A program made the position numbers and the translations under genes. From assembly GCA_024280295.1 (NCBI GenBank), contig JAJRQK010000067.1:1-64000 (forward strand): a DNA stretch of 64,000 bases, given 5' to 3'. Under the pieces are notes generated by a model, which saw only the letters and a program-made list of their open reading frames with translations, made no database searches and was not told the origin of the DNA. The DNA comes from Bacteroidota bacterium. GTDB lineage: Bacteria; Bacteroidota; Bacteroidia; Flavobacteriales_D; Crocinitomicaceae. Below, piece by piece: positions 1-64,000 of this stretch; position 1 is the first letter of the stretch; each line of letters opens with the position of its first letter.

Positions 1-115
1 CAGCAAGAGAATTGTTGAAAGGGATGCTTGCGGAGTCATTTTGAGACTTGAATCTCTAGCATGCGATCCTTCGGATGTTTTTATGATATTCGCGGTAATA
101 GCTCTATTATGTAAC

Positions 116-706
116 TGGACTTGCAACAAAAAAATGGACACTAGGTTAAGATCATACTGCTAATTATTTATATTCCATTTCTAATTCAAGTTCATTAATT
201 GTTTTGTAATTCAATGCTGTGTGCCTTCTGTTTCTGTTATACCAAGTTTCTATCCACTTGAAAATGGAAATTTCGGCATCAGAGTATACATTGTAATGAT
301 TTTTGTAGACCCATTCGGTTTTCAGGCTTTTGAAAAAGCTTTCAGCCACTGCATTGTCCCAATCCTTCAAAAGCAGTGCTTTTTCTTCCTTTCTGGACAT
401 ACTTTGATCCACAAGTCCTTTGTAGCTTTTGAGGATATTCCTAAAAGGAATACAAGCATACTGAGAACCTCTATCTGAGTGGAAAATTAATTTTTCTTTG
501 ATGGGTCTATTTTCAACAGCGGTATACCATGCTTTAATAATCGTGTTTTCAGCAGTCATGTCTTCACTAAGCGACCATCCGATTACTTTTCTATCAAATA
601 AGTCAATGATTACCGTTAAATAAACCCAGCCTTTGGTTGTTTCTATGTAAGTAATGTCTGATAGCCAAACTTGATTTCTTCTTTCTACTGAAAAGTTTTG
701 ATTCAA
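116..706 (-). mobile_element. Truncated IS3-family insertion sequence
   Basis: The stretch holds the 3' two thirds of an IS3-type transposase read on the minus strand, followed by about 45 bases before a TGGACTTGCAAC sequence at 116, which looks like the terminal repeat of an IS3/IS150-type element. The other side ends abruptly near 706: beyond it there is no OrfA, no transposase N-terminus and no matching inverted repeat. I see no clear target-site duplication. The element is therefore read as a decayed copy that lost its 5' half. The exact ends are estimates made by eye. Confidence 0.6.
164..706 (-). pseudogene. IS3-family transposase (OrfB), N-terminally truncated
   Basis: The 180 residues match the rve integrase core of IS3-type OrfB. 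The DDE residues are visible as the first Asp in WLSDITYI, the second in FHSDRGSQY and the Glu in ESFFKSLKTEW; the usual C-terminal WYNRNRRHTAL motif follows. Intact OrfB proteins are about 270-290 residues, with a helix-turn-helix region before the core. Here the reading frame upstream of the TTG at 706 continues without a stop into sequence that does not resemble that region, so the gene looks joined to unrelated DNA. The catalytic core is whole, but without OrfA and its N-terminus it is probably inactive. Confidence 0.75.
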
Positions 707-790
707 GAAAAAAAAGTTATCGACGGAACAAAGAAGGAATATATACTTGTAACCCCTAATGGCGATCTCAAAAATATTCCACTAAATTGA
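707..790 (+). pseudogene. Possible C-terminal remnant of an unidentified gene
   Basis: Directly at the broken edge of the insertion sequence a plus-strand frame encodes a protein-like tail of 27 residues (VIDGTKKEYILVTPNGDL and onward) ending at TGA 788..790. It has no start of its own and its frame runs into the IS3 remnant. It may be the end of a gene cut off when the element was inserted or rearranged. It is too short to identify and may be chance. Confidence 0.25.
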
Positions 791-851
791 TCGCTATTCT
801 GACTATTTGTCACTAATCTGACTTTGGCTTGATTTTCGACTTAATCGAAGC

Positions 852-2588
852 ATGAGTAAAAAGAAAGTATCATTTAGCTGGGCATTCAAAGAGTACATTT
901 GGCCAAGAAAAAAAATTGTGTCAATCGGACTTGGCTTAATCATTATCAAAAGTCTTTCAGGTTTGGCAATGCCTTATGTATTGAAAGTTCTCGTTGATGA
1001 TGTTTTCCCTAAAGGAAACCTTGACTTACTTTATCAATTAATTTATATTCTTGCTGGAGCATTATTGATTCAGGCCATCACTTCATTCGCCTTAACACGA
1101 CTATTGAGTGTAGAAGCACAACACCTTATTTCACTTCTGCGAGCAAAAGTGCAGCGAAAACTATTAAAACTACCTGTCAACTTCTTTGATAATAATAAAT
1201 CTGGCGCACTTGTTTCGAGAGTTATGACAGATGTGGAAGGAGTCCGAAATTTAGTTGGAACAGGCTTAGTTCAATTAATTGGTGGTACATTGACCGCTAT
1301 TTTAGCACTTGTATGGTTGATTGAGATCAATGCATTTATGACAGTTGTCATACTTATCCCAGTTGCCATTTTTGCCGTGGTCATGCTCAAAGCTTTTGGT
1401 TATATCAGACCAATATTTAAGAATAGAGGCAAAATTAATGCAGAAGTGACCGGCAGACTTACAGAAACCTTGAATGGTGTTAGGGTAATAAAAGGATTTA
1501 ATGCGGAGGATCAAGAAAGCAAGATATTTGAAGGTGGAGTTAAAAGGCTTTTCAATAATGTTAAAAAGAGTCTGACCGCAACAGCAATAATATCAAGTTC
1601 TTCAACCTTTCTAATCGGTCTTGCTTCTGCTGGAATTATGGGGATTGGTGGATATTATGTTATCGATGCAACCATGAGTCAAGGTGAGTTCTTCCAATTT
1701 ATATCACTACTAGCACTTTTAGTTGCTCCAATTGTTCAAATGAGTAATATCGGAAGTCAGTTATCCGAAGCAATGGCTGGACTTGATAGGACACAAGAGC
1801 TAATGAATATGCAAGAGGAAAATGATCCAAAAATAAGAACCGTTCATCTGGATGATATAACAGGAAATTTGATTTTCGACAATGTACAATTCAGTTATGA
1901 AGAGAGCAAAGAAGTTTTGCATGGCATTTCTTTTGAGGCTCCAGCAGGAAGTGTTACTGCCTTAGTGGGTTCATCAGGGTCAGGTAAATCCACAATTGCA
2001 GGCTTAGTTGCTACATTTCTAAACCCATCTGCGGGGGTGGTAACTATAGATGGAACTGATTTATCGATTGTAAACCTTAGCAGCTTTCGTAGTCAACTTG
2101 GTGTTGTTCTTCAAGATGATTTTTTATACGAAGGGACAATTAGAGAGAACATACTTTTTCCACGACCAAATGCAAGCGAACAAGAACTTTTGGCTGCTGT
2201 TAAAAACGCATACGTTGATGAATTCACAGATAGATTTGATGACGGACTCGATACGGTAATTGGTGAACGCGGAGTTAAACTTTCGGGTGGTCAGCGGCAG
2301 CGAATTTCGATTGCACGTGCCTTACTTGCAAATCCAAAAATCATCATTTTAGATGAAGCAACTTCTAACCTTGATACGGAAAGTGAATCATTTATCCAGA
2401 AAAGTTTGAGTACACTTATGGCCAACCGGACTACCTTTGTAATTGCGCATAGGTTGAGTACCATTCAGCAGGCTGATCAAATTCTCGTCATTGAAGATGG
2501 TAAAATTGCCGAACGGGGAAAACACGATGAATTAATCACCCTAAAAGGAAGGTATCATGATCTGTTCACGTATCAAAGTCGAATATAA
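852..2588 (+). CDS. ABC exporter, MsbA/lipid A-type (fused permease-ATPase)
   Basis: This 578-residue half-transporter has an N-terminal six-helix ABC exporter membrane domain (about residues 15-320) and a C-terminal ATPase domain. In the latter I see Walker A GSSGSGKST near residue 373, the signature LSGGQRQR near 476, Walker B IIILDEA near 497 and the H-loop AHR near 532. Such proteins work as homodimers in the inner membrane and export lipids (MsbA), peptides or drugs at the cost of ATP. Length and order are normal for MsbA-like proteins; the substrate cannot be told from sequence. It begins 60 bases after the gene remnant at 707 and faces the convergent gene at 2628. Confidence 0.9.
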   Translation: MSKKKVSFSWAFKEYIWPRKKIVSIGLGLIIIKSLSGLAMPYVLKVLVDDVFPKGNLDLLYQLIYILAGALLIQAITSFALTRLLSVEAQHLISLLRAKVQRKLLKLPVNFFDNNKSGALVSRVMTDVEGVRNLVGTGLVQLIGGTLTAILALVWLIEINAFMTVVILIPVAIFAVVMLKAFGYIRPIFKNRGKINAEVTGRLTETLNGVRVIKGFNAEDQESKIFEGGVKRLFNNVKKSLTATAIISSSSTFLIGLASAGIMGIGGYYVIDATMSQGEFFQFISLLALLVAPIVQMSNIGSQLSEAMAGLDRTQELMNMQEENDPKIRTVHLDDITGNLIFDNVQFSYEESKEVLHGISFEAPAGSVTALVGSSGSGKSTIAGLVATFLNPSAGVVTIDGTDLSIVNLSSFRSQLGVVLQDDFLYEGTIRENILFPRPNASEQELLAAVKNAYVDEFTDRFDDGLDTVIGERGVKLSGGQRQRISIARALLANPKIIILDEATSNLDTESESFIQKSLSTLMANRTTFVIAHRLSTIQQADQILVIEDGKIAERGKHDELITLKGRYHDLFTYQSRI

Positions 2589-2627
2589 TCGATGATTGTC
2601 AGTTATACTATAATTAGATACTAGAAA

Positions 2628-3626
2628 TTATCTTTTAATTATACGCATTTGAATGTTAGGCAACCTATCCAATTTCAGTAAATACATACCTGTTTCAAGC
2701 ATAGAAACGTTCAGTTCTTGATGAAGAACACCCGTTTTTATGACTTTACCGTTCACCGCAATCAAAGTAAATTGTTCACCTATCAAGTTACTGTTTTCAA
2801 AATAAACAACATCATCAGCTGGATTTGGGTAAACTAATTCCACTACTGAAGCCTCGATTTGATTAATACCTGCTGGAGAATTCGCTCGAATCAAGCCTTT
2901 CGTACTAAAATCAAATGGAATCGAATCAAGTAACGCAACAACTCCAGATGTATCAATTGTATAAAACAAGCTGAAGCTTGCCACAATAAACTTACCGCCA
3001 CCAGCATAAAGCATTGCAGTTAACTCAGTATAAACATCGCCTGATAATGCTATACTATCTGTAGAAGTTGGAAGTGTAACTGATTCAAAAATGGTAGTTC
3101 CATTTCCCGATCCATGGTACATTACATCAGTATCTGAATTAAATGCAATCACTTCTCCGTCATTCCCATTTCCGAGAGTCATCACCATAGTACTCGCCCC
3201 CGTAGATAAATCAAGAGTGTACAATGTTTCTGGTGTCGCTGCTCCATCACCAGTCACTGCGTATAGAACTCCAGCATTATTAAATGAAATTCCTGCAAAA
3301 GTATCTCCCGTATTACCGATTAACGTTCCTACTCCAGTAATTGTATCCAAAGAAATAAGATCTCTTCCGGTTATTCCATTCAATTGAACAATTGCATAAA
3401 CTACACCAGTTGTTGGATCTTGAGCCAGTCCATTTGACTTCTGAACAACCTGACCTGGAACTGTAATTTGAATTGCACTTAAAACTGTCCGAGTGTCTAT
3501 ATCAATTTTTCGTAAGGTATCATCCCCTTGACTCACTGCATAATAGATATTTTGGGAATTTACTGAAAAATTCATCGAAATTAAAAGTACAAGTACAAGT
3601 TTCACATTTAGTAATCCATTCATCAT
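2628..3626 (-). CDS. Secreted protein with type IX secretion sorting domain
   Basis: A signal peptide (residues 1 to about 25, ending SVNSQ) is followed by about 230 residues of beta-rich repeats in which phrases such as LISLDTITGVGTLIGNTG resemble beta-propeller or DUF4394-like cell-surface proteins. The last 70 residues, from YPNPADDVVYFENS to the terminal MRIIKR, form a type A C-terminal domain for the Bacteroidota type IX secretion system, so the product should be exported through the outer membrane and cut from its C-terminal signal. The function of the propeller-like body is unknown. It stands alone, convergent with the ABC exporter. Confidence 0.85.
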   Translation of the reverse strand: MMNGLLNVKLVLVLLISMNFSVNSQNIYYAVSQGDDTLRKIDIDTRTVLSAIQITVPGQVVQKSNGLAQDPTTGVVYAIVQLNGITGRDLISLDTITGVGTLIGNTGDTFAGISFNNAGVLYAVTGDGAATPETLYTLDLSTGASTMVMTLGNGNDGEVIAFNSDTDVMYHGSGNGTTIFESVTLPTSTDSIALSGDVYTELTAMLYAGGGKFIVASFSLFYTIDTSGVVALLDSIPFDFSTKGLIRANSPAGINQIEASVVELVYPNPADDVVYFENSNLIGEQFTLIAVNGKVIKTGVLHQELNVSMLETGMYLLKLDRLPNIQMRIIKR

Positions 3627-3866
3627 ATTTGAATTATATAAGAAGTAAGAAATAATTTAATATTCAGTCTTATGACTATCTCCGAGCAAAGTTAGAATTA
3701 TTACCCTAAATTATACTCACTTATAATCCAGAAGGCTTGATTGATGTTTTACTTAATTTCAAAACAAAATTGAAAAGTTTTATACAACTATATTCGGATT
3801 CTCGTGTCAGCACAAAGAATGCCATAACCTATATTTGATTCATCAAGTAATCTCAAGAGTATTCTC

Positions 3867-3874
3867 TATCTTTG
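3867..3874 (+). promoter_or_regulatory. Candidate -7 promoter element (TAnnTTTG)
   Basis: TATCTTTG matches the Bacteroidota -7 consensus exactly and lies 18 bases before the ATG at 3893. No TTG sits at the expected distance upstream (the nearest, at 3835, is about 29 bases away), so this is a partial match. Confidence 0.35.
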
Positions 3875-3892
3875 ATCTTTAATATTATTTCT

Positions 3893-4345
3893 ATGAAATC
3901 ATTAGTATCCCTATTAGCAATCGTTTTAATTTTCGCTTCATGCGCCAAAAAGAAAGCGGAAGAACAAGCAGCTGAAGATGATACAATCATTAAACAATAC
4001 ATTGCTGATAATTCACTCACGGCTACACCAACTGGTTCAGGGTTATACTATGCCATTGATGTTATTGGGCCTGGTGCATCATGTTCAAGTTCTTCAACAG
4101 TCAAAGTAGCATATTCTGGATATTTCACATCAGGTGAAGTTTTTGATGCAAGCCCTGCTACTGGAGTTTCTTTTGGATTACAACAAGTAATAAAAGGTTG
4201 GACAGAAGGAATACCTCATTTCAAGGAAGGAGGATCAGGTAAATTGTTAATCCCTTCTGCACTCGCATACGGAAAGAATGGGACCTCTGGAATTCCACCA
4301 AATTCGGTGCTTATTTTTGATATCGAATTGATCGAGGTATTGTAG
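3893..4345 (+). CDS. FKBP-type peptidyl-prolyl isomerase, lipoprotein
   Basis: The 150-residue product starts best at ATG 3893, because from there it has a lipoprotein signal (MKSLVSLLAIVLIFASC) with Cys as the acylated residue; the TTG 21 bases upstream adds a non-signal extension. The C-terminal 95 residues are an FKBP domain: VKVAYSGYFTSGEVFDAS, QVIKGWTEGIPHFKEG, IPSALAYGKNG and the closing IFDIELIEV. It should catalyse proline cis-trans isomerisation to help exported proteins fold in the periplasm. It is a single-domain form without the dimerisation domain seen in FkpA. Likely monocistronic. Confidence 0.88.
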   Translation: MKSLVSLLAIVLIFASCAKKKAEEQAAEDDTIIKQYIADNSLTATPTGSGLYYAIDVIGPGASCSSSSTVKVAYSGYFTSGEVFDASPATGVSFGLQQVIKGWTEGIPHFKEGGSGKLLIPSALAYGKNGTSGIPPNSVLIFDIELIEVL

Positions 4346-4675
4346 GGTGAAGCCTATATCAATCATAGTGATTTAGTTCCTGCATTAGTCTGTTTTCTGT
4401 AAATCGTTGTTTTTATGCTTACTCTAATTGAGTGGAAAATCAAGGATGACATGCGAGAAAACAAAACGGAAATAAATAATTCAAGAGGGATAAACACGTC
4501 AAAACTACCGAGAGAGCAACCTACAACCTACCCAATGTTCAAAATATCAATTTATTTTGTCAAGATAGACATGAAAGATAGCTAATACTACAATTCAACC
4601 CGAAAAAATGACAGTTCAACAAAAACGAAACAACTTAAGTGAGAAGAATAGCGAGATTCACAAAAAAATGACATT
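4346..4675. other. Intergenic region without a gene
   Basis: No reading frame with coding character, RNA gene or clear hairpin is visible in these 330 bases. The region presumably holds the promoter of the receptor operon at 4676, but I found no full TAnnTTTG match. Confidence 0.6.
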
Positions 4676-7030
4676 ATGAAAACGCTTAGTAGCCTATTGC
4701 TTATCCTACTCTCATCTTCAATTACTTTCGGGCAAGATGTAACAAACACAGTAAGTGGGACAGTTATCGATCAACAATCAGAGTTCCCCATACCTGGAGC
4801 AAAAGTAGTGATTATAGAATCCAACCCAATAAAAAGAGTACTCACAGATCTCGATGGAAATTTTGAAATCATCGGTGTTCCAGTTGGTCGATTGACTATT
4901 GAAATAACTTATCCAGGCTATGAGCCTTCTGTAATTTCTAATCTTGAATTAAAATCGGGAAAACAACTTAGCGTGAATATTGGACTTGAAGAAAGTATTG
5001 TCGAACTTGATGAAGTAAAAATTGTTTACAAGGACAATAAGAGTGAAACAATCAATAACATGACAAGTGTAAGTGCAAGAACTATCTCCACCGAAGAAGC
5101 TGGGAAATTTGCTGGCACATTGAATGATCCAGCTAGAATGGTTCAAAATTACGCAGGTGTAAGTGGAGGAAGCGATGATCGAAACGATATCATTATTCGT
5201 GGAAATTCACCACTTGGAGTTCTTTGGCGAATGGATGGTATTGATATACCAAGTCCAAATCATTTCTCTACACTTGGCACAACAGGCGGCCCTGTAAGTA
5301 TGCTAAACATAAACAATCTTTCGAATTCTGATTTCTACACCTCAGCTTGGACAGCAGATTTCGGAAATGCATTGTCTGGAGTATTTGATTTACGACTTCG
5401 AAGTGGAAATAGAAATAAGCGAGAGTACATAGGTCAAGTTGGATTTAATGGCTTCGAACTCGGAGCTGAAGGTCCATTCTCGATGAAGAATAAAAAAGCA
5501 TCTTATTTGATAAATTACCGTTACTCAACTCTTGGCGTTCTTAGCGCACTTGGAATTGACCTCGGAGTTGGTACAGCTGTCCCACAATATCAAGATATTA
5601 CTTTCAAAGTAGACGTTCCAACAAAAAAGGCAGGACGTTTTACACTATGGGGAATTGGAGGAGTAAGTTTCATCAAATTTGATGCTACTGGTATAGAAGA
5701 TTCTACAAATCTATTTAATGCTGCGGATCAAAATTCACAGTTTGGTTCTCAAACAGCGGTGATAGGAGGTTCACACAAATACTTCTTCAATAAGAACACC
5801 TTTTCAGAACTAATAGTAGCATTCTCAGTAACTAAAGGCACAGGTTTTATCGACTCCTTGCCACCTGCTGGTCCTTTTAATCTCTTCGGTTTTGATCACA
5901 CTCAATTAAAGTCATCGCTAAATTATAAAATCAACCATAAATTTAATGCTCGAAACACAATCACTACAGGAATAATTGCAGAGCATTATGCTACAGATAT
6001 AATTGATAGTGCTTATCGTTCAGGTTCGTATCGCACAATTGCTGACAACAAAGGAAGTGCATTTTTATTTCAAGGTTATGTGAATTATCAACATAAATTC
6101 AATGAAAAACTTCTTTTCAATGGAGGGATTCACTCTCAACACTTCCTACTGACAGAATCTCATGTAGTTGAGCCGAGAATTGGTTTTAAGTATAAGATGA
6201 ATCCAAGGCATACGGTTAGTATTGGAAGTGGAATGCACTCGCAAATTCAGCCAATAACTGTTTATTTTACTGAAGAGCAACAATTAGACGGTTCAGTAAC
6301 GTTACCAAACCAGTCGTTAGGGTTTAGTAAATCAGTCCACAATGTGCTGGCTTATGATTTTCAGATAACGAAAAATATGCGGTTAAAAACGGAAGTGTAT
6401 TACCAATATTTATATGGTATTCCTGTGGACTCAATACCTTCCTACTTTGCAATGTCGAATCAAGGGCGTGATTTCACACTCCCCACAGGAACGGGATACA
6501 TTAACGACGGAACAGGCACCAACTATGGCTTGGAAGTGACATTTGAGCGGTTCTATGATAAAGGATACTACTTCTTACTCACCTCGTCCATCTTTGAATC
6601 AAAGTACATAGCAAGTGATGGAATTGAGAGAAACACAGCGTTCAATGGTAATTATGTCTTCAACGTTCTTGGTGGAAAAGAATTCAACTTGAGTAAGAGC
6701 GTCATTCTAGGTTTTGACATTCGAACAACTTATTCTGGCGGTGCGCGTTACTCACCAATAGACTTGGATGCTTCAATTATAGCAGGCAGACAAGTAATTC
6801 ATCCAGATCAGGTATTTGAAGCTACTCTTCCTAATTATTTCAGAACTGATTTCAAAATCACCTTAAAGCACAATGGAGAACGCATCAATCAAGAATTCTC
6901 GATAGATCTTCAAAATATCAGTAATCAGCGAAATATTTTCCAGCGCGGTTACAATGCATTAACTCAAAAAATTGGTGTAGTTTATCAGCGTGGTTTCTTT
7001 CCGAATGTTCAGTACAAGATTAACTTTTAG
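4676..7030 (+). CDS. TonB-dependent receptor-like outer-membrane protein with carboxypeptidase-regulatory domain
   Basis: The 784-residue protein has a signal peptide (residues 1-20, cut near SITFGQ), a carboxypeptidase-regulatory-like beta-sandwich (about 25-112, with SGTVIDQQSEFPIPGAKV), a plug-like region (about 130-240, with IIIRGNSPLGVLWRMDG) and a beta-barrel that ends in the terminal Phe typical of outer-membrane proteins. Such receptors import a ligand with TonB energy or act as surface sensors; the ligand is unknown. Its stop codon overlaps the start of the sensor kinase gene and a response regulator follows, so the receptor is probably co-transcribed with its own signalling pair. 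Confidence 0.85.
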   Translation: MKTLSSLLLILLSSSITFGQDVTNTVSGTVIDQQSEFPIPGAKVVIIESNPIKRVLTDLDGNFEIIGVPVGRLTIEITYPGYEPSVISNLELKSGKQLSVNIGLEESIVELDEVKIVYKDNKSETINNMTSVSARTISTEEAGKFAGTLNDPARMVQNYAGVSGGSDDRNDIIIRGNSPLGVLWRMDGIDIPSPNHFSTLGTTGGPVSMLNINNLSNSDFYTSAWTADFGNALSGVFDLRLRSGNRNKREYIGQVGFNGFELGAEGPFSMKNKKASYLINYRYSTLGVLSALGIDLGVGTAVPQYQDITFKVDVPTKKAGRFTLWGIGGVSFIKFDATGIEDSTNLFNAADQNSQFGSQTAVIGGSHKYFFNKNTFSELIVAFSVTKGTGFIDSLPPAGPFNLFGFDHTQLKSSLNYKINHKFNARNTITTGIIAEHYATDIIDSAYRSGSYRTIADNKGSAFLFQGYVNYQHKFNEKLLFNGGIHSQHFLLTESHVVEPRIGFKYKMNPRHTVSIGSGMHSQIQPITVYFTEEQQLDGSVTLPNQSLGFSKSVHNVLAYDFQITKNMRLKTEVYYQYLYGIPVDSIPSYFAMSNQGRDFTLPTGTGYINDGTGTNYGLEVTFERFYDKGYYFLLTSSIFESKYIASDGIERNTAFNGNYVFNVLGGKEFNLSKSVILGFDIRTTYSGGARYSPIDLDASIIAGRQVIHPDQVFEATLPNYFRTDFKITLKHNGERINQEFSIDLQNISNQRNIFQRGYNALTQKIGVVYQRGFFPNVQYKINF

Positions 7031-8127
7031 TGACAAGCAATAAATATGATAGATTTGTATCAGTGATCGACTGTAAAAACGATAACGCATGTATACTTGG
7101 GTTTAACGACTTTTGGTTGCGAATGATTGGAATCCCGATCATTAGTTTGATACTTCCATTTGTATTCTTTGATAATGACCTCGTAAATGGATTCCCTCAG
7201 TTTACGATTTGCGTTGGAGTTAGTCTAATTTATACACTCATTTATTGGCAGACAGATCGATTGACGCTTATCCTATTTCGTCGGAAATTTCCAAATTATA
7301 GTGATTATCGCAAACGATTATTTTTACAATCAATTGTAATTTTATTGATTACTGCTGGGCTTTGTAGCCTACTTGATTTACTAACCAATAGTATCTTAAG
7401 AGGAGTACTTCCTGCTAATCAAGCAATTCCTTACCCACAAGCCCTATTAGCGAGTATTGTAATTACCATAATTGTTGTTTCCATCTATGAAACAAAATAT
7501 GCATTTGACTTATTTAAGAAAGAATTAGTTTCAAATGAAGAATTAAAAAAGGAAAATGTACAATCTCAACTTCAAGCACTAAAAAATCAAGTTAATCCCC
7601 ATTTCTTATTCAATTCATTAAACACTCTAGCTTCGGTCATACCTGAGAACCCTTCTCTTGCTGTAACCTTCGTTGAGAATCTCTCGATGGTTTACCGCTA
7701 CATATTGGAGATTAAGGATAAAGATCTTGTATCACTTGAAGAGGAAATGAAGTGTGTTGAAGCATACAAGTATTTACTTCAAATTCGATTCGGGGAAAAT
7801 ATTCAATTTGAGAAATCCGGGATTAATGGAAATAAAAATTATTATGTTATTCCACTATCAATCCAAATGCTTGTAGAAAATGCAATTAAGCATAATATTG
7901 TCTCCAAATCTAAACCGCTAAAAATCGAAATTTCAGCAAACAACAATTTTATTTCAGTAAAGAATAACCTACAATTAAAGACAACTGTTGAAACCTCCAC
8001 TCAAACAGGACTTGAAAATATTGATAGTCGTTATGAGATGCTTACAAAGCATAGAATTGAAGTTAAAAAAAGCAGTGAATTGTTTGAGGTTATTCTCCCA
8101 CTAATACAAATCGGAACTGCACGATGA
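7030..8127 (+). CDS. LytS-type sensor histidine kinase
   Basis: Four or so hydrophobic segments (about residues 30-155) precede a linker helix and a His_kinase domain. The phospho-acceptor histidine lies in QVNPHFLFNSLNTL near residue 191, and the ATP-binding N box is SIQMLVENAIKHN. This is the compact LytS/YpdA form, which signals to LytTR regulators. The GTG at 7030 overlaps the receptor stop TAG by one base; the ATG at 7123 is the alternative but would cut into the first hydrophobic segment's approach. The regulator gene overlaps its end by four bases (ATGA), so translation is probably coupled. Confidence 0.87.
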   Translation: MTSNKYDRFVSVIDCKNDNACILGFNDFWLRMIGIPIISLILPFVFFDNDLVNGFPQFTICVGVSLIYTLIYWQTDRLTLILFRRKFPNYSDYRKRLFLQSIVILLITAGLCSLLDLLTNSILRGVLPANQAIPYPQALLASIVITIIVVSIYETKYAFDLFKKELVSNEELKKENVQSQLQALKNQVNPHFLFNSLNTLASVIPENPSLAVTFVENLSMVYRYILEIKDKDLVSLEEEMKCVEAYKYLLQIRFGENIQFEKSGINGNKNYYVIPLSIQMLVENAIKHNIVSKSKPLKIEISANNNFISVKNNLQLKTTVETSTQTGLENIDSRYEMLTKHRIEVKKSSELFEVILPLIQIGTAR

Positions 8128-8876
8128 AAGTTATAATCGTCGAGGACGAAGAATATGCAGTTAAGCGATTGAAGCAACTAATTCTTCAACTCGAACCAAC
8201 CTGGGAAATTATTCATGTATTTGATGAAGTCGCTGATACTACACATTGGCTAACCAATAATGAGCACCCATCAATAATTTTCATGGATATACAATTGGCA
8301 GACGGATTTAGTTTCGAAATTTTCAAGCAAGTTCAGATTAAGTCTCAAGTAATTTTCACCACTGCCTTTAACAATTATGCTGTAAAGGCATTTCGCCATA
8401 ACGGACTAGACTACTTACTAAAGCCAATTCAGCTCGAACTCCTTTCAGAGAGTATTTCTCGATACAAAAAACTAACATCTCCCCAAACAATTGACCTTGA
8501 TACACTCACTAGTCTCATCCAAGGAAAACAGACCGAATATAAGAAACGATTTCTGGTTAAATCAGGAGACCAATTCAACTTTATTGAAGTAGAAAAGGTA
8601 GCCTACTTTGTCTCTGAATCAAGTTACTCATTTGCATTTTTAAGCTCAGGAAATCAGTACATCCTTGACGAGACACTTGAACAAATTGAGCAGCAGGTAG
8701 ACCCAAAAATGTTTTTCCGTATCAATCGAAAACAACTCGTTACTATTAGAGCAATTGATGCAATTGAGAATCATTTCAACAATCGTTTACGACTTAAGTT
8801 GTTACCTAAGTTAAAAGATGATACAATAGTTAGTCGCTCAAAAGTCAAGGAATTCAAGAAATGGATCGACCGTTAA
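8124..8876 (+). CDS. LytTR-family response regulator
   Basis: The 250-residue regulator has a receiver domain (about 1-115; acidic pair E7/D8, phosphorylatable D55 in IIFMDIQLADG, Lys in LLKPIQ) and a C-terminal LytTR DNA-binding domain (about 150-250; RFLVKSGDQFNFIEVEKVAYF and MFFRINRKQLVTIRAI). It is the partner of the kinase with which it overlaps by four bases. LytTR regulators bind direct repeats upstream of targets; since the receptor heads this operon, self-regulation is possible, but no repeat is obvious upstream of 4676. Confidence 0.92.
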   Translation: MKVIIVEDEEYAVKRLKQLILQLEPTWEIIHVFDEVADTTHWLTNNEHPSIIFMDIQLADGFSFEIFKQVQIKSQVIFTTAFNNYAVKAFRHNGLDYLLKPIQLELLSESISRYKKLTSPQTIDLDTLTSLIQGKQTEYKKRFLVKSGDQFNFIEVEKVAYFVSESSYSFAFLSSGNQYILDETLEQIEQQVDPKMFFRINRKQLVTIRAIDAIENHFNNRLRLKLLPKLKDDTIVSRSKVKEFKKWIDR

Positions 8877-9247
8877 AAGGTTCTAACTAGATTAGTTTCT
8901 ATCAAATAGAATATTTCTCTGGAAGGTCATTTGATGATTGTCTATCACTTAGATATTCATACATTTTAACCACCATTGCCCAATAAACAAAAATGCGTAT
9001 CGGAGACTTTACCTTTAACTAACAAAAGCGTATCATAAAGAAATGACTAACCACTATGAATCTGACCTAATTATCAGTAAAATGTGAATTAAACACAGCG
9101 GCGGAATGCTTCCAGAAGTTACTTATCACATATCTATATTAACACTAAAGTGCAATGGTGAATTTGTGAGTCATCAGACTACGAATCAGTTTACGATTGA
9201 GTATTGAAAAGACTATATGATCTTAAGATAACTTAAGGTTTGAGTTA
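8877..9247. other. Intergenic region between convergent genes
   Basis: These 371 bases lie between the converging regulator and DUF819 genes. I see no gene. Near 9223 a short inverted repeat (CTTAAG ATAA CTTAAG) occurs without a T-run and is not a convincing terminator. Confidence 0.55.
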
Positions 9248-10873
9248 CTATACCGGTGCCACCATTCTCATCATTTCTGCGGCTAAAATTGCTCCATAAG
9301 TACCTAAGGCATATCCAACGACTGCTAAAATTGCTCCTACACTTGCTAAAGATGGATGGAATGCTGCCGCTACAATTGGTGCAGATGCTGCTCCTCCAAC
9401 ATTGGCTTTTGATCCAACGGCTACAAAAAAGAAAGGTGCTTTGATGATCTTCGCAATGAGGAACAATAGTCCGACGTGAATGAGCATCCAAATAATTCCG
9501 ACCAATATCAACTGAGGTTCTCTAACTGCTTCTGCAAGTTCCATTTTCATTCCAATTGTTGCCACAAGAAAGTAGATAAATATTGAACCAATTCGAGACG
9601 CTCCCGCCCCTTCATATTTCCTCAATTTAGTTGCTGAGAGAATTAATCCACCTGTGGTTGCAATAACAACAATCCAAAAGAATGATTTACCAAATGGTGA
9701 ATCTTTCGGAAATAACTCTGCAAGATAACCTCCAGCCAAATGAGCGATACCAACAACAGTGAATGCAATACCAATGATAACCATATAGTCTGTCAGAGAT
9801 GGTTTACGAGCAATTGAGCTTTCGTAATTACTCATGGATGTCTTTAATCTTTCAATCGAAGAGCTATCAGCTTTTAGCCATTTATCGAACTTCTCAGCAC
9901 GAGCTGCTCCCCATAAGAGAAATGCCATCCAAAGATTAGCAACTACAATATCTACGGTTACCATTTTCCCATACAAATCAGGTTGATAGGAGTATGTTTC
10001 GAGCATTGCCGCTTGATTTGCTCCACCACCAATCCAACTACCAGCCAAGGTTGAGAATCCTCTCCAAGCTGCTGCATTTCCAACTCCACCAACAACTTCA
10101 GGATCAATGTAAGAGTATATCATAATCGCGATTGGCCCCCCAATAATAATCCCAACAGTTGCAGTAATAAACATAATCAGTGCCTTTGGTCCGAGGTTAA
10201 TAATTCCTTTAAAATCGATGCCAAGTGTCATTAAAATTAAGGCAGCAGGCAACATATAATCACGTGCCATTGGATAGAAATCAGTGTATTCCTTTGAAAT
10301 TAATCCAAGTAAATCCAAAATTGCAGGAATCACATAACAAAGAAGCAATGAAGGCACAATAATGTAGAAGCGCTTCCAGTATTTTCCTTTCTTTGAGGAA
10401 GTATAAAAAATCAATGCGAGTACGAGGGTCAAGATTCCAAAAACAACCATACTATTGGTGAATACTGGTCGCTCTACGCGTTCAATCTTCAATTCTGCCA
10501 CATCTGATCCAACGGACTTCAGTGCGAGCGTATCACCGTCGGCGAAGACAGTAACTTTCAATTTCATCGTTTCTTCAATATTGCTAATTAAGAAAGCTTC
10601 AAATTGCGTAAAAACAATAGTGTCATTTTTAAGAATGACTTGCATTGAATCAATTTGTTGATTGCTAATATCAGCAGAACTGAAATCAATAAACACGCTC
10701 CCATTCTCTTCTAAACGAACACTAGATTGCTGACCTAGGACAACATATTTGTAGCTGTCAGCATCAAGTTGCTCCAGCTGATGGACATCCATTACCTTTA
10801 ATTTCGCATTAGATTGCCCGTTAGCGAGAATTGAGATACTCAAAAGAGCGAGAAGAAGGATGAATTGTTTCAT
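9248..10873 (-). CDS. DUF819 family membrane protein with extra exported N-terminal domain
   Basis: Residues from about 140 to 541 form the multi-helix DUF819 (YjcL-like) membrane protein, with Gly-rich stretches such as GSWIGGGANQAAML and GSKANVGGAASAPIVAAAF that recall substrate-binding re-entrant loops of secondary transporters. The family has about 380-400 residues. Here a signal peptide (MKQFILLLALLSISILANGQ) and a soluble domain of about 110 residues, presumably periplasmic, come first. That domain has alternating beta-type sequence and no recognised family. The substrate is unknown. It lies downstream of two peptide transporters but is separated from them by a terminator. Confidence 0.8.
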   Translation of the reverse strand: MKQFILLLALLSISILANGQSNAKLKVMDVHQLEQLDADSYKYVVLGQQSSVRLEENGSVFIDFSSADISNQQIDSMQVILKNDTIVFTQFEAFLISNIEETMKLKVTVFADGDTLALKSVGSDVAELKIERVERPVFTNSMVVFGILTLVLALIFYTSSKKGKYWKRFYIIVPSLLLCYVIPAILDLLGLISKEYTDFYPMARDYMLPAALILMTLGIDFKGIINLGPKALIMFITATVGIIIGGPIAIMIYSYIDPEVVGGVGNAAAWRGFSTLAGSWIGGGANQAAMLETYSYQPDLYGKMVTVDIVVANLWMAFLLWGAARAEKFDKWLKADSSSIERLKTSMSNYESSIARKPSLTDYMVIIGIAFTVVGIAHLAGGYLAELFPKDSPFGKSFFWIVVIATTGGLILSATKLRKYEGAGASRIGSIFIYFLVATIGMKMELAEAVREPQLILVGIIWMLIHVGLLFLIAKIIKAPFFFVAVGSKANVGGAASAPIVAAAFHPSLASVGAILAVVGYALGTYGAILAAEMMRMVAPV

Positions 10874-10890
10874 CGAAGCTTATATTAAGT

Positions 10891-10924
10891 AAAAAGCATT
10901 CTGATAATCGTTACCAGAATGCTT
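10891..10924 (-). terminator. Rho-independent terminator of the POT transporter gene
   Basis: A ten-base stem (10894..10903 with 10915..10924, AAGCATTCTG/CAGAATGCTT) with three further pairs in its loop is followed on the minus strand by TTTTT. It lies just after the stop of the transporter at 10946 and before the DUF819 start. Confidence 0.8.
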
Positions 10925-10945
10925 AAAAATGATGATTAAAAGTTG

Positions 10946-12745
10946 TTATTTAACTCCATGCATGAGTTTTTTAATTACGGGAGTTAAAAGTATAGAAATA
11001 ACCCCAAGTACTATAGGCACAATTGTCAATATCCAAAAGAAATAACTAATTCCTTCATCCTTTGCAACAGACTCAGAGTATTCACTGAATTTCCCCGCAG
11101 ATTTCATTCCAATTGCCACAGCTATGTACCAAATCCCGAACATAAACGCAATCATTTTTCCTGGAACGAGCTTACTTACATAAGATAATCCGACTGGTGA
11201 TATACAAAGCTCTCCCATAGTATGAAAGAAATATACAAGAATCAACCAAATCATACTTACAGCCGCAGTTTCAGCTCCAGGAGCAATTCCTCCGGCTCCA
11301 AATGCCACACATCCCATTCCTATTCCTAGTAGGCTTAAACCAATACCAAACTTCATGTTGGCTGATGGATTGTATTTACCTTCCCACCATCTCGAGAACA
11401 GTGGTGCCATTGCAATAATAAATAAGGAGTTTAGTACACCAAACCATGAAGCAGGAACTTCTGCAGTTGGTTTTTGAAATTCAACTACTAACATCCAAAT
11501 TGCAATCACCCATATAATAAGAAAACTAAAACCTAGTACAATGTTCGCTTTAGCATATTTTTTAAATGTTTGCTTGAAAAGTAATCCAAGAACCCATGTA
11601 ATAATACCTAGAGGTATAACCGTCATCAGGGTATTTATTATCTTGAATGTCATTGCTGCACCTCCAACCAAATTTCGATCAGTATAATCTCTAGCGAAAA
11701 TAGTTAAGGATCCTGGTGCTTGTTCAAAAATTGCCCAAAAGAATATTGTAAGGAAAGCGAAGAACCATACAGCTAACATTTTGTGTCGCGTTATCTTTCC
11801 ATATTGGGTTAATCTAAAAATCAATAGGAACAAGAACAGTAATAAAGCCAATAAAATCGTGAAATTCGGTCCACTCATTCCAAGAAACTCAAAGTTCAGA
11901 ACATTAAAATCATAAATCATGGATGCCGGATCATTTAGGATCCAAACAAGTCCCGCCGACGTCATAATAGCTATTAGAACTTTCTGCCAAAGAGGAAAAG
12001 GTAACGAGTCCTTCCCGGTAGATCCGTCCTCAGCAGTAATAACATCTTCAACTGGTACATCGATAATTTCCGCTCCTGCCGCTGATGCACTTTCTATATC
12101 ATGATTTTTTTTAGGCTTCAGTCCTATATCACCAAAAATATCCTTCGAAAGAACAAATTGAATCATTCCAAAAAGCATGAAAATTCCGGCCAATCCAAAT
12201 CCAATGCTCCATCCTACCTTCTCTCCAAGGTAACCACATAGAAGAATACCTAGAAATGCACCAGCATTAACCCCCATGTAAAAAATAGTATATGCACCAT
12301 CTTTCTTTTCTTGATGGTCTTTATACATATGTGAAATGATCGATGTCATATTCGGTTTAAAGAAACCACTTCCAAACACTAATAAAGTCAACCCTAAGTA
12401 CACTGACCATGGCGTTTCTAGAGCCATAGCACCGTGACCAAGAGTCATCAGCACAGCACCTACAACAACAGCCTTTCGATATCCCCATACCTTATCGGCG
12501 AAATACCCACCTAACATAGTTGATAGATAAACCAAAGCCGTGTAAGTACCAAACAATGCAAAAGCGTGCTCGCGTGGCCATCCCCACCCCGAATCAGTCA
12601 ATGAAGCAGTTAAGAACATTATTAAAAGAGCTCGCATTCCATAATATGAGAAACGTTCCCACATTTCTGTAAAAAACAAAACAAAAAGCCCAGATGGATG
12701 ACCTAGTACTTTTGATTTGAATAATTCCGAATGTTGACCTGACAT
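10946..12745 (-). CDS. POT-family proton-coupled peptide transporter
   Basis: This 599-residue inner-membrane protein begins with the family's proton-coupling motif (FTEMWERFSYYGMRALL, ExxER) and has the PTR signature around YTIFYMGVNAGAFLGILLCGY. Twelve to fourteen helices are visible, with a charged loop near residues 215-245. Such transporters import di- and tripeptides with protons. The related gene upstream on the same strand (12786) lies 40 bases away, so both probably form one transcript closed by the hairpin at 10891. Together with the aminopeptidase at 14824 this points to use of peptides as nutrient. Confidence 0.93.
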   Translation of the reverse strand: MSGQHSELFKSKVLGHPSGLFVLFFTEMWERFSYYGMRALLIMFLTASLTDSGWGWPREHAFALFGTYTALVYLSTMLGGYFADKVWGYRKAVVVGAVLMTLGHGAMALETPWSVYLGLTLLVFGSGFFKPNMTSIISHMYKDHQEKKDGAYTIFYMGVNAGAFLGILLCGYLGEKVGWSIGFGLAGIFMLFGMIQFVLSKDIFGDIGLKPKKNHDIESASAAGAEIIDVPVEDVITAEDGSTGKDSLPFPLWQKVLIAIMTSAGLVWILNDPASMIYDFNVLNFEFLGMSGPNFTILLALLLFLFLLIFRLTQYGKITRHKMLAVWFFAFLTIFFWAIFEQAPGSLTIFARDYTDRNLVGGAAMTFKIINTLMTVIPLGIITWVLGLLFKQTFKKYAKANIVLGFSFLIIWVIAIWMLVVEFQKPTAEVPASWFGVLNSLFIIAMAPLFSRWWEGKYNPSANMKFGIGLSLLGIGMGCVAFGAGGIAPGAETAAVSMIWLILVYFFHTMGELCISPVGLSYVSKLVPGKMIAFMFGIWYIAVAIGMKSAGKFSEYSESVAKDEGISYFFWILTIVPIVLGVISILLTPVIKKLMHGVK

Positions 12746-12785
12746 ATCCTATATTAAGTTAATTATTAATGTTTTGGTTTATTAT

Positions 12786-14588
12786 TTACTCCGCATCTGC
12801 CAATTCAAAGCCTTCCGCTTCTTCATGGTGAGTTCCTTCATTATCTTCAGCACCATGCGTAAGACGTTTTAACTTTTTTAAGAAAACAATTAGAAGTAGT
12901 CCGAATGCGACTGTAAAAATGGTAATCCACATAAATATCTTGTACTCCTGAGCATTTTGGGCCTCTTCCGTACTAAACGATACACCGTAATCCTTTCCGT
13001 CTCCTTTGTTGTCATCAACTTTGGCTGCTTCAGCGTCTTTTTCGAATAACATTTTTGCGTGCATTGGATTATCGCCAGTTGCATTGAATTCAGTTAATTC
13101 AGCTTTCATTAATTTAATGCTCTCTTTATCCAATTCGAAGAGATGCCCAATATTCTTACCAGATGCAAAATCTTCAAAAATCACATCATTACCACTCAAA
13201 TAAATATTAGCCTTGAATTCAACGTTCAAATCATGATTCAATGGGTAATCTTTGTCTGTTTGTTCTTCCCCGTCAACCTCATATTTTTTCTTCTCAGTAA
13301 ATGGATTGAAGATTTCTTTCGAAACTGAAATTTCCCCTTTATACTTTTCCAACTGTGAAGCCTCTCCAACCGTTGCTGCAAGTTTATTCCCTAAACCAGT
13401 TGCAGCAAAATAGACTCCCATCATTATCGAAGCATACTTTAATGGGGCTAATTTTGTAATAAATGATAAGGACACGGGCGATGTACAAAGTTCACCAATT
13501 GTATGAAACAAGTATGCAAGAAAAATCCAAACCATGGCAGCCTTTCCAAATGATTCAGATGATGCTTCTTTAGATGCAAACATCATAAATATAAACCCTA
13601 AGCCCATTATTATTGTTCCTATTGCCATCTTGAAGATTGATGATGCCTCTCTCCCCTTTCTTCGCCACCAAACCCAAAATCCAGCAATGACAGTTCCAAA
13701 GATAATAATGTAACCTGCATTTAGAGATTGAAATACTGCAGCAGGAATTTCACTACCAAACAAAACTCGATCCACTTTAACATCTGTATAGAAATTCATC
13801 AATGCACCAGCCTGTTCAAACGCTCCCCAGAAGACGATAATAATGATGAACGATAATAACAGTACTACTACTCTATCCTTTTCAATTTTAGTCAATGGTT
13901 TCTTTGCTGCTTTGAGTACTTCTGGGTCTTCAGATTTCCCAATAAAATTACCTACGTGAGTAAGATGCTTCTGTCCGAGCATATAAACAACCTGTCCAAG
14001 TGCCATACCTATTCCAGCAAGACCAAAACCAGCGTGCCATCCGTAATTGTATGCGACAAGACCAACAACAAGGGAAGCCAAGAATGCTCCGATGTTAATC
14101 CCAATATAAAAGATAGTAAAGCCTTTATCACGTCTAGCGTCACCAGGTGCATACAAACCTCCAACCATAGTCGAGATGTTTGGTTTCAAAGCACCTACAC
14201 CAAGGATAATTAACGCCAACCCAGAGAAAAATGCCATGTTGGTTGGAATCGCCAAGATTCCATGTCCTGCACACAATAATAAGCCACCAATAAGGACTGT
14301 TTTTTTCTGCCCAAGCCACTTATCAGCTATTATCCCACCAGGAATTGCCATAACATAAACAAACATTGTGTACCAGCCATACAACCAGATAGCATCTCCA
14401 CCAGTCCATCCTAAACCTGCTCCTTCATGCCCAACAGCAGTTGCCGAAGTTGAAATATAAAGAACAAGTAATCCACGCATTCCATAATATGAGAACCGTT
14501 CCCACATTTCCGTGAAAAACAAGACGAAAAGTCCTGCTGGGTGTCCCATAATTGTCTTAGTCGGTATTGCTGCGGCTTGATTACTCAT
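12786..14588 (-). CDS. POT-family proton-coupled peptide transporter with a long extracytoplasmic loop
   Basis: It carries the same ExxER start motif (FTEMWERFSYYGMRGLLVL) and PTR signature (FTIFYIGINIGAFLA) as its neighbour. The start is set at ATG 14588 (MSNQAAAIPTKTIMGHPAG), which aligns with the neighbour; the longer frame to 14648 adds 20 residues that look non-coding. An insert of about 140 charged, mostly hydrophilic residues (about 405-545) sits between the last two helices and would face the periplasm. The final helix (FMWITIFTVAFGLLLIVFL) and an acidic tail follow. Likely di- or tripeptide uptake; the paralogue probably differs in substrate range. Confidence 0.9.
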   Translation of the reverse strand: MSNQAAAIPTKTIMGHPAGLFVLFFTEMWERFSYYGMRGLLVLYISTSATAVGHEGAGLGWTGGDAIWLYGWYTMFVYVMAIPGGIIADKWLGQKKTVLIGGLLLCAGHGILAIPTNMAFFSGLALIILGVGALKPNISTMVGGLYAPGDARRDKGFTIFYIGINIGAFLASLVVGLVAYNYGWHAGFGLAGIGMALGQVVYMLGQKHLTHVGNFIGKSEDPEVLKAAKKPLTKIEKDRVVVLLLSFIIIIVFWGAFEQAGALMNFYTDVKVDRVLFGSEIPAAVFQSLNAGYIIIFGTVIAGFWVWWRRKGREASSIFKMAIGTIIMGLGFIFMMFASKEASSESFGKAAMVWIFLAYLFHTIGELCTSPVSLSFITKLAPLKYASIMMGVYFAATGLGNKLAATVGEASQLEKYKGEISVSKEIFNPFTEKKKYEVDGEEQTDKDYPLNHDLNVEFKANIYLSGNDVIFEDFASGKNIGHLFELDKESIKLMKAELTEFNATGDNPMHAKMLFEKDAEAAKVDDNKGDGKDYGVSFSTEEAQNAQEYKIFMWITIFTVAFGLLLIVFLKKLKRLTHGAEDNEGTHHEEAEGFELADAE

Positions 14589-14790
14589 AATAAATATGTA
14601 ATAATTTTCGGTTCGTGAAAGTAGTAAAATTTTGTGGATGTGCTGCAAATCCGAGATCGAATGTTACAAAATTCATTCCTAAAAAAAACTAGATTATTTC
14701 ATTCGTCGATAATGTACTATTACTCTTAATCATAGCATCTCCGCTCGTCGAAAAATAAGCTTGATAAAACGCCCATTCTATTGAAACAAG

Positions 14791-14798
14791 TATATTTG
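14791..14798 (+). promoter_or_regulatory. Candidate -7 promoter element (TAnnTTTG)
   Basis: TATATTTG is an exact match to the Bacteroidota -7 element, 25 bases before the aminopeptidase ATG. A properly spaced -33 TTG is not obvious. Confidence 0.4.
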
Positions 14799-14823
14799 CA
14801 GTCCTATCTTTTTTAAACGATTA

Positions 14824-16722
14824 ATGAAGAGACTAAACCCAGTTATAGCATTGTGCGTCAGCGCGCTATTGACAGCATGTGGTTCTACCACTTCAACGAG
14901 CGACTTGCTCAATGAAAACCTTGAAATCAAGGACGCTCACTCCTATTCTAACATTAATGAGATTTGCACAACGCACCTCAATTTGGAATTAGAAATTGAT
15001 TTCGAAAACAAAATTGTTCAAGGAGTTGCACGCCACACGATGAGCAACCATGACTGTGACACGGCAATATTCGATATAAAAGCGCTGGAGATTAAGAAGA
15101 TTACACTTGGTGAAAAAGGCAGCGAAAAAGAAACAGATTTCGACATTGGAGATGAAGACGAATGGTTAGGAAGACCACTTGAAGTAAAAATTTCACCCTC
15201 AACAAAGTACATTAATATATACTACCAAACTACAGGTGCAACGGAAGCAATAGATTGGTTAGCTCCATCTCAGACTACTGGGAAGAAGCTACCCTTCATG
15301 TACACGCAAGGACAGGCAATTCTAACACGATCTTGGATTCCGCTTCAAGATTCACCTGCAAATCGAATTACTTATTCCGCAAATATTAAGGTACCTTCAG
15401 AATTATTTGCGATAATGAGTGCTGATAATCCAACAGAAAAAAACGATCAGGGAATTTATCATTTCGAGATGAAACAAAAAATCCCTTCTTACCTTATAGC
15501 TCTTGCAGTTGGCGATTTGAAATATACTTCTCTTGGTGAAAATTGCGGAATTTACTCTGAACCCGAACTTTCTGATGCGTGTAGGTATGAGTTTGAAGAT
15601 CTACCGAAAATGATCGCTGCAGCAGAGAATTTATACGGAGAGTATCGTTGGGATCAATTCGACATGGTGATTTTGCCTTATTCATTCCCTTTTGGTGGCA
15701 TGGAAAATCCTCGCTTGACATTCGCAAACCCAACATTATTAGCTGGAGATCAAAGTTTAGTTTCTGTAGTTGCACACGAATTAGCACATTCATGGTCAGG
15801 AAATCTTGTCACAAATGCGACATGGGATGATTTCTGGCTAAACGAAGGGTTTACTGTTTATTTTGAGAATCGGATAATGGAAGAACTTTATGGAAAAGAA
15901 GTTGCGGATATTTTAGCAGTTATCGAACAACAAGAGCTAGCAGGAACACTTGAGGAGATAGAAAATGGAGATCACCCTGAAGATACACGATTAAAACTTG
16001 AACTTGATGCTAGAAATCCAGACGAAGGCCTTACTGACATTGCATACGTTAAAGGGGCTTTTTTCTTGAGAACACTGGAAGAAAGAATCGGAAGGGTGAA
16101 ATTTGATAAATTCTTAAAAGAATACTTCAATCATCACGCTTTTGAAACTATTGGGACAGAAGATTTTGTGCGGTATCTAAATTCTGAGCTCCTAGAGCCA
16201 AATAACATCACTGATTTCAATGTAGATGAGTGGATATATCAACCTGGTTTACCAGAAAATTGCATCTCCATAAGTTCGAAACGACTAGAGAAAATGACAG
16301 TGCTTGCAAGTGCTATAAATGAAGGGAAAAACATTTTTCTTGGGGCAAATAAAAATATGCAACGTGGTGATTATGTCACTCAAGAATGGCTTGCATTTAT
16401 TCGAGCACTTTCTTCTGAGATACTGCCTTCAGATATGGCTATGATTGATCATAAGTTAGATTTTAGTAGAAGTGCCAATGCTGTAATTAAATCAGAATGG
16501 TATCAGCTAGCGATTAAAACAGGATATAAGGATGCACGTCCATTTATGAAGGAGCATTTAACACTTGTTGGTCGAAGATGGTTAATTGCAGGAATTTATG
16601 AAACGCTCCATGATTCTATGGATAAAAGTGATCTAGCTTGGGGGAAAGAAGTCTTTGAAAATGCTAAATCAAACTACCACTTTATATCGAAGTCAACGAT
16701 TCAAGAGATTCTATATGACTAG
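14824..16722 (+). CDS. M1-family aminopeptidase (leukotriene A4 hydrolase-like), lipoprotein
   Basis: The lipoprotein signal (MKRLNPVIALCVSALLTAC) anchors the 632-residue enzyme outside the cytoplasm. The gluzincin site is complete: H318-E319-x2-H322 and E341 in WLNEGFTVYFE, with the substrate-binding GGMEN near residue 295. The domain order, N-terminal beta domain, catalytic domain, then a helical Leuk-A4-hydro_C domain (about 500-632), is that of LTA4H-type aminopeptidases. It should release N-terminal residues from peptides in the periplasm, which fits the two peptide transporters encoded divergently next door. Confidence 0.93.
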   Translation: MKRLNPVIALCVSALLTACGSTTSTSDLLNENLEIKDAHSYSNINEICTTHLNLELEIDFENKIVQGVARHTMSNHDCDTAIFDIKALEIKKITLGEKGSEKETDFDIGDEDEWLGRPLEVKISPSTKYINIYYQTTGATEAIDWLAPSQTTGKKLPFMYTQGQAILTRSWIPLQDSPANRITYSANIKVPSELFAIMSADNPTEKNDQGIYHFEMKQKIPSYLIALAVGDLKYTSLGENCGIYSEPELSDACRYEFEDLPKMIAAAENLYGEYRWDQFDMVILPYSFPFGGMENPRLTFANPTLLAGDQSLVSVVAHELAHSWSGNLVTNATWDDFWLNEGFTVYFENRIMEELYGKEVADILAVIEQQELAGTLEEIENGDHPEDTRLKLELDARNPDEGLTDIAYVKGAFFLRTLEERIGRVKFDKFLKEYFNHHAFETIGTEDFVRYLNSELLEPNNITDFNVDEWIYQPGLPENCISISSKRLEKMTVLASAINEGKNIFLGANKNMQRGDYVTQEWLAFIRALSSEILPSDMAMIDHKLDFSRSANAVIKSEWYQLAIKTGYKDARPFMKEHLTLVGRRWLIAGIYETLHDSMDKSDLAWGKEVFENAKSNYHFISKSTIQEILYD

Positions 16723-16740
16723 TTAATTTGATTTAAAATA

Positions 16741-16815
16741 GACCACAAAGGCACAAGGAAATAGGGACACAAGGAACACTAAAATAGTAGTGTAGGCATT
16801 TAATTGAAGGCACAA
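16741..16815. repeat. Short imperfect CACAAGG repeats
   Basis: The motif CACAARG(G) recurs four times between 16744 and 16815 (CACAAAGG, CACAAGG, CACAAGG, CACAAGA) between convergent genes. It resembles the decayed 'CACAAAGGCACAAGG' intergenic repeats seen in other Bacteroidota, but I cannot test whether it occurs elsewhere in this genome. Confidence 0.4.
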
Positions 16816-16845
16816 GAAATAGACGCTGAATCAAATTAAAGAAGA

Positions 16846-17496
16846 CTAACCTCTTCTTCGCTCTAAGAGAGTCATCATCATTAAGCCGAGTACCATTCGT
16901 TCATCCTCACCTTCACTTGTCTCAGAAAGTTTATCTAATTTAAATCTTCGCCCCCAAAAAGAAGCTTGTTTAGAAAGTCTCGCAACCTCCGTACCACCAC
17001 TTCTTTTCACGATGTACTTAGGATTAAAAAAATAGCCTGAAAACATTCCAACTAACGGAATCTCGCTCAACAAGGCATCAAAAAATTTCGTCCACGGGTT
17101 TTCTTCTTGAATGAGAAACTCTTGCTTACCATCAAGATCATAAACTTCATAATGTGCCTTCAAAATTGATTTTGCCCCTCTTCTTCCAACTCGACCAAAA
17201 GAAGTACCACTTGAGTTTTTGAATTCATAGTTTGCATTAAAATCAATCACCCTATCTGCACTGATTGTGTAAAGTACATCTTGTTTACTATCATTCGAAT
17301 AAACAGAAATCGCCTCTTTGAGTTTAAACATTTTCTGACGCACATAGGCAACAGTTTGTTTATTCGCATCACGTGCAGTAAAGTCATTTGCCAAGCTTGA
17401 AATTTTAAATTCAAACTCAAGTGGGTAGGCAAATTCCTTCATTGCACTCATTGAAGGCTTCATGTTATCATCTAACAATGTATCATCTAGTGACAT
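16846..17496 (-). CDS. LURP-one-related (tubby-like fold) family protein
   Basis: The 216-residue protein has alternating beta strands with phrases such as YEVYDLDGKQEFLIQEENPWTKFF and YIVKRSGGTEVARLSKQASF, which fit the LURP-one-related/scramblase-like beta-barrel family. No signal peptide or catalytic motif is visible and the bacterial members have no settled function. A hydrophobic patch (LLSEIPLVGMFSGYFF) might touch a membrane. It follows valS by ten bases and is probably co-transcribed with it. Confidence 0.7.
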   Translation of the reverse strand: MSLDDTLLDDNMKPSMSAMKEFAYPLEFEFKISSLANDFTARDANKQTVAYVRQKMFKLKEAISVYSNDSKQDVLYTISADRVIDFNANYEFKNSSGTSFGRVGRRGAKSILKAHYEVYDLDGKQEFLIQEENPWTKFFDALLSEIPLVGMFSGYFFNPKYIVKRSGGTEVARLSKQASFWGRRFKLDKLSETSEGEDERMVLGLMMMTLLERRRG

Positions 17497-17506
17497 AGTT
17501 TCAAAT

Positions 17507-20137
17507 TTAGTTTAGAGTTGCTATCTTCTCTTCTAGGATAGCAATTTTACTAAGAGCATCAGACTCTTTCTTGCGCTCAATTGCTACAACATTTTCAGGT
17601 GCTCCTCCCATAAATTTCTCATTTTGCAACTTTCGCTGAACTCCTGTTAAGAACTTCTTGGTGTACTCAAGTTCAACAGTCATTTTTTCTTTCTCAGCTT
17701 CAACATCAATAGTATCTCCAAAAGGAACAAAATATTCGTTTTGATCAGTGATGAAAGTGTTTGCATTATCGACTTTCGTATCGGTGTACTCAAGCTGAGA
17801 TAAATTTGCCATTTTCACGATCACAGAATCAAATGATTGATCTAATTCCTTATTTTTCTTGATCGACAATTCTAATTTCACCTTGTTAGCAATATTATTC
17901 TTCTTCCGAATGTTGCGAATGTTCGTTACAACTTCAGCGGCTAATTTGTTCTGAGAAAGAATTACTTCATCAACCGACTCAAGTTTAGGCCAAGAAGCAA
18001 TAATGATGTCATCTCCGTCTAGTCTTTCGCGAATTAAATGCCACAACTCCTCTGCAATAAAGGGCGTAAATGGCTGAAGTACTTTTAACAACTTTTCAAA
18101 AAAGTCTTTCGTTGTTTCAATTGTCTTTCGATCGATTGGGTGCTGATATCCAGGTTTGATCATTTCAAGGTACCATGAACAGAAATCATCCCAAACCAAC
18201 TTATAGATCGCCATTAGTGCCTCCGAAATCTTGAATTTATCAAAAAGGATATTGATACTTTCTAATTCTTGATTAAATCTTGACTCAAACCATTCTATTG
18301 CTCGAACAGACGATTCTGGCTGAGGCAAATCTTCTTGAACCGTCCATGAATCAACCAAACGAAAAGCATTCCACAACTTATTAGAGAAATTTCGTCCTTG
18401 TTCACATTGAGAACTATCAAATGGCAAATCATTTCCAGCTGGAGAAGAGATCAAAATTCCGATTCGAACTCCATCTGCTCCATATTTAGCAATAAGTTCA
18501 ATTGGATCAGGTGAATTTCCAAGTTGTTTAGACATCTTTCGTCCTAATTTATCTCGAACAATTCCGGTATAGTAAACATTTTTAAATGGAATATCTCCCA
18601 AGTATTCATTTCCAGCGATAATCATTCTAGCCACCCAAAAGAACATAATTTCCGGTGCTGTAACAATATCATTTGTTGGGTAATAATACTTGATCTCATC
18701 ATTCTCTGGTTGTGTTAACCCATTGAAAACTGAAATCGGCCACAACCAGCTTGAAAACCAAGTATCTAATACATCTTCATCTTGGCGAAGCTCATCAATT
18801 GAGATAGTTGATCCTGATTTTTCTTCAGCAAGTTTGTGTGCATCTTCACGAGATTTTGCAACAACATAATCATTTTCTCCTGAACCATAATACCAAGCCG
18901 GAATTTGATGCCCCCACCATAACTGACGTGAAATACACCAATCTTTGATGTTCTCCATCCAGTGACGATACGTATTTTTAAATTTAGGTGGATGAAAAGC
19001 AATATCTCCATCCATTACATTATCTAAAGCCGTTTTCGACAAATCTTTCATGTCCACAAACCACTGAAGAGATAGCTTCGGTTCAATTGCCGCATTCGTA
19101 CGCTCAGAAAATCCAACTTTATTGATATGATCTTCTGTTTTGACCAAATACCCTTTATCATAGAGTTCTTTCTCAATAGACTTTCGCGCTTCAAACCGGT
19201 CTTGACCTTCATAGTGAAGTCCATGCTCGTTCAACGATCCATTGTCATTTAGGATATCGATTGTCTCAAGCTTATATTTTTGTCCAAGTGCATAATCATT
19301 TGTATCGTGTGCTGGAGTTACTTTCAAGCATCCAGTTCCGAATTCCATATCAACATAATCATCCGCGATAATTGGAATTCTTCGATTTGCGATAGGAACA
19401 ATAGCTTCTTTACCGTGTAAATGAGCAAAACGAGCATCATTAGGATTTACACAAATTGCTGAATCCCCCAAAATAGTTTCAGGTCGTGTTGTTGCGATTG
19501 TCAACCAATCATCATCTGTATCAGCAATTTTGTAGCGAACATAAAACAGCTTCGAATTCACCTCTTTGTGCATTACTTCTTCATCTGACAATGCCGTAAG
19601 TGCATCTGGATCCCAATTTACCATTCGCAATCCACGGTAAATTTTTCCTTTTGCGTAAAGGTCAACAAATACATCCAGAACCGATTCTGAGTATTCAGGA
19701 TCCATTGTAAAGCTTGTTCGCTCCCAATCACAAGAAGCTCCTAACTTCTTTAATTGCTCAAGGATAATTCCCCCGTGCTTATCTTTCCATTCAAAAGCAT
19801 GTGCTAAGAATTCATCACGTGTCAGATCTGATTTCTTAATCCCTTCCGAGCGTAATTTCTGTACAACCTTTGCTTCTGTAGCAATAGATGCATGATCAGT
19901 TCCTGGCACCCAGCAAGCATTTTTACCTTGCATTCTCGCTCTACGAACAAGAATATCTTGTATGGTATTATTGAGCATGTGTCCCATGTGGAGGATTCCT
20001 GTGACATTTGGTGGTGGAATAACGATTGTGTACGCCTCTCTTTCATCTGGTTCAGAGTGAAAGTAACCTTTCTCCATCCAGTGTGAGTACCACTTTTCTT
20101 CGGCCTTTTGCGGCTCGTATGTCTTTGGAATTTCCAT
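17507..20137 (-). CDS. valS: Valine--tRNA ligase
   Basis: The 876-residue class I synthetase attaches valine to tRNA-Val. The HIGH motif is HMGH at residues 50-53 (PPPNVTGILHMGHML) and the KMSKS motif is GRKMSKQLGNSPDP near residue 530; the editing domain lies between them (TTRPETILGDSAICV). The anticodon-binding helical domain and the C-terminal coiled coil (from about 810) follow, as in other valyl enzymes. Length is normal. It is divergent from the amidohydrolase gene at 20224. Confidence 0.97.
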   Translation of the reverse strand: MEIPKTYEPQKAEEKWYSHWMEKGYFHSEPDEREAYTIVIPPPNVTGILHMGHMLNNTIQDILVRRARMQGKNACWVPGTDHASIATEAKVVQKLRSEGIKKSDLTRDEFLAHAFEWKDKHGGIILEQLKKLGASCDWERTSFTMDPEYSESVLDVFVDLYAKGKIYRGLRMVNWDPDALTALSDEEVMHKEVNSKLFYVRYKIADTDDDWLTIATTRPETILGDSAICVNPNDARFAHLHGKEAIVPIANRRIPIIADDYVDMEFGTGCLKVTPAHDTNDYALGQKYKLETIDILNDNGSLNEHGLHYEGQDRFEARKSIEKELYDKGYLVKTEDHINKVGFSERTNAAIEPKLSLQWFVDMKDLSKTALDNVMDGDIAFHPPKFKNTYRHWMENIKDWCISRQLWWGHQIPAWYYGSGENDYVVAKSREDAHKLAEEKSGSTISIDELRQDEDVLDTWFSSWLWPISVFNGLTQPENDEIKYYYPTNDIVTAPEIMFFWVARMIIAGNEYLGDIPFKNVYYTGIVRDKLGRKMSKQLGNSPDPIELIAKYGADGVRIGILISSPAGNDLPFDSSQCEQGRNFSNKLWNAFRLVDSWTVQEDLPQPESSVRAIEWFESRFNQELESINILFDKFKISEALMAIYKLVWDDFCSWYLEMIKPGYQHPIDRKTIETTKDFFEKLLKVLQPFTPFIAEELWHLIRERLDGDDIIIASWPKLESVDEVILSQNKLAAEVVTNIRNIRKKNNIANKVKLELSIKKNKELDQSFDSVIVKMANLSQLEYTDTKVDNANTFITDQNEYFVPFGDTIDVEAEKEKMTVELEYTKKFLTGVQRKLQNEKFMGGAPENVVAIERKKESDALSKIAILEEKIATLN

Positions 20138-20223
20138 GTACTAAAAAATTGAATTCAAAATTACAAATTCCAGTCAAAACTCAGTGCTTAGAACTAAAGC
20201 ATTATTTTTGAAAAAAAATCAAT

Positions 20224-21876
20224 ATGAAATTCATACTCGGATTACTCATTCTTTCATGTATTACTTTGACCTCCTCTTGCATGAAAGGGGAATCTGTAGA
20301 TCTTGTAATACACAATGCCCGCATTCATACTTTAAATGGATTGGACAAGATTGAAGATGCCATCGCAATTCGAGATGGACAAATTGTGGAAGTTGGTCCA
20401 GAGCGTCAAATATTGAATAAATACAGTGCCAATGAATACATTGATGCAGAACAAAAGCATATTTACCCTGGCTTCACAGATGCACATGGACATTTGATGG
20501 CTTATGCTAGACAGAAATTAAGTGTGAATCTCGTTGGTTGCCGCTCTTACGATGAATTAATTGTCCGAGTTCAGAAATACAAAGCCAAAAATAAAGCAGA
20601 TTTCATCCTCGGTTCAGGCTGGGACCAAACTCTTTGGGATGAAGAAGAATTTCCCACGAATACACAACTAAATGAAGAGTTTCCAAATATATCTGTTGCT
20701 CTTGTAAGGGTTGATGGTCATTCTATGCTGGTAAATGATCATCTTCTTAAATCATCCAACGTAATTCAACTAGTAGAATCAAGTCCCGAAGAATACGATG
20801 GTGGTTACTTCATATATAGTGATGATAGTATTCCAACAGGGATGATTATCGATAATGCAATGAACCCAATATTTGAACTTGCTCCTGAATTTTCAAAAAA
20901 GAAGTTGACGAATGCTATCAAAGAAATTCAAAACGAGCTATTCAGTTATGGTATCACTGGTGTTCATGAAGCTGGAATAGAAAACAAAGATTTGGGGCTG
21001 TTCCAAAGTTGGGTAACTAAAGATATTCTCGATTTAAATATTTACGGCATGTTAAAACCATCTGAGGAGAATATTGCCTTTGCGCGTAAAGAAGGGATTT
21101 ACGAAAATGAGAATCTATCCATTCGAAGTTTTAAAGTCTTTGCCGATGGGGCATTGGGGTCAAGAGGAGCATTTCTAAAAGCACCTTACTCTGATCAGCC
21201 TAATAAATCAGGGCATCTTACACTACCATTTGAAGAAATCGACCGAATTGCAAAGATTTGCGAGGAAGTTGGTTATCAAATGAACACACACTCCATTGGA
21301 GATTCAACAAATCGATTGATGTTAGATTTATACAAGAGAGTTTTTAAAACGAATCCAGATCACCGATGGCGAATTGAACATGCACAAGTTATCGATATAG
21401 AAGATTTAGGAGCTTTAGCAGCAGCAGGAGCATTTCCAAGTATTCAACCAACACATGCAGTTACGGATCATCCTTGGGTATTAAAAAGAATTGGACCAGA
21501 GAGAATGAAAGGTGCTTATGCTTATCAAGCAATTTTAGAAGAATTTGGAATCGTTGCCATTGGATCAGATTTTCCATTTGACCAATTGGATCCATTCAAG
21601 ACTATTCATGCTGCGACAAATCGTCTTGATTGGGAAGGCCGTCCCTCTGGAGGATTTCTCCCGGAACAAAAAATATCTTTAGATGATTGCATTAAAGGAA
21701 TGACTTTGTGGGCTTCGATGGCAGCATTTCAAGAAAATCAGCTTGGCACTATCGAAGAAGGTAAAGATGCAACAATTGTGATCTTCGAGAATCCAATCGC
21801 ATCTTATTCAAAATTCAAAAACAACTTTGCAAACACCGTATTTATAAAAGGAAAAAAGGTTTACTCGGTAGAATAA
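20224..21876 (+). CDS. Amidohydrolase family protein (YtcJ-like), exported lipoprotein
   Basis: A lipoprotein signal (ILSCITLTSSC near residues 9-19) precedes an amidohydrolase_3 enzyme. The metal-binding HxH is in GFTDAHGHLMAYA, later metal or catalytic residues in NTHSIGDSTNR and RIEHAQVI, and the conserved Asp in AIGSDFPFD. YtcJ-type enzymes hydrolyse amide or cyclic amide bonds; the substrate of this one is unknown. Its length of 550 is normal. The gene ends within a hairpin shared with the convergent PorP-type gene. Confidence 0.88.
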   Translation: MKFILGLLILSCITLTSSCMKGESVDLVIHNARIHTLNGLDKIEDAIAIRDGQIVEVGPERQILNKYSANEYIDAEQKHIYPGFTDAHGHLMAYARQKLSVNLVGCRSYDELIVRVQKYKAKNKADFILGSGWDQTLWDEEEFPTNTQLNEEFPNISVALVRVDGHSMLVNDHLLKSSNVIQLVESSPEEYDGGYFIYSDDSIPTGMIIDNAMNPIFELAPEFSKKKLTNAIKEIQNELFSYGITGVHEAGIENKDLGLFQSWVTKDILDLNIYGMLKPSEENIAFARKEGIYENENLSIRSFKVFADGALGSRGAFLKAPYSDQPNKSGHLTLPFEEIDRIAKICEEVGYQMNTHSIGDSTNRLMLDLYKRVFKTNPDHRWRIEHAQVIDIEDLGALAAAGAFPSIQPTHAVTDHPWVLKRIGPERMKGAYAYQAILEEFGIVAIGSDFPFDQLDPFKTIHAATNRLDWEGRPSGGFLPEQKISLDDCIKGMTLWASMAAFQENQLGTIEEGKDATIVIFENPIASYSKFKNNFANTVFIKGKKVYSVE

Positions 21877-21882
21877 ACCTTT
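21855..21882. terminator. Bidirectional terminator-like hairpin
   Basis: A nine-base stem, AAAGGTTTA (21855..21863) with TAAACCTTT (21874..21882), overlaps the amidohydrolase stop codon. It is followed by TTTT on the plus strand and by TTTTTT on the minus strand, so it can end both convergent transcripts, better on the minus strand. Confidence 0.55.
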
Positions 21883-21933
21883 TCGTGCCGCAATCTACAA
21901 ACCAGAAAAGTGATTGAAGCGATTATCAATAAC

Positions 21934-22890
21934 TTAGAAAGATGGACAAGAAATCGTTCTAAATGTTGCAGGGCGGCTCGTACAATTTAGGTTAAAACCA
22001 AGTGAAATTTCATGTGCTCCACCAGAAACCCCGTTGTTCAATTTTGATACAGTGACATCGTAACTATATCCAATTTTAAATTTCTTTGTGTCCATACCAA
22101 TTGTCAATATAAATGCATCTTGATTTCTCAACCATGTCCCGACAGTAAACCCTCCATATTTCACGTAAGTACCGAGGTTTAATTGTTGAAATCCATTTTG
22201 GTAGGTATAAATAATCGAAGGCATAATCACCGTTTTATTCTTGAATTGTGATTTTTGTCCAAGAGGAATATATGCCGACATGTGACCTGTAAATCTCATT
22301 GGAAGTCTTGATTCACCAACAATTAGTGATTCATTCGGGCGGTTTAAGTGATGAACAGCGAGTCCCATGTTGAAATTTTTATTGAACAATACAGTTCCGG
22401 CAGAAGCATCAAAGAAACCACGTGATCCACCTCTTGGAACATCACCAGTTTGATAAATAAATCCACGTCTAGGATCAATCATATCTCCAAAGGTCAACTG
22501 GTCCCAATCCAGAAATTTTTGCCAATAATTTGCTTTTGCACCGAGTAACCAAGTCCATTTTCTATTTAATTTAATGTGATATGAATAAATAATTCCCAAT
22601 TGGGATGAATTTATCGTTTTCGCTTGAACATCATGAACAGCTAGAATACCTATTCCACCATTGATGTTCTCGAAGTAATTATCGTAGGCAGCAGCATAAG
22701 AAACATAAGACCCTGATAGAGACGGCCATTGATTTCGATAATTCATTGCAAAACGAGGACATTGACTCGTTCCTGCTAGGGCTGGATTCAAATAAATTGG
22801 GTTCGAATAAAACTGAGTAAATTCTAAATCTTGGCTATGAACACTCCCACTCATCATCCCTAATAGTATGTAACACACTAACTTTCTCAT
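21934..22890 (-). CDS. PorP/SprF-family outer-membrane protein
   Basis: The 318-residue protein has a signal peptide (to about residue 19, SVHSQ) and the family hallmark QFYSNPIYLNPALAG right after it, then repeated amphipathic beta strands ending in a terminal Phe. PorP/SprF proteins bind the inner face of the outer membrane and work with the type IX secretion system or with individual surface structures such as SprB. Many Bacteroidota carry several copies next to their partner. Here it follows a barrel-containing anti-sigma protein by four bases, so it is probably the last gene of the sigma operon at 25236. Confidence 0.9.
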   Translation of the reverse strand: MRKLVCYILLGMMSGSVHSQDLEFTQFYSNPIYLNPALAGTSQCPRFAMNYRNQWPSLSGSYVSYAAAYDNYFENINGGIGILAVHDVQAKTINSSQLGIIYSYHIKLNRKWTWLLGAKANYWQKFLDWDQLTFGDMIDPRRGFIYQTGDVPRGGSRGFFDASAGTVLFNKNFNMGLAVHHLNRPNESLIVGESRLPMRFTGHMSAYIPLGQKSQFKNKTVIMPSIIYTYQNGFQQLNLGTYVKYGGFTVGTWLRNQDAFILTIGMDTKKFKIGYSYDVTVSKLNNGVSGGAHEISLGFNLNCTSRPATFRTISCPSF

Positions 22891-22894
22891 ACGC

Positions 22895-24751
22895 TTACAA
22901 TTTAATTAGTCGCTGTCCGTAACGACTCTTTTTTGCTTGAACGCGCAAAGTCACTTGATGTGACAACGCTCTCTCACCGGTCATAGTACTTGTAGTATAA
23001 TCTGCATTATAGTGCAAACTAAACTGATCCAGTTTCATTCCTATAGAAGCTGATGGATCCAATTTTTCCGAAGCAGCAATACCTAAGTTCAACCAATTCC
23101 ATTTGAAATTTACACCTGCCCATGCTTCAGAAAGATTTTCTTTTTTCTGATAAACGACATAAGGCGACATACCAAACTTCTCAGTTTTTGACAACCAATC
23201 CGTTCCGATGGTTGCAATAATATGATTTCCTGCTCGTCTTGGCGAAGACCAATCATTAGAATAGATGTTATCGTTATGCTTAAATAAATTATCCGCCTGA
23301 ACTCCTACAAAGAACCATTTTGTATTCACTAACAGACCTACTCCCATGTCTCTATACCAAAGATTGCGCCCAATAGGTTTATCTGCACCTGGATAGAACT
23401 CTTGAGTATTTCCACGATCAAGTTCTACTTGGTTAATACCATCTAACATTTGTGCGTCTAGAATTTTATCACCCATTTTAAATCTGACAGATGGTTCAAT
23501 AGAGAACCAGTTATTGACAGAAAATTTTGGCGAATAAGTGAAGGCAATCTGACCAATGTTAATTCCACCATCGTCATACAGAGAATGATTTAATTGCACT
23601 CCCCATCCGCCTCTGATACCATAAGCATATCCGTCAATAGCAACTTCGCTAATTAACTGTTCATTTTCTTGCCCTAACCATTGAATTCGTGACATTGCTT
23701 GAACTCTAGTAGATATTAAAGTGCCCGCAGAACTGAAACTAATATCATTTGAAGTCAAACCTGGAACATGATAATGTGGATCTCTTGAATTTCGCAAGGC
23801 AATTGGATTATCAGCCATACGTCGAATCATTCTCGACATTCTTTTCAACTTTTTCCCAAACGACAATTTAAGGTTATCACCTACTTTAGATGTCCCATAA
23901 TTCATCTGTTGTGAGCGCTCTACCCATCTATGCTTTCCTGTGTAATCAATTTGCGTGACAGATCGTGTATGGAAATTCTCTCGACCGACAGAAGGCGAAG
24001 AAAAATGATTATTATCGAACCGATTTTCGCTTGAAACTGAATTTTCAGAGGGGGTTAAATTAGTTTGATATGATGCCAATAGTTGAGCTGGTGTACTATT
24101 TTGGTATGAATCGATTCGGATAGAATTTATAGTTTCATTCGTTACAGTATCTCCATATTCAATGAAATTTCGAGTAACAAAATCATTAGAACTTGACGCG
24201 AACCACGATTCGTTAGAGTTAACGGGACGAGAATCATCATTCCAATAGTTTTTAGTCGAATTAGTTTCAAAAACTGGGTTTGAGAATAATTTCGAGAATA
24301 AATATTTCGAGAAAATCAGTTCATCATCTATTCTTAAGTTTTCTTTAACAGTTGATTTATTCATCAATCGAGAGAGTTCAGATTTAAGGTAATCAACCTC
24401 TTGTTCTAGTTTTTCTTGTTTGATTTGGACATTTGCTTTGAGTTCTTTCTCCTCCTCAAGACCAGATGATAGTGTCCAGATTCCAAAAGAGCCAGCTCCA
24501 ACAATCAACAAAAGCAATAAACTTGCAAGATAAATCGCAACAGGTCGTCTTTTACGCTCAAGTGATGCTGTTTCTGGATAAACAATTGAAGTATTTTCTA
24601 CTCGAGCGAGCTCCCACATATCTCGTTCAATATCCAAATCAGGATTTTGCAACAAGAAAAGTTCAAGACGCTGAACTTGCTCAGGAGATAAGTTTCCTTC
24701 CGCTAGCTCAAAAAGCCATAAATCGATATTTGAAAATGAGGGATTACTCAT
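22895..24751 (-). CDS. Fusion of anti-sigma-like N-terminus, membrane helix and PorP/SprF-like barrel
   Basis: Residues 1-60 look like the short helical N-terminus of Bacteroidota anti-sigma factors (ELAEGNLSPEQVQRLELFLL, then QNPDL). One membrane helix follows (about 71-93), then a coiled coil (about 97-131) and some 200 low-complexity Ser/Asn-rich residues. Residues from about 330 to 618 match a PorP/SprF barrel: TRVQAMSRIQWLGQENEQL, TYSPKFSVNNWFSIEPS, RNLWYRDMG, SPRRAGNH. One chain could thus hold a sigma factor in the cytoplasm and sense events in the outer membrane. The start overlaps the sigma gene stop by four bases. Domain limits are by eye. Confidence 0.8.
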   Translation of the reverse strand: MSNPSFSNIDLWLFELAEGNLSPEQVQRLELFLLQNPDLDIERDMWELARVENTSIVYPETASLERKRRPVAIYLASLLLLLIVGAGSFGIWTLSSGLEEEKELKANVQIKQEKLEQEVDYLKSELSRLMNKSTVKENLRIDDELIFSKYLFSKLFSNPVFETNSTKNYWNDDSRPVNSNESWFASSSNDFVTRNFIEYGDTVTNETINSIRIDSYQNSTPAQLLASYQTNLTPSENSVSSENRFDNNHFSSPSVGRENFHTRSVTQIDYTGKHRWVERSQQMNYGTSKVGDNLKLSFGKKLKRMSRMIRRMADNPIALRNSRDPHYHVPGLTSNDISFSSAGTLISTRVQAMSRIQWLGQENEQLISEVAIDGYAYGIRGGWGVQLNHSLYDDGGINIGQIAFTYSPKFSVNNWFSIEPSVRFKMGDKILDAQMLDGINQVELDRGNTQEFYPGADKPIGRNLWYRDMGVGLLVNTKWFFVGVQADNLFKHNDNIYSNDWSSPRRAGNHIIATIGTDWLSKTEKFGMSPYVVYQKKENLSEAWAGVNFKWNWLNLGIAASEKLDPSASIGMKLDQFSLHYNADYTTSTMTGERALSHQVTLRVQAKKSRYGQRLIKL

Positions 24752-25236
24752 ACCAACTCAATCATTCCTTTTAACTGGTTTTTAATTTTTTTTCTAGCCC
24801 TAAACAAATAAACTTTGACTTGTGACTCATTCAGTTCGAGAATTTCGCCGATATCCTTATAGGAATACCCTTGTAAATCACGCAAAAGAATGACACTTTT
24901 TTGAACAGGAGGAAGAATTGATACAGCGCGATCAACAACTTGATGCGACTCAAACGAGTTCACCTTAGTTATACCAGAATCATATTGTGCCATTTCTGCA
25001 CTCAATTTGATTCTTCCCTTGCGAGTTGCAAAGTTGATCATTGCGTTGTGAGCAGTTGTAAACATCCATGATTTTGCTTTCACAAACTCAACCTTCTTCT
25101 TATTCAGCCAAAGTTTCTCGAAAACATCTTGTACAATGTCTTTCGCGTCCTCTTCATTCCGAAGAAAACGAATCGCATATCCGTATAAATTTCCAGATTG
25201 CTCTCTAACGACGATATTGTACTCACTTCTTTTCAA
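24748..25236 (-). CDS. ECF-type RNA polymerase sigma factor
   Basis: The 162-residue protein has sigma region 2 (about 10-75; GYAIRFLRNEEDAKDIVQDV, FEKLWLNKKKVEF) and region 4 (about 105-155; LRDLQGYSYKDIGEILELN) without regions 1 and 3, the pattern of extracytoplasmic-function sigma factors. It probably redirects RNA polymerase when released by the membrane-spanning protein encoded right after it, with which it shares the ATGA overlap. Its target promoters are unknown; the operon itself and cell-surface genes are likely candidates. Confidence 0.92.
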   Translation of the reverse strand: MKRSEYNIVVREQSGNLYGYAIRFLRNEEDAKDIVQDVFEKLWLNKKKVEFVKAKSWMFTTAHNAMINFATRKGRIKLSAEMAQYDSGITKVNSFESHQVVDRAVSILPPVQKSVILLRDLQGYSYKDIGEILELNESQVKVYLFRARKKIKNQLKGMIELV

Positions 25237-25436
25237 AAAAATCTTTGTTCAGTTCTACCAGTTAAAACAAATGAAGACCTGATATTGTTACAGTATATAA
25301 CCTATAAATACTGCTTTTCGGCACATAATCATCTCTTCAATTACCAGAGGAGTACTTCTGTCGAGTAAATACATGAGTTGATCGAATATTTATTTGTGCT
25401 TTTTACCTATTTTCGTACTTCACTAAGAACCCATTC

Positions 25437-27200
25437 ATGATAGAAGCAAAAAGACTTTTCGATGTTCCTTATCACCAACTAGCATCCTATCCGCAAGAAA
25501 ACATGTTTGTCACTAAGACAGATGGTATATGGAAACCTGTTTCAACGCAAGATTTCTTGTCTGAAGCAATGTCAATTTCGAAAGGATTAATTGCTATGGG
25601 AGTTCAGCCAGGCGATATGATTGGTCTAGTTTCCTCAACTCGTTATGAATGGAATGTGATGGACATCGGAATTCAACAAACTGGGGCAATCGTTGTACCA
25701 TTTTACCCGAACATTTCAGAAAGTGATTACGAATATATTTTTAACGACGCTGGAATCAAGTTATGTGTCGTTGCTGATGCCGACTTACATGAGAAAATCA
25801 CGAATATTCGAGGGAAAATACCGACACTGGATCACCTTTTCACAATGGAAGATGTACCTAGCGCAAAGAATTGGTCAGAAATAAAGGATGCCGGAACTTC
25901 TGGGGATGAAAGTGAAGTAAAAGCACGAATGGGAAAGGTTCGCTATGAGGACATGGCAACTATCATCTATACTTCTGGAACAACAGGCTTCCCTAAAGGA
26001 GTTATGCTTTCACATAAGAATATTTTATCAGATGTTAGCGGTTGTATCGAACCAATTCCAGCGGATCAAAACTCAAAAATATTGACCTTCCTTCCAGTTT
26101 GTCATATCTACGAGCGAATGTTACATTACTTATACATGTATATCGGTGCTTCGATTTATTATGCTGAATCGATGGAAACAATCGGAGATAATATACGAGA
26201 AGTGAAACCAGAGGTATTTTCCGCTGTGCCGCGACTGATTGAAAAGGTATTCGACAAAATAATGGCAAAGGGTGATGCTTTAACAGGTGTTAAGCGAAAA
26301 TTATTTTTCTGGGCTGTTAAATTAGCAGAATCCTACGAGGTTGAAAATCGTTCCTTCATGTATAACGTCAAACTAAAAATTGCTCGAAAATTGATTTTTA
26401 GTAAGTGGCAAGAAGCACTTGGCGGAAATGTTCGAGCAATTGCATCAGGAAGTGCTGCACTACAACCACGATTGGCACGTATCTTTTTAGCGGCTGATAT
26501 TCCTATTTTAGAAGGGTATGGTTTAACTGAAACTTCACCTGTTTGTACTGTAAATAGCTTTGATCGAGGAATTAAAATTGGAACGGTTGGTCCACTCATT
26601 GATGATGTTAAGGTAAAAATAGCTGAAGACGGTGAAATCTTAGTGCAAGGACCAAATGTGATGATGGGTTACTATAATTTACCCGATAAAACAGCTGAAG
26701 TAATTAAGGATGGATGGTTTCATACTGGTGACATTGGAGAGTTTATTGATGGGAAGTTTTTGAAAATCACTGATCGTAAGAAAGAAATCTTTAAAACATC
26801 TGGAGGTAAGTACATTGTACCACAAGCAATGGAGAACAAGTTCAAGGAATCACGTTTTATTGAGCAGATAATTGTGATTGGTGAAAATCAAAAATTCCCC
26901 TCAGCTTTAATCGTCCCTAATTTCGAGTTCCTCCGTGAATGGGCGAAACGCAAAGAAATTAAGCTAGAAGGTACGACAAATGATGCTTTAGTTACAAATT
27001 CAGCAGTAATAGAACGAATTAATGCAGAAGTAGAAACATTTAATAAAGGATATGGAAACTGGGAACAACTAAAATGCGTTGAACTCTTAGCTGCAGAAAT
27101 GTCAATTGAAGGGGGCGAATTAACACCTACATTGAAACTAAAACGAAAAAAAATTATGGAGATTCATGCAGCAACAATCTGCAAGATATATCCGAAGTAA
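25437..27200 (+). CDS. Long-chain fatty acid--CoA ligase
   Basis: The 587-residue AMP-forming enzyme activates fatty acids to acyl-CoA. The AMP-binding P-loop motif is TIIYTSGTTGFPKGVMLSHKN without its last residue (about 178-197), followed by LEGYGLTETSP, the adenylate-binding GWFHTGDIGE and DRKKEIFKTSGGKYI. The form is the FAA1/ACSBG-like one with a C-terminal segment that has no membrane anchor. It serves beta-oxidation or incorporation of fatty acids. It is monocistronic, with a hairpin at 27230. Confidence 0.93.
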   Translation: MIEAKRLFDVPYHQLASYPQENMFVTKTDGIWKPVSTQDFLSEAMSISKGLIAMGVQPGDMIGLVSSTRYEWNVMDIGIQQTGAIVVPFYPNISESDYEYIFNDAGIKLCVVADADLHEKITNIRGKIPTLDHLFTMEDVPSAKNWSEIKDAGTSGDESEVKARMGKVRYEDMATIIYTSGTTGFPKGVMLSHKNILSDVSGCIEPIPADQNSKILTFLPVCHIYERMLHYLYMYIGASIYYAESMETIGDNIREVKPEVFSAVPRLIEKVFDKIMAKGDALTGVKRKLFFWAVKLAESYEVENRSFMYNVKLKIARKLIFSKWQEALGGNVRAIASGSAALQPRLARIFLAADIPILEGYGLTETSPVCTVNSFDRGIKIGTVGPLIDDVKVKIAEDGEILVQGPNVMMGYYNLPDKTAEVIKDGWFHTGDIGEFIDGKFLKITDRKKEIFKTSGGKYIVPQAMENKFKESRFIEQIIVIGENQKFPSALIVPNFEFLREWAKRKEIKLEGTTNDALVTNSAVIERINAEVETFNKGYGNWEQLKCVELLAAEMSIEGGELTPTLKLKRKKIMEIHAATICKIYPK

Positions 27201-27229
27201 TATTTTTGACTGAAACCAGTTCGTTAAGT

Positions 27230-27264
27230 AAAAAATAAAGTCTGCTATAAGAAATAGCGGGCTT
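27230..27264. terminator. Bidirectional terminator-like hairpin
   Basis: An eleven-base stem with some G-T pairs (27238..27248 with 27254..27264, loop AAGAA) lies between convergent genes. On the minus strand it is followed by CTTTATTTTTT, a usable T-tract; on the plus strand the tail is weaker. Confidence 0.6.
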
Positions 27265-27279
27265 CTATTAGACTAAAAA

Positions 27280-27651
27280 CTAAAGTCCTTCTAATAACTT
27301 TTCTTCTTCTGGAGATAGTTTCGTTGATTTCATTGATGAAATTTTCACAATAACATGATGAAATTTCGGGAAATGATTACCTGGTTCAAAGGTATAGCCC
27401 ATTGCATGATTGCGCAATCTCATCTTGCTTGGAGTACTTTTTAAGCTAGTTTCAATTAACCTTGCACTCGTGACATTCCCCTTCAAGTTCACAGCCAATT
27501 CATACTTCGCCCAGCCAGCTGCTGTTGCTTCAACAAGAAAAGGATGCTTATTCGTCATTTTACGTGAGTCATCAACTATCTCACCACTAATTAATTGTGC
27601 CAAAGAAGCAAAAGAGATTACGATAAATATTAGTGATAAGAAGTTTTTCAT
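27280..27651 (-). CDS. Small secreted protein, possibly TonB C-terminal-like
   Basis: The start is set at ATG 27651 because the next 19 residues (MKNFLSLIFIVISFASLAQ) form a signal peptide; the longer frame overlaps recG and looks non-coding. The remaining 105 residues (WAKYELAVNLKGNVTSARLI, then LRNHAMGYTFEPG) resemble the beta-alpha pattern of TonB C-terminal domains found in small periplasmic proteins, but without a membrane anchor or Pro-rich spacer. The function is unknown. It follows recG by 64 bases. Confidence 0.65.
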   Translation of the reverse strand: MKNFLSLIFIVISFASLAQLISGEIVDDSRKMTNKHPFLVEATAAGWAKYELAVNLKGNVTSARLIETSLKSTPSKMRLRNHAMGYTFEPGNHFPKFHHVIVKISSMKSTKLSPEEEKLLEGL

Positions 27652-27715
27652 TTCGACATTTAGATTACCAATATTACGCAATAGTTCTAAGGAGTTATAG
27701 TTATTTAACAAGAAG

Positions 27716-29809
27716 TTATGAAATGTTGCCCCAGTTAGGTCTAGATCGTAACATAGCTGATAATTTTGTCCGAATAGCACTGTTTTCCACTTTCTCAATA
27801 CTAGGATCATCCATGAGTATCTTTTTTGCAGCATCTCGTGCCAACACAACTAACTGACCATCGGATGCTAGATTCGCTATCTTTAGGTCTAATTCACCAC
27901 TTTGCTGTGTACCCATTAGATCGCCTGCTCCCCTAATCTGTAAATCTACTTCTGCAATCTCGAAGCCATCATTCGTCCGAACCATTGTCTCCATACGTTT
28001 CATGCTTTCCTTTCCGAGTTTATTCCCAGTCATAAGGATGCAATACGATTTTTCTGCACCACGCCCTACCCTACCTCTTAATTGATGAAGTTGCGATAAT
28101 CCAAACCGTTCAGCACTTTCAATAATCATAACAGATGCATTTGGAACGTTGACTCCTACTTCGATAACAGTCGTAGCAACCATTATTTGTGTTTCCCCTT
28201 TGACAAAACGATTCATTTCAAATTCCTTATCAGCTGGTTTCATTTTTCCATGAACAATACTCACATTATAATCTGGTAAAGGAAATGAACGCGTTATTGC
28301 CTCAAATCCATCCATTAAATTGTTGAAATCCAACGTTTCCGATTCATTAATCAATGGATACACAATATAGACTTGTCGTCCCTTTGCTACTTCTTCTTTA
28401 ATGAAGCCAAAAACACGTAATCTGCTCGCCTCTAACCGGTGAGTTGTTGTAATTGGCTTTCTTCCTGGCGGGAGTTCATCAATAACAGAAACATCTAAAT
28501 CGCCATAAAAGGTCATTGCGAGTGTTCTTGGAATCGGAGTTGCGGTCATTATCAATATATGCGGTGGCAGTTTATTTTTCTTCCACATTCTTGCACGTTG
28601 CTTCACACCAAAGCGATGTTGTTCATCAATAATAACAATACCAAGATTTTTGAATACAACTGGATCTTCTAAAAGTGCATGAGTCCCAATTAATATCCCA
28701 ATCTCTCCATTCAACAATTTCTCATGGAGAACAGTTCGATTTTTCTTCTTCGTCGAACCTGTTAACAATGCAACTTCAACGTTGAGTGGTTTCATATACT
28801 GAGAAATGGACTCAAAATGCTGAATCGCGAGTATTTCCGTTGGAGCCATAATTGCCCCTTGAAACCCATTGTCAATTCCTAGAAGCATGCTCAACAATGC
28901 TACAAGTGTTTTTCCAGACCCAACATCTCCTTGTAATAAGCGATTCATGTGATGTCCAGTACGCATGTCATTTCGAATTTCTTTCAATACACGTTTTTGC
29001 GCTCCTGTTAAGTCAAATGGCAAATGATCATTATAGAATGAGTTGAACTTGTCTCCAACCTCACTCATTACATACCCAATAGACTTATTTAGCGTGATTT
29101 TTTTTCGCACTAAAAGTTCCATTTGGAGAAAAAACAACTCCTCGAATTTCAGTCGAAATCTTGCTTGTTGAGCCTCTTGCTCATTCACTGGAAGATGAAT
29201 CAACTCAACTGCTTTAGTCCGATTGATTAATCTGTGTTCCTTACGAATTTTTTCCGACAATAAATCTTCCAGAGGTTGATTTAGGTCCGAGAGTAAAACC
29301 TTCACTAGTTTAGAAATTCCTTTAGAATTCAATCCACGCGATGTTAATTTTTCGGTACTTGAATAGACTGCTTGAAAACCTCCAAGATCATTCATATTTA
29401 GATCTGAAATTTCTGGATGTGGAATGTTCCATTTTCCATTAAACAGTTTCGGTCGACCATAAATCATTAGATCTTTATTGGCCTCTAGGGACGACTTAAT
29501 CCACCGAGCGCCTTTGAACCAAACTAAGTCGATAATTCCTGTATCATCTTGAAACTTTGCGGTGAGTCGCTTGCTTCTACCTACTCCAGTTTCCATAACA
29601 CCTATGATTCGCCCCTTTAATTGAGCAAAACCTTCATGTTCAGCAAGATTTGAAACTTGCTGAAATTCAGAGCGATCGACATAGCGAAATGGATAATATT
29701 CAAGGAGGCCCTGAAATGTGTAAACACCAATTTCCGCCTTAAGAAGATCAGCCCGTTGAGGCCCGACTCCTTTTAGAAATTCGATAGGCGTAATCAGGAA
29801 ATTATTCAT
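27716..29809 (-). CDS. recG: ATP-dependent DNA helicase RecG
   Basis: The 697-residue helicase unwinds branched DNA at stalled forks and during recombination. The N-terminal wedge (OB fold) domain contains FAQLKGRIIGVMETG; motif I is LLQGDVGSGKTLVALL, motif II IIDEQHRFG, motif III MTATPIPRTLAMT, motif VI QLRGRVGRG, and the C-terminal RecG signature is FEIAEVDLQIRGAGDLMGTQ. Length and order are normal. Confidence 0.96.
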   Translation of the reverse strand: MNNFLITPIEFLKGVGPQRADLLKAEIGVYTFQGLLEYYPFRYVDRSEFQQVSNLAEHEGFAQLKGRIIGVMETGVGRSKRLTAKFQDDTGIIDLVWFKGARWIKSSLEANKDLMIYGRPKLFNGKWNIPHPEISDLNMNDLGGFQAVYSSTEKLTSRGLNSKGISKLVKVLLSDLNQPLEDLLSEKIRKEHRLINRTKAVELIHLPVNEQEAQQARFRLKFEELFFLQMELLVRKKITLNKSIGYVMSEVGDKFNSFYNDHLPFDLTGAQKRVLKEIRNDMRTGHHMNRLLQGDVGSGKTLVALLSMLLGIDNGFQGAIMAPTEILAIQHFESISQYMKPLNVEVALLTGSTKKKNRTVLHEKLLNGEIGILIGTHALLEDPVVFKNLGIVIIDEQHRFGVKQRARMWKKNKLPPHILIMTATPIPRTLAMTFYGDLDVSVIDELPPGRKPITTTHRLEASRLRVFGFIKEEVAKGRQVYIVYPLINESETLDFNNLMDGFEAITRSFPLPDYNVSIVHGKMKPADKEFEMNRFVKGETQIMVATTVIEVGVNVPNASVMIIESAERFGLSQLHQLRGRVGRGAEKSYCILMTGNKLGKESMKRMETMVRTNDGFEIAEVDLQIRGAGDLMGTQQSGELDLKIANLASDGQLVVLARDAAKKILMDDPSIEKVENSAIRTKLSAMLRSRPNWGNIS

Positions 29810-29821
29810 GCAAACAAAGCT

Positions 29822-29854
29822 AAAAAAAATCCCTCAGCGTTAACTGAGGGATTT
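29822..29854 (-). terminator. Rho-independent terminator of the DsbD gene cluster
   Basis: A perfect stem AAATCCCTCAG/CTGAGGGATTT (29827..29837 with 29844..29854) is followed on the minus strand by a run of eight T. It begins four bases after the DsbD stop codon. Confidence 0.88.
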
Positions 29855-29858
29855 AGGC

Positions 29859-31619
29859 TTATTTCTGTTCAGCTTCTTTATAGAGTTTAAGACCTTCCTC
29901 TAGCCAACCTCCAAAAGTCGAGGCATTACCGTGATTCTGATAATCAGCAAATCCATTCTCTAAATCCTCTCCATTTGGCCCTAACATTCGGTAATATGGT
30001 TGAGCTGCTATTTCATATTCCGAAATCTCCTTATACATCCATTTATCACCCACTGTTACAATTGGAAAGTCATCCCCATTAACTTTCTCAATTCGTTGCT
30101 CACTTTTAGGGAGTTCTGTTCTCTCATCAATATACAATGACACTATCACAATATCATCTCTCATGTGCTCAATCACTCCTACCTCTCCCCAAACATTTTC
30201 CTCCATTTTTCGGCAATTCACACAGTTCCATCCTGTAAAATCTAAAAGTAGAGGCTTTCCAACTTCTTTTGCATAAGCTTGAGCTTTATCAAAGTCATCA
30301 AACAACCACAAACCCTGTGCTCCAAAGTGCGTGCCTTCAGGTCCATGACTAGCAGATGATCCACCTCCACCACCAAATCCTTGTGGGGATTCAGAGTAAT
30401 GACTTGGTGGTGGGAATGCATTAATTAATTTCAGTGGAGCTCCCCAAAGACCGGGAATCATATATACAACAAGTGTTAATGTTAAAACTCCAAGCATTGC
30501 TCTCCCAACGGATACTTTTTCTATTACATCATCATGCGGTAATCGAAGTTTACCAAATAAATACATTGCGAGTACACCAAATATTGCAATCCAAATCGCA
30601 ATAAATAGCTCTCTCTCCAAGAAATGAGCTTGCCATGCAAGATCCGCATTTGACAAGAACTTAAATGCTAATGCAAGTTCTAAGAATCCTAAGAATACTT
30701 TTACAGTATTTAACCATCCCCCAGATTGAGGCATTGAGTTTAACCATCCTGGGAAGATTGCAAATAACGTAAACGGGAGTGCCAATGCAAATGAGAATCC
30801 GAACATTCCAACAACTGGTGCGATCCCGCCTTTACTTGCAGCTTCAAAAATTAGAGTACCTACGATTGGTCCTGTACAAGAGAATGACACCAAGGCTAAT
30901 ACTAAGGCCATGAAGAAAATACCAATCACACCACCTTTATCAGCTTTAGAGTCTGCGCTGTTCACCCATTTACTCGGCATTCTAATTTCGAATGCTCCCA
31001 TAAATGAAACAGCAAACACTACTAATAGTACAAAGAAGAAGATGTTAAACCACGGATTAGTGGACATTTCATTCAATACTGCGGGACCAAAGATTGCAGT
31101 AACAACAGTTCCTAATAATATGTAGATAATAATAATTGATACCCCATAAATCATTGCATTCTTAATACCAGCAGCCTTACTCTTACTTTGTTTAGTAAAG
31201 AAACTTACAGTCATAGGTATCATCGGGAACACACATGGCGTAAGAAGTGCAGCTATACCGCTAATAAATGAGAGAATGAATAAACTCCAAAGAGATTTCC
31301 CTTCTGTTGCAGATTTCTCCTTTTTTTTCGTTTTAGATTCAGTTCCTTTAGTTGAACTTTCACTTTTCGGTGTAGCCCACTTTGGTGTAGCCCTGTCACC
31401 TGTTCCTAAATCAAGAACAAGCATTTTTAAGTCTTTACTCTCGCTAAGTTCATCAAAATTATCCGCAGCACTAATCAAATCCAAGGCATCAAAATAATCT
31501 TGATCCGTTTCAACAAGCTTAAGAAGTTCCGTCGCATCTACTTCACCCAAAGGGGTAGATAATGAAATAGATACGAAACTTAAAATAAAAAATAAGGAGG
31601 TGATAATTCTATTTCTCAT
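29859..31619 (-). CDS. DsbD-like thiol:disulfide interchange protein (membrane and thioredoxin domains)
   Basis: After a signal-like N-terminus and a short periplasmic stretch come eight membrane helices of the CcdA/DsbD type (about 110-445, with the conserved Cys-Pro in LTPCVFPMIPM and SFSCTGPIVG), then a C-terminal thioredoxin domain with WNCVNCRKME. It carries electrons from cytoplasmic thioredoxin to the periplasm. ATG 31619 is preferred; it overlaps the previous stop by 11 bases. The N-terminal DsbD-alpha domain that other species fuse to this protein is encoded separately by the two genes upstream. Confidence 0.9.
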   Translation of the reverse strand: MRNRIITSLFFILSFVSISLSTPLGEVDATELLKLVETDQDYFDALDLISAADNFDELSESKDLKMLVLDLGTGDRATPKWATPKSESSTKGTESKTKKKEKSATEGKSLWSLFILSFISGIAALLTPCVFPMIPMTVSFFTKQSKSKAAGIKNAMIYGVSIIIIYILLGTVVTAIFGPAVLNEMSTNPWFNIFFFVLLVVFAVSFMGAFEIRMPSKWVNSADSKADKGGVIGIFFMALVLALVSFSCTGPIVGTLIFEAASKGGIAPVVGMFGFSFALALPFTLFAIFPGWLNSMPQSGGWLNTVKVFLGFLELALAFKFLSNADLAWQAHFLERELFIAIWIAIFGVLAMYLFGKLRLPHDDVIEKVSVGRAMLGVLTLTLVVYMIPGLWGAPLKLINAFPPPSHYSESPQGFGGGGGSSASHGPEGTHFGAQGLWLFDDFDKAQAYAKEVGKPLLLDFTGWNCVNCRKMEENVWGEVGVIEHMRDDIVIVSLYIDERTELPKSEQRIEKVNGDDFPIVTVGDKWMYKEISEYEIAAQPYYRMLGPNGEDLENGFADYQNHGNASTFGGWLEEGLKLYKEAEQK

Positions 31620-32271
31620 CGCTGTCAACTAGTGTTAAATATTTCTTGTAAAAAGGTGCACTATTACCTTTAGGTACTTCATACCATTCATCATTCATTC
31701 TAACAAAAGAAGTTCCATTTTTATCTTTCGCAATACCTTCCTTCTCTTCAGTAAAGCTTTTCTCAATATCAGTCTGAGAAACATCTTTTTCAGAGCAACC
31801 TTTTACTTTAACAGTAAATTCTTCCGTGTATGGCATAAGACATTTCGATTCATCACATGTTTGATAACCAAACTCTCCTGAAATTTCAAAATCTTTTTCA
31901 GAGGTGATTTTAATCTTCTGCTTAAAATAAACTGTCCCTTCATGATAGGAAATCATTTCTTGACTAGCTTCATCCATCATTACCGTTGCTTTAGGCTCTC
32001 GAACAGCTCCTACTTTTTTGTAATTTGAAGATTCATCAAGATCCAAACTTGTTGGAAAACCAAAAGTCCCTTCAGGTAAAACAATAGAATTAATATGCCA
32101 ATGCTCTACCATTGTTATTTTCCCAATGATAGTTGCGTCACATCCATCTTGAGTGATACTAAACTCAACTTTCACCTTATCTGGAGGCATTTCGACTTGA
32201 GATGACGCCGTCAGCACAAAGCCAAAAACGCCGATTAACATCAATACTGTATGAAATTTTAATTTCTTCAT
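31609..32271 (-). CDS. Periplasmic DsbD N-terminal-like domain protein
   Basis: The 220-residue protein has a signal peptide (to ASSQ, about residue 25) and a DsbD-alpha-like immunoglobulin fold with the paired cysteines in YQTCDESKCLMPYTEEF. A further 50 residues after a third Cys (VKVKGC) have no known domain. It should accept electrons from the membrane protein encoded downstream and pass them to periplasmic targets. Its start abuts the stop of the preceding gene and its end overlaps the next, so the three genes form one translationally coupled unit. Confidence 0.82.
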   Translation of the reverse strand: MKKLKFHTVLMLIGVFGFVLTASSQVEMPPDKVKVEFSITQDGCDATIIGKITMVEHWHINSIVLPEGTFGFPTSLDLDESSNYKKVGAVREPKATVMMDEASQEMISYHEGTVYFKQKIKITSEKDFEISGEFGYQTCDESKCLMPYTEEFTVKVKGCSEKDVSQTDIEKSFTEEKEGIAKDKNGTSFVRMNDEWYEVPKGNSAPFYKKYLTLVDSDEK

Positions 32272-32703
32272 TTATCTAAAACTAAGTGTAATTATTTTAT
32301 CTGTTGGGGGTAAGCAAGTTTCTCCATTGCACACCATAAATGTAATTGTGACATCTACATCTCCAGCAGTTTTAACTTTCACCTTCTGTGAAAACCTAAC
32401 ATCATCTACAAAATAGGCCAAATCACCTTCGAAATTTCCGTCGTACTCTTCGATCGCTTGAGGCTCGCTAACCTTACCAAGAAATTTAACTGATTTTGTA
32501 TTTGCAAATTCAAAAGAAGTAGGAATTGGACCAATCCCATTATTGATATTCTGACTATACAAGTGCCAGCCGTCTTCAATTTCAGCATCAAAATAAACAA
32601 TACCTTCCTCTTTATCATAGGCATACGTCCATTCAACAACTTCTTGAGAGAAGCTCATGCATGTAGTAAAAAGAAAAGACGCAAAAAGGATTCGCTGAAT
32701 CAT
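32272..32703 (-). CDS. Second periplasmic DsbD N-terminal-like domain protein
   Basis: The product has 143 residues with a signal peptide (MIQRILFASFLFTTCMSFSQ) and the DsbD-alpha pattern DGWHLYSQNI and MVCNGETCLPPTDKII, containing the Cys pair. It is shorter than its neighbour and lacks the C-terminal extension. It is the first gene of the three-gene DsbD unit. Two similar domains suggest different reduction partners, for example cytochrome c maturation and another thiol protein; this is inference. Confidence 0.82.
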   Translation of the reverse strand: MIQRILFASFLFTTCMSFSQEVVEWTYAYDKEEGIVYFDAEIEDGWHLYSQNINNGIGPIPTSFEFANTKSVKFLGKVSEPQAIEEYDGNFEGDLAYFVDDVRFSQKVKVKTAGDVDVTITFMVCNGETCLPPTDKIITLSFR

Positions 32704-32819
32704 ATATCAAATCTACGAATAACGTTCAGATAAATGAGGCTAATAATTGGAAATATCCTTGTAATCCCAGTTTACAATATCAGAGATCAATGCACTATAA
32801 AATAAGGAATGGTAAAATA

Positions 32820-33101
32820 TTATGATTTGATTTCTACAATGTGATCAATTGGCAACCAAACACCTCCTTTTAGACAAATATACTTTGCTCCATACGCCCA
32901 AATAGTTGTATCAACACGTTTTGGCCCCTTATCATCCTCGAAGTAAATAGATACTTTAGTATGGTATGCATTTCCTAAACGTGTAGCGTTTCGAATTTGA
33001 TTGGTTAATTCTGGATGCTGGGTCCTAGTTGCTTTAGTCCCAAAAGATAATGAACTAATAATTTCTTTCTCAACTGTCTCTGGTTTGATCGCTGCTTCCA
33101 T
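32820..33101 (-). CDS. Hypothetical protein
   Basis: I do not recognise this 93-residue protein. It is hydrophilic, without signal peptide or membrane helix, and ends in a strand-rich half (KVSIYFEDDKGPKRVDTTIW, then WLPIDHIVEI). The sequence has normal coding character. It stands alone upstream of the DsbD unit and about 115 bases from it. Confidence 0.6.
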   Translation of the reverse strand: MEAAIKPETVEKEIISSLSFGTKATRTQHPELTNQIRNATRLGNAYHTKVSIYFEDDKGPKRVDTTIWAYGAKYICLKGGVWLPIDHIVEIKS

Positions 33102-33337
33102 AATTATTTCATGTTTAGATGAATAATGTAGACAATAATCTACTTATATCCAAATTATCAACTCACTCAATCGCAGTAAACATATTTCAATTACATTATT
33201 TGGAGTTGAAATACCAGACTAAATTTCTATTACGATTAATCAGTACATTACTATTACCTTACCTTCAAAAATAGTAATACAAATCATTGTACTCTTGCAA
33301 TGCATTTTGTACGTTTACATCTACTAAAACTATTCAC

Positions 33338-33631
33338 ATGACAGAATCAGGTAAAGAAATTTTAGATCGAGTAAAAAAAATGAAAACCCTCAACATCGCT
33401 GGAAATAGTGGTGGATTTGCAGTTTTAGAATACAAAAACGGTACATTTCAATTTGTCACAGGGTTTGGCGCAGTTGAAGAAAGTAGACGAGAGATTTCAC
33501 CAAATGAAGCATTGCAGATCGTGAAAAATAAAATTCTACAAAAGGGTGTGTTCTTTGATGAAATTACAATTTCTTCAAATTCAGATGAAGATGTCTTAAA
33601 TTATTGGATCCAAGAAAAACCACTTGGCTAA
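33338..33631 (+). CDS. Hypothetical protein
   Basis: The 97-residue product from ATG 33338 (MTESGKEILDRVKKMKTLNI) is small and soluble with a predicted alpha-beta pattern; the upstream TTG at 33287 adds 17 unlikely residues. I do not recognise a family. It is monocistronic and converges on tsaD. Confidence 0.6.
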   Translation: MTESGKEILDRVKKMKTLNIAGNSGGFAVLEYKNGTFQFVTGFGAVEESRREISPNEALQIVKNKILQKGVFFDEITISSNSDEDVLNYWIQEKPLG

Positions 33632-33712
33632 TCCTATTTAACACAAGTTCAACTCTAAACATTGACTTTTTTGTTTGCTCTAAGGTGAACTTAAAAAATA
33701 GAATGATTACAA

Positions 33713-34747
33713 TTAAACCAGTGATTTGAAAGGTATTCTTGCCTGCGCAGAAACAGATTGATTGCTATGAAGACCTGCCTCATGCATGAACTTCCCAGTT
33801 ATGGCAATCATTGCTGCATTATCTGTACAATACTCAAAACGAGGAATGTGCGTTTTCCAGCCAAATTGTTCTCCAACAGAAATTAGTCGTGATCTCAGTT
33901 CACTGTTTGCGGATACACCACCTGCAATTGCTATTTCATTTATTTTCAACTCCTTCGAGGCCAAAACTAATTTCACGAAAAGCACATCAATAATCGATTT
34001 TTGTACAGAAGCACATAAATCATCCAAGTTCTCAGAAATAAAATCAGGATTAATCTTCTCTTGTTTCTGCAAAAAGTATAGAACGGAAGTTTTCAATCCA
34101 CTAAAACTATAATTATATCCATCTACACGTGGTTTTGCAAATTGAAATACTTTAGGGTCACCTCTCTGAGCATGCTTGTCAATTAGCGGTCCTCCTGGAT
34201 ATCGAAAACCGAGTAGTTTTGCTATTTTATCGAATGCCTCACCAGCCGCATCATCAATTGTAGAACCAATAATCTCCATTTTTAACGGCGACTTTACATG
34301 AACAATTTGTGTATGCCCCCCAGAAACAGTTAAACATAGAAAAGGAAATGCTGGCTTGTCTCGATCTTTATCATCAATAAAATGAGCTAGAACATGTCCA
34401 TACATGTGATTAACATCAATTAGCGGAATATTCATTGCCATTGCAAATGACTTTGCGAATGATGTCCCAACAACCAATGAACCAAGCAAACCTGGGCCTT
34501 TTGTGAAAGCAATTGCGTCAATATCAGCTTTATTGATTCTCGCTTTTGCTATCGCCGCCGAAACAACAGGAACTATGTTTTGTAAATGAGCTCGACTTGC
34601 CAACTCAGGTACAACCCCACCATATTCACTATGAATTTCCTGTCCTGCAATTAAGTTAGATAAAATGGCGTTATTCTTGAGTATAGCAGCTGAGGTATCG
34701 TCACATGACGATTCAATAGCTAATATGATGGTCTCTTTTTGGTCCAC
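33713..34747 (-). CDS. tsaD: tRNA N6-adenosine threonylcarbamoyltransferase TsaD
   Basis: TsaD transfers the threonylcarbamoyl group to A37 of tRNAs that read ANN codons, with TsaB and TsaE. The ASKHA ATPase start is TIILAIESSCDDTSAAIL and the metal site is NHMYGHVLAH; GGHTQIV, GEAFDK and IAGGVSANSELR are also present. The GTG at 34747 gives a start typical of the family; the TTG at 34774 would overlap the divergent gene. About 345 residues is normal length. Only some 20 bases separate it from the divergent TamB-like start. Confidence 0.95.
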   Translation of the reverse strand: MDQKETIILAIESSCDDTSAAILKNNAILSNLIAGQEIHSEYGGVVPELASRAHLQNIVPVVSAAIAKARINKADIDAIAFTKGPGLLGSLVVGTSFAKSFAMAMNIPLIDVNHMYGHVLAHFIDDKDRDKPAFPFLCLTVSGGHTQIVHVKSPLKMEIIGSTIDDAAGEAFDKIAKLLGFRYPGGPLIDKHAQRGDPKVFQFAKPRVDGYNYSFSGLKTSVLYFLQKQEKINPDFISENLDDLCASVQKSIIDVLFVKLVLASKELKINEIAIAGGVSANSELRSRLISVGEQFGWKTHIPRFEYCTDNAAMIAITGKFMHEAGLHSNQSVSAQARIPFKSLV

Positions 34748-34767
34748 AATCCGTATTATTGCAAAGT

Positions 34768-37700
34768 ATGGCAAATTTAGTCAAAATATTAGGACGCAGT
34801 TTCGGGATAGTATTCGAGTTGATCTTGATATTCATCATTGCCTTCGCATTTGCAATTCGTACATCTCCCGTTCAAACTTATTTAGCAAATAAAGCAACTG
34901 ATTTCCTATCTAAAGAACTCAAAACCAACATAAAAATTGATAAGGTGTCAATTATCTTCTTTGATGAAGTTGCACTCGATGGATTTTTAATTCTCGATCA
35001 ACAAGGAGATTCCTTATTTTCTGCTGAGACAGTTTACGCCACCATTGATGAAATGCGACTATCAGGTAATTATTTCAAGATTGGAAAACTTAGACTTGAT
35101 CAAGGATATGCTCACATTAAAAAAAATAAATCTGGGGAAATGAATATGCAATTCTTGACAGATTATTTTGCCACTGACAAGAAAAAAGAAAGCAAGAACC
35201 TTGAATTTGCTATTACCTCCGTTGAATTAAATAACTCACGCTTTATTTATGATGATGATAGGAATGAAGAGAAATTATTTGGGGTAGATTACGCGCATCT
35301 TGACGCAAAAAACATTAATGCAAGAATAAATGACATATCAATTATTAATGCTGATATCAAAGCAACAATCGAAGAATTTAGCGCCGAAGAACAATCTGGT
35401 TTCATCCTAGAGAAATTAACCACAAAAACTGATATTTCCACGAACGGAATATTTCTTTCTGAGTTTCATCTAAAATCTGATAAATCATCTATTCATGCAA
35501 CAAAATTCAACTTGAAATCAAGTCAATTATCTGACTTCACCACCTTCGTTGATAGTGTATCTTTTGATGCTGACATTACAGAAAGCACTGTTGCGATGGA
35601 AGATGTGGCTCTTTTCGGTAGAGCTTTAGAAGGGATGGATGAAATTATCCAACTCAAAACCAAAATCTCTAAAAAGGTCAAGAACTTGAAACTCTATGAA
35701 CTCGACGTTCGGATTAAGGAGAAAACAAAAATACAAGGAACGATTAACCTCGTGGATTTTGCTAATCTTGAAAAAGCCTTCTTTCAAGAGCAGATTGATT
35801 ATGCCTATATCGATGTAGAGGAATTAGAAAAAATTAAACTCCCAAAATCATCTTCATCAGAATACCTAGACATGGATGATCGTGTTAAACGATTAAAGTA
35901 CTTTAGGGCTAAAAATGTTTCTTTGATTGGATTCTATTCACAGTTTGTGTTAAATGCAAACCATATTCGAACAGCACTCGGAGGAATAAGAATGGATAAC
36001 GGAATAGTATTCACTCAAAACAAACCCAATAAGTCGCTTCTATTCTCTAAATCCATTGGGAGTTCATACGATATTAAGGTAGAACACTTTAATTTGGGAG
36101 CACTTCTCGGAAGCACTACTCTCGGTGAGGTAGATGGAATTATGAATCTTTCTGGAGAAGCTTTTTCACCGTCCAAAATAGTATTCGACGACATCTCAGG
36201 AGAAATAAACCGATTCGACTTGATGAATTATCCATATTCTAATATCGTCATTGAAAAAGGTACGTTTAAGAACAACATATTTGATGCAAATGTTGAGATA
36301 AATGATCCAAACTTAACAATGAGTTTTATTGGTGGAATTGATTTGAACGGAAGTCAGAATATGTCATTCAAAGCAGACGTTACAGAAGCTGTCCTCAATC
36401 GGCTTGGCTTAACAAATGTCCCTTCATCCTTAGCGACGACTATAGATATCAACCTTGATGGAACCAACATCAATAATTACAACGGAACAGTGATTGTGGA
36501 TTGCTTCTCTTATGTTGAGAATTCGAAGGAGGTAAATATGCCAATTCTAAGCCTTGACATTAGTAGATCTGAAACCATTGACAGTTTTACGATGGAAAGT
36601 TCTATTGCAACGATCGGCATTCAAGGGAAAATCGACTTCACTCACATCTGGTCTCACATTAATAACGCTGTCAGTGAAATTTTCCCTGCACTCTATTCTG
36701 AAAACCATGAAGATACCGATGATCACATTGAGGATTTCTTCAAATTTCAAGTCAAACTTAAAGATGCTAATGAGTTCCTATCCGTTTTTGCTCCTGGAAT
36801 TCGTGTTACAAATGGCACTAGTTTAGAAGGCAATTACGCTGCACAGACTTCAAATTTTAATACAGTTTTTAAATCAGATCTATTCGTTTACAATGAAATG
36901 GAATTTTCTGACTTGCTACTTAACCAAAGAATCACTGCCAATCAACTTGAACTTGAATATCATGTAGATGAATTTAAATATAATGATTCACTAAGTTTCA
37001 ATGATTTATTTTTCACTACCAATGGAGGAGATAATAACCTCATCTCAGAGTTCACATGGGATCAAGAAACCCCCAACGCCTCATCTATTAAGTGGGAAAC
37101 ACATGTAAACGATTTTGATCATTTCAATTTTTTAATTCAACCATCCTACTTCAGTATTAATGAGCGAAAATGGGAAATTACTGATGCCTCAAATTTTAAA
37201 ATTAAGAGTGATACTGTCCAAGTAAAGAAATTCCTCGTAAAGAGAGATCATCAATCGATCAAACTTTCCGGCCAATTCTCTCGACAGGATAAGCATAGAT
37301 TGAAATTTGATATTAAAAGTCTACAACTCGACGAAATTTCTGAGTTTATTTCGGATACCTACAAATTTAAAGGAGAATTAAATTCGTTCGGTTACATTGC
37401 CAATCCATACGATAACTTCCAACATGCTGGTACTGCTCACATAATTGGATTCTATATGGATCAACAGGAAATTGGAGACATTCTAATTAATTCGAAATGG
37501 GATAAACCTAATAAAAGTATTCGGCTGAACGGAGATCTAATGTATAAAGGCCTTAGGAATTTTGATTTCGAAGGCAAGTATTTTGTTGAACGCGAAAAGG
37601 AAAATTTAGAGTTTGACTTAGTTTTTGACAAGACAGACATTGAGTTTACGAATGCATTTATGGATCCCGATGTTCTTGGTGATATTCATGGATTCCTTGA

Positions 37701-39318
37701 CGGCAAAATAAGACTTACGGGATCACCACAAGAACCGCTACTAGTTGGAACAATCGATCTAAAAGATGGCGGTGCGAACGTAGCACTCTTGGGTGCCAAA
37801 TTTGGTTTCTCAGGACCAATTATCATTGATACTGATGGTTTCTTTATCAATGGAATTCCAGTTTCCGATGAGGAAGGAAATACGGGGTCACTTATTGGTG
37901 CTGTTTATCACGATAACTTTCAAGATTTCAACTTTGATTTATTATTTAACCTTGAGGATGATGCAATTAAACGTGACCCTATCCAACCTTGGATAGCAGC
38001 TCCACTTGATCGATTCTTAGTAATGAATTCAACCTATAAACCTGGAGATGTTTATTACGGCAAAGCCTATGTTCGAGGTACAGCTAACATTTTTGGTTAT
38101 GCCAATAATTTAGAGATCACAGTTGATATGGAAAGTCAACGCGGTACAAAAATTAATTTCCCGATGTATGGTGCAGGAGAAATTGCTGCAGAATATGATT
38201 ACATTGAGTTTATTAATCATTCTGCGAATCAAGCCCCAAAACCCCCAAAAATTAATTTTTCTGGCGTTCGATTGGATTTAAATTTCCTAGCTACACCGGA
38301 GGCTGAAATGAAGATAATCTTTAATGAAGACCTTGGAGATATCATCACAGCTACTGGATCAGGCAAAATATCAGTAGTTCTGGACAACTTTGGCGATATA
38401 AAAATGGATGGAACTTATACTATTAAGGATGGAGTATATGATTTCGCGATGGGACCAATCAAACAAAAATTCTTTATTGAGGAAGGGGGGAGTATTGGTT
38501 GGACAGGAAGCCCATATAATGCAAATTTAGATTTAAAGACTTACCATCGCGTTAGTGCTAATATTGCAGAATTAAGTTCCGATAAGTTTGGATCTTCCAA
38601 CTCACACGAAGAAATTCAATGCTACCTCAACCTAAAAGAAACACTCCTTTCTCCTGCAATCGATTTTGATATCAAAGCACCAAATGCAAACGAACGTGGT
38701 AAAACACTTATAAATAGAGTTAAGAGCAATTCAGATGAGCTAAACAGACAGTTTTTCTCTCTTCTCCTCTGGAAGAAATTTCAACCATTATCTGGTGAAA
38801 GTGCTGCGGGAGGGAGTGCTGCGATCGATCTTGTAACGAACCAGATTAATGCACTACTCTCAAAAATATCGAGTGACTACGCATTGAATGTCAATTTAGA
38901 CAATGATGAACTCACTGGAGATAATAGTTTTGAATTCGGTGTAAAAAAAGGATTCCTTGATGATCGACTGTTAATTTCCGGGAGCTTTGGTGTTGAAAGT
39001 CAAAAGAATGCATCAGAAGAAAGCGCATTGATTGGGGATCTAAATCTCGAATACTTACTGAATGAAAGTGGAACTTTTAGAATCAATATCTTCAACGAAT
39101 CGAATGCAAAAAATGTAATCCAGAATAAACAACAAGGAAACTTCACCCAAGGGGCAGGGATTCATTATCAAGAGGATTTCAACACCGTTGAAGATTTCAA
39201 GATGGTGCAATATTTCTTGGATATATTCCGAAAAAAGGACAATAAACGCTATCCCATTAAGCGAAAAAGGCGACAAGTTATCGTTCCGCCAAAAGATGAA
39301 ATAACTTCAAATCCTTGA
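34768..39318 (+). CDS. TamB-like translocation and assembly module protein (DUF490)
   Basis: This very large protein (1516 residues from ATG 34768) has one N-terminal membrane helix (about 8-30) and then over a thousand residues of repeating beta strands, as in the AsmA/TamB group of periplasm-spanning lipid-transfer grooves. The C-terminal 450 residues are TamB domain (for example GSGKISVVLDNFGDIKMDGT and the region after IGWTGSPYNANLDLKTYHR). The family moves phospholipids or helps assemble outer-membrane proteins between the membranes. No partner barrel (TamA) is adjacent. The last 30 residues are Lys/Arg-rich. Confidence 0.88.
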   Translation: MANLVKILGRSFGIVFELILIFIIAFAFAIRTSPVQTYLANKATDFLSKELKTNIKIDKVSIIFFDEVALDGFLILDQQGDSLFSAETVYATIDEMRLSGNYFKIGKLRLDQGYAHIKKNKSGEMNMQFLTDYFATDKKKESKNLEFAITSVELNNSRFIYDDDRNEEKLFGVDYAHLDAKNINARINDISIINADIKATIEEFSAEEQSGFILEKLTTKTDISTNGIFLSEFHLKSDKSSIHATKFNLKSSQLSDFTTFVDSVSFDADITESTVAMEDVALFGRALEGMDEIIQLKTKISKKVKNLKLYELDVRIKEKTKIQGTINLVDFANLEKAFFQEQIDYAYIDVEELEKIKLPKSSSSEYLDMDDRVKRLKYFRAKNVSLIGFYSQFVLNANHIRTALGGIRMDNGIVFTQNKPNKSLLFSKSIGSSYDIKVEHFNLGALLGSTTLGEVDGIMNLSGEAFSPSKIVFDDISGEINRFDLMNYPYSNIVIEKGTFKNNIFDANVEINDPNLTMSFIGGIDLNGSQNMSFKADVTEAVLNRLGLTNVPSSLATTIDINLDGTNINNYNGTVIVDCFSYVENSKEVNMPILSLDISRSETIDSFTMESSIATIGIQGKIDFTHIWSHINNAVSEIFPALYSENHEDTDDHIEDFFKFQVKLKDANEFLSVFAPGIRVTNGTSLEGNYAAQTSNFNTVFKSDLFVYNEMEFSDLLLNQRITANQLELEYHVDEFKYNDSLSFNDLFFTTNGGDNNLISEFTWDQETPNASSIKWETHVNDFDHFNFLIQPSYFSINERKWEITDASNFKIKSDTVQVKKFLVKRDHQSIKLSGQFSRQDKHRLKFDIKSLQLDEISEFISDTYKFKGELNSFGYIANPYDNFQHAGTAHIIGFYMDQQEIGDILINSKWDKPNKSIRLNGDLMYKGLRNFDFEGKYFVEREKENLEFDLVFDKTDIEFTNAFMDPDVLGDIHGFLDGKIRLTGSPQEPLLVGTIDLKDGGANVALLGAKFGFSGPIIIDTDGFFINGIPVSDEEGNTGSLIGAVYHDNFQDFNFDLLFNLEDDAIKRDPIQPWIAAPLDRFLVMNSTYKPGDVYYGKAYVRGTANIFGYANNLEITVDMESQRGTKINFPMYGAGEIAAEYDYIEFINHSANQAPKPPKINFSGVRLDLNFLATPEAEMKIIFNEDLGDIITATGSGKISVVLDNFGDIKMDGTYTIKDGVYDFAMGPIKQKFFIEEGGSIGWTGSPYNANLDLKTYHRVSANIAELSSDKFGSSNSHEEIQCYLNLKETLLSPAIDFDIKAPNANERGKTLINRVKSNSDELNRQFFSLLLWKKFQPLSGESAAGGSAAIDLVTNQINALLSKISSDYALNVNLDNDELTGDNSFEFGVKKGFLDDRLLISGSFGVESQKNASEESALIGDLNLEYLLNESGTFRINIFNESNAKNVIQNKQQGNFTQGAGIHYQEDFNTVEDFKMVQYFLDIFRKKDNKRYPIKRKRRQVIVPPKDEITSNP

Positions 39319-39461
39319 GTAAATTGATGAAACTAGAGCATTCATCCTAAGAATTACATCCTAGGTCTATAATGCATCTAGTTCTAACGAATTTAATGCT
39401 TAAATCTCCCAAATTTGATACCTTCGTATTTGCATAATCGCGAGGCAAATAATTGGCATGT

Positions 39462-40946
39462 ATGAAAAAAGTACTGATTGCAAATAGAGGAGAAATAGCA
39501 AGACGAATCATTCGCACATTGAAAAAAATGGGGATTAAAAGCGTAGCTATTTATTCTGACGCCGATGAAAATTCTCCACACGTACTTGAAGCAGATGAAG
39601 CTGTTCATGTTGGTGCGTCACCATCATCTGAAAGCTATTTAAAAGAGGACGTCATTCTTGACTATTGTAAGAAATTAAAGGTTGATGGAATACACCCAGG
39701 CTATGGATTCCTCTCAGAAAATGCATCTTTTGCCAAAAAAGTAACAGACGCTGGAATCACATTTGTCGGTCCTACTCCCGAAGCGATGAATATAATGGGT
39801 GATAAATTGAGTGCGAAACAAGCCGTTAAGGAGTACAATGTACCTCTTGTTCCTGGAATTGACCAAGCAGTTGTTGATGTTGCGGAAGCCAAAAGATTCG
39901 CAGAGCAAATTGGTTATCCAGTCCTAATCAAGGCTTCTGCTGGTGGTGGAGGAAAAGGAATGCGTCTTGTCGAAGATCCAGAAACATTTGAAGAACAAAT
40001 GCGACTTGCGCAAAATGAAGCACGGTCTTCTTTTGGAAATGATGCCGTATTTGTTGAGAAATTCGTTCTCAAACCTAGACATATTGAAATTCAAGTTTTT
40101 GCAGATAAACATGGAAACGTTGTTCACTTATTTGAGCGCGAATGTTCTATTCAACGTCGACACCAAAAAGTCATAGAAGAAGCCCCTTCAGCTCTACTCA
40201 CACCAGAATTACGAGAGGAAATGGGAGCAGCGGCAATTAGCGTTTGCAAAGCATGTAATTATCTTGGTGCTGGTACTGTAGAGTTTCTAGTTGATGCAAA
40301 CTACGACTTCTTCTTCTTAGAGATGAACACACGATTACAGGTTGAGCATGCTGTTACTGAACAGATCACAGGAACTGATCTTGTTGAATGGCAAATTCGA
40401 GTGGCACGCGGTGAAAAACTACCAAAAACTCAAAGCGAACTATCAATCAATGGGCATGCAATTGAAGTGCGCGTTTATGCTGAAGATAGTCTGAATGGAT
40501 TTATTCCAGACATTGGAAAATTAGATCGCTATCGAATACCTAAAGGAGTAAATGTCCGAGTAGATGATGCTTATGCTGAAGGAATGGATATTCCTATTTA
40601 CTACGACCCAATGATTGCCAAGTTATCTGTTTGGGGAGAGAATCGTCAGAGTGCAATTAGTACGACAATTGAAGCCATTGATGATTATCAAATTTCTGGT
40701 GTAAAAACAACACTTGATTTTGGAAAGTACGTGCTTAAACATGAAGCATTTACATCTGGTATTTTCGATACTAATTTTGTGAAGCATTACTTCTCAGACA
40801 CGACTGTGATTAAAGAGAGTACGAAGGAAGAATTCGACGCCTTATCTTCTAGTATAGCAAGTATTTGGTCAACGATTCGTGAGAAGAAAAATGAGAATTT
40901 TGCATCTCGCCCGATTACAAGTAACTGGATGACAGAAAACGACTAA
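39462..40946 (+). CDS. accC: Biotin carboxylase (acetyl-CoA or acyl-CoA carboxylase subunit)
   Basis: The 494-residue enzyme carboxylates biotin with bicarbonate and ATP. It has the biotin carboxylase N-domain (MKKVLIANRGEIARRIIRTL), the ATP-grasp domain with the Gly-rich loop KASAGGGGKGMRLV and the catalytic EMNTRLQVEHAVTE, and the C-domain. It is about 45 residues longer than E. coli AccC owing to a C-terminal tail, and has no biotin carrier domain. No carrier or carboxyltransferase gene is adjacent, so whether it serves acetyl-CoA or propionyl-CoA carboxylase is open. ATG 39462 is chosen over the upstream TTG. Confidence 0.92.
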   Translation: MKKVLIANRGEIARRIIRTLKKMGIKSVAIYSDADENSPHVLEADEAVHVGASPSSESYLKEDVILDYCKKLKVDGIHPGYGFLSENASFAKKVTDAGITFVGPTPEAMNIMGDKLSAKQAVKEYNVPLVPGIDQAVVDVAEAKRFAEQIGYPVLIKASAGGGGKGMRLVEDPETFEEQMRLAQNEARSSFGNDAVFVEKFVLKPRHIEIQVFADKHGNVVHLFERECSIQRRHQKVIEEAPSALLTPELREEMGAAAISVCKACNYLGAGTVEFLVDANYDFFFLEMNTRLQVEHAVTEQITGTDLVEWQIRVARGEKLPKTQSELSINGHAIEVRVYAEDSLNGFIPDIGKLDRYRIPKGVNVRVDDAYAEGMDIPIYYDPMIAKLSVWGENRQSAISTTIEAIDDYQISGVKTTLDFGKYVLKHEAFTSGIFDTNFVKHYFSDTTVIKESTKEEFDALSSSIASIWSTIREKKNENFASRPITSNWMTEND

Positions 40947-41166
40947 TTCTGCTTAACAAAACTCACTTCATAAGTGGATTTTACACTCTAATTCAAATCC
41001 ATCTATCAATTTGAATATCAACACCTAAGAGGACTCCGCTTTAAATTATCTGAAGCGAGAAAATAAATCGAGAAAGAAAAACCCGAAAATTGTCAATAAA
41101 TATCTCAAAAGCTACCCACTTGTATTAATAAATCATACTATTTTTACCCCTCAAAACTCAAACAGA

Positions 41167-42378
41167 ATGAATTTACACGAATATCAAGGAAAGTCAATTT
41201 TAAAGTCATTTGGTGTTGCTATCCAAGCGGGTAAAGTTGTCGACAAAGTTGAAGATGCTCTTACAGCTGCAAAAGAACTAAGCGAAGAAACAGGTACAGA
41301 ATGGTACGTAGTTAAAGCACAAATTCATGCAGGAGGTCGTGGAAAAGGAACTGTTGCAGAAACTGGATCTCATGGTGTTGTTCTTGCAAAAGGGATTGAT
41401 AAAATTGAAGAAACTGTAAATGGAATCCTAGGAGGTCACCTTACTACTGCTCAAACAAACGGTGTAGGAAAAAAAGTAAATAAAGTTCTCATCGCGGAGG
41501 ATGTTTACTATCCAGGAGAAAGCGAGCCATCTGAATTCTATATGTCAGTTCTATTGGATCGTGAAATGGGCAGAAATGTTATCATATACTCCACAGAAGG
41601 AGGAATGGACATCGAAGCAGTAGCTGAAAATACTCCACAACTAATTTTTAAAGAAGTTATTGATCCACGCGTTGGATTGCAGGGCTTTCAACTCCGCAAG
41701 ATCGCATTCAACCTTGGACTTTCGGGAGCAGCTTTCAAAGGAATGACGAAATTCATTCATTCTTTATACGCAGCTTATGAAGGATGTGATGCTAGCATGT
41801 TTGAGATTAATCCTGTGTTAAAAACTTCGGACGATAAAATCATTGCAGTTGATGCAAAAGTAACACTCGATGGCAACGGTTTATTCCGACACAAGGAATA
41901 TGCTGCGATGCGTGACAAAACAGAGGAAGATCCGACAGAAGTTGAAGCGGATGAAGCAGGTTTGAATTTTGTGAAACTAGATGGAAATGTAGGATGCATG
42001 GTTAATGGAGCTGGACTTGCGATGGCAACTATGGATATTATTAAACTTTCAGGTGGAAGTCCAGCAAATTTTCTTGATGTTGGAGGTACAGCAGATGCAG
42101 AACGTGTTGAGAAAGCCTTTGGAATCATTTTAAAAGATGAAAATGTAAAAGCTATTTTGATTAATATCTTTGGTGGAATTGTTCGTTGTGACCGAGTGGC
42201 TCAAGGAGTTGTTGATGCATACAAATCGTTTGGTAAATTTCCAGTACCATTAATTGTTCGTTTACAAGGTACAAATGCTGTTGAAGCCAAGGAGTTAATC
42301 GATAACTCTGGACTGGATGTTATTTCGGTTGTATTGTTGCAAGAAGCAGCAGATAAAGTATCTGAAGTTTTGGCTTAG
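41167..42378 (+). CDS. sucC: Succinate--CoA ligase, beta subunit
   Basis: The 403-residue ATP-grasp subunit makes ATP (or GTP) from succinyl-CoA in the citric acid cycle together with SucD, which is not in the window. The start MNLHEYQGKSILKSFGV, the ATP-site region VVKAQIHAGGRGKG, FEINPVL, and the C-terminal ligase domain with ILINIFGGIVRCD are all as expected. Separation from sucD is common in Bacteroidota. A strong terminator follows 25 bases after the stop. Confidence 0.96.
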   Translation: MNLHEYQGKSILKSFGVAIQAGKVVDKVEDALTAAKELSEETGTEWYVVKAQIHAGGRGKGTVAETGSHGVVLAKGIDKIEETVNGILGGHLTTAQTNGVGKKVNKVLIAEDVYYPGESEPSEFYMSVLLDREMGRNVIIYSTEGGMDIEAVAENTPQLIFKEVIDPRVGLQGFQLRKIAFNLGLSGAAFKGMTKFIHSLYAAYEGCDASMFEINPVLKTSDDKIIAVDAKVTLDGNGLFRHKEYAAMRDKTEEDPTEVEADEAGLNFVKLDGNVGCMVNGAGLAMATMDIIKLSGGSPANFLDVGGTADAERVEKAFGIILKDENVKAILINIFGGIVRCDRVAQGVVDAYKSFGKFPVPLIVRLQGTNAVEAKELIDNSGLDVISVVLLQEAADKVSEVLA

Positions 42379-42402
42379 AAATAAGTCTTTATATAGAACT
42401 GG

Positions 42403-42432
42403 AGACCGTTTCGTGAGGAATGGTCTTTTTTT
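42403..42432 (+). terminator. Rho-independent terminator of sucC
   Basis: A ten-pair stem AGACCGTTTC/GGAATGGTCT around the tetraloop GTGA is followed by seven T. It closes the sucC transcript and lies just before the map promoter. Confidence 0.9.
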
Positions 42433-42446
42433 GTTATAATTCATTT

Positions 42447-42454
42447 TATCTTTG
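42447..42454 (+). promoter_or_regulatory. Candidate -7 promoter element of map
   Basis: TATCTTTG matches the Bacteroidota -7 element exactly, 27 bases before ATG 42482. A TTG at 42431 lies only 13 bases upstream, shorter than usual. If this is the promoter, the transcript starts near 42461 and the upstream TTG at 42452 cannot be the start codon. Confidence 0.45.
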
Positions 42455-42481
42455 CACCTCATGTATTTTTTGAAAAAAAGT

Positions 42482-43261
42482 ATGATCATATACAAAACAG
42501 CCGAAGAAATTGAAATCATGCGCGAAGCTGCACAAATAGTGAGTAGAACACTTGGTATTATCGCAGCAGAAATCGGTCCAGGTGCTACACCCAATAAACT
42601 TGATGCAATTGCAGAAGAGTACATCTTATCACAAAATGCTGTTCCAGGATTTAAAGGATTATATGGTTGTCCAAGTACGCTTTTGATCTCTGTGAACGAG
42701 CAAGTTGTTCATGGATTACCAACCGATAAACCATTAAAAGATGGCGATATTGTTTCAGTAGACTGCGGATCAGTTTACAACGGATATTACGGAGATCATG
42801 CTTATACATTTCAAATTGGAGAAGTCTCTGATGAAAAGAAGCGATTACTCAAAGTAACCTATGAATGTTTAATGTTAGGGATTGCGGAAGCTAAACTAGG
42901 AAATCGAATTGGTGATATCAGCTTTGCAATTCAAAATCATGCTGAGAAACATGGTTATGGCGTTGTTCGTGACCTAGTTGGACATGGTCTCGGTAAAACA
43001 CTACATGAAGACCCGCAAGTCCCAAATTATGGTCGCAGAGGGCGAGGTAAAAAAATTCAAGATGGACTTACAATTGCGATTGAACCTATGATTAACATGG
43101 GAACTGAAAAGGTGATTCAACTGGATGACAATTGGACAATAGTAACCGAAGATGGACTTCCTAGTGCACATTTCGAGCACGATATTGCGGTAATAAATGG
43201 CAAGCCTGAAATTCTTTCGACATTCGACTATGTTGAAGATGCACTTAAGAACAAAGGATGA
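42482..43261 (+). CDS. map: Methionine aminopeptidase, type I
   Basis: It removes the initiator Met from nascent proteins. The 259-residue type I enzyme starts at MIIYKTAEEIEIMREAAQI; the metal-binding residues are Asp in SVDCGSVYNGYYGDHAYTF, His in VGHGLGKTLHEDP, Glu in AIEPMINMG and the final Glu in SAHFEHDIAV. The start at 42482 matches the family and lies after the candidate promoter. The stop overlaps the next gene's ATG by four bases. Confidence 0.96.
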   Translation: MIIYKTAEEIEIMREAAQIVSRTLGIIAAEIGPGATPNKLDAIAEEYILSQNAVPGFKGLYGCPSTLLISVNEQVVHGLPTDKPLKDGDIVSVDCGSVYNGYYGDHAYTFQIGEVSDEKKRLLKVTYECLMLGIAEAKLGNRIGDISFAIQNHAEKHGYGVVRDLVGHGLGKTLHEDPQVPNYGRRGRGKKIQDGLTIAIEPMINMGTEKVIQLDDNWTIVTEDGLPSAHFEHDIAVINGKPEILSTFDYVEDALKNKG

Positions 43262-43815
43262 CCCGTGAAAGCCGTGTTATTTTCATGACCACGTTAATGC
43301 TTATTGCATTTGCGTGTTGGACTTTAATTGAAAATGGGATTTTTATTTTTCCTATTCCACTAAATGAGCCTTTATTTTTTGTGAGCACACTGATCTTCTT
43401 GTATTTGAATAAAAAACAATGGAGGCTTGGTTTTTTTGCTGTAATCACTGGATTACTTTGGTTGTTAACCACCCAATTCTTTTGGAGTTTCATCTATGGA
43501 CATGGAGACATGACAGCATTTAGTCAGACATTGGTAACAGATTTTTGCTACCTAGGTTTTACTCTCATGCTACTCATTGCAGGTATTTACTTTAGTATTA
43601 AGCAAAAGTCAGCTATCATGTATTTTTTAGCTGCACTTTTTGTAGTTTCATTAATTGCCAGTGTGATTCTTAATAATTCATTACTCCTACTTACTTCATT
43701 TTCAATCATGGCGCTTTCATCACAACTAGTAAAAGCTGTTCAACCATTTCATCTTCTTTGGCTACTTCTATTTCTATTGAAAGCAGCTGAATGGATTTCA
43801 TACATAGTTAATTAG
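43258..43815 (+). CDS. Hypothetical multi-pass membrane protein
   Basis: I do not recognise this 185-residue protein. It has about six hydrophobic segments with short loops (for example VIFMTTLMLIAFACWTLIEN and LGFTLMLLIAGIYFSI), few charges and no signal for cleavage. Its ATG overlaps the map stop codon, so it is translationally coupled to map; a role linked to methionine removal is not implied. Confidence 0.65.
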   Translation: MTRESRVIFMTTLMLIAFACWTLIENGIFIFPIPLNEPLFFVSTLIFLYLNKKQWRLGFFAVITGLLWLLTTQFFWSFIYGHGDMTAFSQTLVTDFCYLGFTLMLLIAGIYFSIKQKSAIMYFLAALFVVSLIASVILNNSLLLLTSFSIMALSSQLVKAVQPFHLLWLLLFLLKAAEWISYIVN

Positions 43816-43891
43816 TACAAGCAAGAAATCAGTTGATTTTCATGTATTTGTAAAATAAGTCAGTTTTTCAGAAAAAAAGGCAGAAATACTA

Positions 43892-43921
43892 TTTGTTGTT
43901 CGCATTGAATTCGTAAATTTG
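43892..43921 (+). promoter_or_regulatory. Promoter of tRNA-Ser (TTTG-N18-TAAATTTG)
   Basis: A -33 TTTG (43892..43895) and a -7 TAAATTTG (43914..43921) are separated by 18 bases, which matches the Bacteroidota housekeeping promoter in full. Transcription should begin near 43927, about 13 bases before the mature tRNA. Confidence 0.75.
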
Positions 43922-43939
43922 CCTACGCATTTTGCGCAA

Positions 43940-44027
43940 GGAGAGGTGCCTGAGTGGCCGAAAGGACTTGTTTGCTAAATAAGCGTACCTCAAAAGGGTA
44001 CCCAGGGTTCGAATCCCTGTCTCTCCG
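43940..44027 (+). tRNA. tRNA-Ser (anticodon GCT)
   Basis: The 88-base sequence folds into a class II tRNA: acceptor stem GGAGAGG with TCTCTCC, D-loop GAGTGGCCGAAAGG, anticodon arm CTTGT-TTGCTAA-ATAAG with anticodon GCT for AGC/AGT codons, a long variable arm (GTACCTCAAAAGGGTAC) and the T arm CAGGGTTCGAATCCCTG. Discriminator G fits serine. CCA is not encoded. Confidence 0.96.
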
Positions 44028-44033
44028 CAGTAG

Positions 44034-44071
44034 GGGATAACTGACAAAAGTGTGTTAGTTGTCCCTTTTTT
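44034..44071 (+). terminator. Rho-independent terminator of tRNA-Ser
   Basis: GGGATAACT (44034..44042) pairs with AGTTGTCCC (44057..44065), extended by more pairs inward, and is followed by TTTTTT. It starts seven bases after the tRNA. Confidence 0.9.
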
Positions 44072-44209
44072 GTTACACCTAGATTAAAATGTTAATGCAA
44101 GTTTTGGTACATTTTCAGGCAATCCTTTAATATGGTGAGCAATAAATAGAGGTTCATCTTTCATAATCATTTAGTAAATTCGTACTTGTCCAATTACATT
44201 GAGCTATTT

Positions 44210-44911
44210 ATGACATTATTTCCATTATTTGCTGGCACTTTATCATCCTTACTTCATGTAATATCTGGACCAGATCACCTAGCAGCTGTAACACCTTTAG
44301 CTATAGAAACTAAAAGAAAGGCATGGAAAATTGGTTTATTTTGGGGGATAGGTCACTTACTAGGCATGTTATTGATTGGTGTTTTGTTTCTGTTTTTCAA
44401 GGATCTTATCCCTGTTGATTCTATATCTGAGTATAGTGAACAATTAGTTGCTTATGTACTAATTGGAGTAGGTTCATGGGCATTATTTAGATTATTTAAA
44501 GATCCAAAAGATCACAAGCATCATCATATTCATTCCGGAAAAAATTCATTTATCCATTCTCACGACCACACCCATACTGATGATTTAATCGAACACACAC
44601 ATAAAAAAGAAATCAAACAAAGTATTCTTTCTGCTTTTGGAATTGGATTCCTCCATGGTCTAGCTGGTGTAGCACATTTTTTATTACTGTTGCCTGCGTT
44701 AGGTTTTGAAGAGCAAATAGACAGTGTGGTTTATATTATTGGTTTTGCAATCGGCACTGTGCTTGCAATGACAATTTATGCTTTTGTCTTAGGGAAGTTG
44801 GCATCACTAACCAAGCAACAACACAATGAAGTATTTTTCAAAGGTGTACGTTTTGCAGGTGGATTATTTGCAGTTATTATTGGCTTTTATTGGTTATACC
44901 TCACTTTCTAG
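44210..44911 (+). CDS. UreH/NicO-type membrane permease, probable nickel transporter
   Basis: The product has six or so helices, the family motif HVISGPDHLAAVTPLAIE near the N-terminus and a second half with GIGFLHGLAGVAHFLLLLPAL. Between them lies a His-rich cytoplasmic or periplasmic loop (about residues 95-140, some 14 His). Relatives (UreH, RcnA/NicO, HupE-like) carry nickel or cobalt for urease or hydrogenase. Its end lies 11 bases from the end of the hydrogenase gene run, so nickel supply to that enzyme is a reasonable inference. ATG 44210 is chosen; TTG 44186 would add eight residues. Confidence 0.78.
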   Translation: MTLFPLFAGTLSSLLHVISGPDHLAAVTPLAIETKRKAWKIGLFWGIGHLLGMLLIGVLFLFFKDLIPVDSISEYSEQLVAYVLIGVGSWALFRLFKDPKDHKHHHIHSGKNSFIHSHDHTHTDDLIEHTHKKEIKQSILSAFGIGFLHGLAGVAHFLLLLPALGFEEQIDSVVYIIGFAIGTVLAMTIYAFVLGKLASLTKQQHNEVFFKGVRFAGGLFAVIIGFYWLYLTF

Positions 44912-44922
44912 ATTGAATTGAG

Positions 44923-46302
44923 TTAAAGATCTTTCAATTCTCTAAGAATCAATTCAATTGATTCTTTTGCATCCCCAAAGAGCATTTTTGTATTGTCTTT
45001 AAAGAAAAGTGGGTTTTGGATACCTGCATAACCAGGCTTCATACTTCTTTTTAGGACAACAACACTTTTTGTTTTTGATAATTCCAATATTGGCATTCCA
45101 TATATTTTACTAGTAGGATCTTCAAGTGCAGATGGATTAACCACATCATTTGCTCCAACAACAATGGCAACATCTGTAGAGGCTAGATAATCATTTGCTT
45201 CCTCCAAGTCTAACAGCTTATCGTACGAAATATCAGCTTCTGCTAATAGGACATTCATATGTCCAGGCATTCTACCCGCAACAGGATGTATCGCATATTT
45301 AAATTCGACATCATTCGACTCTAAAACGGATTCGAGATCCTTAATTGTTTTTTGGGCTTGTGCCACCGCCATTCCGTAGCCAGGGATGATACAAACCCTT
45401 GATGAATAGGCCAATTGGATGGCTAAATCAGAAGGGTTTATTTCCTTTACATCTCCATCAACACTAGATTCTCCACCCTTTGAAGATGAAAAATTACCAA
45501 AAATCACACTCAACAAAGATCTATTCATTGCCTTACACATTAATAGTGTCAAAATGATTCCTGAAGAACCTACAAGTACACCACCCAAGAGCATTAATTT
45601 ATTATCGGTCATAATTCCAGATATGGCAGCTGTAATTCCCGTTAACGAGTTTAATAGTGATATAACAACAGGCATATCTGCGCCACCAATTGGTGCTACG
45701 AAGATGAATCCGTACAATAATGACAAAGCAATAAAAACACACAAATGAGTAATCGATAAATTTCCACTAATTGAGAAGAAGATCATCGCTGAAATTGCAA
45801 CTACTAATAATGTAATATTAATCAGAGTTGAGAAAGATATCCTGAGGTGTTTATCTTGAATTTTTCCACTTAGTTTTCCATAAGCAATTAAAGAACCCAA
45901 GAACGCAACAAAACCTAAAAATAAGTTTAACAGAACTATAACTAATTGTCCAGTTTCGCCGCTAAAATCATTATTAATCAACCAAACTAAAGAAACAAGT
46001 GCAGCAGCTAAACCACCGAACCCATTTAACAATGATACCATTTCTGGCATTTTTGTCATTTGAACTCTATGAGAGGATATTATTCCAATAATTGCACCGA
46101 TAGAAATACCAATAACGATGATCAAATAGTTGTTATCATCAGTAACAACAGGATACAGTATAGAGACTAAAACACCTAACCCAAGAGCAACTGCGGCAAT
46201 AAGATTCCCTTTACTTGCAGAAGCTGGATTCGAAAGTTTTCTTAATCCAATAATTAATAATATCGATGCACAAAATAATAATAGGTCGAGTATCTGTTCC
46301 AT
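44923..46302 (-). CDS. pntB: NAD(P) transhydrogenase, beta subunit
   Basis: The 459-residue subunit has about eight N-terminal membrane helices of the proton channel (domain II) and a C-terminal NADP(H)-binding domain III (about 280-459; VCIIPGYGMAVAQAQKTIKDL, HPVAGRMPGHMNVLLAEA, VVIVGANDVVNPSA). With PntAA and PntAB it moves a hydride between NAD(H) and NADP(H) coupled to proton flow, normally making NADPH from NADH. It is the last gene of the long hydrogenase run and lies one base after pntAB. Confidence 0.95.
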   Translation of the reverse strand: MEQILDLLLFCASILLIIGLRKLSNPASASKGNLIAAVALGLGVLVSILYPVVTDDNNYLIIVIGISIGAIIGIISSHRVQMTKMPEMVSLLNGFGGLAAALVSLVWLINNDFSGETGQLVIVLLNLFLGFVAFLGSLIAYGKLSGKIQDKHLRISFSTLINITLLVVAISAMIFFSISGNLSITHLCVFIALSLLYGFIFVAPIGGADMPVVISLLNSLTGITAAISGIMTDNKLMLLGGVLVGSSGIILTLLMCKAMNRSLLSVIFGNFSSSKGGESSVDGDVKEINPSDLAIQLAYSSRVCIIPGYGMAVAQAQKTIKDLESVLESNDVEFKYAIHPVAGRMPGHMNVLLAEADISYDKLLDLEEANDYLASTDVAIVVGANDVVNPSALEDPTSKIYGMPILELSKTKSVVVLKRSMKPGYAGIQNPLFFKDNTKMLFGDAKESIELILRELKDL

Positions 46303-46303
46303 T

Positions 46304-46615
46304 TTACTTTTTCTTCTTATTAAACATTTCGAGCATTCTGTGAGTTACAGCAAAACCACCGACTAAATTTATAGTACCTAAAATTATTCCTAAAAAGGCT
46401 AGGCTAAGTGTCAGATAATCGGCTGGATCAGTTTGTCTAATTAAAAGAATTGCGCCAATTAATACCACTCCACTAATAGCATTTGATCCTGACATAAGGG
46501 GTGTATGGAGCACAGTGGGAATACTTGAAATAATTTCAAAGCCTAGAAAAACGGTAAACACTAAAAGGTAAATAATGTCTAAATTGTCGGTTAATAATTG
46601 TAAAATACTGTTCAT
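46304..46615 (-). CDS. pntAB: NAD(P) transhydrogenase, alpha subunit part 2 (membrane)
   Basis: The small subunit of about 103 residues holds three or four membrane helices (YLLVFTVFLGFEIISSIPTV, then LHTPLMSGSNAISGVVLIGA), the conserved LHTPLMSGSNAISG being diagnostic. It completes the proton channel with PntB. Separate PntAA and PntAB genes give the three-subunit form known from Rhodospirillum. ATG 46615 starts five bases after the pntAA stop; the longer frame overlaps pntAA and is rejected. Confidence 0.94.
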   Translation of the reverse strand: MNSILQLLTDNLDIIYLLVFTVFLGFEIISSIPTVLHTPLMSGSNAISGVVLIGAILLIRQTDPADYLTLSLAFLGIILGTINLVGGFAVTHRMLEMFNKKKK

Positions 46616-46620
46616 ATTGT

Positions 46621-47706
46621 TTATTTTGGAGTTGAAATACAAGAAGACGTAAAGATCTCATCTTCCGTTAAGTCCGTGCGAATTTTTAAGTCATCATTCG
46701 AAATATAATTCAGGTAATTGTAAACATTATTCGCAAATAAAGTACTTGCATCAATAACAGCAGCATCAGAGAGATTAGCATCTCCTACAATATGAACGTA
46801 ATTGTGAATTACTGTTTTATTGTCTTCGGTTAACTCACAATTCCCTCCGGCGTCGGAAGCTAAGTCAATGATTACACTTCCCCTTCTCATTGTTTCGACC
46901 ATTTCTCTAGTAACGATTACGGGGGCTTTTGTTCCCCTAACAGTTGCTGCACAAATAACGATATCAGAATTAGAAATTGCCTCAAACATTAAGGCTCTCT
47001 GCTTTGCGATAAACTCTTGACTCTGCATTGCACCATAACCTTGATCAGTTGCTTGTTTCGCTCCATCAACTTTTAAAAATTTTCCGCCTAGACTTTTTAC
47101 TTCATCCTCTGTTTCTAATCGAGTATCAACTGCTTCAACAATCGCTCCGAGCCGTTTAGCTGTGGCAATGGCTTGTAGTCCGGCAACACCAGCTCCAATC
47201 ACAAAGACCTTTGCAGGCTTAATACTTCCAGCTGAGGTAATCATCATTTGTAAATATCGGGGCAGTAAATCTGCCGCTCTCAATACAGCTTTATATCCTG
47301 CAATTGAGGACATTGATGATAAAACATCCATTGATTGAGCAATAGAAGATCTAGGTATCATATCTAAACTGAAAGCCCAAACACCTTGTGCCTGTAATTT
47401 TTTCGCAACTTCCTTATAAACATACGATTTAAAATGAGAGATATAGATGCACCCCTTTTTTAAGAATCTAATTTCGTCATCTTTTAGAGGAGTGTAAGAA
47501 ATAACAATATCCGCATTTTTAAAGATATTCTCTCGCGTACATATTTTTGCTCCAGCAGCTTCAAAATCGGCATTGGCTATAAAAGATTTTCTGCCAGCCG
47601 TTGATTCTACAATGACCGAATATCCCTTTTTATTCAATTTTTTTATCACTATTGGCACGAGCCCTACCTTCTTATCAAAATGCTCTTTAAAAACTCCTAT
47701 TATCAT
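46621..47706 (-). CDS. pntAA: NAD(P) transhydrogenase, alpha subunit part 1 (NAD-binding)
   Basis: This 361-residue soluble domain I binds NAD(H). It starts MIIGVFKEHFDKKVGLVPIV, and has VFVIGAGVAGLQAIATAKRLG as dinucleotide fold and the RQD-loop-like region near SMDVLSSMSSIAGYKA; the family's mobile loop region includes YGAMQSQEFI. It is related to alanine dehydrogenase. The gene follows the NHL-protein gene by 25 bases with no terminator between, so it may be read from the hydrogenase promoter. Confidence 0.93.
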   Translation of the reverse strand: MIIGVFKEHFDKKVGLVPIVIKKLNKKGYSVIVESTAGRKSFIANADFEAAGAKICTRENIFKNADIVISYTPLKDDEIRFLKKGCIYISHFKSYVYKEVAKKLQAQGVWAFSLDMIPRSSIAQSMDVLSSMSSIAGYKAVLRAADLLPRYLQMMITSAGSIKPAKVFVIGAGVAGLQAIATAKRLGAIVEAVDTRLETEDEVKSLGGKFLKVDGAKQATDQGYGAMQSQEFIAKQRALMFEAISNSDIVICAATVRGTKAPVIVTREMVETMRRGSVIIDLASDAGGNCELTEDNKTVIHNYVHIVGDANLSDAAVIDASTLFANNVYNYLNYISNDDLKIRTDLTEDEIFTSSCISTPK

Positions 47707-47731
47707 ACTAAAAACTAAACTTTTGTTAAGC

Positions 47732-48823
47732 TTACAACTTTAACTCACTAATTACTAGTCTATGATTCCCCGTATCAGCAAGATACAAATTATCATCATA
47801 CGCATGCATCGAAAAGGGCCAATAAATTGCATTTTGTGTGCCGAACATATTGTCTTTGTATTCACTACTGGTATTAAAATTTGGTCTACCAATCAAGAAG
47901 TTTGCACATTCATTATTTTTTTTAGGGATTTGATTGAATCCCAAAACTCGACTATTTCCAGTATCATTAATTAATATCCCCTCTTTAAAGAAGCAAGTAT
48001 CGTATGTCCAATTAAGCGTGTTATTTTCTGGCGCCAACCTAAATTGATTCTGCCCACAATCCTTGAAATTTTCTTGACCGATGATAATATCAGCTGGTTT
48101 TTCGAATGCGTGATTCTTGTCATTCCAAATCAACACCCTATAGAACTGGGTGTCAGCAATCGCTAAGACTCCTTGTTTACTTACTTTAACACTATAAGGC
48201 CAAACAGGATTCTCATCTTCATAATCTCGTGATACAAAATCTGACTTGCCAATTACCTTGTTTGCTTTTTCATAATTTACCGTTGGGATATTCTGGTAAA
48301 ACAATACACGCCTATTACCAGTATCAGCTATCCACAGAGACTCCCCATCTGAGAATACTCCATACGGCCAATTTAAGGTTTGAGCTGTCGGGTCGTTACC
48401 AATTGATTCATTTGGGAGATTAGCACTGAAATTTTCTTGTCCAACTACAACATCAGCTGGTTGAGCATTTTCGGTAGGGATTGAATGCCAGATCAAAACT
48501 CTATGATTCCATGCATCTGCAACAATAAGTTTCACACCATCGCTCCAAATTCCTGAGGGGTACATTAATGTGCTTGCATTTGCATCACCATCAGAATTAC
48601 GTCCAATTTCATTGACTTCTGTTTGACCTAAAATAACATCTGGTTCTTGGAATTCAGATGTTGGAATCGTCCGCCAAATAAATACTCTATTTCTACCCGT
48701 ATCAGAAACAAATAGCATATTTTTTGCTACAAAAACTCCTCTCGGTGCTAAAAACGGGTTTTCTTTTGATCCTCTAAAAACCCTTGAGTTTATTACTTTA
48801 TTTCCTAGTGTACTAAAATCCAT
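47732..48823 (-). CDS. NHL-repeat beta-propeller protein of the hydrogenase run
   Basis: The 363-residue protein has five to six NHL-type repeats, each with a phrase such as VSDTGRNRVFIWRTIP, VADAWNHRVLIWHSIP, IADTGNRRVLFYQNIP and LADTGNHRLVISELKL. No signal peptide is seen, so it is a cytosolic propeller like the hydrogenase itself. NHL propellers are mostly protein-binding platforms. It has few cysteines and no heme motif. Placement directly after hypE suggests a part in hydrogenase assembly or in binding a partner; the actual role is unknown. Confidence 0.8.
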   Translation of the reverse strand: MDFSTLGNKVINSRVFRGSKENPFLAPRGVFVAKNMLFVSDTGRNRVFIWRTIPTSEFQEPDVILGQTEVNEIGRNSDGDANASTLMYPSGIWSDGVKLIVADAWNHRVLIWHSIPTENAQPADVVVGQENFSANLPNESIGNDPTAQTLNWPYGVFSDGESLWIADTGNRRVLFYQNIPTVNYEKANKVIGKSDFVSRDYEDENPVWPYSVKVSKQGVLAIADTQFYRVLIWNDKNHAFEKPADIIIGQENFKDCGQNQFRLAPENNTLNWTYDTCFFKEGILINDTGNSRVLGFNQIPKKNNECANFLIGRPNFNTSSEYKDNMFGTQNAIYWPFSMHAYDDNLYLADTGNHRLVISELKL

Positions 48824-48834
48824 AACAAATTAAA

Positions 48835-49896
48835 TTAACAGATTCTTGGTAACTGTTCTCCTGGAAGCATACTGATCACACGTTTACCTCCAATTGAACT
48901 TTCCAGAATAACTTGTTTAGGATGATCAGCTACAACTTCACCAATAATAGCAGCATTGAACCCGTTCACATCATTTCTTAGTTGAAGCAAAAAATCATCA
49001 GCGATAGCAGGGCTGACAAAACTTAGAAACAAACCTTCATTTGCAACATACAAAGGATCTAACCCCAATAATTCACAAGCACCCTCAACTTGATTATCAA
49101 TAGGAAGTAAAGTTTGTTTTAATTCAACTCCAATTTTAGATGCTACTGCAATCTCTTTTAAAACAGTTGCAACACCGCCTCGCGTTGGATCAGTTAAATG
49201 GTGAATCTCATTTCCGAAATTTTCAATTAAACCAATAGTTAAATGATTCAAATTCGTGGTATCACTCCTTATTTCAGATTCGAACTCTAATCCTTCTCTG
49301 ACAGACATTATTGCCATTCCATGTGATGCCAAGTTGCCACTCAAAATGATTTTATCACCAATAGCTATGTTTTTTTCACTGATGTTCGCTTGTGGGTGAA
49401 TTAAACCAATACCAGTAGTATTAATAAAAATTTTATCTCCCTTCCCTTTCTCTACAACTTTCGTATCTCCTGTCACCACAGAAACACCTGCCTTTTCACA
49501 CGCATACTTAATTGATATCAAGATATCCCAGAATTCTGTCATTTTAAGTCCTTCTTCAATAATAAAACTTAACGACAAATACTTTGGAGTAGCACCACAC
49601 ATAGCAATATCATTCACTGTTCCATTGACTGCTAATTCGCCTATATTTCCACCTGGAAAAAAAATGGGTGAAACGATAAAACTATCAGTTGAGAATGCTA
49701 ATTTGCCATTCATTTCAATATGAGCACCATCGCTTCTTTCATCCAGTATTTCATTACTTAAAAGATCAAAGACACCGCTATCAAGGAGTTGATTGGTCAG
49801 TACACCTCCACTACCGTGCCCCAATGTAATCACATCAAAATCCAACTTAGGCATTGGGCAGGAAAGTTTCATTTTAACAAAATTATTTTCACTCAT
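48835..49896 (-). CDS. hypE: Hydrogenase maturation protein HypE
   Basis: HypE dehydrates the carbamoyl group received from HypF to make the cyanide ligand of the NiFe-site iron. The 353-residue protein has the PurM-like ATP-binding fold (TLGHGSGGVLTNQLL, VTGDTKVVEKGKGD, THDPTRGG-like HLTDPTRGGVATVLKE) and ends in the functional tail PRIC, whose last Cys carries the thiocarboxamide. Its start overlaps the hypX stop by four bases. Confidence 0.96.
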   Translation of the reverse strand: MSENNFVKMKLSCPMPKLDFDVITLGHGSGGVLTNQLLDSGVFDLLSNEILDERSDGAHIEMNGKLAFSTDSFIVSPIFFPGGNIGELAVNGTVNDIAMCGATPKYLSLSFIIEEGLKMTEFWDILISIKYACEKAGVSVVTGDTKVVEKGKGDKIFINTTGIGLIHPQANISEKNIAIGDKIILSGNLASHGMAIMSVREGLEFESEIRSDTTNLNHLTIGLIENFGNEIHHLTDPTRGGVATVLKEIAVASKIGVELKQTLLPIDNQVEGACELLGLDPLYVANEGLFLSFVSPAIADDFLLQLRNDVNGFNAAIIGEVVADHPKQVILESSIGGKRVISMLPGEQLPRIC

Positions 49897-51632
49897 TTTG
49901 AATTATTATATGATTTTGATTCCCATTTTCTTTTACGATAAATATCTCTTCTGCTAAAGTATAAATCGCTTGAATAATTAGTTGTAGTATCTATAAGTTT
50001 ATGGACAAAGCAATGTCTTTTGTGATTAAAGCCTAAATCATTATCGTAAAAATTTAGTTTCATTTTACTTAATTCATCAAGCCTATACTCTTCCAATGGT
50101 TTATTCATTTCATCTTTGCGCCGTTGAAATGCTTTAGCTTTAAGTAGTTTATCGAAGTAAGGTAAATTGAAAATGATATTCGCTTGGTTCTTTACAAATT
50201 CGATAAAAGCTGCATTTGTTTCTCCAAAGAAATCATCAATTAAACCAATGTCTTTTGAAATCGAAACTCCCCAAGGCAAGCATTCATCAGTAAACTTTGT
50301 TGCTTTCTCGATACCAATTCGTTTTGGAAGAAGGTATGTCCAATATTCTGAACCATAAAGTCCCATATTCTTTGTATGCGGATTTAAAACGATACCATTG
50401 CGTGCTAAAACTTTATCAGCAGCCAAAGCTAGAGCTACACCACCTGCTCCTGCATTTCCTTGCAAAGCACTAATTATGTAATGTTGACTTGAATTGATCA
50501 GTTCTAATATTAAATCATTCATCGCATTAATATTCGCCCACGATTCATCAGCTGGACTAGATGCATTTTCAATTAAATTCAAATGAATACCATTTGACCA
50601 CACATCTCTCCCTCCCATTAGCACAATCAATCTTGTTCGTTTTTTTGCTTCAATGATCACTTTTTGCAATTGCACGCATTGTTCAGTACTCATTGCTCCG
50701 TTGTAAAAATCGAAATGGATATAACCAATACCATTTAAGAGTTCGAATTTTATTTGCTGCCACGTCTCATCATTAGGCATTTCAAATGGACTTAACTCCG
50801 AAACATGTATTTGCTTCAAGTTAGTTTTCAAGACAAAAGTTGCGGGTAATTTGATTGCATTTTCTTCAGTTAACTTCAAATGCGTAAGCCAAAGTGCACC
50901 ATCCGAAGTTGCAATGCAGATAGCATTGTCTCTAATTGCAAGTAAATTCCCAGGGTTTCCTGTTAAGACATTTTCTAGTTTCGCGCCAAAACAATAATAT
51001 TGATGATTTTCAATTTTAGCTAGAACACCAGGCGAACTATCTAAAGAATTTATTTTTCTAATTATGCTAGATGTATCATCATGCCAATTAAATCGCACAT
51101 CATTTTGGGAGATTTTGTTTTGCCAGCCACCCTTTACATTAGGGTTGGAATAGTTTAATTTACGAGGTATAAATTCACTATTTTCGACATTATTTATGGA
51201 TTGTAAGATCCCTTTCGCAGCAGCTTGAGCAACTTCATTTCGATATAACTCGCCTTTCGAAACAGGTCTCATATCAAACTCGTTGCTTGCCCAAATATCT
51301 CCAGAATCCATTTTATCTTCAGCTTGAAGAATGGTAACCCCCCATTTTTTTTCTTCATTTAGTATTGCCCAATCTAATGATGAAGCACCACGATCTCCAA
51401 TTACACCTGGATGAACAACTAAGCAAACTAAACGCTCATAGATTTCTTTAGGAATTCTTGACGTTAGAAAAGGAGCAATAATAATTTTCGGTTCAAATAC
51501 AAGAACCGCTTCTATCATTTCATTAGCTGAAGCAGAAATACAAAGTCTCACATCATGATTCAACTTATCCAGTTCGATCCAAAGTCTCTGGGCCATACCG
51601 TTAAAGGAGTCAGATATAAATAATATTTTCAT
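49893..51632 (-). CDS. hypX: HypX/HoxX, CO-ligand-forming hydrogenase maturation protein
   Basis: The 579-residue protein joins a formyltransferase-like half (about 1-270; VVHPGVIGDRGASSLDWAIL, DKMDSGDIW) to an enoyl-CoA hydratase/isomerase-like half (about 285-560; VLMGGRDVWSNGIHLNLIE, LQGNAGAGGVALALAADKV, MGLYGSEYWTYLLP). In Aquifex and Ralstonia, HypX moves a formyl group from formyl-tetrahydrofolate to CoA and releases CO, the iron ligand, in air. Its presence argues that the hydrogenase is made under oxic conditions. It is two or three bases after hypD and overlaps hypE. Confidence 0.93.
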   Translation of the reverse strand: MKILFISDSFNGMAQRLWIELDKLNHDVRLCISASANEMIEAVLVFEPKIIIAPFLTSRIPKEIYERLVCLVVHPGVIGDRGASSLDWAILNEEKKWGVTILQAEDKMDSGDIWASNEFDMRPVSKGELYRNEVAQAAAKGILQSINNVENSEFIPRKLNYSNPNVKGGWQNKISQNDVRFNWHDDTSSIIRKINSLDSSPGVLAKIENHQYYCFGAKLENVLTGNPGNLLAIRDNAICIATSDGALWLTHLKLTEENAIKLPATFVLKTNLKQIHVSELSPFEMPNDETWQQIKFELLNGIGYIHFDFYNGAMSTEQCVQLQKVIIEAKKRTRLIVLMGGRDVWSNGIHLNLIENASSPADESWANINAMNDLILELINSSQHYIISALQGNAGAGGVALALAADKVLARNGIVLNPHTKNMGLYGSEYWTYLLPKRIGIEKATKFTDECLPWGVSISKDIGLIDDFFGETNAAFIEFVKNQANIIFNLPYFDKLLKAKAFQRRKDEMNKPLEEYRLDELSKMKLNFYDNDLGFNHKRHCFVHKLIDTTTNYSSDLYFSRRDIYRKRKWESKSYNNSK

Positions 51633-51635
51633 AAA

Positions 51636-52730
51636 TTAAGCCTCTACCAATCCAGAATAATGAAAATACGCAGCACATGCTCCTTCGCTACTTACCATAG
51701 GAGCACCTAAAGGATTTGTTGGCTTACATTTTTTTCCAAACTCTGGACATTGAACAGGCTTTTTAATTCCTTTCATAATCTCTCCTGCAATACAATCTTG
51801 ATTCTCTTCAGCTTCAGGAATATGAACCTTAAATTTAATTGTTGCATCGAAATCAGCATATTTATCTTTTACTTTATAGCCGCTCATAGGAATCACCTCC
51901 ATCCCTCTCCACAATCTATCGGTAATTTCAAAGACATCATAAATCATTTTTTGAGCTTCCAAATTCCCCTCTTCTCTAACAATGCGAACATATTGATTTT
52001 CTACTTCTGCTTTTTTTGCTTCCAGTTGTCTAACTACCATTAGTATTCCTTGTAAAATATCCAACGGCTCAAAGCCGGTAACCACAATTGGGACTTTGTA
52101 TTTTTCAACAAGTGGATAATACTCAAGGTTTCCCATAATTGTACACACGTGTCCAGCAGCCAAAAAACCATCAATATGACTATCAGGATCCTCCATAACG
52201 TTTTCTATTGCAGGTGGCACTAAAACATGAGAGGCTAAAATAGAATAGTTTTTTAAATTTTTTCTATGCGCGTGGATTACTGAAAGAGCATTAGCAGGAG
52301 CTGTAGTTTCAAAACCAACTGCAAAAAACACAACTTCTTTATCAGGATTACTTTCTGCAATTTTCACAGCCTCCAGAGGTGAGTACAAAATTCTTATATC
52401 ACCCCCTTCTGCTTTTGCTTCTAGTAGGCTTTTTTCAGCACCAGGAACTCTTAACATATCACCAAATGAACATAGAATAACTTTTTCCTCTAATGCTAAA
52501 TAAATTGCCTTATCAATTAAGTGCAGAGGAGTTACGCACACAGGGCAACCTGGCCCATGTATCATTTCAACTTCCTTTGGAAGCATGTCAATAATACCAT
52601 TCTTGACTAAAGTATGTGTTTGCCCACCGCAAACTTCCATAATTTTCCAATCTTGGGTAACTGTATTCTTTATTTCTTTAAGATACTGTTTCGCTAATTC
52701 AGGATCTCGATATTCTGACATGTATTTCAT
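51636..52730 (-). CDS. hypD: Hydrogenase maturation protein HypD
   Basis: HypD is the iron-sulfur scaffold on which Fe(CN)2CO is built, together with HypC. The 364-residue sequence has [20 protein letters not shown], the [12 protein letters not shown] and [11 protein letters not shown] motifs with the redox cysteines, and the C-terminal [4Fe-4S] cysteines ([28 protein letters not shown]). It begins two bases after the hypC stop. Confidence 0.96.
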
Positions 52731-52732
52731 AA

Positions 52733-53011
52733 CTAATCATCATTTTGAGGTAAGTAATCATCTACATCAACTAGGTCACCTAAATCACCTATTTCTTTAA
52801 GGTATTTAAATGTTTTGTGTGCTTCTTCCTCATCAACTTTACTTATTGCCACACCAACATGTACCAATACATAATCCCCAATTTCAGCTTCTGGAAGCAT
52901 TTCAAGACTGGCTTCTTTTACGATGCCACCGAAATTTACTTTAGCCATCCTCACTTTTCCGTCATATTGTAATTCAATGCTGTTAATTTTTCCAGGTATT
53001 GCTAGACACAT
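52733..53011 (-). CDS. hypC: Hydrogenase maturation chaperone HypC
   Basis: The 92-residue chaperone starts MCLAIPGKI, whose Cys2 (exposed after Met removal) binds the Fe(CN)2CO unit and the large subunit precursor. The core [29 protein letters not shown] is the OB-like fold in two parts. An acidic C-terminal tail is unremarkable. It lies between hypF and hypD with gaps of five and two bases. Confidence 0.95.
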
Positions 53012-53016
53012 AAGAC

Positions 53017-55275
53017 TTAATTTTTAATATTCTGATGATACATTAATTGACCAAATGAAATATTCTCATCATTAGGTGACAATTTACGATTTAATTTAAT
53101 GATTAATTTTTCTTCTACAGATAATTTCAACAGCATATTTATAAGTAATTCATTTTGAAAAACACCTCCACTACAAACGACTAATTGAATTTCATTAGAA
53201 ATAGCTTGATTTACTATGACATTCGCCAATGTATAGATGAAATTATATGCAATAAATGACCTATCAACACCATCGATGAATGACATTAAAACGCGTTGAA
53301 TTAGAAGTCCGCTTGAAATATTTATTGGGCTTGAGTTATCTAAGTAATTAATACAATCTTTACCTTTGTATTGATTCGCGCAATTTTCAACAAGCATTGC
53401 TGCCTCACCTTCAAACGAGTTAACATCAACTAGGTTCAATGCAGAAGCTACTGCATCGAATAGTCTACCTACGGACGAAGTTTTAAGCGACTTATTTTTA
53501 ATTGACTTTGAATAAATAGTCCATTCTATTTTTGAAAATTTAGCTTCAATTAAATGTTTGTTTTCATTATTCACTAGGCTTAACAAGCAAAGTTTTGGAT
53601 CTTTTGACATCCTATCATTTGCAATCCAATTAAAGTACTCAAAGTGGTTGAGTCTAGTGATTCTGTGATTTTCATATTCAAAAAATTCACCCCCCCAAAT
53701 ATTAAGATCATCTCCCAATCCTGTTCCATCCCAAATAACTCCAAGTATTTTTTCATTTGAATCGAATAATTGATGTTCACCTAACACACTACAGAAATGA
53801 GCTTTGTGATGCTGGATTTCAATTAAGTTAGTATTCCAAATTGAAGATAGTTCTTTACCATGCACACTACTTTGATAGTGTGCATGCTTATCAATTAAAA
53901 TAGTTTTAGGAGTAGACTTGAATAACTTAACATACTTCTTAATCGTATTTTGATAGCGTTCCAATACATCAAAGTTATCCAAACTACCAAAATATTGACT
54001 TACATAAGTATAGGTATTTGGCACAAAGGTGAAAGTGCTTTTGAGGTTTGCCCCCATTGCAAGAATAGGCTGAGTTGATTTTGTAGCAACTTCTAAATAA
54101 TTAGGAGCTAACCTACTCGACCTTCTTAAAATAATTCGATTTTTATTATTAAATCTAACCACAGAATCATCTTGGGAAAACTCAATAGTTAGATTATTAT
54201 GTAGGAAATAATCAGTTACATTTTTTAGTTTGAGTTCTGCATCTTTAGCACTAGATATAATTGGTGATCCATGGATATTGCCACTTGTAGTTATAATTGG
54301 AGTTTTCAATTTTGCCACAATCAGTTCTAACAAAGCAGAAGAGGGAAGCATTACACCAGTTTGATTTAGGTTGGGCGCAATACTAGCAACATCAATACTA
54401 GGATTCTTATTCTGTACTATTACAATTGGTGCAGAAGACGAATTCAGTTCTTTCTTTTCGATAGATGAGATAAGAAAATCTTTTTCAATCATCTCAATTG
54501 AAGGGTACAATACAGCAAATGGCTTATTCGGGCGATGTTTTCTTTTTCTCAGTTCACTAATTGCTTTTGGCAAAACCGCAGAGCAACACAATAAATAACC
54601 ATTCGTATTTTTAATAGCTACTATTTTTCCATCTGCAATATATTGAGCAACTTGACTAATAATAAGTGACTGATTTTCTTCAATTTTTTGAGTTGATTTA
54701 TCAATTAGTTTCAGTTGAATTCTACAACCATGACAACTATTAGTTTGAGAATGAAATCGCTTATTTGTTGGATTAGAATATTCATCAAGGCAAAATGAAC
54801 ACATCGTATAGTTTCTAAGCGAAGTATTCTCTCTTTCGAAGGGGAAATCAGAAGTTATAGAATACCTTGGCCCACAATGAACACATGTAGTAAATGCATA
54901 GTTGAGTCTACGATTATTAACTTCTTTAATTTCAGATTTACAATCTTGGCAAATTGCAAAATCTGGCGTTAAGGGAAGATTAATTCGCCCTTCTTTCTCT
55001 GATGAAACTATGCTGAATACTTCAAAATGTTCATAGTTCATTTTTAAATAACTAGTTGAAGTGATAACAGCTATTTCAGGTTTATCAGAAAGAATAGACT
55101 TAATGAATTCTTTTGTTTTTTCTAGGGATGTATTCAAATAAATAACAACACCTTCTGCATTATTCGATACCGTTCCTTTAAATCTGTATTTTTCAGCCAA
55201 ATTATAAATGAAAGGTCTAAATCCAACACCTTGAACACGTCCTGAAATAAGTATTTTAAAGGTGTTTTTTATCAT
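53017..55275 (-). CDS. hypF: Carbamoyltransferase HypF
   Basis: HypF takes carbamoyl phosphate and passes the carbamoyl group to HypE. The 752-residue protein starts best at ATG 55275, eight bases after hypB; the longer frame overlaps hypB. An acylphosphatase domain comes first (SGRVQGVGFRPFIYNLA), then two zinc-finger units (CQDC, CVHCGPRYS, CSFCLDEY, CHGC), a YrdC-like domain (about 190-375, KNTNGYLLCCSAVL) and the kinase-like domain (about 390-752, EIQHHKAHFCSVLGEH, GVIWDGTGLGDD, VCSGGVFQNELLIN). Confidence 0.96.
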   Translation of the reverse strand: MIKNTFKILISGRVQGVGFRPFIYNLAEKYRFKGTVSNNAEGVVIYLNTSLEKTKEFIKSILSDKPEIAVITSTSYLKMNYEHFEVFSIVSSEKEGRINLPLTPDFAICQDCKSEIKEVNNRRLNYAFTTCVHCGPRYSITSDFPFERENTSLRNYTMCSFCLDEYSNPTNKRFHSQTNSCHGCRIQLKLIDKSTQKIEENQSLIISQVAQYIADGKIVAIKNTNGYLLCCSAVLPKAISELRKRKHRPNKPFAVLYPSIEMIEKDFLISSIEKKELNSSSAPIVIVQNKNPSIDVASIAPNLNQTGVMLPSSALLELIVAKLKTPIITTSGNIHGSPIISSAKDAELKLKNVTDYFLHNNLTIEFSQDDSVVRFNNKNRIILRRSSRLAPNYLEVATKSTQPILAMGANLKSTFTFVPNTYTYVSQYFGSLDNFDVLERYQNTIKKYVKLFKSTPKTILIDKHAHYQSSVHGKELSSIWNTNLIEIQHHKAHFCSVLGEHQLFDSNEKILGVIWDGTGLGDDLNIWGGEFFEYENHRITRLNHFEYFNWIANDRMSKDPKLCLLSLVNNENKHLIEAKFSKIEWTIYSKSIKNKSLKTSSVGRLFDAVASALNLVDVNSFEGEAAMLVENCANQYKGKDCINYLDNSSPINISSGLLIQRVLMSFIDGVDRSFIAYNFIYTLANVIVNQAISNEIQLVVCSGGVFQNELLINMLLKLSVEEKLIIKLNRKLSPNDENISFGQLMYHQNIKN

Positions 55276-55282
55276 TAAATGA

Positions 55283-55984
55283 TTACGAATTTTGCTTTTT
55301 GTCCACTTTATCAAGCAACCAATCACACCATTCATCTATTCCATCCCCATTTAAGGCTGAAATTTCAATCACTTCTAGTTCGTGGTTAACATCCCTTGCA
55401 TCCTTAACTACGGCGTCAACAGAAAATGGCAAATAGGGTAAAAGGTCACATTTAGAAACCAGCATCATATCACTTGTAAGGAACATTCTAGGATATTTTT
55501 TTGGTTTATCATCACCTTCTGTTGTAGCCATTAATGTAACTCTATAATCTTCTCCTAAATCAAATGAAGCTGGACAGACTAGGTTCCCAACATTCTCAAT
55601 AAATAACAGGTCGATTTCATTCAGTTTATACTCTGGCAAAACTTGATGAATCATTTGAGCCTCTAGGTGACAAATACCACCTGTCACAATTTGTAATGCC
55701 TGGATACCTGATTCGCGAATTCGATCAGCATCGCGTTCTGTTTCAAGATCTCCTACCATAACAGCCATTGTTAATTTATCTTTTAATCGCTCCGCTGTTT
55801 TTTGCATTAAAGTAGTTTTACCACTACCAGCAGATGACGTTACATTAATTAGCAGAGTTTTGGATTTTGCCATTTCCGCTTTAATGATCTCTGCTACATA
55901 ATCATTTGCTTTTAACAGGTTAATATTTGTATTTTCACATTGGGCAGTACCTCTAGCAGCCTTTGTTGACTTTTCTACGCTCAT
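55283..55984 (-). CDS. hypB: Nickel-inserting GTPase HypB
   Basis: HypB delivers nickel to the large subunit with HypA. The P-loop is TSSAGSGKTT (49-58), the conserved metal-binding pair is C105-H106 in GGICHLEAQ, and switch and base motifs include FIENVGNLVCPA and VSKCDLLPY. It lacks the His-rich N-terminal store found in many HypB proteins, so nickel storage must lie elsewhere, perhaps in the His-rich permease at 44210. Its 233 residues are normal for the short form. Confidence 0.96.
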   Translation of the reverse strand: MSVEKSTKAARGTAQCENTNINLLKANDYVAEIIKAEMAKSKTLLINVTSSAGSGKTTLMQKTAERLKDKLTMAVMVGDLETERDADRIRESGIQALQIVTGGICHLEAQMIHQVLPEYKLNEIDLLFIENVGNLVCPASFDLGEDYRVTLMATTEGDDKPKKYPRMFLTSDMMLVSKCDLLPYLPFSVDAVVKDARDVNHELEVIEISALNGDGIDEWCDWLLDKVDKKQNS

Positions 55985-55988
55985 AATT

Positions 55989-56855
55989 TTATTTGTTAAG
56001 TTTTTCGGGAATCTCTTTAATGAAATAATTATAAGATAATGTTAATAATAATATGAAAAGGGAAGCTATTATACCGATTCCCACATCAAATGGGTGAGAG
56101 GCGGATAAAGAGATTCGAATCAAAATAGTTGCTAATACAAAAGCGGAATATCTAAATATTTTATAATAATTCAATGTATATCTCAGCGCAATTAACACTA
56201 TTAATATATCACTAAATATTAAGATAGTATAAAATGTTTTAAAGGAATGCATATAAGTTCCTGTATCTAGTAATGTTTTTACATCTATGAAACCAACAAT
56301 CGCAAAAGCGATCAATAAAAACAAACCCAACAGCTTTTTAAACTTGATGAATTGTCCTTGACCATCCTCTGTTTTAGTAAGCCTAACGTGTTTTTGAAGA
56401 CGATAAGTAAATCCAAGAATAATAAAAATAACGATCGCACCAAAACCATAAACAGTCATATTCAGTAAAGGTTCTTTCATGTGATTCCAAGAGAAATCAC
56501 TTCCGATGTGGCTAAACTCCTTAAATCCATCCCTCAGAAAAATTAAAGACAATAATTCAAACTGCTTGCCCACTGATTTTGCAACCGATTCAGGTAAGAC
56601 AAATATTAATCCAAATAATTCAGTGATTAATAAGATTGTAAAAACAACTTCAATAGAAAAAAAAGGATTCTTAAAACTGTCATCGAATATGCCAAGGTCA
56701 ACATAGTTGGTAATCGTTAACAAACTCAAAATAGAGCATAGTACAAAACTTAAGACAAGAATGGTACTAGTTAATCTTAAACTAAAATTACTTTCCCATA
56801 AACCTTTCAGCTTATCATAGAAAAGTTCCGTATATTTTAATATAACTCTAAGCAT
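55989..56855 (-). CDS. Unknown multi-pass membrane protein within the hydrogenase run
   Basis: The 288-residue protein has about seven hydrophobic segments (for example LTSTILVLSFVLCSILSLLT, then VEVFTILLITELFGLIFVLP-like, LLGLFLLIAFAIVGFIDV, TFYTILIFSDILIVLIALRY). I do not recognise a family. His residues lie near helix ends (FSHIGSDFSWNH, YMHSFKTF, SASHPFDVG), which would allow heme or quinone contact but do not prove it; there is no CxxCH and no Fe-S motif. It sits between hypA and hypB with gaps of four to ten bases, so it is surely part of the operon. It is the only membrane protein there besides Pnt. Confidence 0.7.
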   Translation of the reverse strand: MLRVILKYTELFYDKLKGLWESNFSLRLTSTILVLSFVLCSILSLLTITNYVDLGIFDDSFKNPFFSIEVVFTILLITELFGLIFVLPESVAKSVGKQFELLSLIFLRDGFKEFSHIGSDFSWNHMKEPLLNMTVYGFGAIVIFIILGFTYRLQKHVRLTKTEDGQGQFIKFKKLLGLFLLIAFAIVGFIDVKTLLDTGTYMHSFKTFYTILIFSDILIVLIALRYTLNYYKIFRYSAFVLATILIRISLSASHPFDVGIGIIASLFILLLTLSYNYFIKEIPEKLNK

Positions 56856-56865
56856 TTACAATTAG

Positions 56866-57213
56866 TTAGTCATCAAATTCTACTTTATGAATTAACATTT
56901 CCTCTCCTTGAATTAGGTTTTTACTTGGTTTATCGCATTTCTCACAAATAAATCGATAGTTTTCAATTTGCGTAATGTGATGACATGATTCACATTTAAT
57001 TTTTATTTCTGTTGATTCGATATTCAGCTCAACATGATGAAATTTTGAACCACACGGTTGATTTGCCGTATATGCATTATGCAGTAAACGAGGCTCTATA
57101 TTAGATAGTTTGCCAACTTTTAAATAGATGGCTTTCATCTTATCTAATTTTCCGGGCTCAAACTCCTGTTCAAGTGTTTTAATAATACTGTTGACGATTG
57201 ACGTTTCGTGCAT
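56866..57213 (-). CDS. hypA: Nickel chaperone HypA
   Basis: The 115-residue protein binds nickel through the N-terminal Met-His (MHETSIVNSIIKTLE) and carries the structural zinc site with two CxxC pairs (CESCHH and CEKCDKP) spaced by 12 residues. With HypB it loads nickel into the large subunit. It starts three bases after the TPR gene stops and precedes the unknown membrane protein. Confidence 0.96.
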   Translation of the reverse strand: MHETSIVNSIIKTLEQEFEPGKLDKMKAIYLKVGKLSNIEPRLLHNAYTANQPCGSKFHHVELNIESTEIKIKCESCHHITQIENYRFICEKCDKPSKNLIQGEEMLIHKVEFDD

Positions 57214-57216
57214 GAT

Positions 57217-58695
57217 CTAATTTAATATTGGTTTTAACTTTGCCAATGCTGTTATATGTGTTTTTGCTTTTTCAATTAAGTCGACATCGCTAACCAATTC
57301 TTTAATTTGATTTGCTTTGTCCAACATTTCATTAAACGTGTTATGCTCTTCTTCTTTGTCCTCATTATGAATCAGCCAAAATAATTCTAATTGATTCAAT
57401 AGCGTTAGTGCACGCTCAAAAGGGTATTGCTCTATGGTTCTAATTAACAAAGCTTCATTAAACATTCCCATTGCCTTATCTAAGTTATTGTGCAGTTTAG
57501 CTTCAGGAAACCCCATGAGCGCAGTAGCATAGTTATGGCTAATCATTGCAAACTCATACGGATAGTGTTCTTGAGAATAGAATTTCAAAGCATCTTTAAA
57601 GGATGAAGCACAGAATGCAGTCCAAATGGGTTTTTCATTTTCGGAAACTTTAATTTCTGAATAAATTAAAGCCAAATTATGATGTATATCAGCAAATTTT
57701 TGTGGGTATGTGTCTCGTTTGAATACTTTTAGTGCATTCTGGTAAGAATTTATTGCCGGCTTGTAATACTGTGGGCTTCCATTCTTTGACCAAGAATATA
57801 GTAAGGCGGCTTTTTGTAATGTTGCTTCACCAAGAAACTCTTCAATTTCCGCTTCTTTGAGGTATAGGATCGCTTTATTTATGAAATCGTTAGACTTCCC
57901 AAAATCATTTTTAAGATTTGCAATCTCCGAAGCATCGACCAACATTAAAGCAGCATTAACACTAAGACCAATATCTTCAAAATAGTTGATGCAGGATTCT
58001 TGTAGTTTTATGATAATAGCTAAATGATCAAAATCATAGGGTATTTTTAGTTGTGATTTTAAACTATTGGCAAGAAGAACATTAAACGCCTGCTTTTCAT
58101 TTTTAGAAGTTGCTTTTTCTGCAACAGAACGGATTAGTTTTTCTGCATCTACTTCCAATCCGCTATCCATTAAAAAGTTAACATAATGCTTTGCTGAAAA
58201 TAATTTTATGCTATTCTCTGATTCGATTTTTAAGGCATTTTCGTATGCCCTTTGCACCTCATCAGGCAGTACAGAACTTCCTATATTACCATAGTTTAAT
58301 ACAATCGCATAATTGTGCGGCGAAGAATTCTTTAGAAATTCGATCTGTTGTGTTGAAATTTCATAACCAAATTGCAAAGATGTTGCTATTAGAAGATCGC
58401 TATAGAGTTCATTTTCTGAATTAATAAATTCAAAAGCCCTTTGATGATTTCCCAATTTATAAAACACCAATCCAAGTAAATTTTCTTTGGTCAAGTCTGC
58501 ATGAGGGAGCAAGTAAGGTGGCTGAGAATCGAACCAATCTATCGTAGATTGAATGTTGTTCTCTAAAACTAACAAAGTAGAATTTTGAGAATCGACGTTT
58601 GTCTCAATTATGACTAATTCATTAAGTCTATCTATCGAATTAATGTAATCCGAAATAACTGATTGATTATTAATTGATGTTCGTATCGAAATCAT
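57217..58695 (-). CDS. TPR-type helical repeat protein of the hydrogenase run
   Basis: The 492-residue soluble protein is built of helical hairpins; TPR-like repeats are visible in LVFYKLGNHQRAFEFINSEN, SYQNALKVFKRDTYPQKFA, HHNLALIYSEIK and NYATALMGFPEA, many with the phrase 'YPxxFAxIxHN'. No signal peptide or catalytic motif occurs. I recall TPR proteins in group 2a hydrogenase operons of other phyla, where a role in assembly is suspected. Its start overlaps the 86-residue gene upstream by 26 bases, and it is the first ATG that fits. Confidence 0.8.
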   Translation of the reverse strand: MISIRTSINNQSVISDYINSIDRLNELVIIETNVDSQNSTLLVLENNIQSTIDWFDSQPPYLLPHADLTKENLLGLVFYKLGNHQRAFEFINSENELYSDLLIATSLQFGYEISTQQIEFLKNSSPHNYAIVLNYGNIGSSVLPDEVQRAYENALKIESENSIKLFSAKHYVNFLMDSGLEVDAEKLIRSVAEKATSKNEKQAFNVLLANSLKSQLKIPYDFDHLAIIIKLQESCINYFEDIGLSVNAALMLVDASEIANLKNDFGKSNDFINKAILYLKEAEIEEFLGEATLQKAALLYSWSKNGSPQYYKPAINSYQNALKVFKRDTYPQKFADIHHNLALIYSEIKVSENEKPIWTAFCASSFKDALKFYSQEHYPYEFAMISHNYATALMGFPEAKLHNNLDKAMGMFNEALLIRTIEQYPFERALTLLNQLELFWLIHNEDKEEEHNTFNEMLDKANQIKELVSDVDLIEKAKTHITALAKLKPILN

Positions 58696-58930
58696 TTCTA
58701 TTTACTTTTTGTGTACCTCTTTTATCTCTTGCTGCGCTCTTCATCATTATTTCAGCAGCTATTTCAGCTAATTTCTCTGATTTGTAATCACTAATGCGTT
58801 TTAAAATAAAATGAGTTGGGTCTTTTGTGTCAATGAAAATGAGTGAAACCAACCATCTTCCATTTTCCTTTTCGACCCGGTAGTTAACTTCCGCATCCAA
58901 GAGCCACTTCTCATCTGATCCTTTTTTCAT
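58670..58930 (-). CDS. Small unknown protein of the hydrogenase run (86 residues)
   Basis: I do not recognise this protein. It is soluble, with two beta strands (NYRVEKENGRWLVSLIFIDT) followed by a helix (KSEKLAEIAAEIMMKSAARD) and a hydrophilic tail. It overlaps both neighbours (four bases with the 105-residue gene, 26 with the TPR gene), so it is translated in a coupled series with them. The close packing with hupW and hyp genes suggests a helper in hydrogenase assembly. Confidence 0.7.
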   Translation of the reverse strand: MKKGSDEKWLLDAEVNYRVEKENGRWLVSLIFIDTKDPTHFILKRISDYKSEKLAEIAAEIMMKSAARDKRGTQKVNRNDFDTNIN

Positions 58931-59244
58931 TCCAACTTAACTTTTATCAACTTTGTTTTCTCAATGATTTCAAATTGCAAAATACGATCAGTAGTATTCA
59001 AGTCATTGTCAAGTAATATCTCGCGGATTGCAAGTGTTTTATCCCCCTTTAGATTTCTATCCTTTAAAAGAAACTGAGTTGGGTTTTCATACATTTTAAT
59101 AAACCATTGACTACTCACAGGAGTTATCATTAATATCTTTCTTTTCTCAATATATTCAACATAGGCATAATGAATATTTTCAAATATTGTCTTAACGACT
59201 TCACTATCAATAAAGATATGCGACGATCTTAAAGAAATACTCAT
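58927..59244 (-). CDS. Small unknown protein of the hydrogenase run (105 residues)
   Basis: This soluble alpha-beta protein (MSISLRSSHIFIDSEVVKTI, then ITPVSSQWFIKMYENPTQFL) is not recognised. The central WFIKMYENPTQFLLKDRNLKGDKTL region looks conserved in character, as the same order 'WF-x-K/M-Y-x-P-x-QxLLKDRN' would suit a small chaperone, but that is only an impression. Its ATG overlaps the stop of hupW (TAATG) and its end overlaps the 86-residue gene, so it belongs to the same translation unit. Confidence 0.7.
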   Translation of the reverse strand: MSISLRSSHIFIDSEVVKTIFENIHYAYVEYIEKRKILMITPVSSQWFIKMYENPTQFLLKDRNLKGDKTLAIREILLDNDLNTTDRILQFEIIEKTKLIKVKLE

Positions 59245-59726
59245 TATACAATCCCTAATTGCTGAAGTTCATCCAATATAAGTTCTACCACTTTGTCTCC
59301 TGCATCTTTTACAACAGAACTAAGATTAACATCTAACTTAGTATTCTCTATTGCAATTAAATATACTTGAATATCTTCAGGATATTCTTCTAGGAGAATT
59401 TTCTTTGAATACGAAAGCGCTTGATTCCATTTCATTCCATGAATAAACACCAAAGGATTTTCTTCAGGCGAACTCAAAACCTCCTCAGCTGGGACTTTGA
59501 ATAGTGTACCAACAGGCTCATCACTATTTAGAAGCGCATCAACAAGAATTATTTTTTGATGTCCTTTCAATCCAAACAACACCTCAAAGGCAGCTGTTCC
59601 CATGTCAAATATGCTAAGTTTGGAGGAGTCATTTATTTTTTTTCGGATTTCTTCTATTACATAAATACCAATTGCGTCATCACTTCTGACGGGATTCCCA
59701 AACCCCATTATTGCTGTTTTATTCAT
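59244..59726 (-). CDS. hupW: Hydrogenase maturation protease (HupW/HybD-like)
   Basis: This endopeptidase removes the C-terminal tail of the large subunit after nickel is inserted. The M52-family features are MGFGNPVRSDDAIGIYV, the conserved Asp in ILVDALLNSDEPVGTL and the His in FIHGMKWNQAL, which together bind the nickel of the substrate. ATG 59726 gives 160 residues and a normal start; the longer TTG frame adds four residues. It is the first gene after the hairpin at 59737. Confidence 0.92.
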   Translation of the reverse strand: MNKTAIMGFGNPVRSDDAIGIYVIEEIRKKINDSSKLSIFDMGTAAFEVLFGLKGHQKIILVDALLNSDEPVGTLFKVPAEEVLSSPEENPLVFIHGMKWNQALSYSKKILLEEYPEDIQVYLIAIENTKLDVNLSSVVKDAGDKVVELILDELQQLGIV

Positions 59727-59736
59727 AATAACGAAC

Positions 59737-59773
59737 AAAAAAAACTTTCTTAAGTTACTTAAGAAAGTTTTTT
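59737..59773. terminator. Symmetrical terminator-like hairpin between hupL and hupW
   Basis: A perfect 14-base stem (59741..59754 with 59758..59771, containing ACTTTCTTAAG/CTTAAGAAAGT) has a T-run on both strands. It begins 20 bases after the hupL stop and ends 10 bases before the hupW start. On the minus strand it should end part of the transcripts so that structural subunits exceed maturation proteins. Confidence 0.8.
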
Positions 59774-59793
59774 ATTTAGTTAATAATTAGTTG

Positions 59794-61389
59794 CTATAGT
59801 TTAAACTTTGAGAGCTCTACTCCTGATTTCTCATCATGTGCATGAACAGTACATACAAGGCAAGAATCAAATGATCGAGCTACAATTCCAACTTCAACTG
59901 GATCAGAAGGATCTTCAATTTCAATTCCAGTTAACGCACTTTCGATAGGCCCTGGATTTCCTTTACCATCATTAGGGCCAACATTCCATGTAGTTGGAGC
60001 CATAACTTGATAATTCTTGATCACACCATCTTTAATTTCAATCCAATGAGCCAATGCTCCACGAGCAGCTTCTGTTGCTCCAAATCCTTTACCATCCTTT
60101 TCAACTGGTTTGATGTAGAACTCAGCATTAAGATCAATTTCGGATAACCACTGCTCAATAAACTTATAGAGTCTAGGAGCTTCATGTACCCTAGCCAAAA
60201 CCCGTGTAAACACACTTGGCCCCATTTTCTTCATAATATCTCCGAAAAGAGGATCTTTTATTTGGTGATCTTTATTATTAGGGTTTGCATTCATTATAAC
60301 ACGCGCTAGTGGTCCAGTTTCACATGCATGACCATCATATCTAGGAGATTTTGACCAACTATATTGACCATCAAAATCAGTTTCATGCAAAGGTTGAGAT
60401 TTTGCTGGAGTTGGAAGTGGCTCATCCCATGGATGCAATCCATCCTTTTGATTATCATACCAAGAATGTTTAACATCTTCGCTCACTTTCAAATGATCAA
60501 ATTCATGCCAGTTTTCTCCATCAAAGAATCCGCTAGAGCTTATTAGAGCTTCATTTCTTCCATCGATTGTTGGAGTATTGTACATGTCTTTATGCAAATA
60601 TGTACCAGTAGCCAAGAATTTCCCTACACCTTGTCCAAATTTATCCAATCCAAACTCGATACCTGCTCTTATTAATAAGCCTAAATCGCTATTTTTATGT
60701 GAATCGTTTTCTTCCACCCAAGCAAGCATATCGTCCCATGATTTAATTTCCATGTAACGCTCAATCGTACAGCCCAACCAAATTGGTTCAAGCCAATCGT
60801 TTTTGAACTGAACCATAATTGCATGCGCACGTGTTATATCCTTAAGCGTTGGCGCACACATCACGCCTCCAGGAACCATATAACTTGAATGTGGCCATTG
60901 ACCACCAAATAAAGCATAGACTTGCACAGGCAAACCACTTGCTGTTAAACCTTTTTGAAAAGATTCACCAACATAAGCAGACCATCTTTTTACAACTTCA
61001 GCGTACAATGGTTGATTCGCATATTTCTTATTTGCTAAATCAGTAGCAAAAATTGCATAAAACCATCTCGGAATACTTTGAATAGTTTCAGTAGCTTGCC
61101 CAATTGCTCTCAACAACAATGCATTTGGTGGAAGCTTCGTTCCCCAAGCAGTATCTAATGCTGAAGAAGCACAATACAAATGTGATCCTCCACAAATTCC
61201 GCAAATTCTTGGAGTTACAATTAATCCTGACTGAGGATCTTTACCTTCCATTATTTTTTCAAAACCCCTAAACATTGCTGCTTGTGTATGAGCCCTGGTT
61301 ACTTTCCCGTTATCAATGTAAACTTTCACATCTAAATCGCCTTCAACACGACCAACCGGAGATATATTTAACTCTTTTATTGTTGACAT
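59794..61389 (-). CDS. hupL: [NiFe]-hydrogenase large subunit, group 2a-like
   Basis: The 531-residue catalytic subunit splits H2 at the NiFe site. L1 is R61-ICGIC with C63 and C66 (VTPRICGICGGSHLYCASSA); L2 is DSCLVCTVH with C510, C513 and H516, after which the protease should cut off a 15-residue tail. The start ISPVGRVEGDLDVKVYI, and QWPHSSYMVPGGVMCAPTL in the middle, closely follow cyanobacterial HupL as I remember it, which is group 2a. It lies 25 bases after hupS. Ser in place of Pro in the usual DPC motif is normal for this group as far as I recall. Confidence 0.95.
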   Translation of the reverse strand: MSTIKELNISPVGRVEGDLDVKVYIDNGKVTRAHTQAAMFRGFEKIMEGKDPQSGLIVTPRICGICGGSHLYCASSALDTAWGTKLPPNALLLRAIGQATETIQSIPRWFYAIFATDLANKKYANQPLYAEVVKRWSAYVGESFQKGLTASGLPVQVYALFGGQWPHSSYMVPGGVMCAPTLKDITRAHAIMVQFKNDWLEPIWLGCTIERYMEIKSWDDMLAWVEENDSHKNSDLGLLIRAGIEFGLDKFGQGVGKFLATGTYLHKDMYNTPTIDGRNEALISSSGFFDGENWHEFDHLKVSEDVKHSWYDNQKDGLHPWDEPLPTPAKSQPLHETDFDGQYSWSKSPRYDGHACETGPLARVIMNANPNNKDHQIKDPLFGDIMKKMGPSVFTRVLARVHEAPRLYKFIEQWLSEIDLNAEFYIKPVEKDGKGFGATEAARGALAHWIEIKDGVIKNYQVMAPTTWNVGPNDGKGNPGPIESALTGIEIEDPSDPVEVGIVARSFDSCLVCTVHAHDEKSGVELSKFKL

Positions 61390-61414
61390 TTTTATTCTTT
61401 TTAAAAATTGAATA

Positions 61415-62374
61415 CTAGATAGATGTTTCTTTAATTTTTTTATTCGAAGGTTTTATTTTCTGGAATCCAGCTTCAATATAGTAAGACAATTTACTTTGAC
61501 CAGTTGGAACTTCCTTAGGGAATACTCCCATGTACTTCATCGTTTTAAACACAGATCCCTTCATTAAATCGTTGTGAGGAAATCCTGGTTCAGTACAACC
61601 TAGACAAGGATGATTTGAACGTGTTTTACTTGATTGACGATTCCATAAAATGTTATTACAACTTGCTCTTGTCATTGGTCCTCTACACCCCACTTCATAG
61701 AATAAGCACCCGCCTCTAGTTCCAAATCCACCATCGACCTTTTGAGCAAAATTCGTCACATTTGTACAACCATCTTGCACGAAATCGGTAAAGAACGTTT
61801 TAGGTCTATGGTACTCATCAATAAGTACATCTCCAATTCTACCTATAGAAATTGCAACCAAAATTTGAGTGATCCAATCTGGATGTGCTGGGCAACCTGG
61901 TATATTAATTACTGGAAGTCCGCCTTTTGATACATAATCGGCACCTAAAAAGCCACCTTTCGCTTTCTTATGAAACTGTAATCCAGTTGATTCACTAGGA
62001 TTTGGTGCTACGGCAGGAATACCTCCCCAAGTTGCACAATCTCCAATAGCTACGACATATCCTGCTACCGCAGAAAGTTCTTTAATCCAGTCCATCATTG
62101 GTCGATCCGCGAAATAATTCATCGTCCCAGTCTTGTTAGGACCCTCAATTAAGGAACCCTCATAAACAAGGATGTCCATTTGAATCTTTCCTGCAAGAAT
62201 ATCTTTTAACAATTCCTGAACTTGATCACCTATTTGCAATCCTGTTGTTGGATGCCATAAAATATTAAGCCCGAAATCTGTTATTAACTCCACTACAGTA
62301 GGTTCTTCAGCGTTGAGAAAGGACATAGTGTTTCCACTACATGCTCCTCCTTGTAACCATAAAACGTTTGCCAT
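61415..62374 (-). CDS. hupS: [NiFe]-hydrogenase small subunit, group 2a-like
   Basis: The 319-residue subunit carries the iron-sulfur chain. The N-terminus MANVLWLQGGACSGNT has no twin-arginine signal, so the enzyme is cytosolic. Proximal cluster residues are C12, C113 and C161, with N15 where most hydrogenases have the second Cys of CxxC. Later cysteines are C203, C223, C230, C239, C257 and C260; three residues before C203 stands Q200 instead of the usual distal-cluster His. The same pattern occurs in cyanobacterial HupS. No membrane anchor or cytochrome b subunit follows. It is the first gene of the run. Confidence 0.95.
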   Translation of the reverse strand: MANVLWLQGGACSGNTMSFLNAEEPTVVELITDFGLNILWHPTTGLQIGDQVQELLKDILAGKIQMDILVYEGSLIEGPNKTGTMNYFADRPMMDWIKELSAVAGYVVAIGDCATWGGIPAVAPNPSESTGLQFHKKAKGGFLGADYVSKGGLPVINIPGCPAHPDWITQILVAISIGRIGDVLIDEYHRPKTFFTDFVQDGCTNVTNFAQKVDGGFGTRGGCLFYEVGCRGPMTRASCNNILWNRQSSKTRSNHPCLGCTEPGFPHNDLMKGSVFKTMKYMGVFPKEVPTGQSKLSYYIEAGFQKIKPSNKKIKETSI

Positions 62375-62818
62375 AATAATCTTTAATTATTAAAAATAAG
62401 TAGTTGTGTTCACGTAATATTTATTGTCTGAAACAACATTAAACGAAGTCGAATATAAAACTTTTAATTTAGAAAAACCACAAATAGCGCTGGAACTTTA
62501 AAAAAATGGGAAAACCATTCAAAGATGTAATCGATAAATAATTTTAGAGCTAAGAATAACACTCGTAGAATCATTTTCCGTGTGATAGTTAAATTTACCC
62601 AACAGTATCTAACTTTTCTTTAAGAAATCTGAAACAACAAGACATAACAAATTCAAAACTAGCGATATTTCTAAGCACGTTAGAGAAATTACTTTAATCC
62701 TACTATTTTCGATTTATTGCTTCAATTAGAACTATTATATAGCCATCCATTCACATAAATGAGACCTCATTGAACTACCGAAACTATTGATTATTAGAAT
62801 AATACGAGCTGTAAAAAA
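62375..62818. other. Intergenic region upstream of the hydrogenase genes
   Basis: These 444 AT-rich bases separate the SulP gene from hupS and hold no gene I can support. They should contain the hydrogenase promoter and control sites. One imperfect inverted repeat, ATTTCT-N11-AGAAAT (62667..62689), and a TAGTTTTG match to the -7 element on the minus strand (62654..62661, no -33 partner) are present. Confidence 0.5.
62450..62484 (-). promoter_or_regulatory. Candidate promoter of hupS
   Basis: On the minus strand TTTG (62484..62481) and TATATTCG (62457..62450) are 23 bases apart; the second differs from TAnnTTTG in one base. The leader to the hupS ATG would be about 70 bases. Found by eye and one of several weak options. 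Confidence 0.3.
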
Positions 62819-64000
62819 TTATACCTTAGTCCTCACATCACCGTCTTCAACATTCTCGTTCACCCATTTCAAACAATTATCGAAATTATTAAAAATGCAT
62901 TCCTGGGACACTAAATTAGGTATCATTCCAGTTCGTTCGATAAGATGCTTAGGTTGCTCCTTTAAATCAACAAGTAAGACTTTTATTGAAGCATTATTCA
63001 AATCTAAAAGTGCATCTTCCAAGGCATAGAGTCCTGATTGATCAATATACGCCATTTTGCCCATTCGAATAATAACAATACTTGCTGTATCAGGAATTTG
63101 CTTCATCAGACTTTGAAAATCGCTAGTTGAGCCGAAAAACAGCGGTCCATGTATATGCTTAATAAACACTTCTTCAACTAATTTCTTCGGGAAATCATTT
63201 TCATCACTCCAAGCCTCTTCATCTTTTAATTGTGTTACATTCGATCGTTCAGATGTTAAGTCACCAATTTTCTTCATAAACATTAACGAAGCAATAACTA
63301 GACCAATACCCACTGCATAAACAAGGTTCCAAACAGATGAAAGAACTAAAACAACAAGCATTATCATCACTTCAGGTTTCGGTATGTATTTCATTGCACG
63401 TAGACCTTTATAATCCATCACTCCTATTCCAACAGTGATTAATATTCCCGCCAGCACTGCTGCAGGTATTTTAGATGCAGCTGGCCCTAAAGCCAATAAT
63501 ACAACTAGTAGCATAACCCCAGCTGTCATTCCTGAAAGTCTAGTTTTACCACCTGCCTTGATATTTACAACCGTTCTGATAGTTGCTCCAGCGCCTGGGA
63601 TTCCACCAAAAATTGAAGCAATGGTATTCCCTATCCCCTGACCAACTAGTTCTTTATTCGGGTTATGCCGAGTTTTGGTCATATTATCCGCAACTACAGA
63701 GGTGAGCAAAGAATCGATGGCACCCAAAAGAGCTAATGTAAGAGCAGTAAATATATAAGGTGCGAAACTAGAGAGGTTAAACTCCGTAAAGATTCCAATA
63801 TTAGGAATAGGCAACCCACTAGGAATTTCTTCAATGGGTCGATAATCTAAATCAAATCCAATTGCAATGGCCGACATTACAAACAGAGCGACCAGTGTAC
63901 TTGGAATTTTCATAGTAATCCTTTTAAACCCATAGATAATTAGGATCGTACCGATTGCTAAAATGAGTTCTAGCCAATTAATATTCCTGAAGGCTCTAGG
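62819..64000 (-). CDS. SulP-family anion transporter with STAS domain (partial, 5' end beyond window)
   Basis: The frame is open to the window edge, so the ATG at 63913 (MKIPSTLVALF) is internal: upstream residues such as NINWLELILAIGTILIIYGF continue the family's membrane domain. About half of the transmembrane part (including GIPGAGATIRTVVNIKAGGK, the family's binding-site region) and the C-terminal STAS domain (about the last 120 residues; RMGKMAYIDQSGLYALEDAL) are present. SulP proteins carry sulfate, bicarbonate or other anions, by symport or channel; the substrate here is not clear. It is not obviously linked to the hydrogenase genes 444 bases downstream. Confidence 0.9.
   Translation of the reverse strand, partial: PRAFRNINWLELILAIGTILIIYGFKRITMKIPSTLVALFVMSAIAIGFDLDYRPIEEIPSGLPIPNIGIFTEFNLSSFAPYIFTALTLALLGAIDSLLTSVVADNMTKTRHNPNKELVGQGIGNTIASIFGGIPGAGATIRTVVNIKAGGKTRLSGMTAGVMLLVVLLALGPAASKIPAAVLAGILITVGIGVMDYKGLRAMKYIPKPEVMIMLVVLVLSSVWNLVYAVGIGLVIASLMFMKKIGDLTSERSNVTQLKDEEAWSDENDFPKKLVEEVFIKHIHGPLFFGSTSDFQSLMKQIPDTASIVIIRMGKMAYIDQSGLYALEDALLDLNNASIKVLLVDLKEQPKHLIERTGMIPNLVSQECIFNNFDNCLKWVNENVEDGDVRTKV

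Follow-up and report, generated by a model that had tools for sequence, protein, structure and literature searches.

A PorP/SprF-like C-terminus joined to a putative anti-sigma domain in a conserved ECF sigma operon of Bacteroidota

Genes and protein parts at the locus

The window (the whole stretch of 64,000 nucleotides that was analysed, from contig JAJRQK010000067.1 of assembly GCA_024280295.1) carries three consecutive genes, all on its minus strand, for an ECF sigma factor, a fusion protein and a separate PorP/SprF-family protein; every feature of the locus given below lies on this strand. The sigma factor (24748..25236, 162 aa), identified by ORF call, Pfam and NCBIfam, contains both ECF regions according to Pfam (Sigma70_r4_2 at 5.2e-17 and Sigma70_r2 at 8.6e-12), and its nearest NCBIfam model, NF058625, scored 129.8 bits, just under the cut-off of 130. 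Its TTG start (25234-25236) recurs in four relatives (G016, G019, G022 and G044). As stated in the original prediction, the sigma gene overlaps by four bases (24748-24751) with the fusion gene (22895..24751), whose product of 618 aa was dissected by ORF, Pfam, NCBIfam and hydropathy analysis into an anti-sigma-like domain, an inner-membrane helix, a spacer and a PorP/SprF-like C-terminus. The separate PorP gene announced behind it is indeed present (21934..22890, 318 aa, PF11751 at 9e-56), starts 4 bases past the fusion stop, and belongs to the GldJ-locus type as judged from Pfam, NCBIfam, the tree and its C-tail. Upstream of the sigma gene lies a predicted autoregulatory ECF promoter, TGTAAC-N16-TTGTTTTA (25263..25292), found as an exact match with a PWM score of 26.4. 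Elsewhere in the window, about 9.5 kb from the sigma gene, a TamB-family protein of 1519 residues is encoded (34759-39318; PF04357 at 6.3e-44).

Residues 1-57 of the fusion (24581..24751) probably form a three-helix anti-sigma-like domain with an EGNL motif and no cysteines, an assignment drawn from structure prediction, weak homologue matches and sigma neighbours. Prediction of the N-terminus from its single sequence gave three helices over residues 9-53 with a pLDDT of about 90; EGNL or EGNI was found in 79 of the 80 complete fusions that were compared, and one of these 80 has a cysteine within its first 60 residues. It could be argued that the domain is not an anti-sigma domain at all and that the sigma gene is simply co-transcribed with it, since the fold search with the N-terminus model returned nothing significant (best E 6.2), neither zf-HC2, considered here for the zinc-binding anti-sigma (ZAS) type, nor any other Pfam model matched the N-terminus of the window fusion, and no NCBIfam model matched its first 100 residues. 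We regard this as highly improbable: the domain has a same-strand sigma neighbour in 23 of 29 other loci (a divergent one in 1, none in 5), with E values up to 1 admitted, each of two NCBIfam anti-sigma models matches 6 of the 22 homologues (the best at 7e-4 and 0.003), zf-HC2 is matched by two of six scanned relatives (2e-4 and 2.6e-3, both under its cut-off), and anti-sigma chains, from two entries, account for three of the 12 fold-search rows, none of them significant. Sequence searches for solved relatives gave few rows, all unrelated (best E 1 for the N-terminus, 0.14 for the fusion profile and 0.23 for PorP). We read the N-terminus as an anti-sigma domain without zinc ligands, which would bind the sigma factor encoded beside it. 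Note that the same genome carries a second pair on contig C74 (L098:2315-3795), consisting of an ECF sigma factor (NF058625, 119.6 bits) and a 333-residue protein in which the anti-sigma-like domain occurs twice and Pfam finds no PorP match, and that the TGTAAC-N16-TTGTT promoter is absent upstream of this pair.

The following parts of the fusion also agreed in large part with what had been described. One hydrophobic segment starts at residue 71 (Kyte-Doolittle 2.35) with its positive side preceding it and no second segment after it, so that residues 71-93 (24473..24541) are taken from hydropathy as an inner-membrane helix, with the N-terminus inside by the positive-inside rule. Over the 80 fusions, the best hydrophobic segment starts at residue 63-80 and reaches a Kyte-Doolittle value of at least 1.6 in 74 (lowest 1.25), and no later segment attains 1.6 in any of them. 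Residues 95-325 (23777..24469) constitute by composition a Ser/Asn-rich spacer, presumably periplasmic, which measures 239 aa by the bounds of our script with 33% S/T/N/Q and varies from 124 to 277 residues and from 24 to 48% S/T/N/Q over the 80 fusions. Its disorder was judged from composition, as low pLDDT in the spacer says little when the whole full-length model is poor; the coiled coil of the original prediction was recovered as a predicted helix (residues 98-138) at low confidence only. The PorP_SprF domain was located on residues 342-603 (22943..23728) by PF11751, where its score of 50 bits (E 3.8e-13) exceeds the cut-off of 22.3, and the same model matched 18 of 22 fusions at E up to 0.01. 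The suggested PorP/SprF-like barrel was therefore borne out at the level of the Pfam family, while the fusion stays under the cut-off of TIGR03519 (64.3 bits against 90.55, E 1.2e-17), and the full-length model, built from an alignment of two rows (the window protein and one relative, 68% identical), has a mean pLDDT of 31.6 and leaves the C-terminus and the barrel shape unresolved.

A conserved operon and its PorP-family proteins

A profile of 22 N-termini was searched against 299 genomes sampled from the order, and strong fusion-type matches (E <=1.8e-19, counted by eye) were obtained in 99 of them, the weaker matches beginning at 4.4e-14. All but three of the strong matches (96/99) lie in open frames of at least 497 residues, the others being the broken copy of G030 and frames of 254 and 204 residues; G685, which has a long frame with a partial match, was left out of the 99. 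The fusions occur in families f1, f3, f10, f11 and f13 and in one f9 genome (G700, 64% complete), for which contamination is possible because its fusion closely resembles those of f1. Among 395 genomes of the phylum, in which up to 12 candidates per genome were scored, the window's genome gave the single fusion-type match, and the fusion has thus been seen in one order; weak matches occurred in 45 others, and 29 weaker-match proteins fetched in this search had no PorP match. A named relative, Flavobacteriales bacterium UBA7325, is 67% identical over the best segment.

The 80 complete fusions were retained after setting aside a duplicate (L039), the broken L042 copy and copies cut by contig ends. 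A sigma gene is adjacent in 79 of them, with the 4-base overlap in 67, and the eightieth starts near a contig end; the PorP gene comes next in 73, and five of the other seven stand at contig ends. Two f13 fusions (L169 and L178) are not followed by PorP, which counts against the relay that we propose below. Since the gene order is conserved in the 80 complete fusions, the arrangement is not due to chance, and the comparison of gene neighbourhoods shows a conserved operon made up of the sigma, fusion and PorP genes. After the fusion of L169, a 180-residue protein on the same strand (L169:3345-3887) is found in place of PorP. In G030 (L042:3308-5513), the fusion is split into three frames, as either a recent break or an assembly error, whereas its sigma and PorP genes and its lipoprotein promoter are apparently undamaged.

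In a tree of 96 rows (30 fusion barrels, 25 PorPs from downstream of fusions, 19 GldJ-type PorPs and 22 other PorPs), the 30 fusion barrels are set apart by a branch supported at 100/100 and have much longer branches than the adjacent PorPs. It might be supposed that the barrel does not signal, the fusion being a fixed tether or static brake and the sigma factor being freed through another input at the N-terminus; the signal step is indeed one that we infer, the spacer, of 124-277 aa, is long enough for slack, and barrel conservation is low. This seems to us improbable, as one group of PorP-like barrels has been kept across five families or more, and as the loss of Dma1 or Dma2, the Bacteroides proteins discussed below, acts through the cognate sigma factor (PMC13088901).

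The 25 downstream PorPs mix in the tree with the 19 GldJ-type PorPs, apart from the 22 others. GldJ adjoins the GldJ-type PorP in 17 of 20 fetched stretches, L216 being the wrong place and L214 and L230 having been included by similarity only. In the window's genome, the GldJ-type PorP adjoins GldJ on contig C60; its assignment as the porP-gldK gene was rejected, the neighbour being GldJ (492.3 against 458.2 bits), and gldK lies on contig C25 beside another PorP. Several of the other PorPs of this genome adjoin genes with C-termini that look by eye like those of type IX cargo.

Two cysteines within the last 25 residues are present in 52/52 complete downstream PorPs, in 19/19 GldJ-type PorPs and in one of the 22 others (L103), and the first two sets end in CPSF or CPQF; in the PorP of the window, they are Cys303 and Cys315 and the end is CPSF (21946..21984, read from the sequence). 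Where both copies of a genome are in the tree, the operon PorP and the GldJ-locus PorP are sisters in 5 of 9 genomes. Over ten genomes the two are 62-96% identical, and the 93-96% identity seen in four (L037/L225, L045/L227, L047/L220 and L049/L219) suggests repeated duplication or gene conversion. In F. johnsoniae, the twin cysteines of the SprF C-tail form a disulfide link with GldK, which belongs to the moving gliding track, and PorG is described as linked in the same way (PMC12635249); PorP-like proteins are described as keeping type B cargo at the cell surface (PMC9143113). GldK of the window's genome has several cysteines (the reference residue being F. johnsoniae Cys343). The analogy with the SprF tail is nevertheless only a lead because the cysteine spacing differs, with 11 residues between the two here and one in SprF (Cys-X-Cys).

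The two-cysteine tail was found in 0/80 fusions, 58 of which have no cysteine anywhere. The fusion resembles PorP/SprF carriers in that its C-terminal domain passes the Pfam cut-off, but it begins with the anti-sigma-like domain and the inner-membrane helix, whereas a carrier starts with its barrel, it scores under the TIGR03519 cut-off, and it is without the two-cysteine tail of the putative track-linked type. A fusion anchored in two membranes could not move with the track, and the absence of the tail fits this. In one respect, the link to type IX secretion and gliding that had been proposed is strengthened by these sequences, namely by the GldJ-locus type and the two-cysteine tail of the adjacent PorP.

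Predicted promoter and regulon

The dyad TGTAAC-N16-TTGTT precedes the sigma gene in 71 of 77 loci, and none of 200 single-base shuffles of the upstream set contained it more than once. When one mismatch was permitted, a scan of 11 genomes returned between 5 and 10 matches in each and 71 in total against 69 in the reversed control, so that most genome-wide matches are due to chance, and, in the absence of a genome-wide excess, regulon membership rests on conservation at two places. Even so, the scan recovered the sigma promoter in 7 of 8 fusion-bearing genomes, and genes of one lipoprotein family lie downstream of a match in 5 of these 8 and in 0 of 3 fusion-less genomes. The window's genome has six matches. 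Three of them precede plausible genes, for the sigma factor, a lipoprotein and a DUF3575 protein, none of which belongs to the type IX machinery; the other three lie inside a gene, before short frames only, and on contig C25, where the next 390 bases contain no frame of 100 residues.

The lipoproteins are 118-129 aa long and weakly Ig-like, and their family is present in 78 of 80 relatives, whether these carry the fusion or not, which makes the promoter association testable. For this purpose, a matrix was built only from 76 sigma promoters, with a cut at a score of at least 8 within 260 bases upstream, and G003 (too little upstream sequence) and G070 (no lipoprotein) were dropped. The lipoprotein promoter was found in 33/44 fusion-bearing against 1/20 fusion-less genomes (G043; p 1.7e-7), and within the genus in 28/29 against 0/4 (p 1.2e-4), although these p-values overstate independence, since a single loss may account for all four fusion-less genomes of the genus. 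Of 776 background windows, read on one strand, none passed the same strict cut. A looser setting (spacing 15-17, 320 bases) gave 36/44 against 2/20 (G043 and G047), with 1/776 in the background, and included the exact site of G044, which lies just past 260 bases. In the fusion-less G014, two promoter halves stand 14 apart at the lipoprotein. The link to the lipoprotein is inexact: the strict cut is missed by 11 of the 44 fusion-bearing genomes, all but one of which lie outside the genus, and the looser one is passed by two fusion-less genomes.

None of 19 upstream regions of GldJ-type PorPs passes at spacing 16 (best 6.6), while two pass at spacing 15, with a strong site in G041 (30.0) and a weak one in the window's genome (9.4). 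In G041 (L214), the exact promoter halves lie 187 bases upstream of the GldJ-type PorP, and, to judge from the spacing-15 sites, the regulon of some genomes may include the GldJ-type PorP. A DUF3575 gene was considered as a third member and rejected, as the motif was found in G000 (the window's genome) and G016 only: the other 15 scored orthologues from fusion genomes and 4 from fusion-less ones are below the cut (G038 at 7.2), one having been too short for scoring and seven distant ones having been left out. A weaker promoter-like match in the window, scoring 11.0 at 46320-46349, falls within the gene of one transhydrogenase subunit (PF12769, 46304-46642), shortly ahead of that of the beta subunit (PF02233, 44923-46302), and is probably due to chance. 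The predicted regulon is small, comprising the operon itself and the lipoproteins. Type IX machinery or vesicle genes, which the original prediction proposed to look for after deletion of the fusion gene, were not seen in it, the predicted promoter standing instead before the fusion's own operon and a small lipoprotein operon.

Known systems and a proposed relay

In cell-surface signalling of the FecA-FecR-FecI type, the anti-sigma factor in the inner membrane receives its signal from a carrier-type barrel in the outer membrane. The fusion differs from this type in that barrel and anti-sigma-like domain belong to one polypeptide and in that the barrel is PorP-like and not TonB-dependent. A closer parallel is offered by the Bacteroides Dma proteins, described as having an anti-sigma domain, a membrane helix, a tether, a C-terminal barrel and an ECF sigma neighbour, with vesicle- and glycan-linked roles for Dma1 and Dma2 and a need of Dma1 for NigD1 in vesicle control (PMC13088901). 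An unusual anti-sigma factor of Phocaeicola vulgatus is thought to answer envelope stress, its disruption changed 15 genes, such sigma/anti-sigma pairs occur in all analysed Bacteroides/Phocaeicola species, and the NigD1 family consists of putative lipoproteins (PMC9308784). With both, the fusion shares its domain layout, the ECF sigma neighbour and a small predicted regulon with a lipoprotein; it is unlike Dma in the PorP/SprF family of its C-terminus and in the PorP gene that follows. PF11751 matched in 0 of 14 control genomes, Bacteroides ihuae among them, and Bacteroides barrels of such kind are therefore probably not recognisable as PorP; a Dma-like protein was found neither among the NF058625 neighbours nor among the long PF13568 proteins that were searched. 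We regard the fusion as a counterpart that would work like a Dma with another barrel family, a likeness drawn from the described layout, and not as a proven member. We did not find a PorP/SprF-anti-sigma fusion in the literature searched, most subscription journals being outside its reach, and the available text of PMC9723704 does not describe one.

This parallel also feeds the most serious alternative, a general outer-membrane stress sensor like Dma, in which the PorP-like barrel, recruited from a family of abundant barrels, would serve only as an anchor, and failed barrel insertion or membrane damage, not the status of carriers or cargo, would be the signal. The layout is the same as that of Dma (PMC13088901), the predicted lipoprotein output recalls NigD1 (PMC13088901, PMC9308784), and the envelope-stress role suggested for the P. 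vulgatus relative (PMC9308784) and the long branches of the fusion barrels agree with it. We hold it to be a reasonable but rather unlikely account, because a mere anchor leaves unexplained why 73 of 80 loci have retained a PorP gene next to the fusion, why every complete downstream PorP (52/52) carries the two-cysteine tail, and why PorP copies of the same genome are 93-96% identical in 4 of 10 genomes.

In Porphyromonas gingivalis, the PorXY-SigP/PorA pathway ties an ECF sigma factor to type IX status, with a suggested feedback (PMC7712824). In contrast to the fusion, it is a two-component system with no fused barrel, and SigP controls machinery genes, none of which was seen in the predicted regulon of the fusion (PMC7712824).

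Altogether, we lean towards a relay in one protein, from the outer membrane to the promoter, that senses the state of PorP-type carriers, built on what the genome comparison shows for the operon, the domains, the barrel group, the tails and the promoter association. The sigma factor would read the TGTAAC-N16-TTGTT promoter, and the N-terminus of the fusion would hold it at the inner membrane while the barrel stays anchored in the outer one. Some change of the barrel's state would free the sigma factor by pull or proteolysis, and the freed factor would lead to more sigma, fusion, PorP and lipoproteins. The likeliest signal would be the state of the outer membrane around the PorP-type carriers of type IX secretion and gliding, for example too few carriers for their cargo, and its reader would be a barrel that resembles the carrier but is without the tail by which it could be coupled to the moving track. 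Induction of PorP would then be the corrective step and would close a homeostatic loop. The spacing-15 sites at GldJ-type PorPs slightly favour this relay, and the lipoprotein sites of the fusion-less G043 and G047 slightly disfavour it, which leaves its likelihood where it was. The original idea of a sensor that adjusts transcription is thus partly supported: the layout across both membranes, the sigma/anti-sigma-like pair and the adjacent GldJ-type PorP agree with it, and the sensed signal is our inference from the sequences.

A more specific and more tentative form of the relay, which we consider possible, sees in the fused barrel a stationary copy of a type IX/gliding carrier that acts as a sentinel and competes with the mobile, track-linked PorP over cargo, translocon or track contacts. 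Carrier shortage or failure of the machine would then release the sigma factor, and the induced PorP would restore the balance. If true, type IX secretion and gliding would possess a direct feedback from the outer membrane to the promoter in a single polypeptide.

The route by which the state of the type IX/gliding machinery is passed on to transcription is still being sought; for Porphyromonas, there is a gap between PorA at the cell surface and PorY, the kinase in the inner membrane (PMC7712824). The fusion is a widespread and genetically simple candidate for such a reporter, with a predicted promoter and two predicted outputs. It would also show the dual membrane-spanning layout on a second barrel family, one with a carrier that is disulfide-linked to a moving track (PMC12635249).
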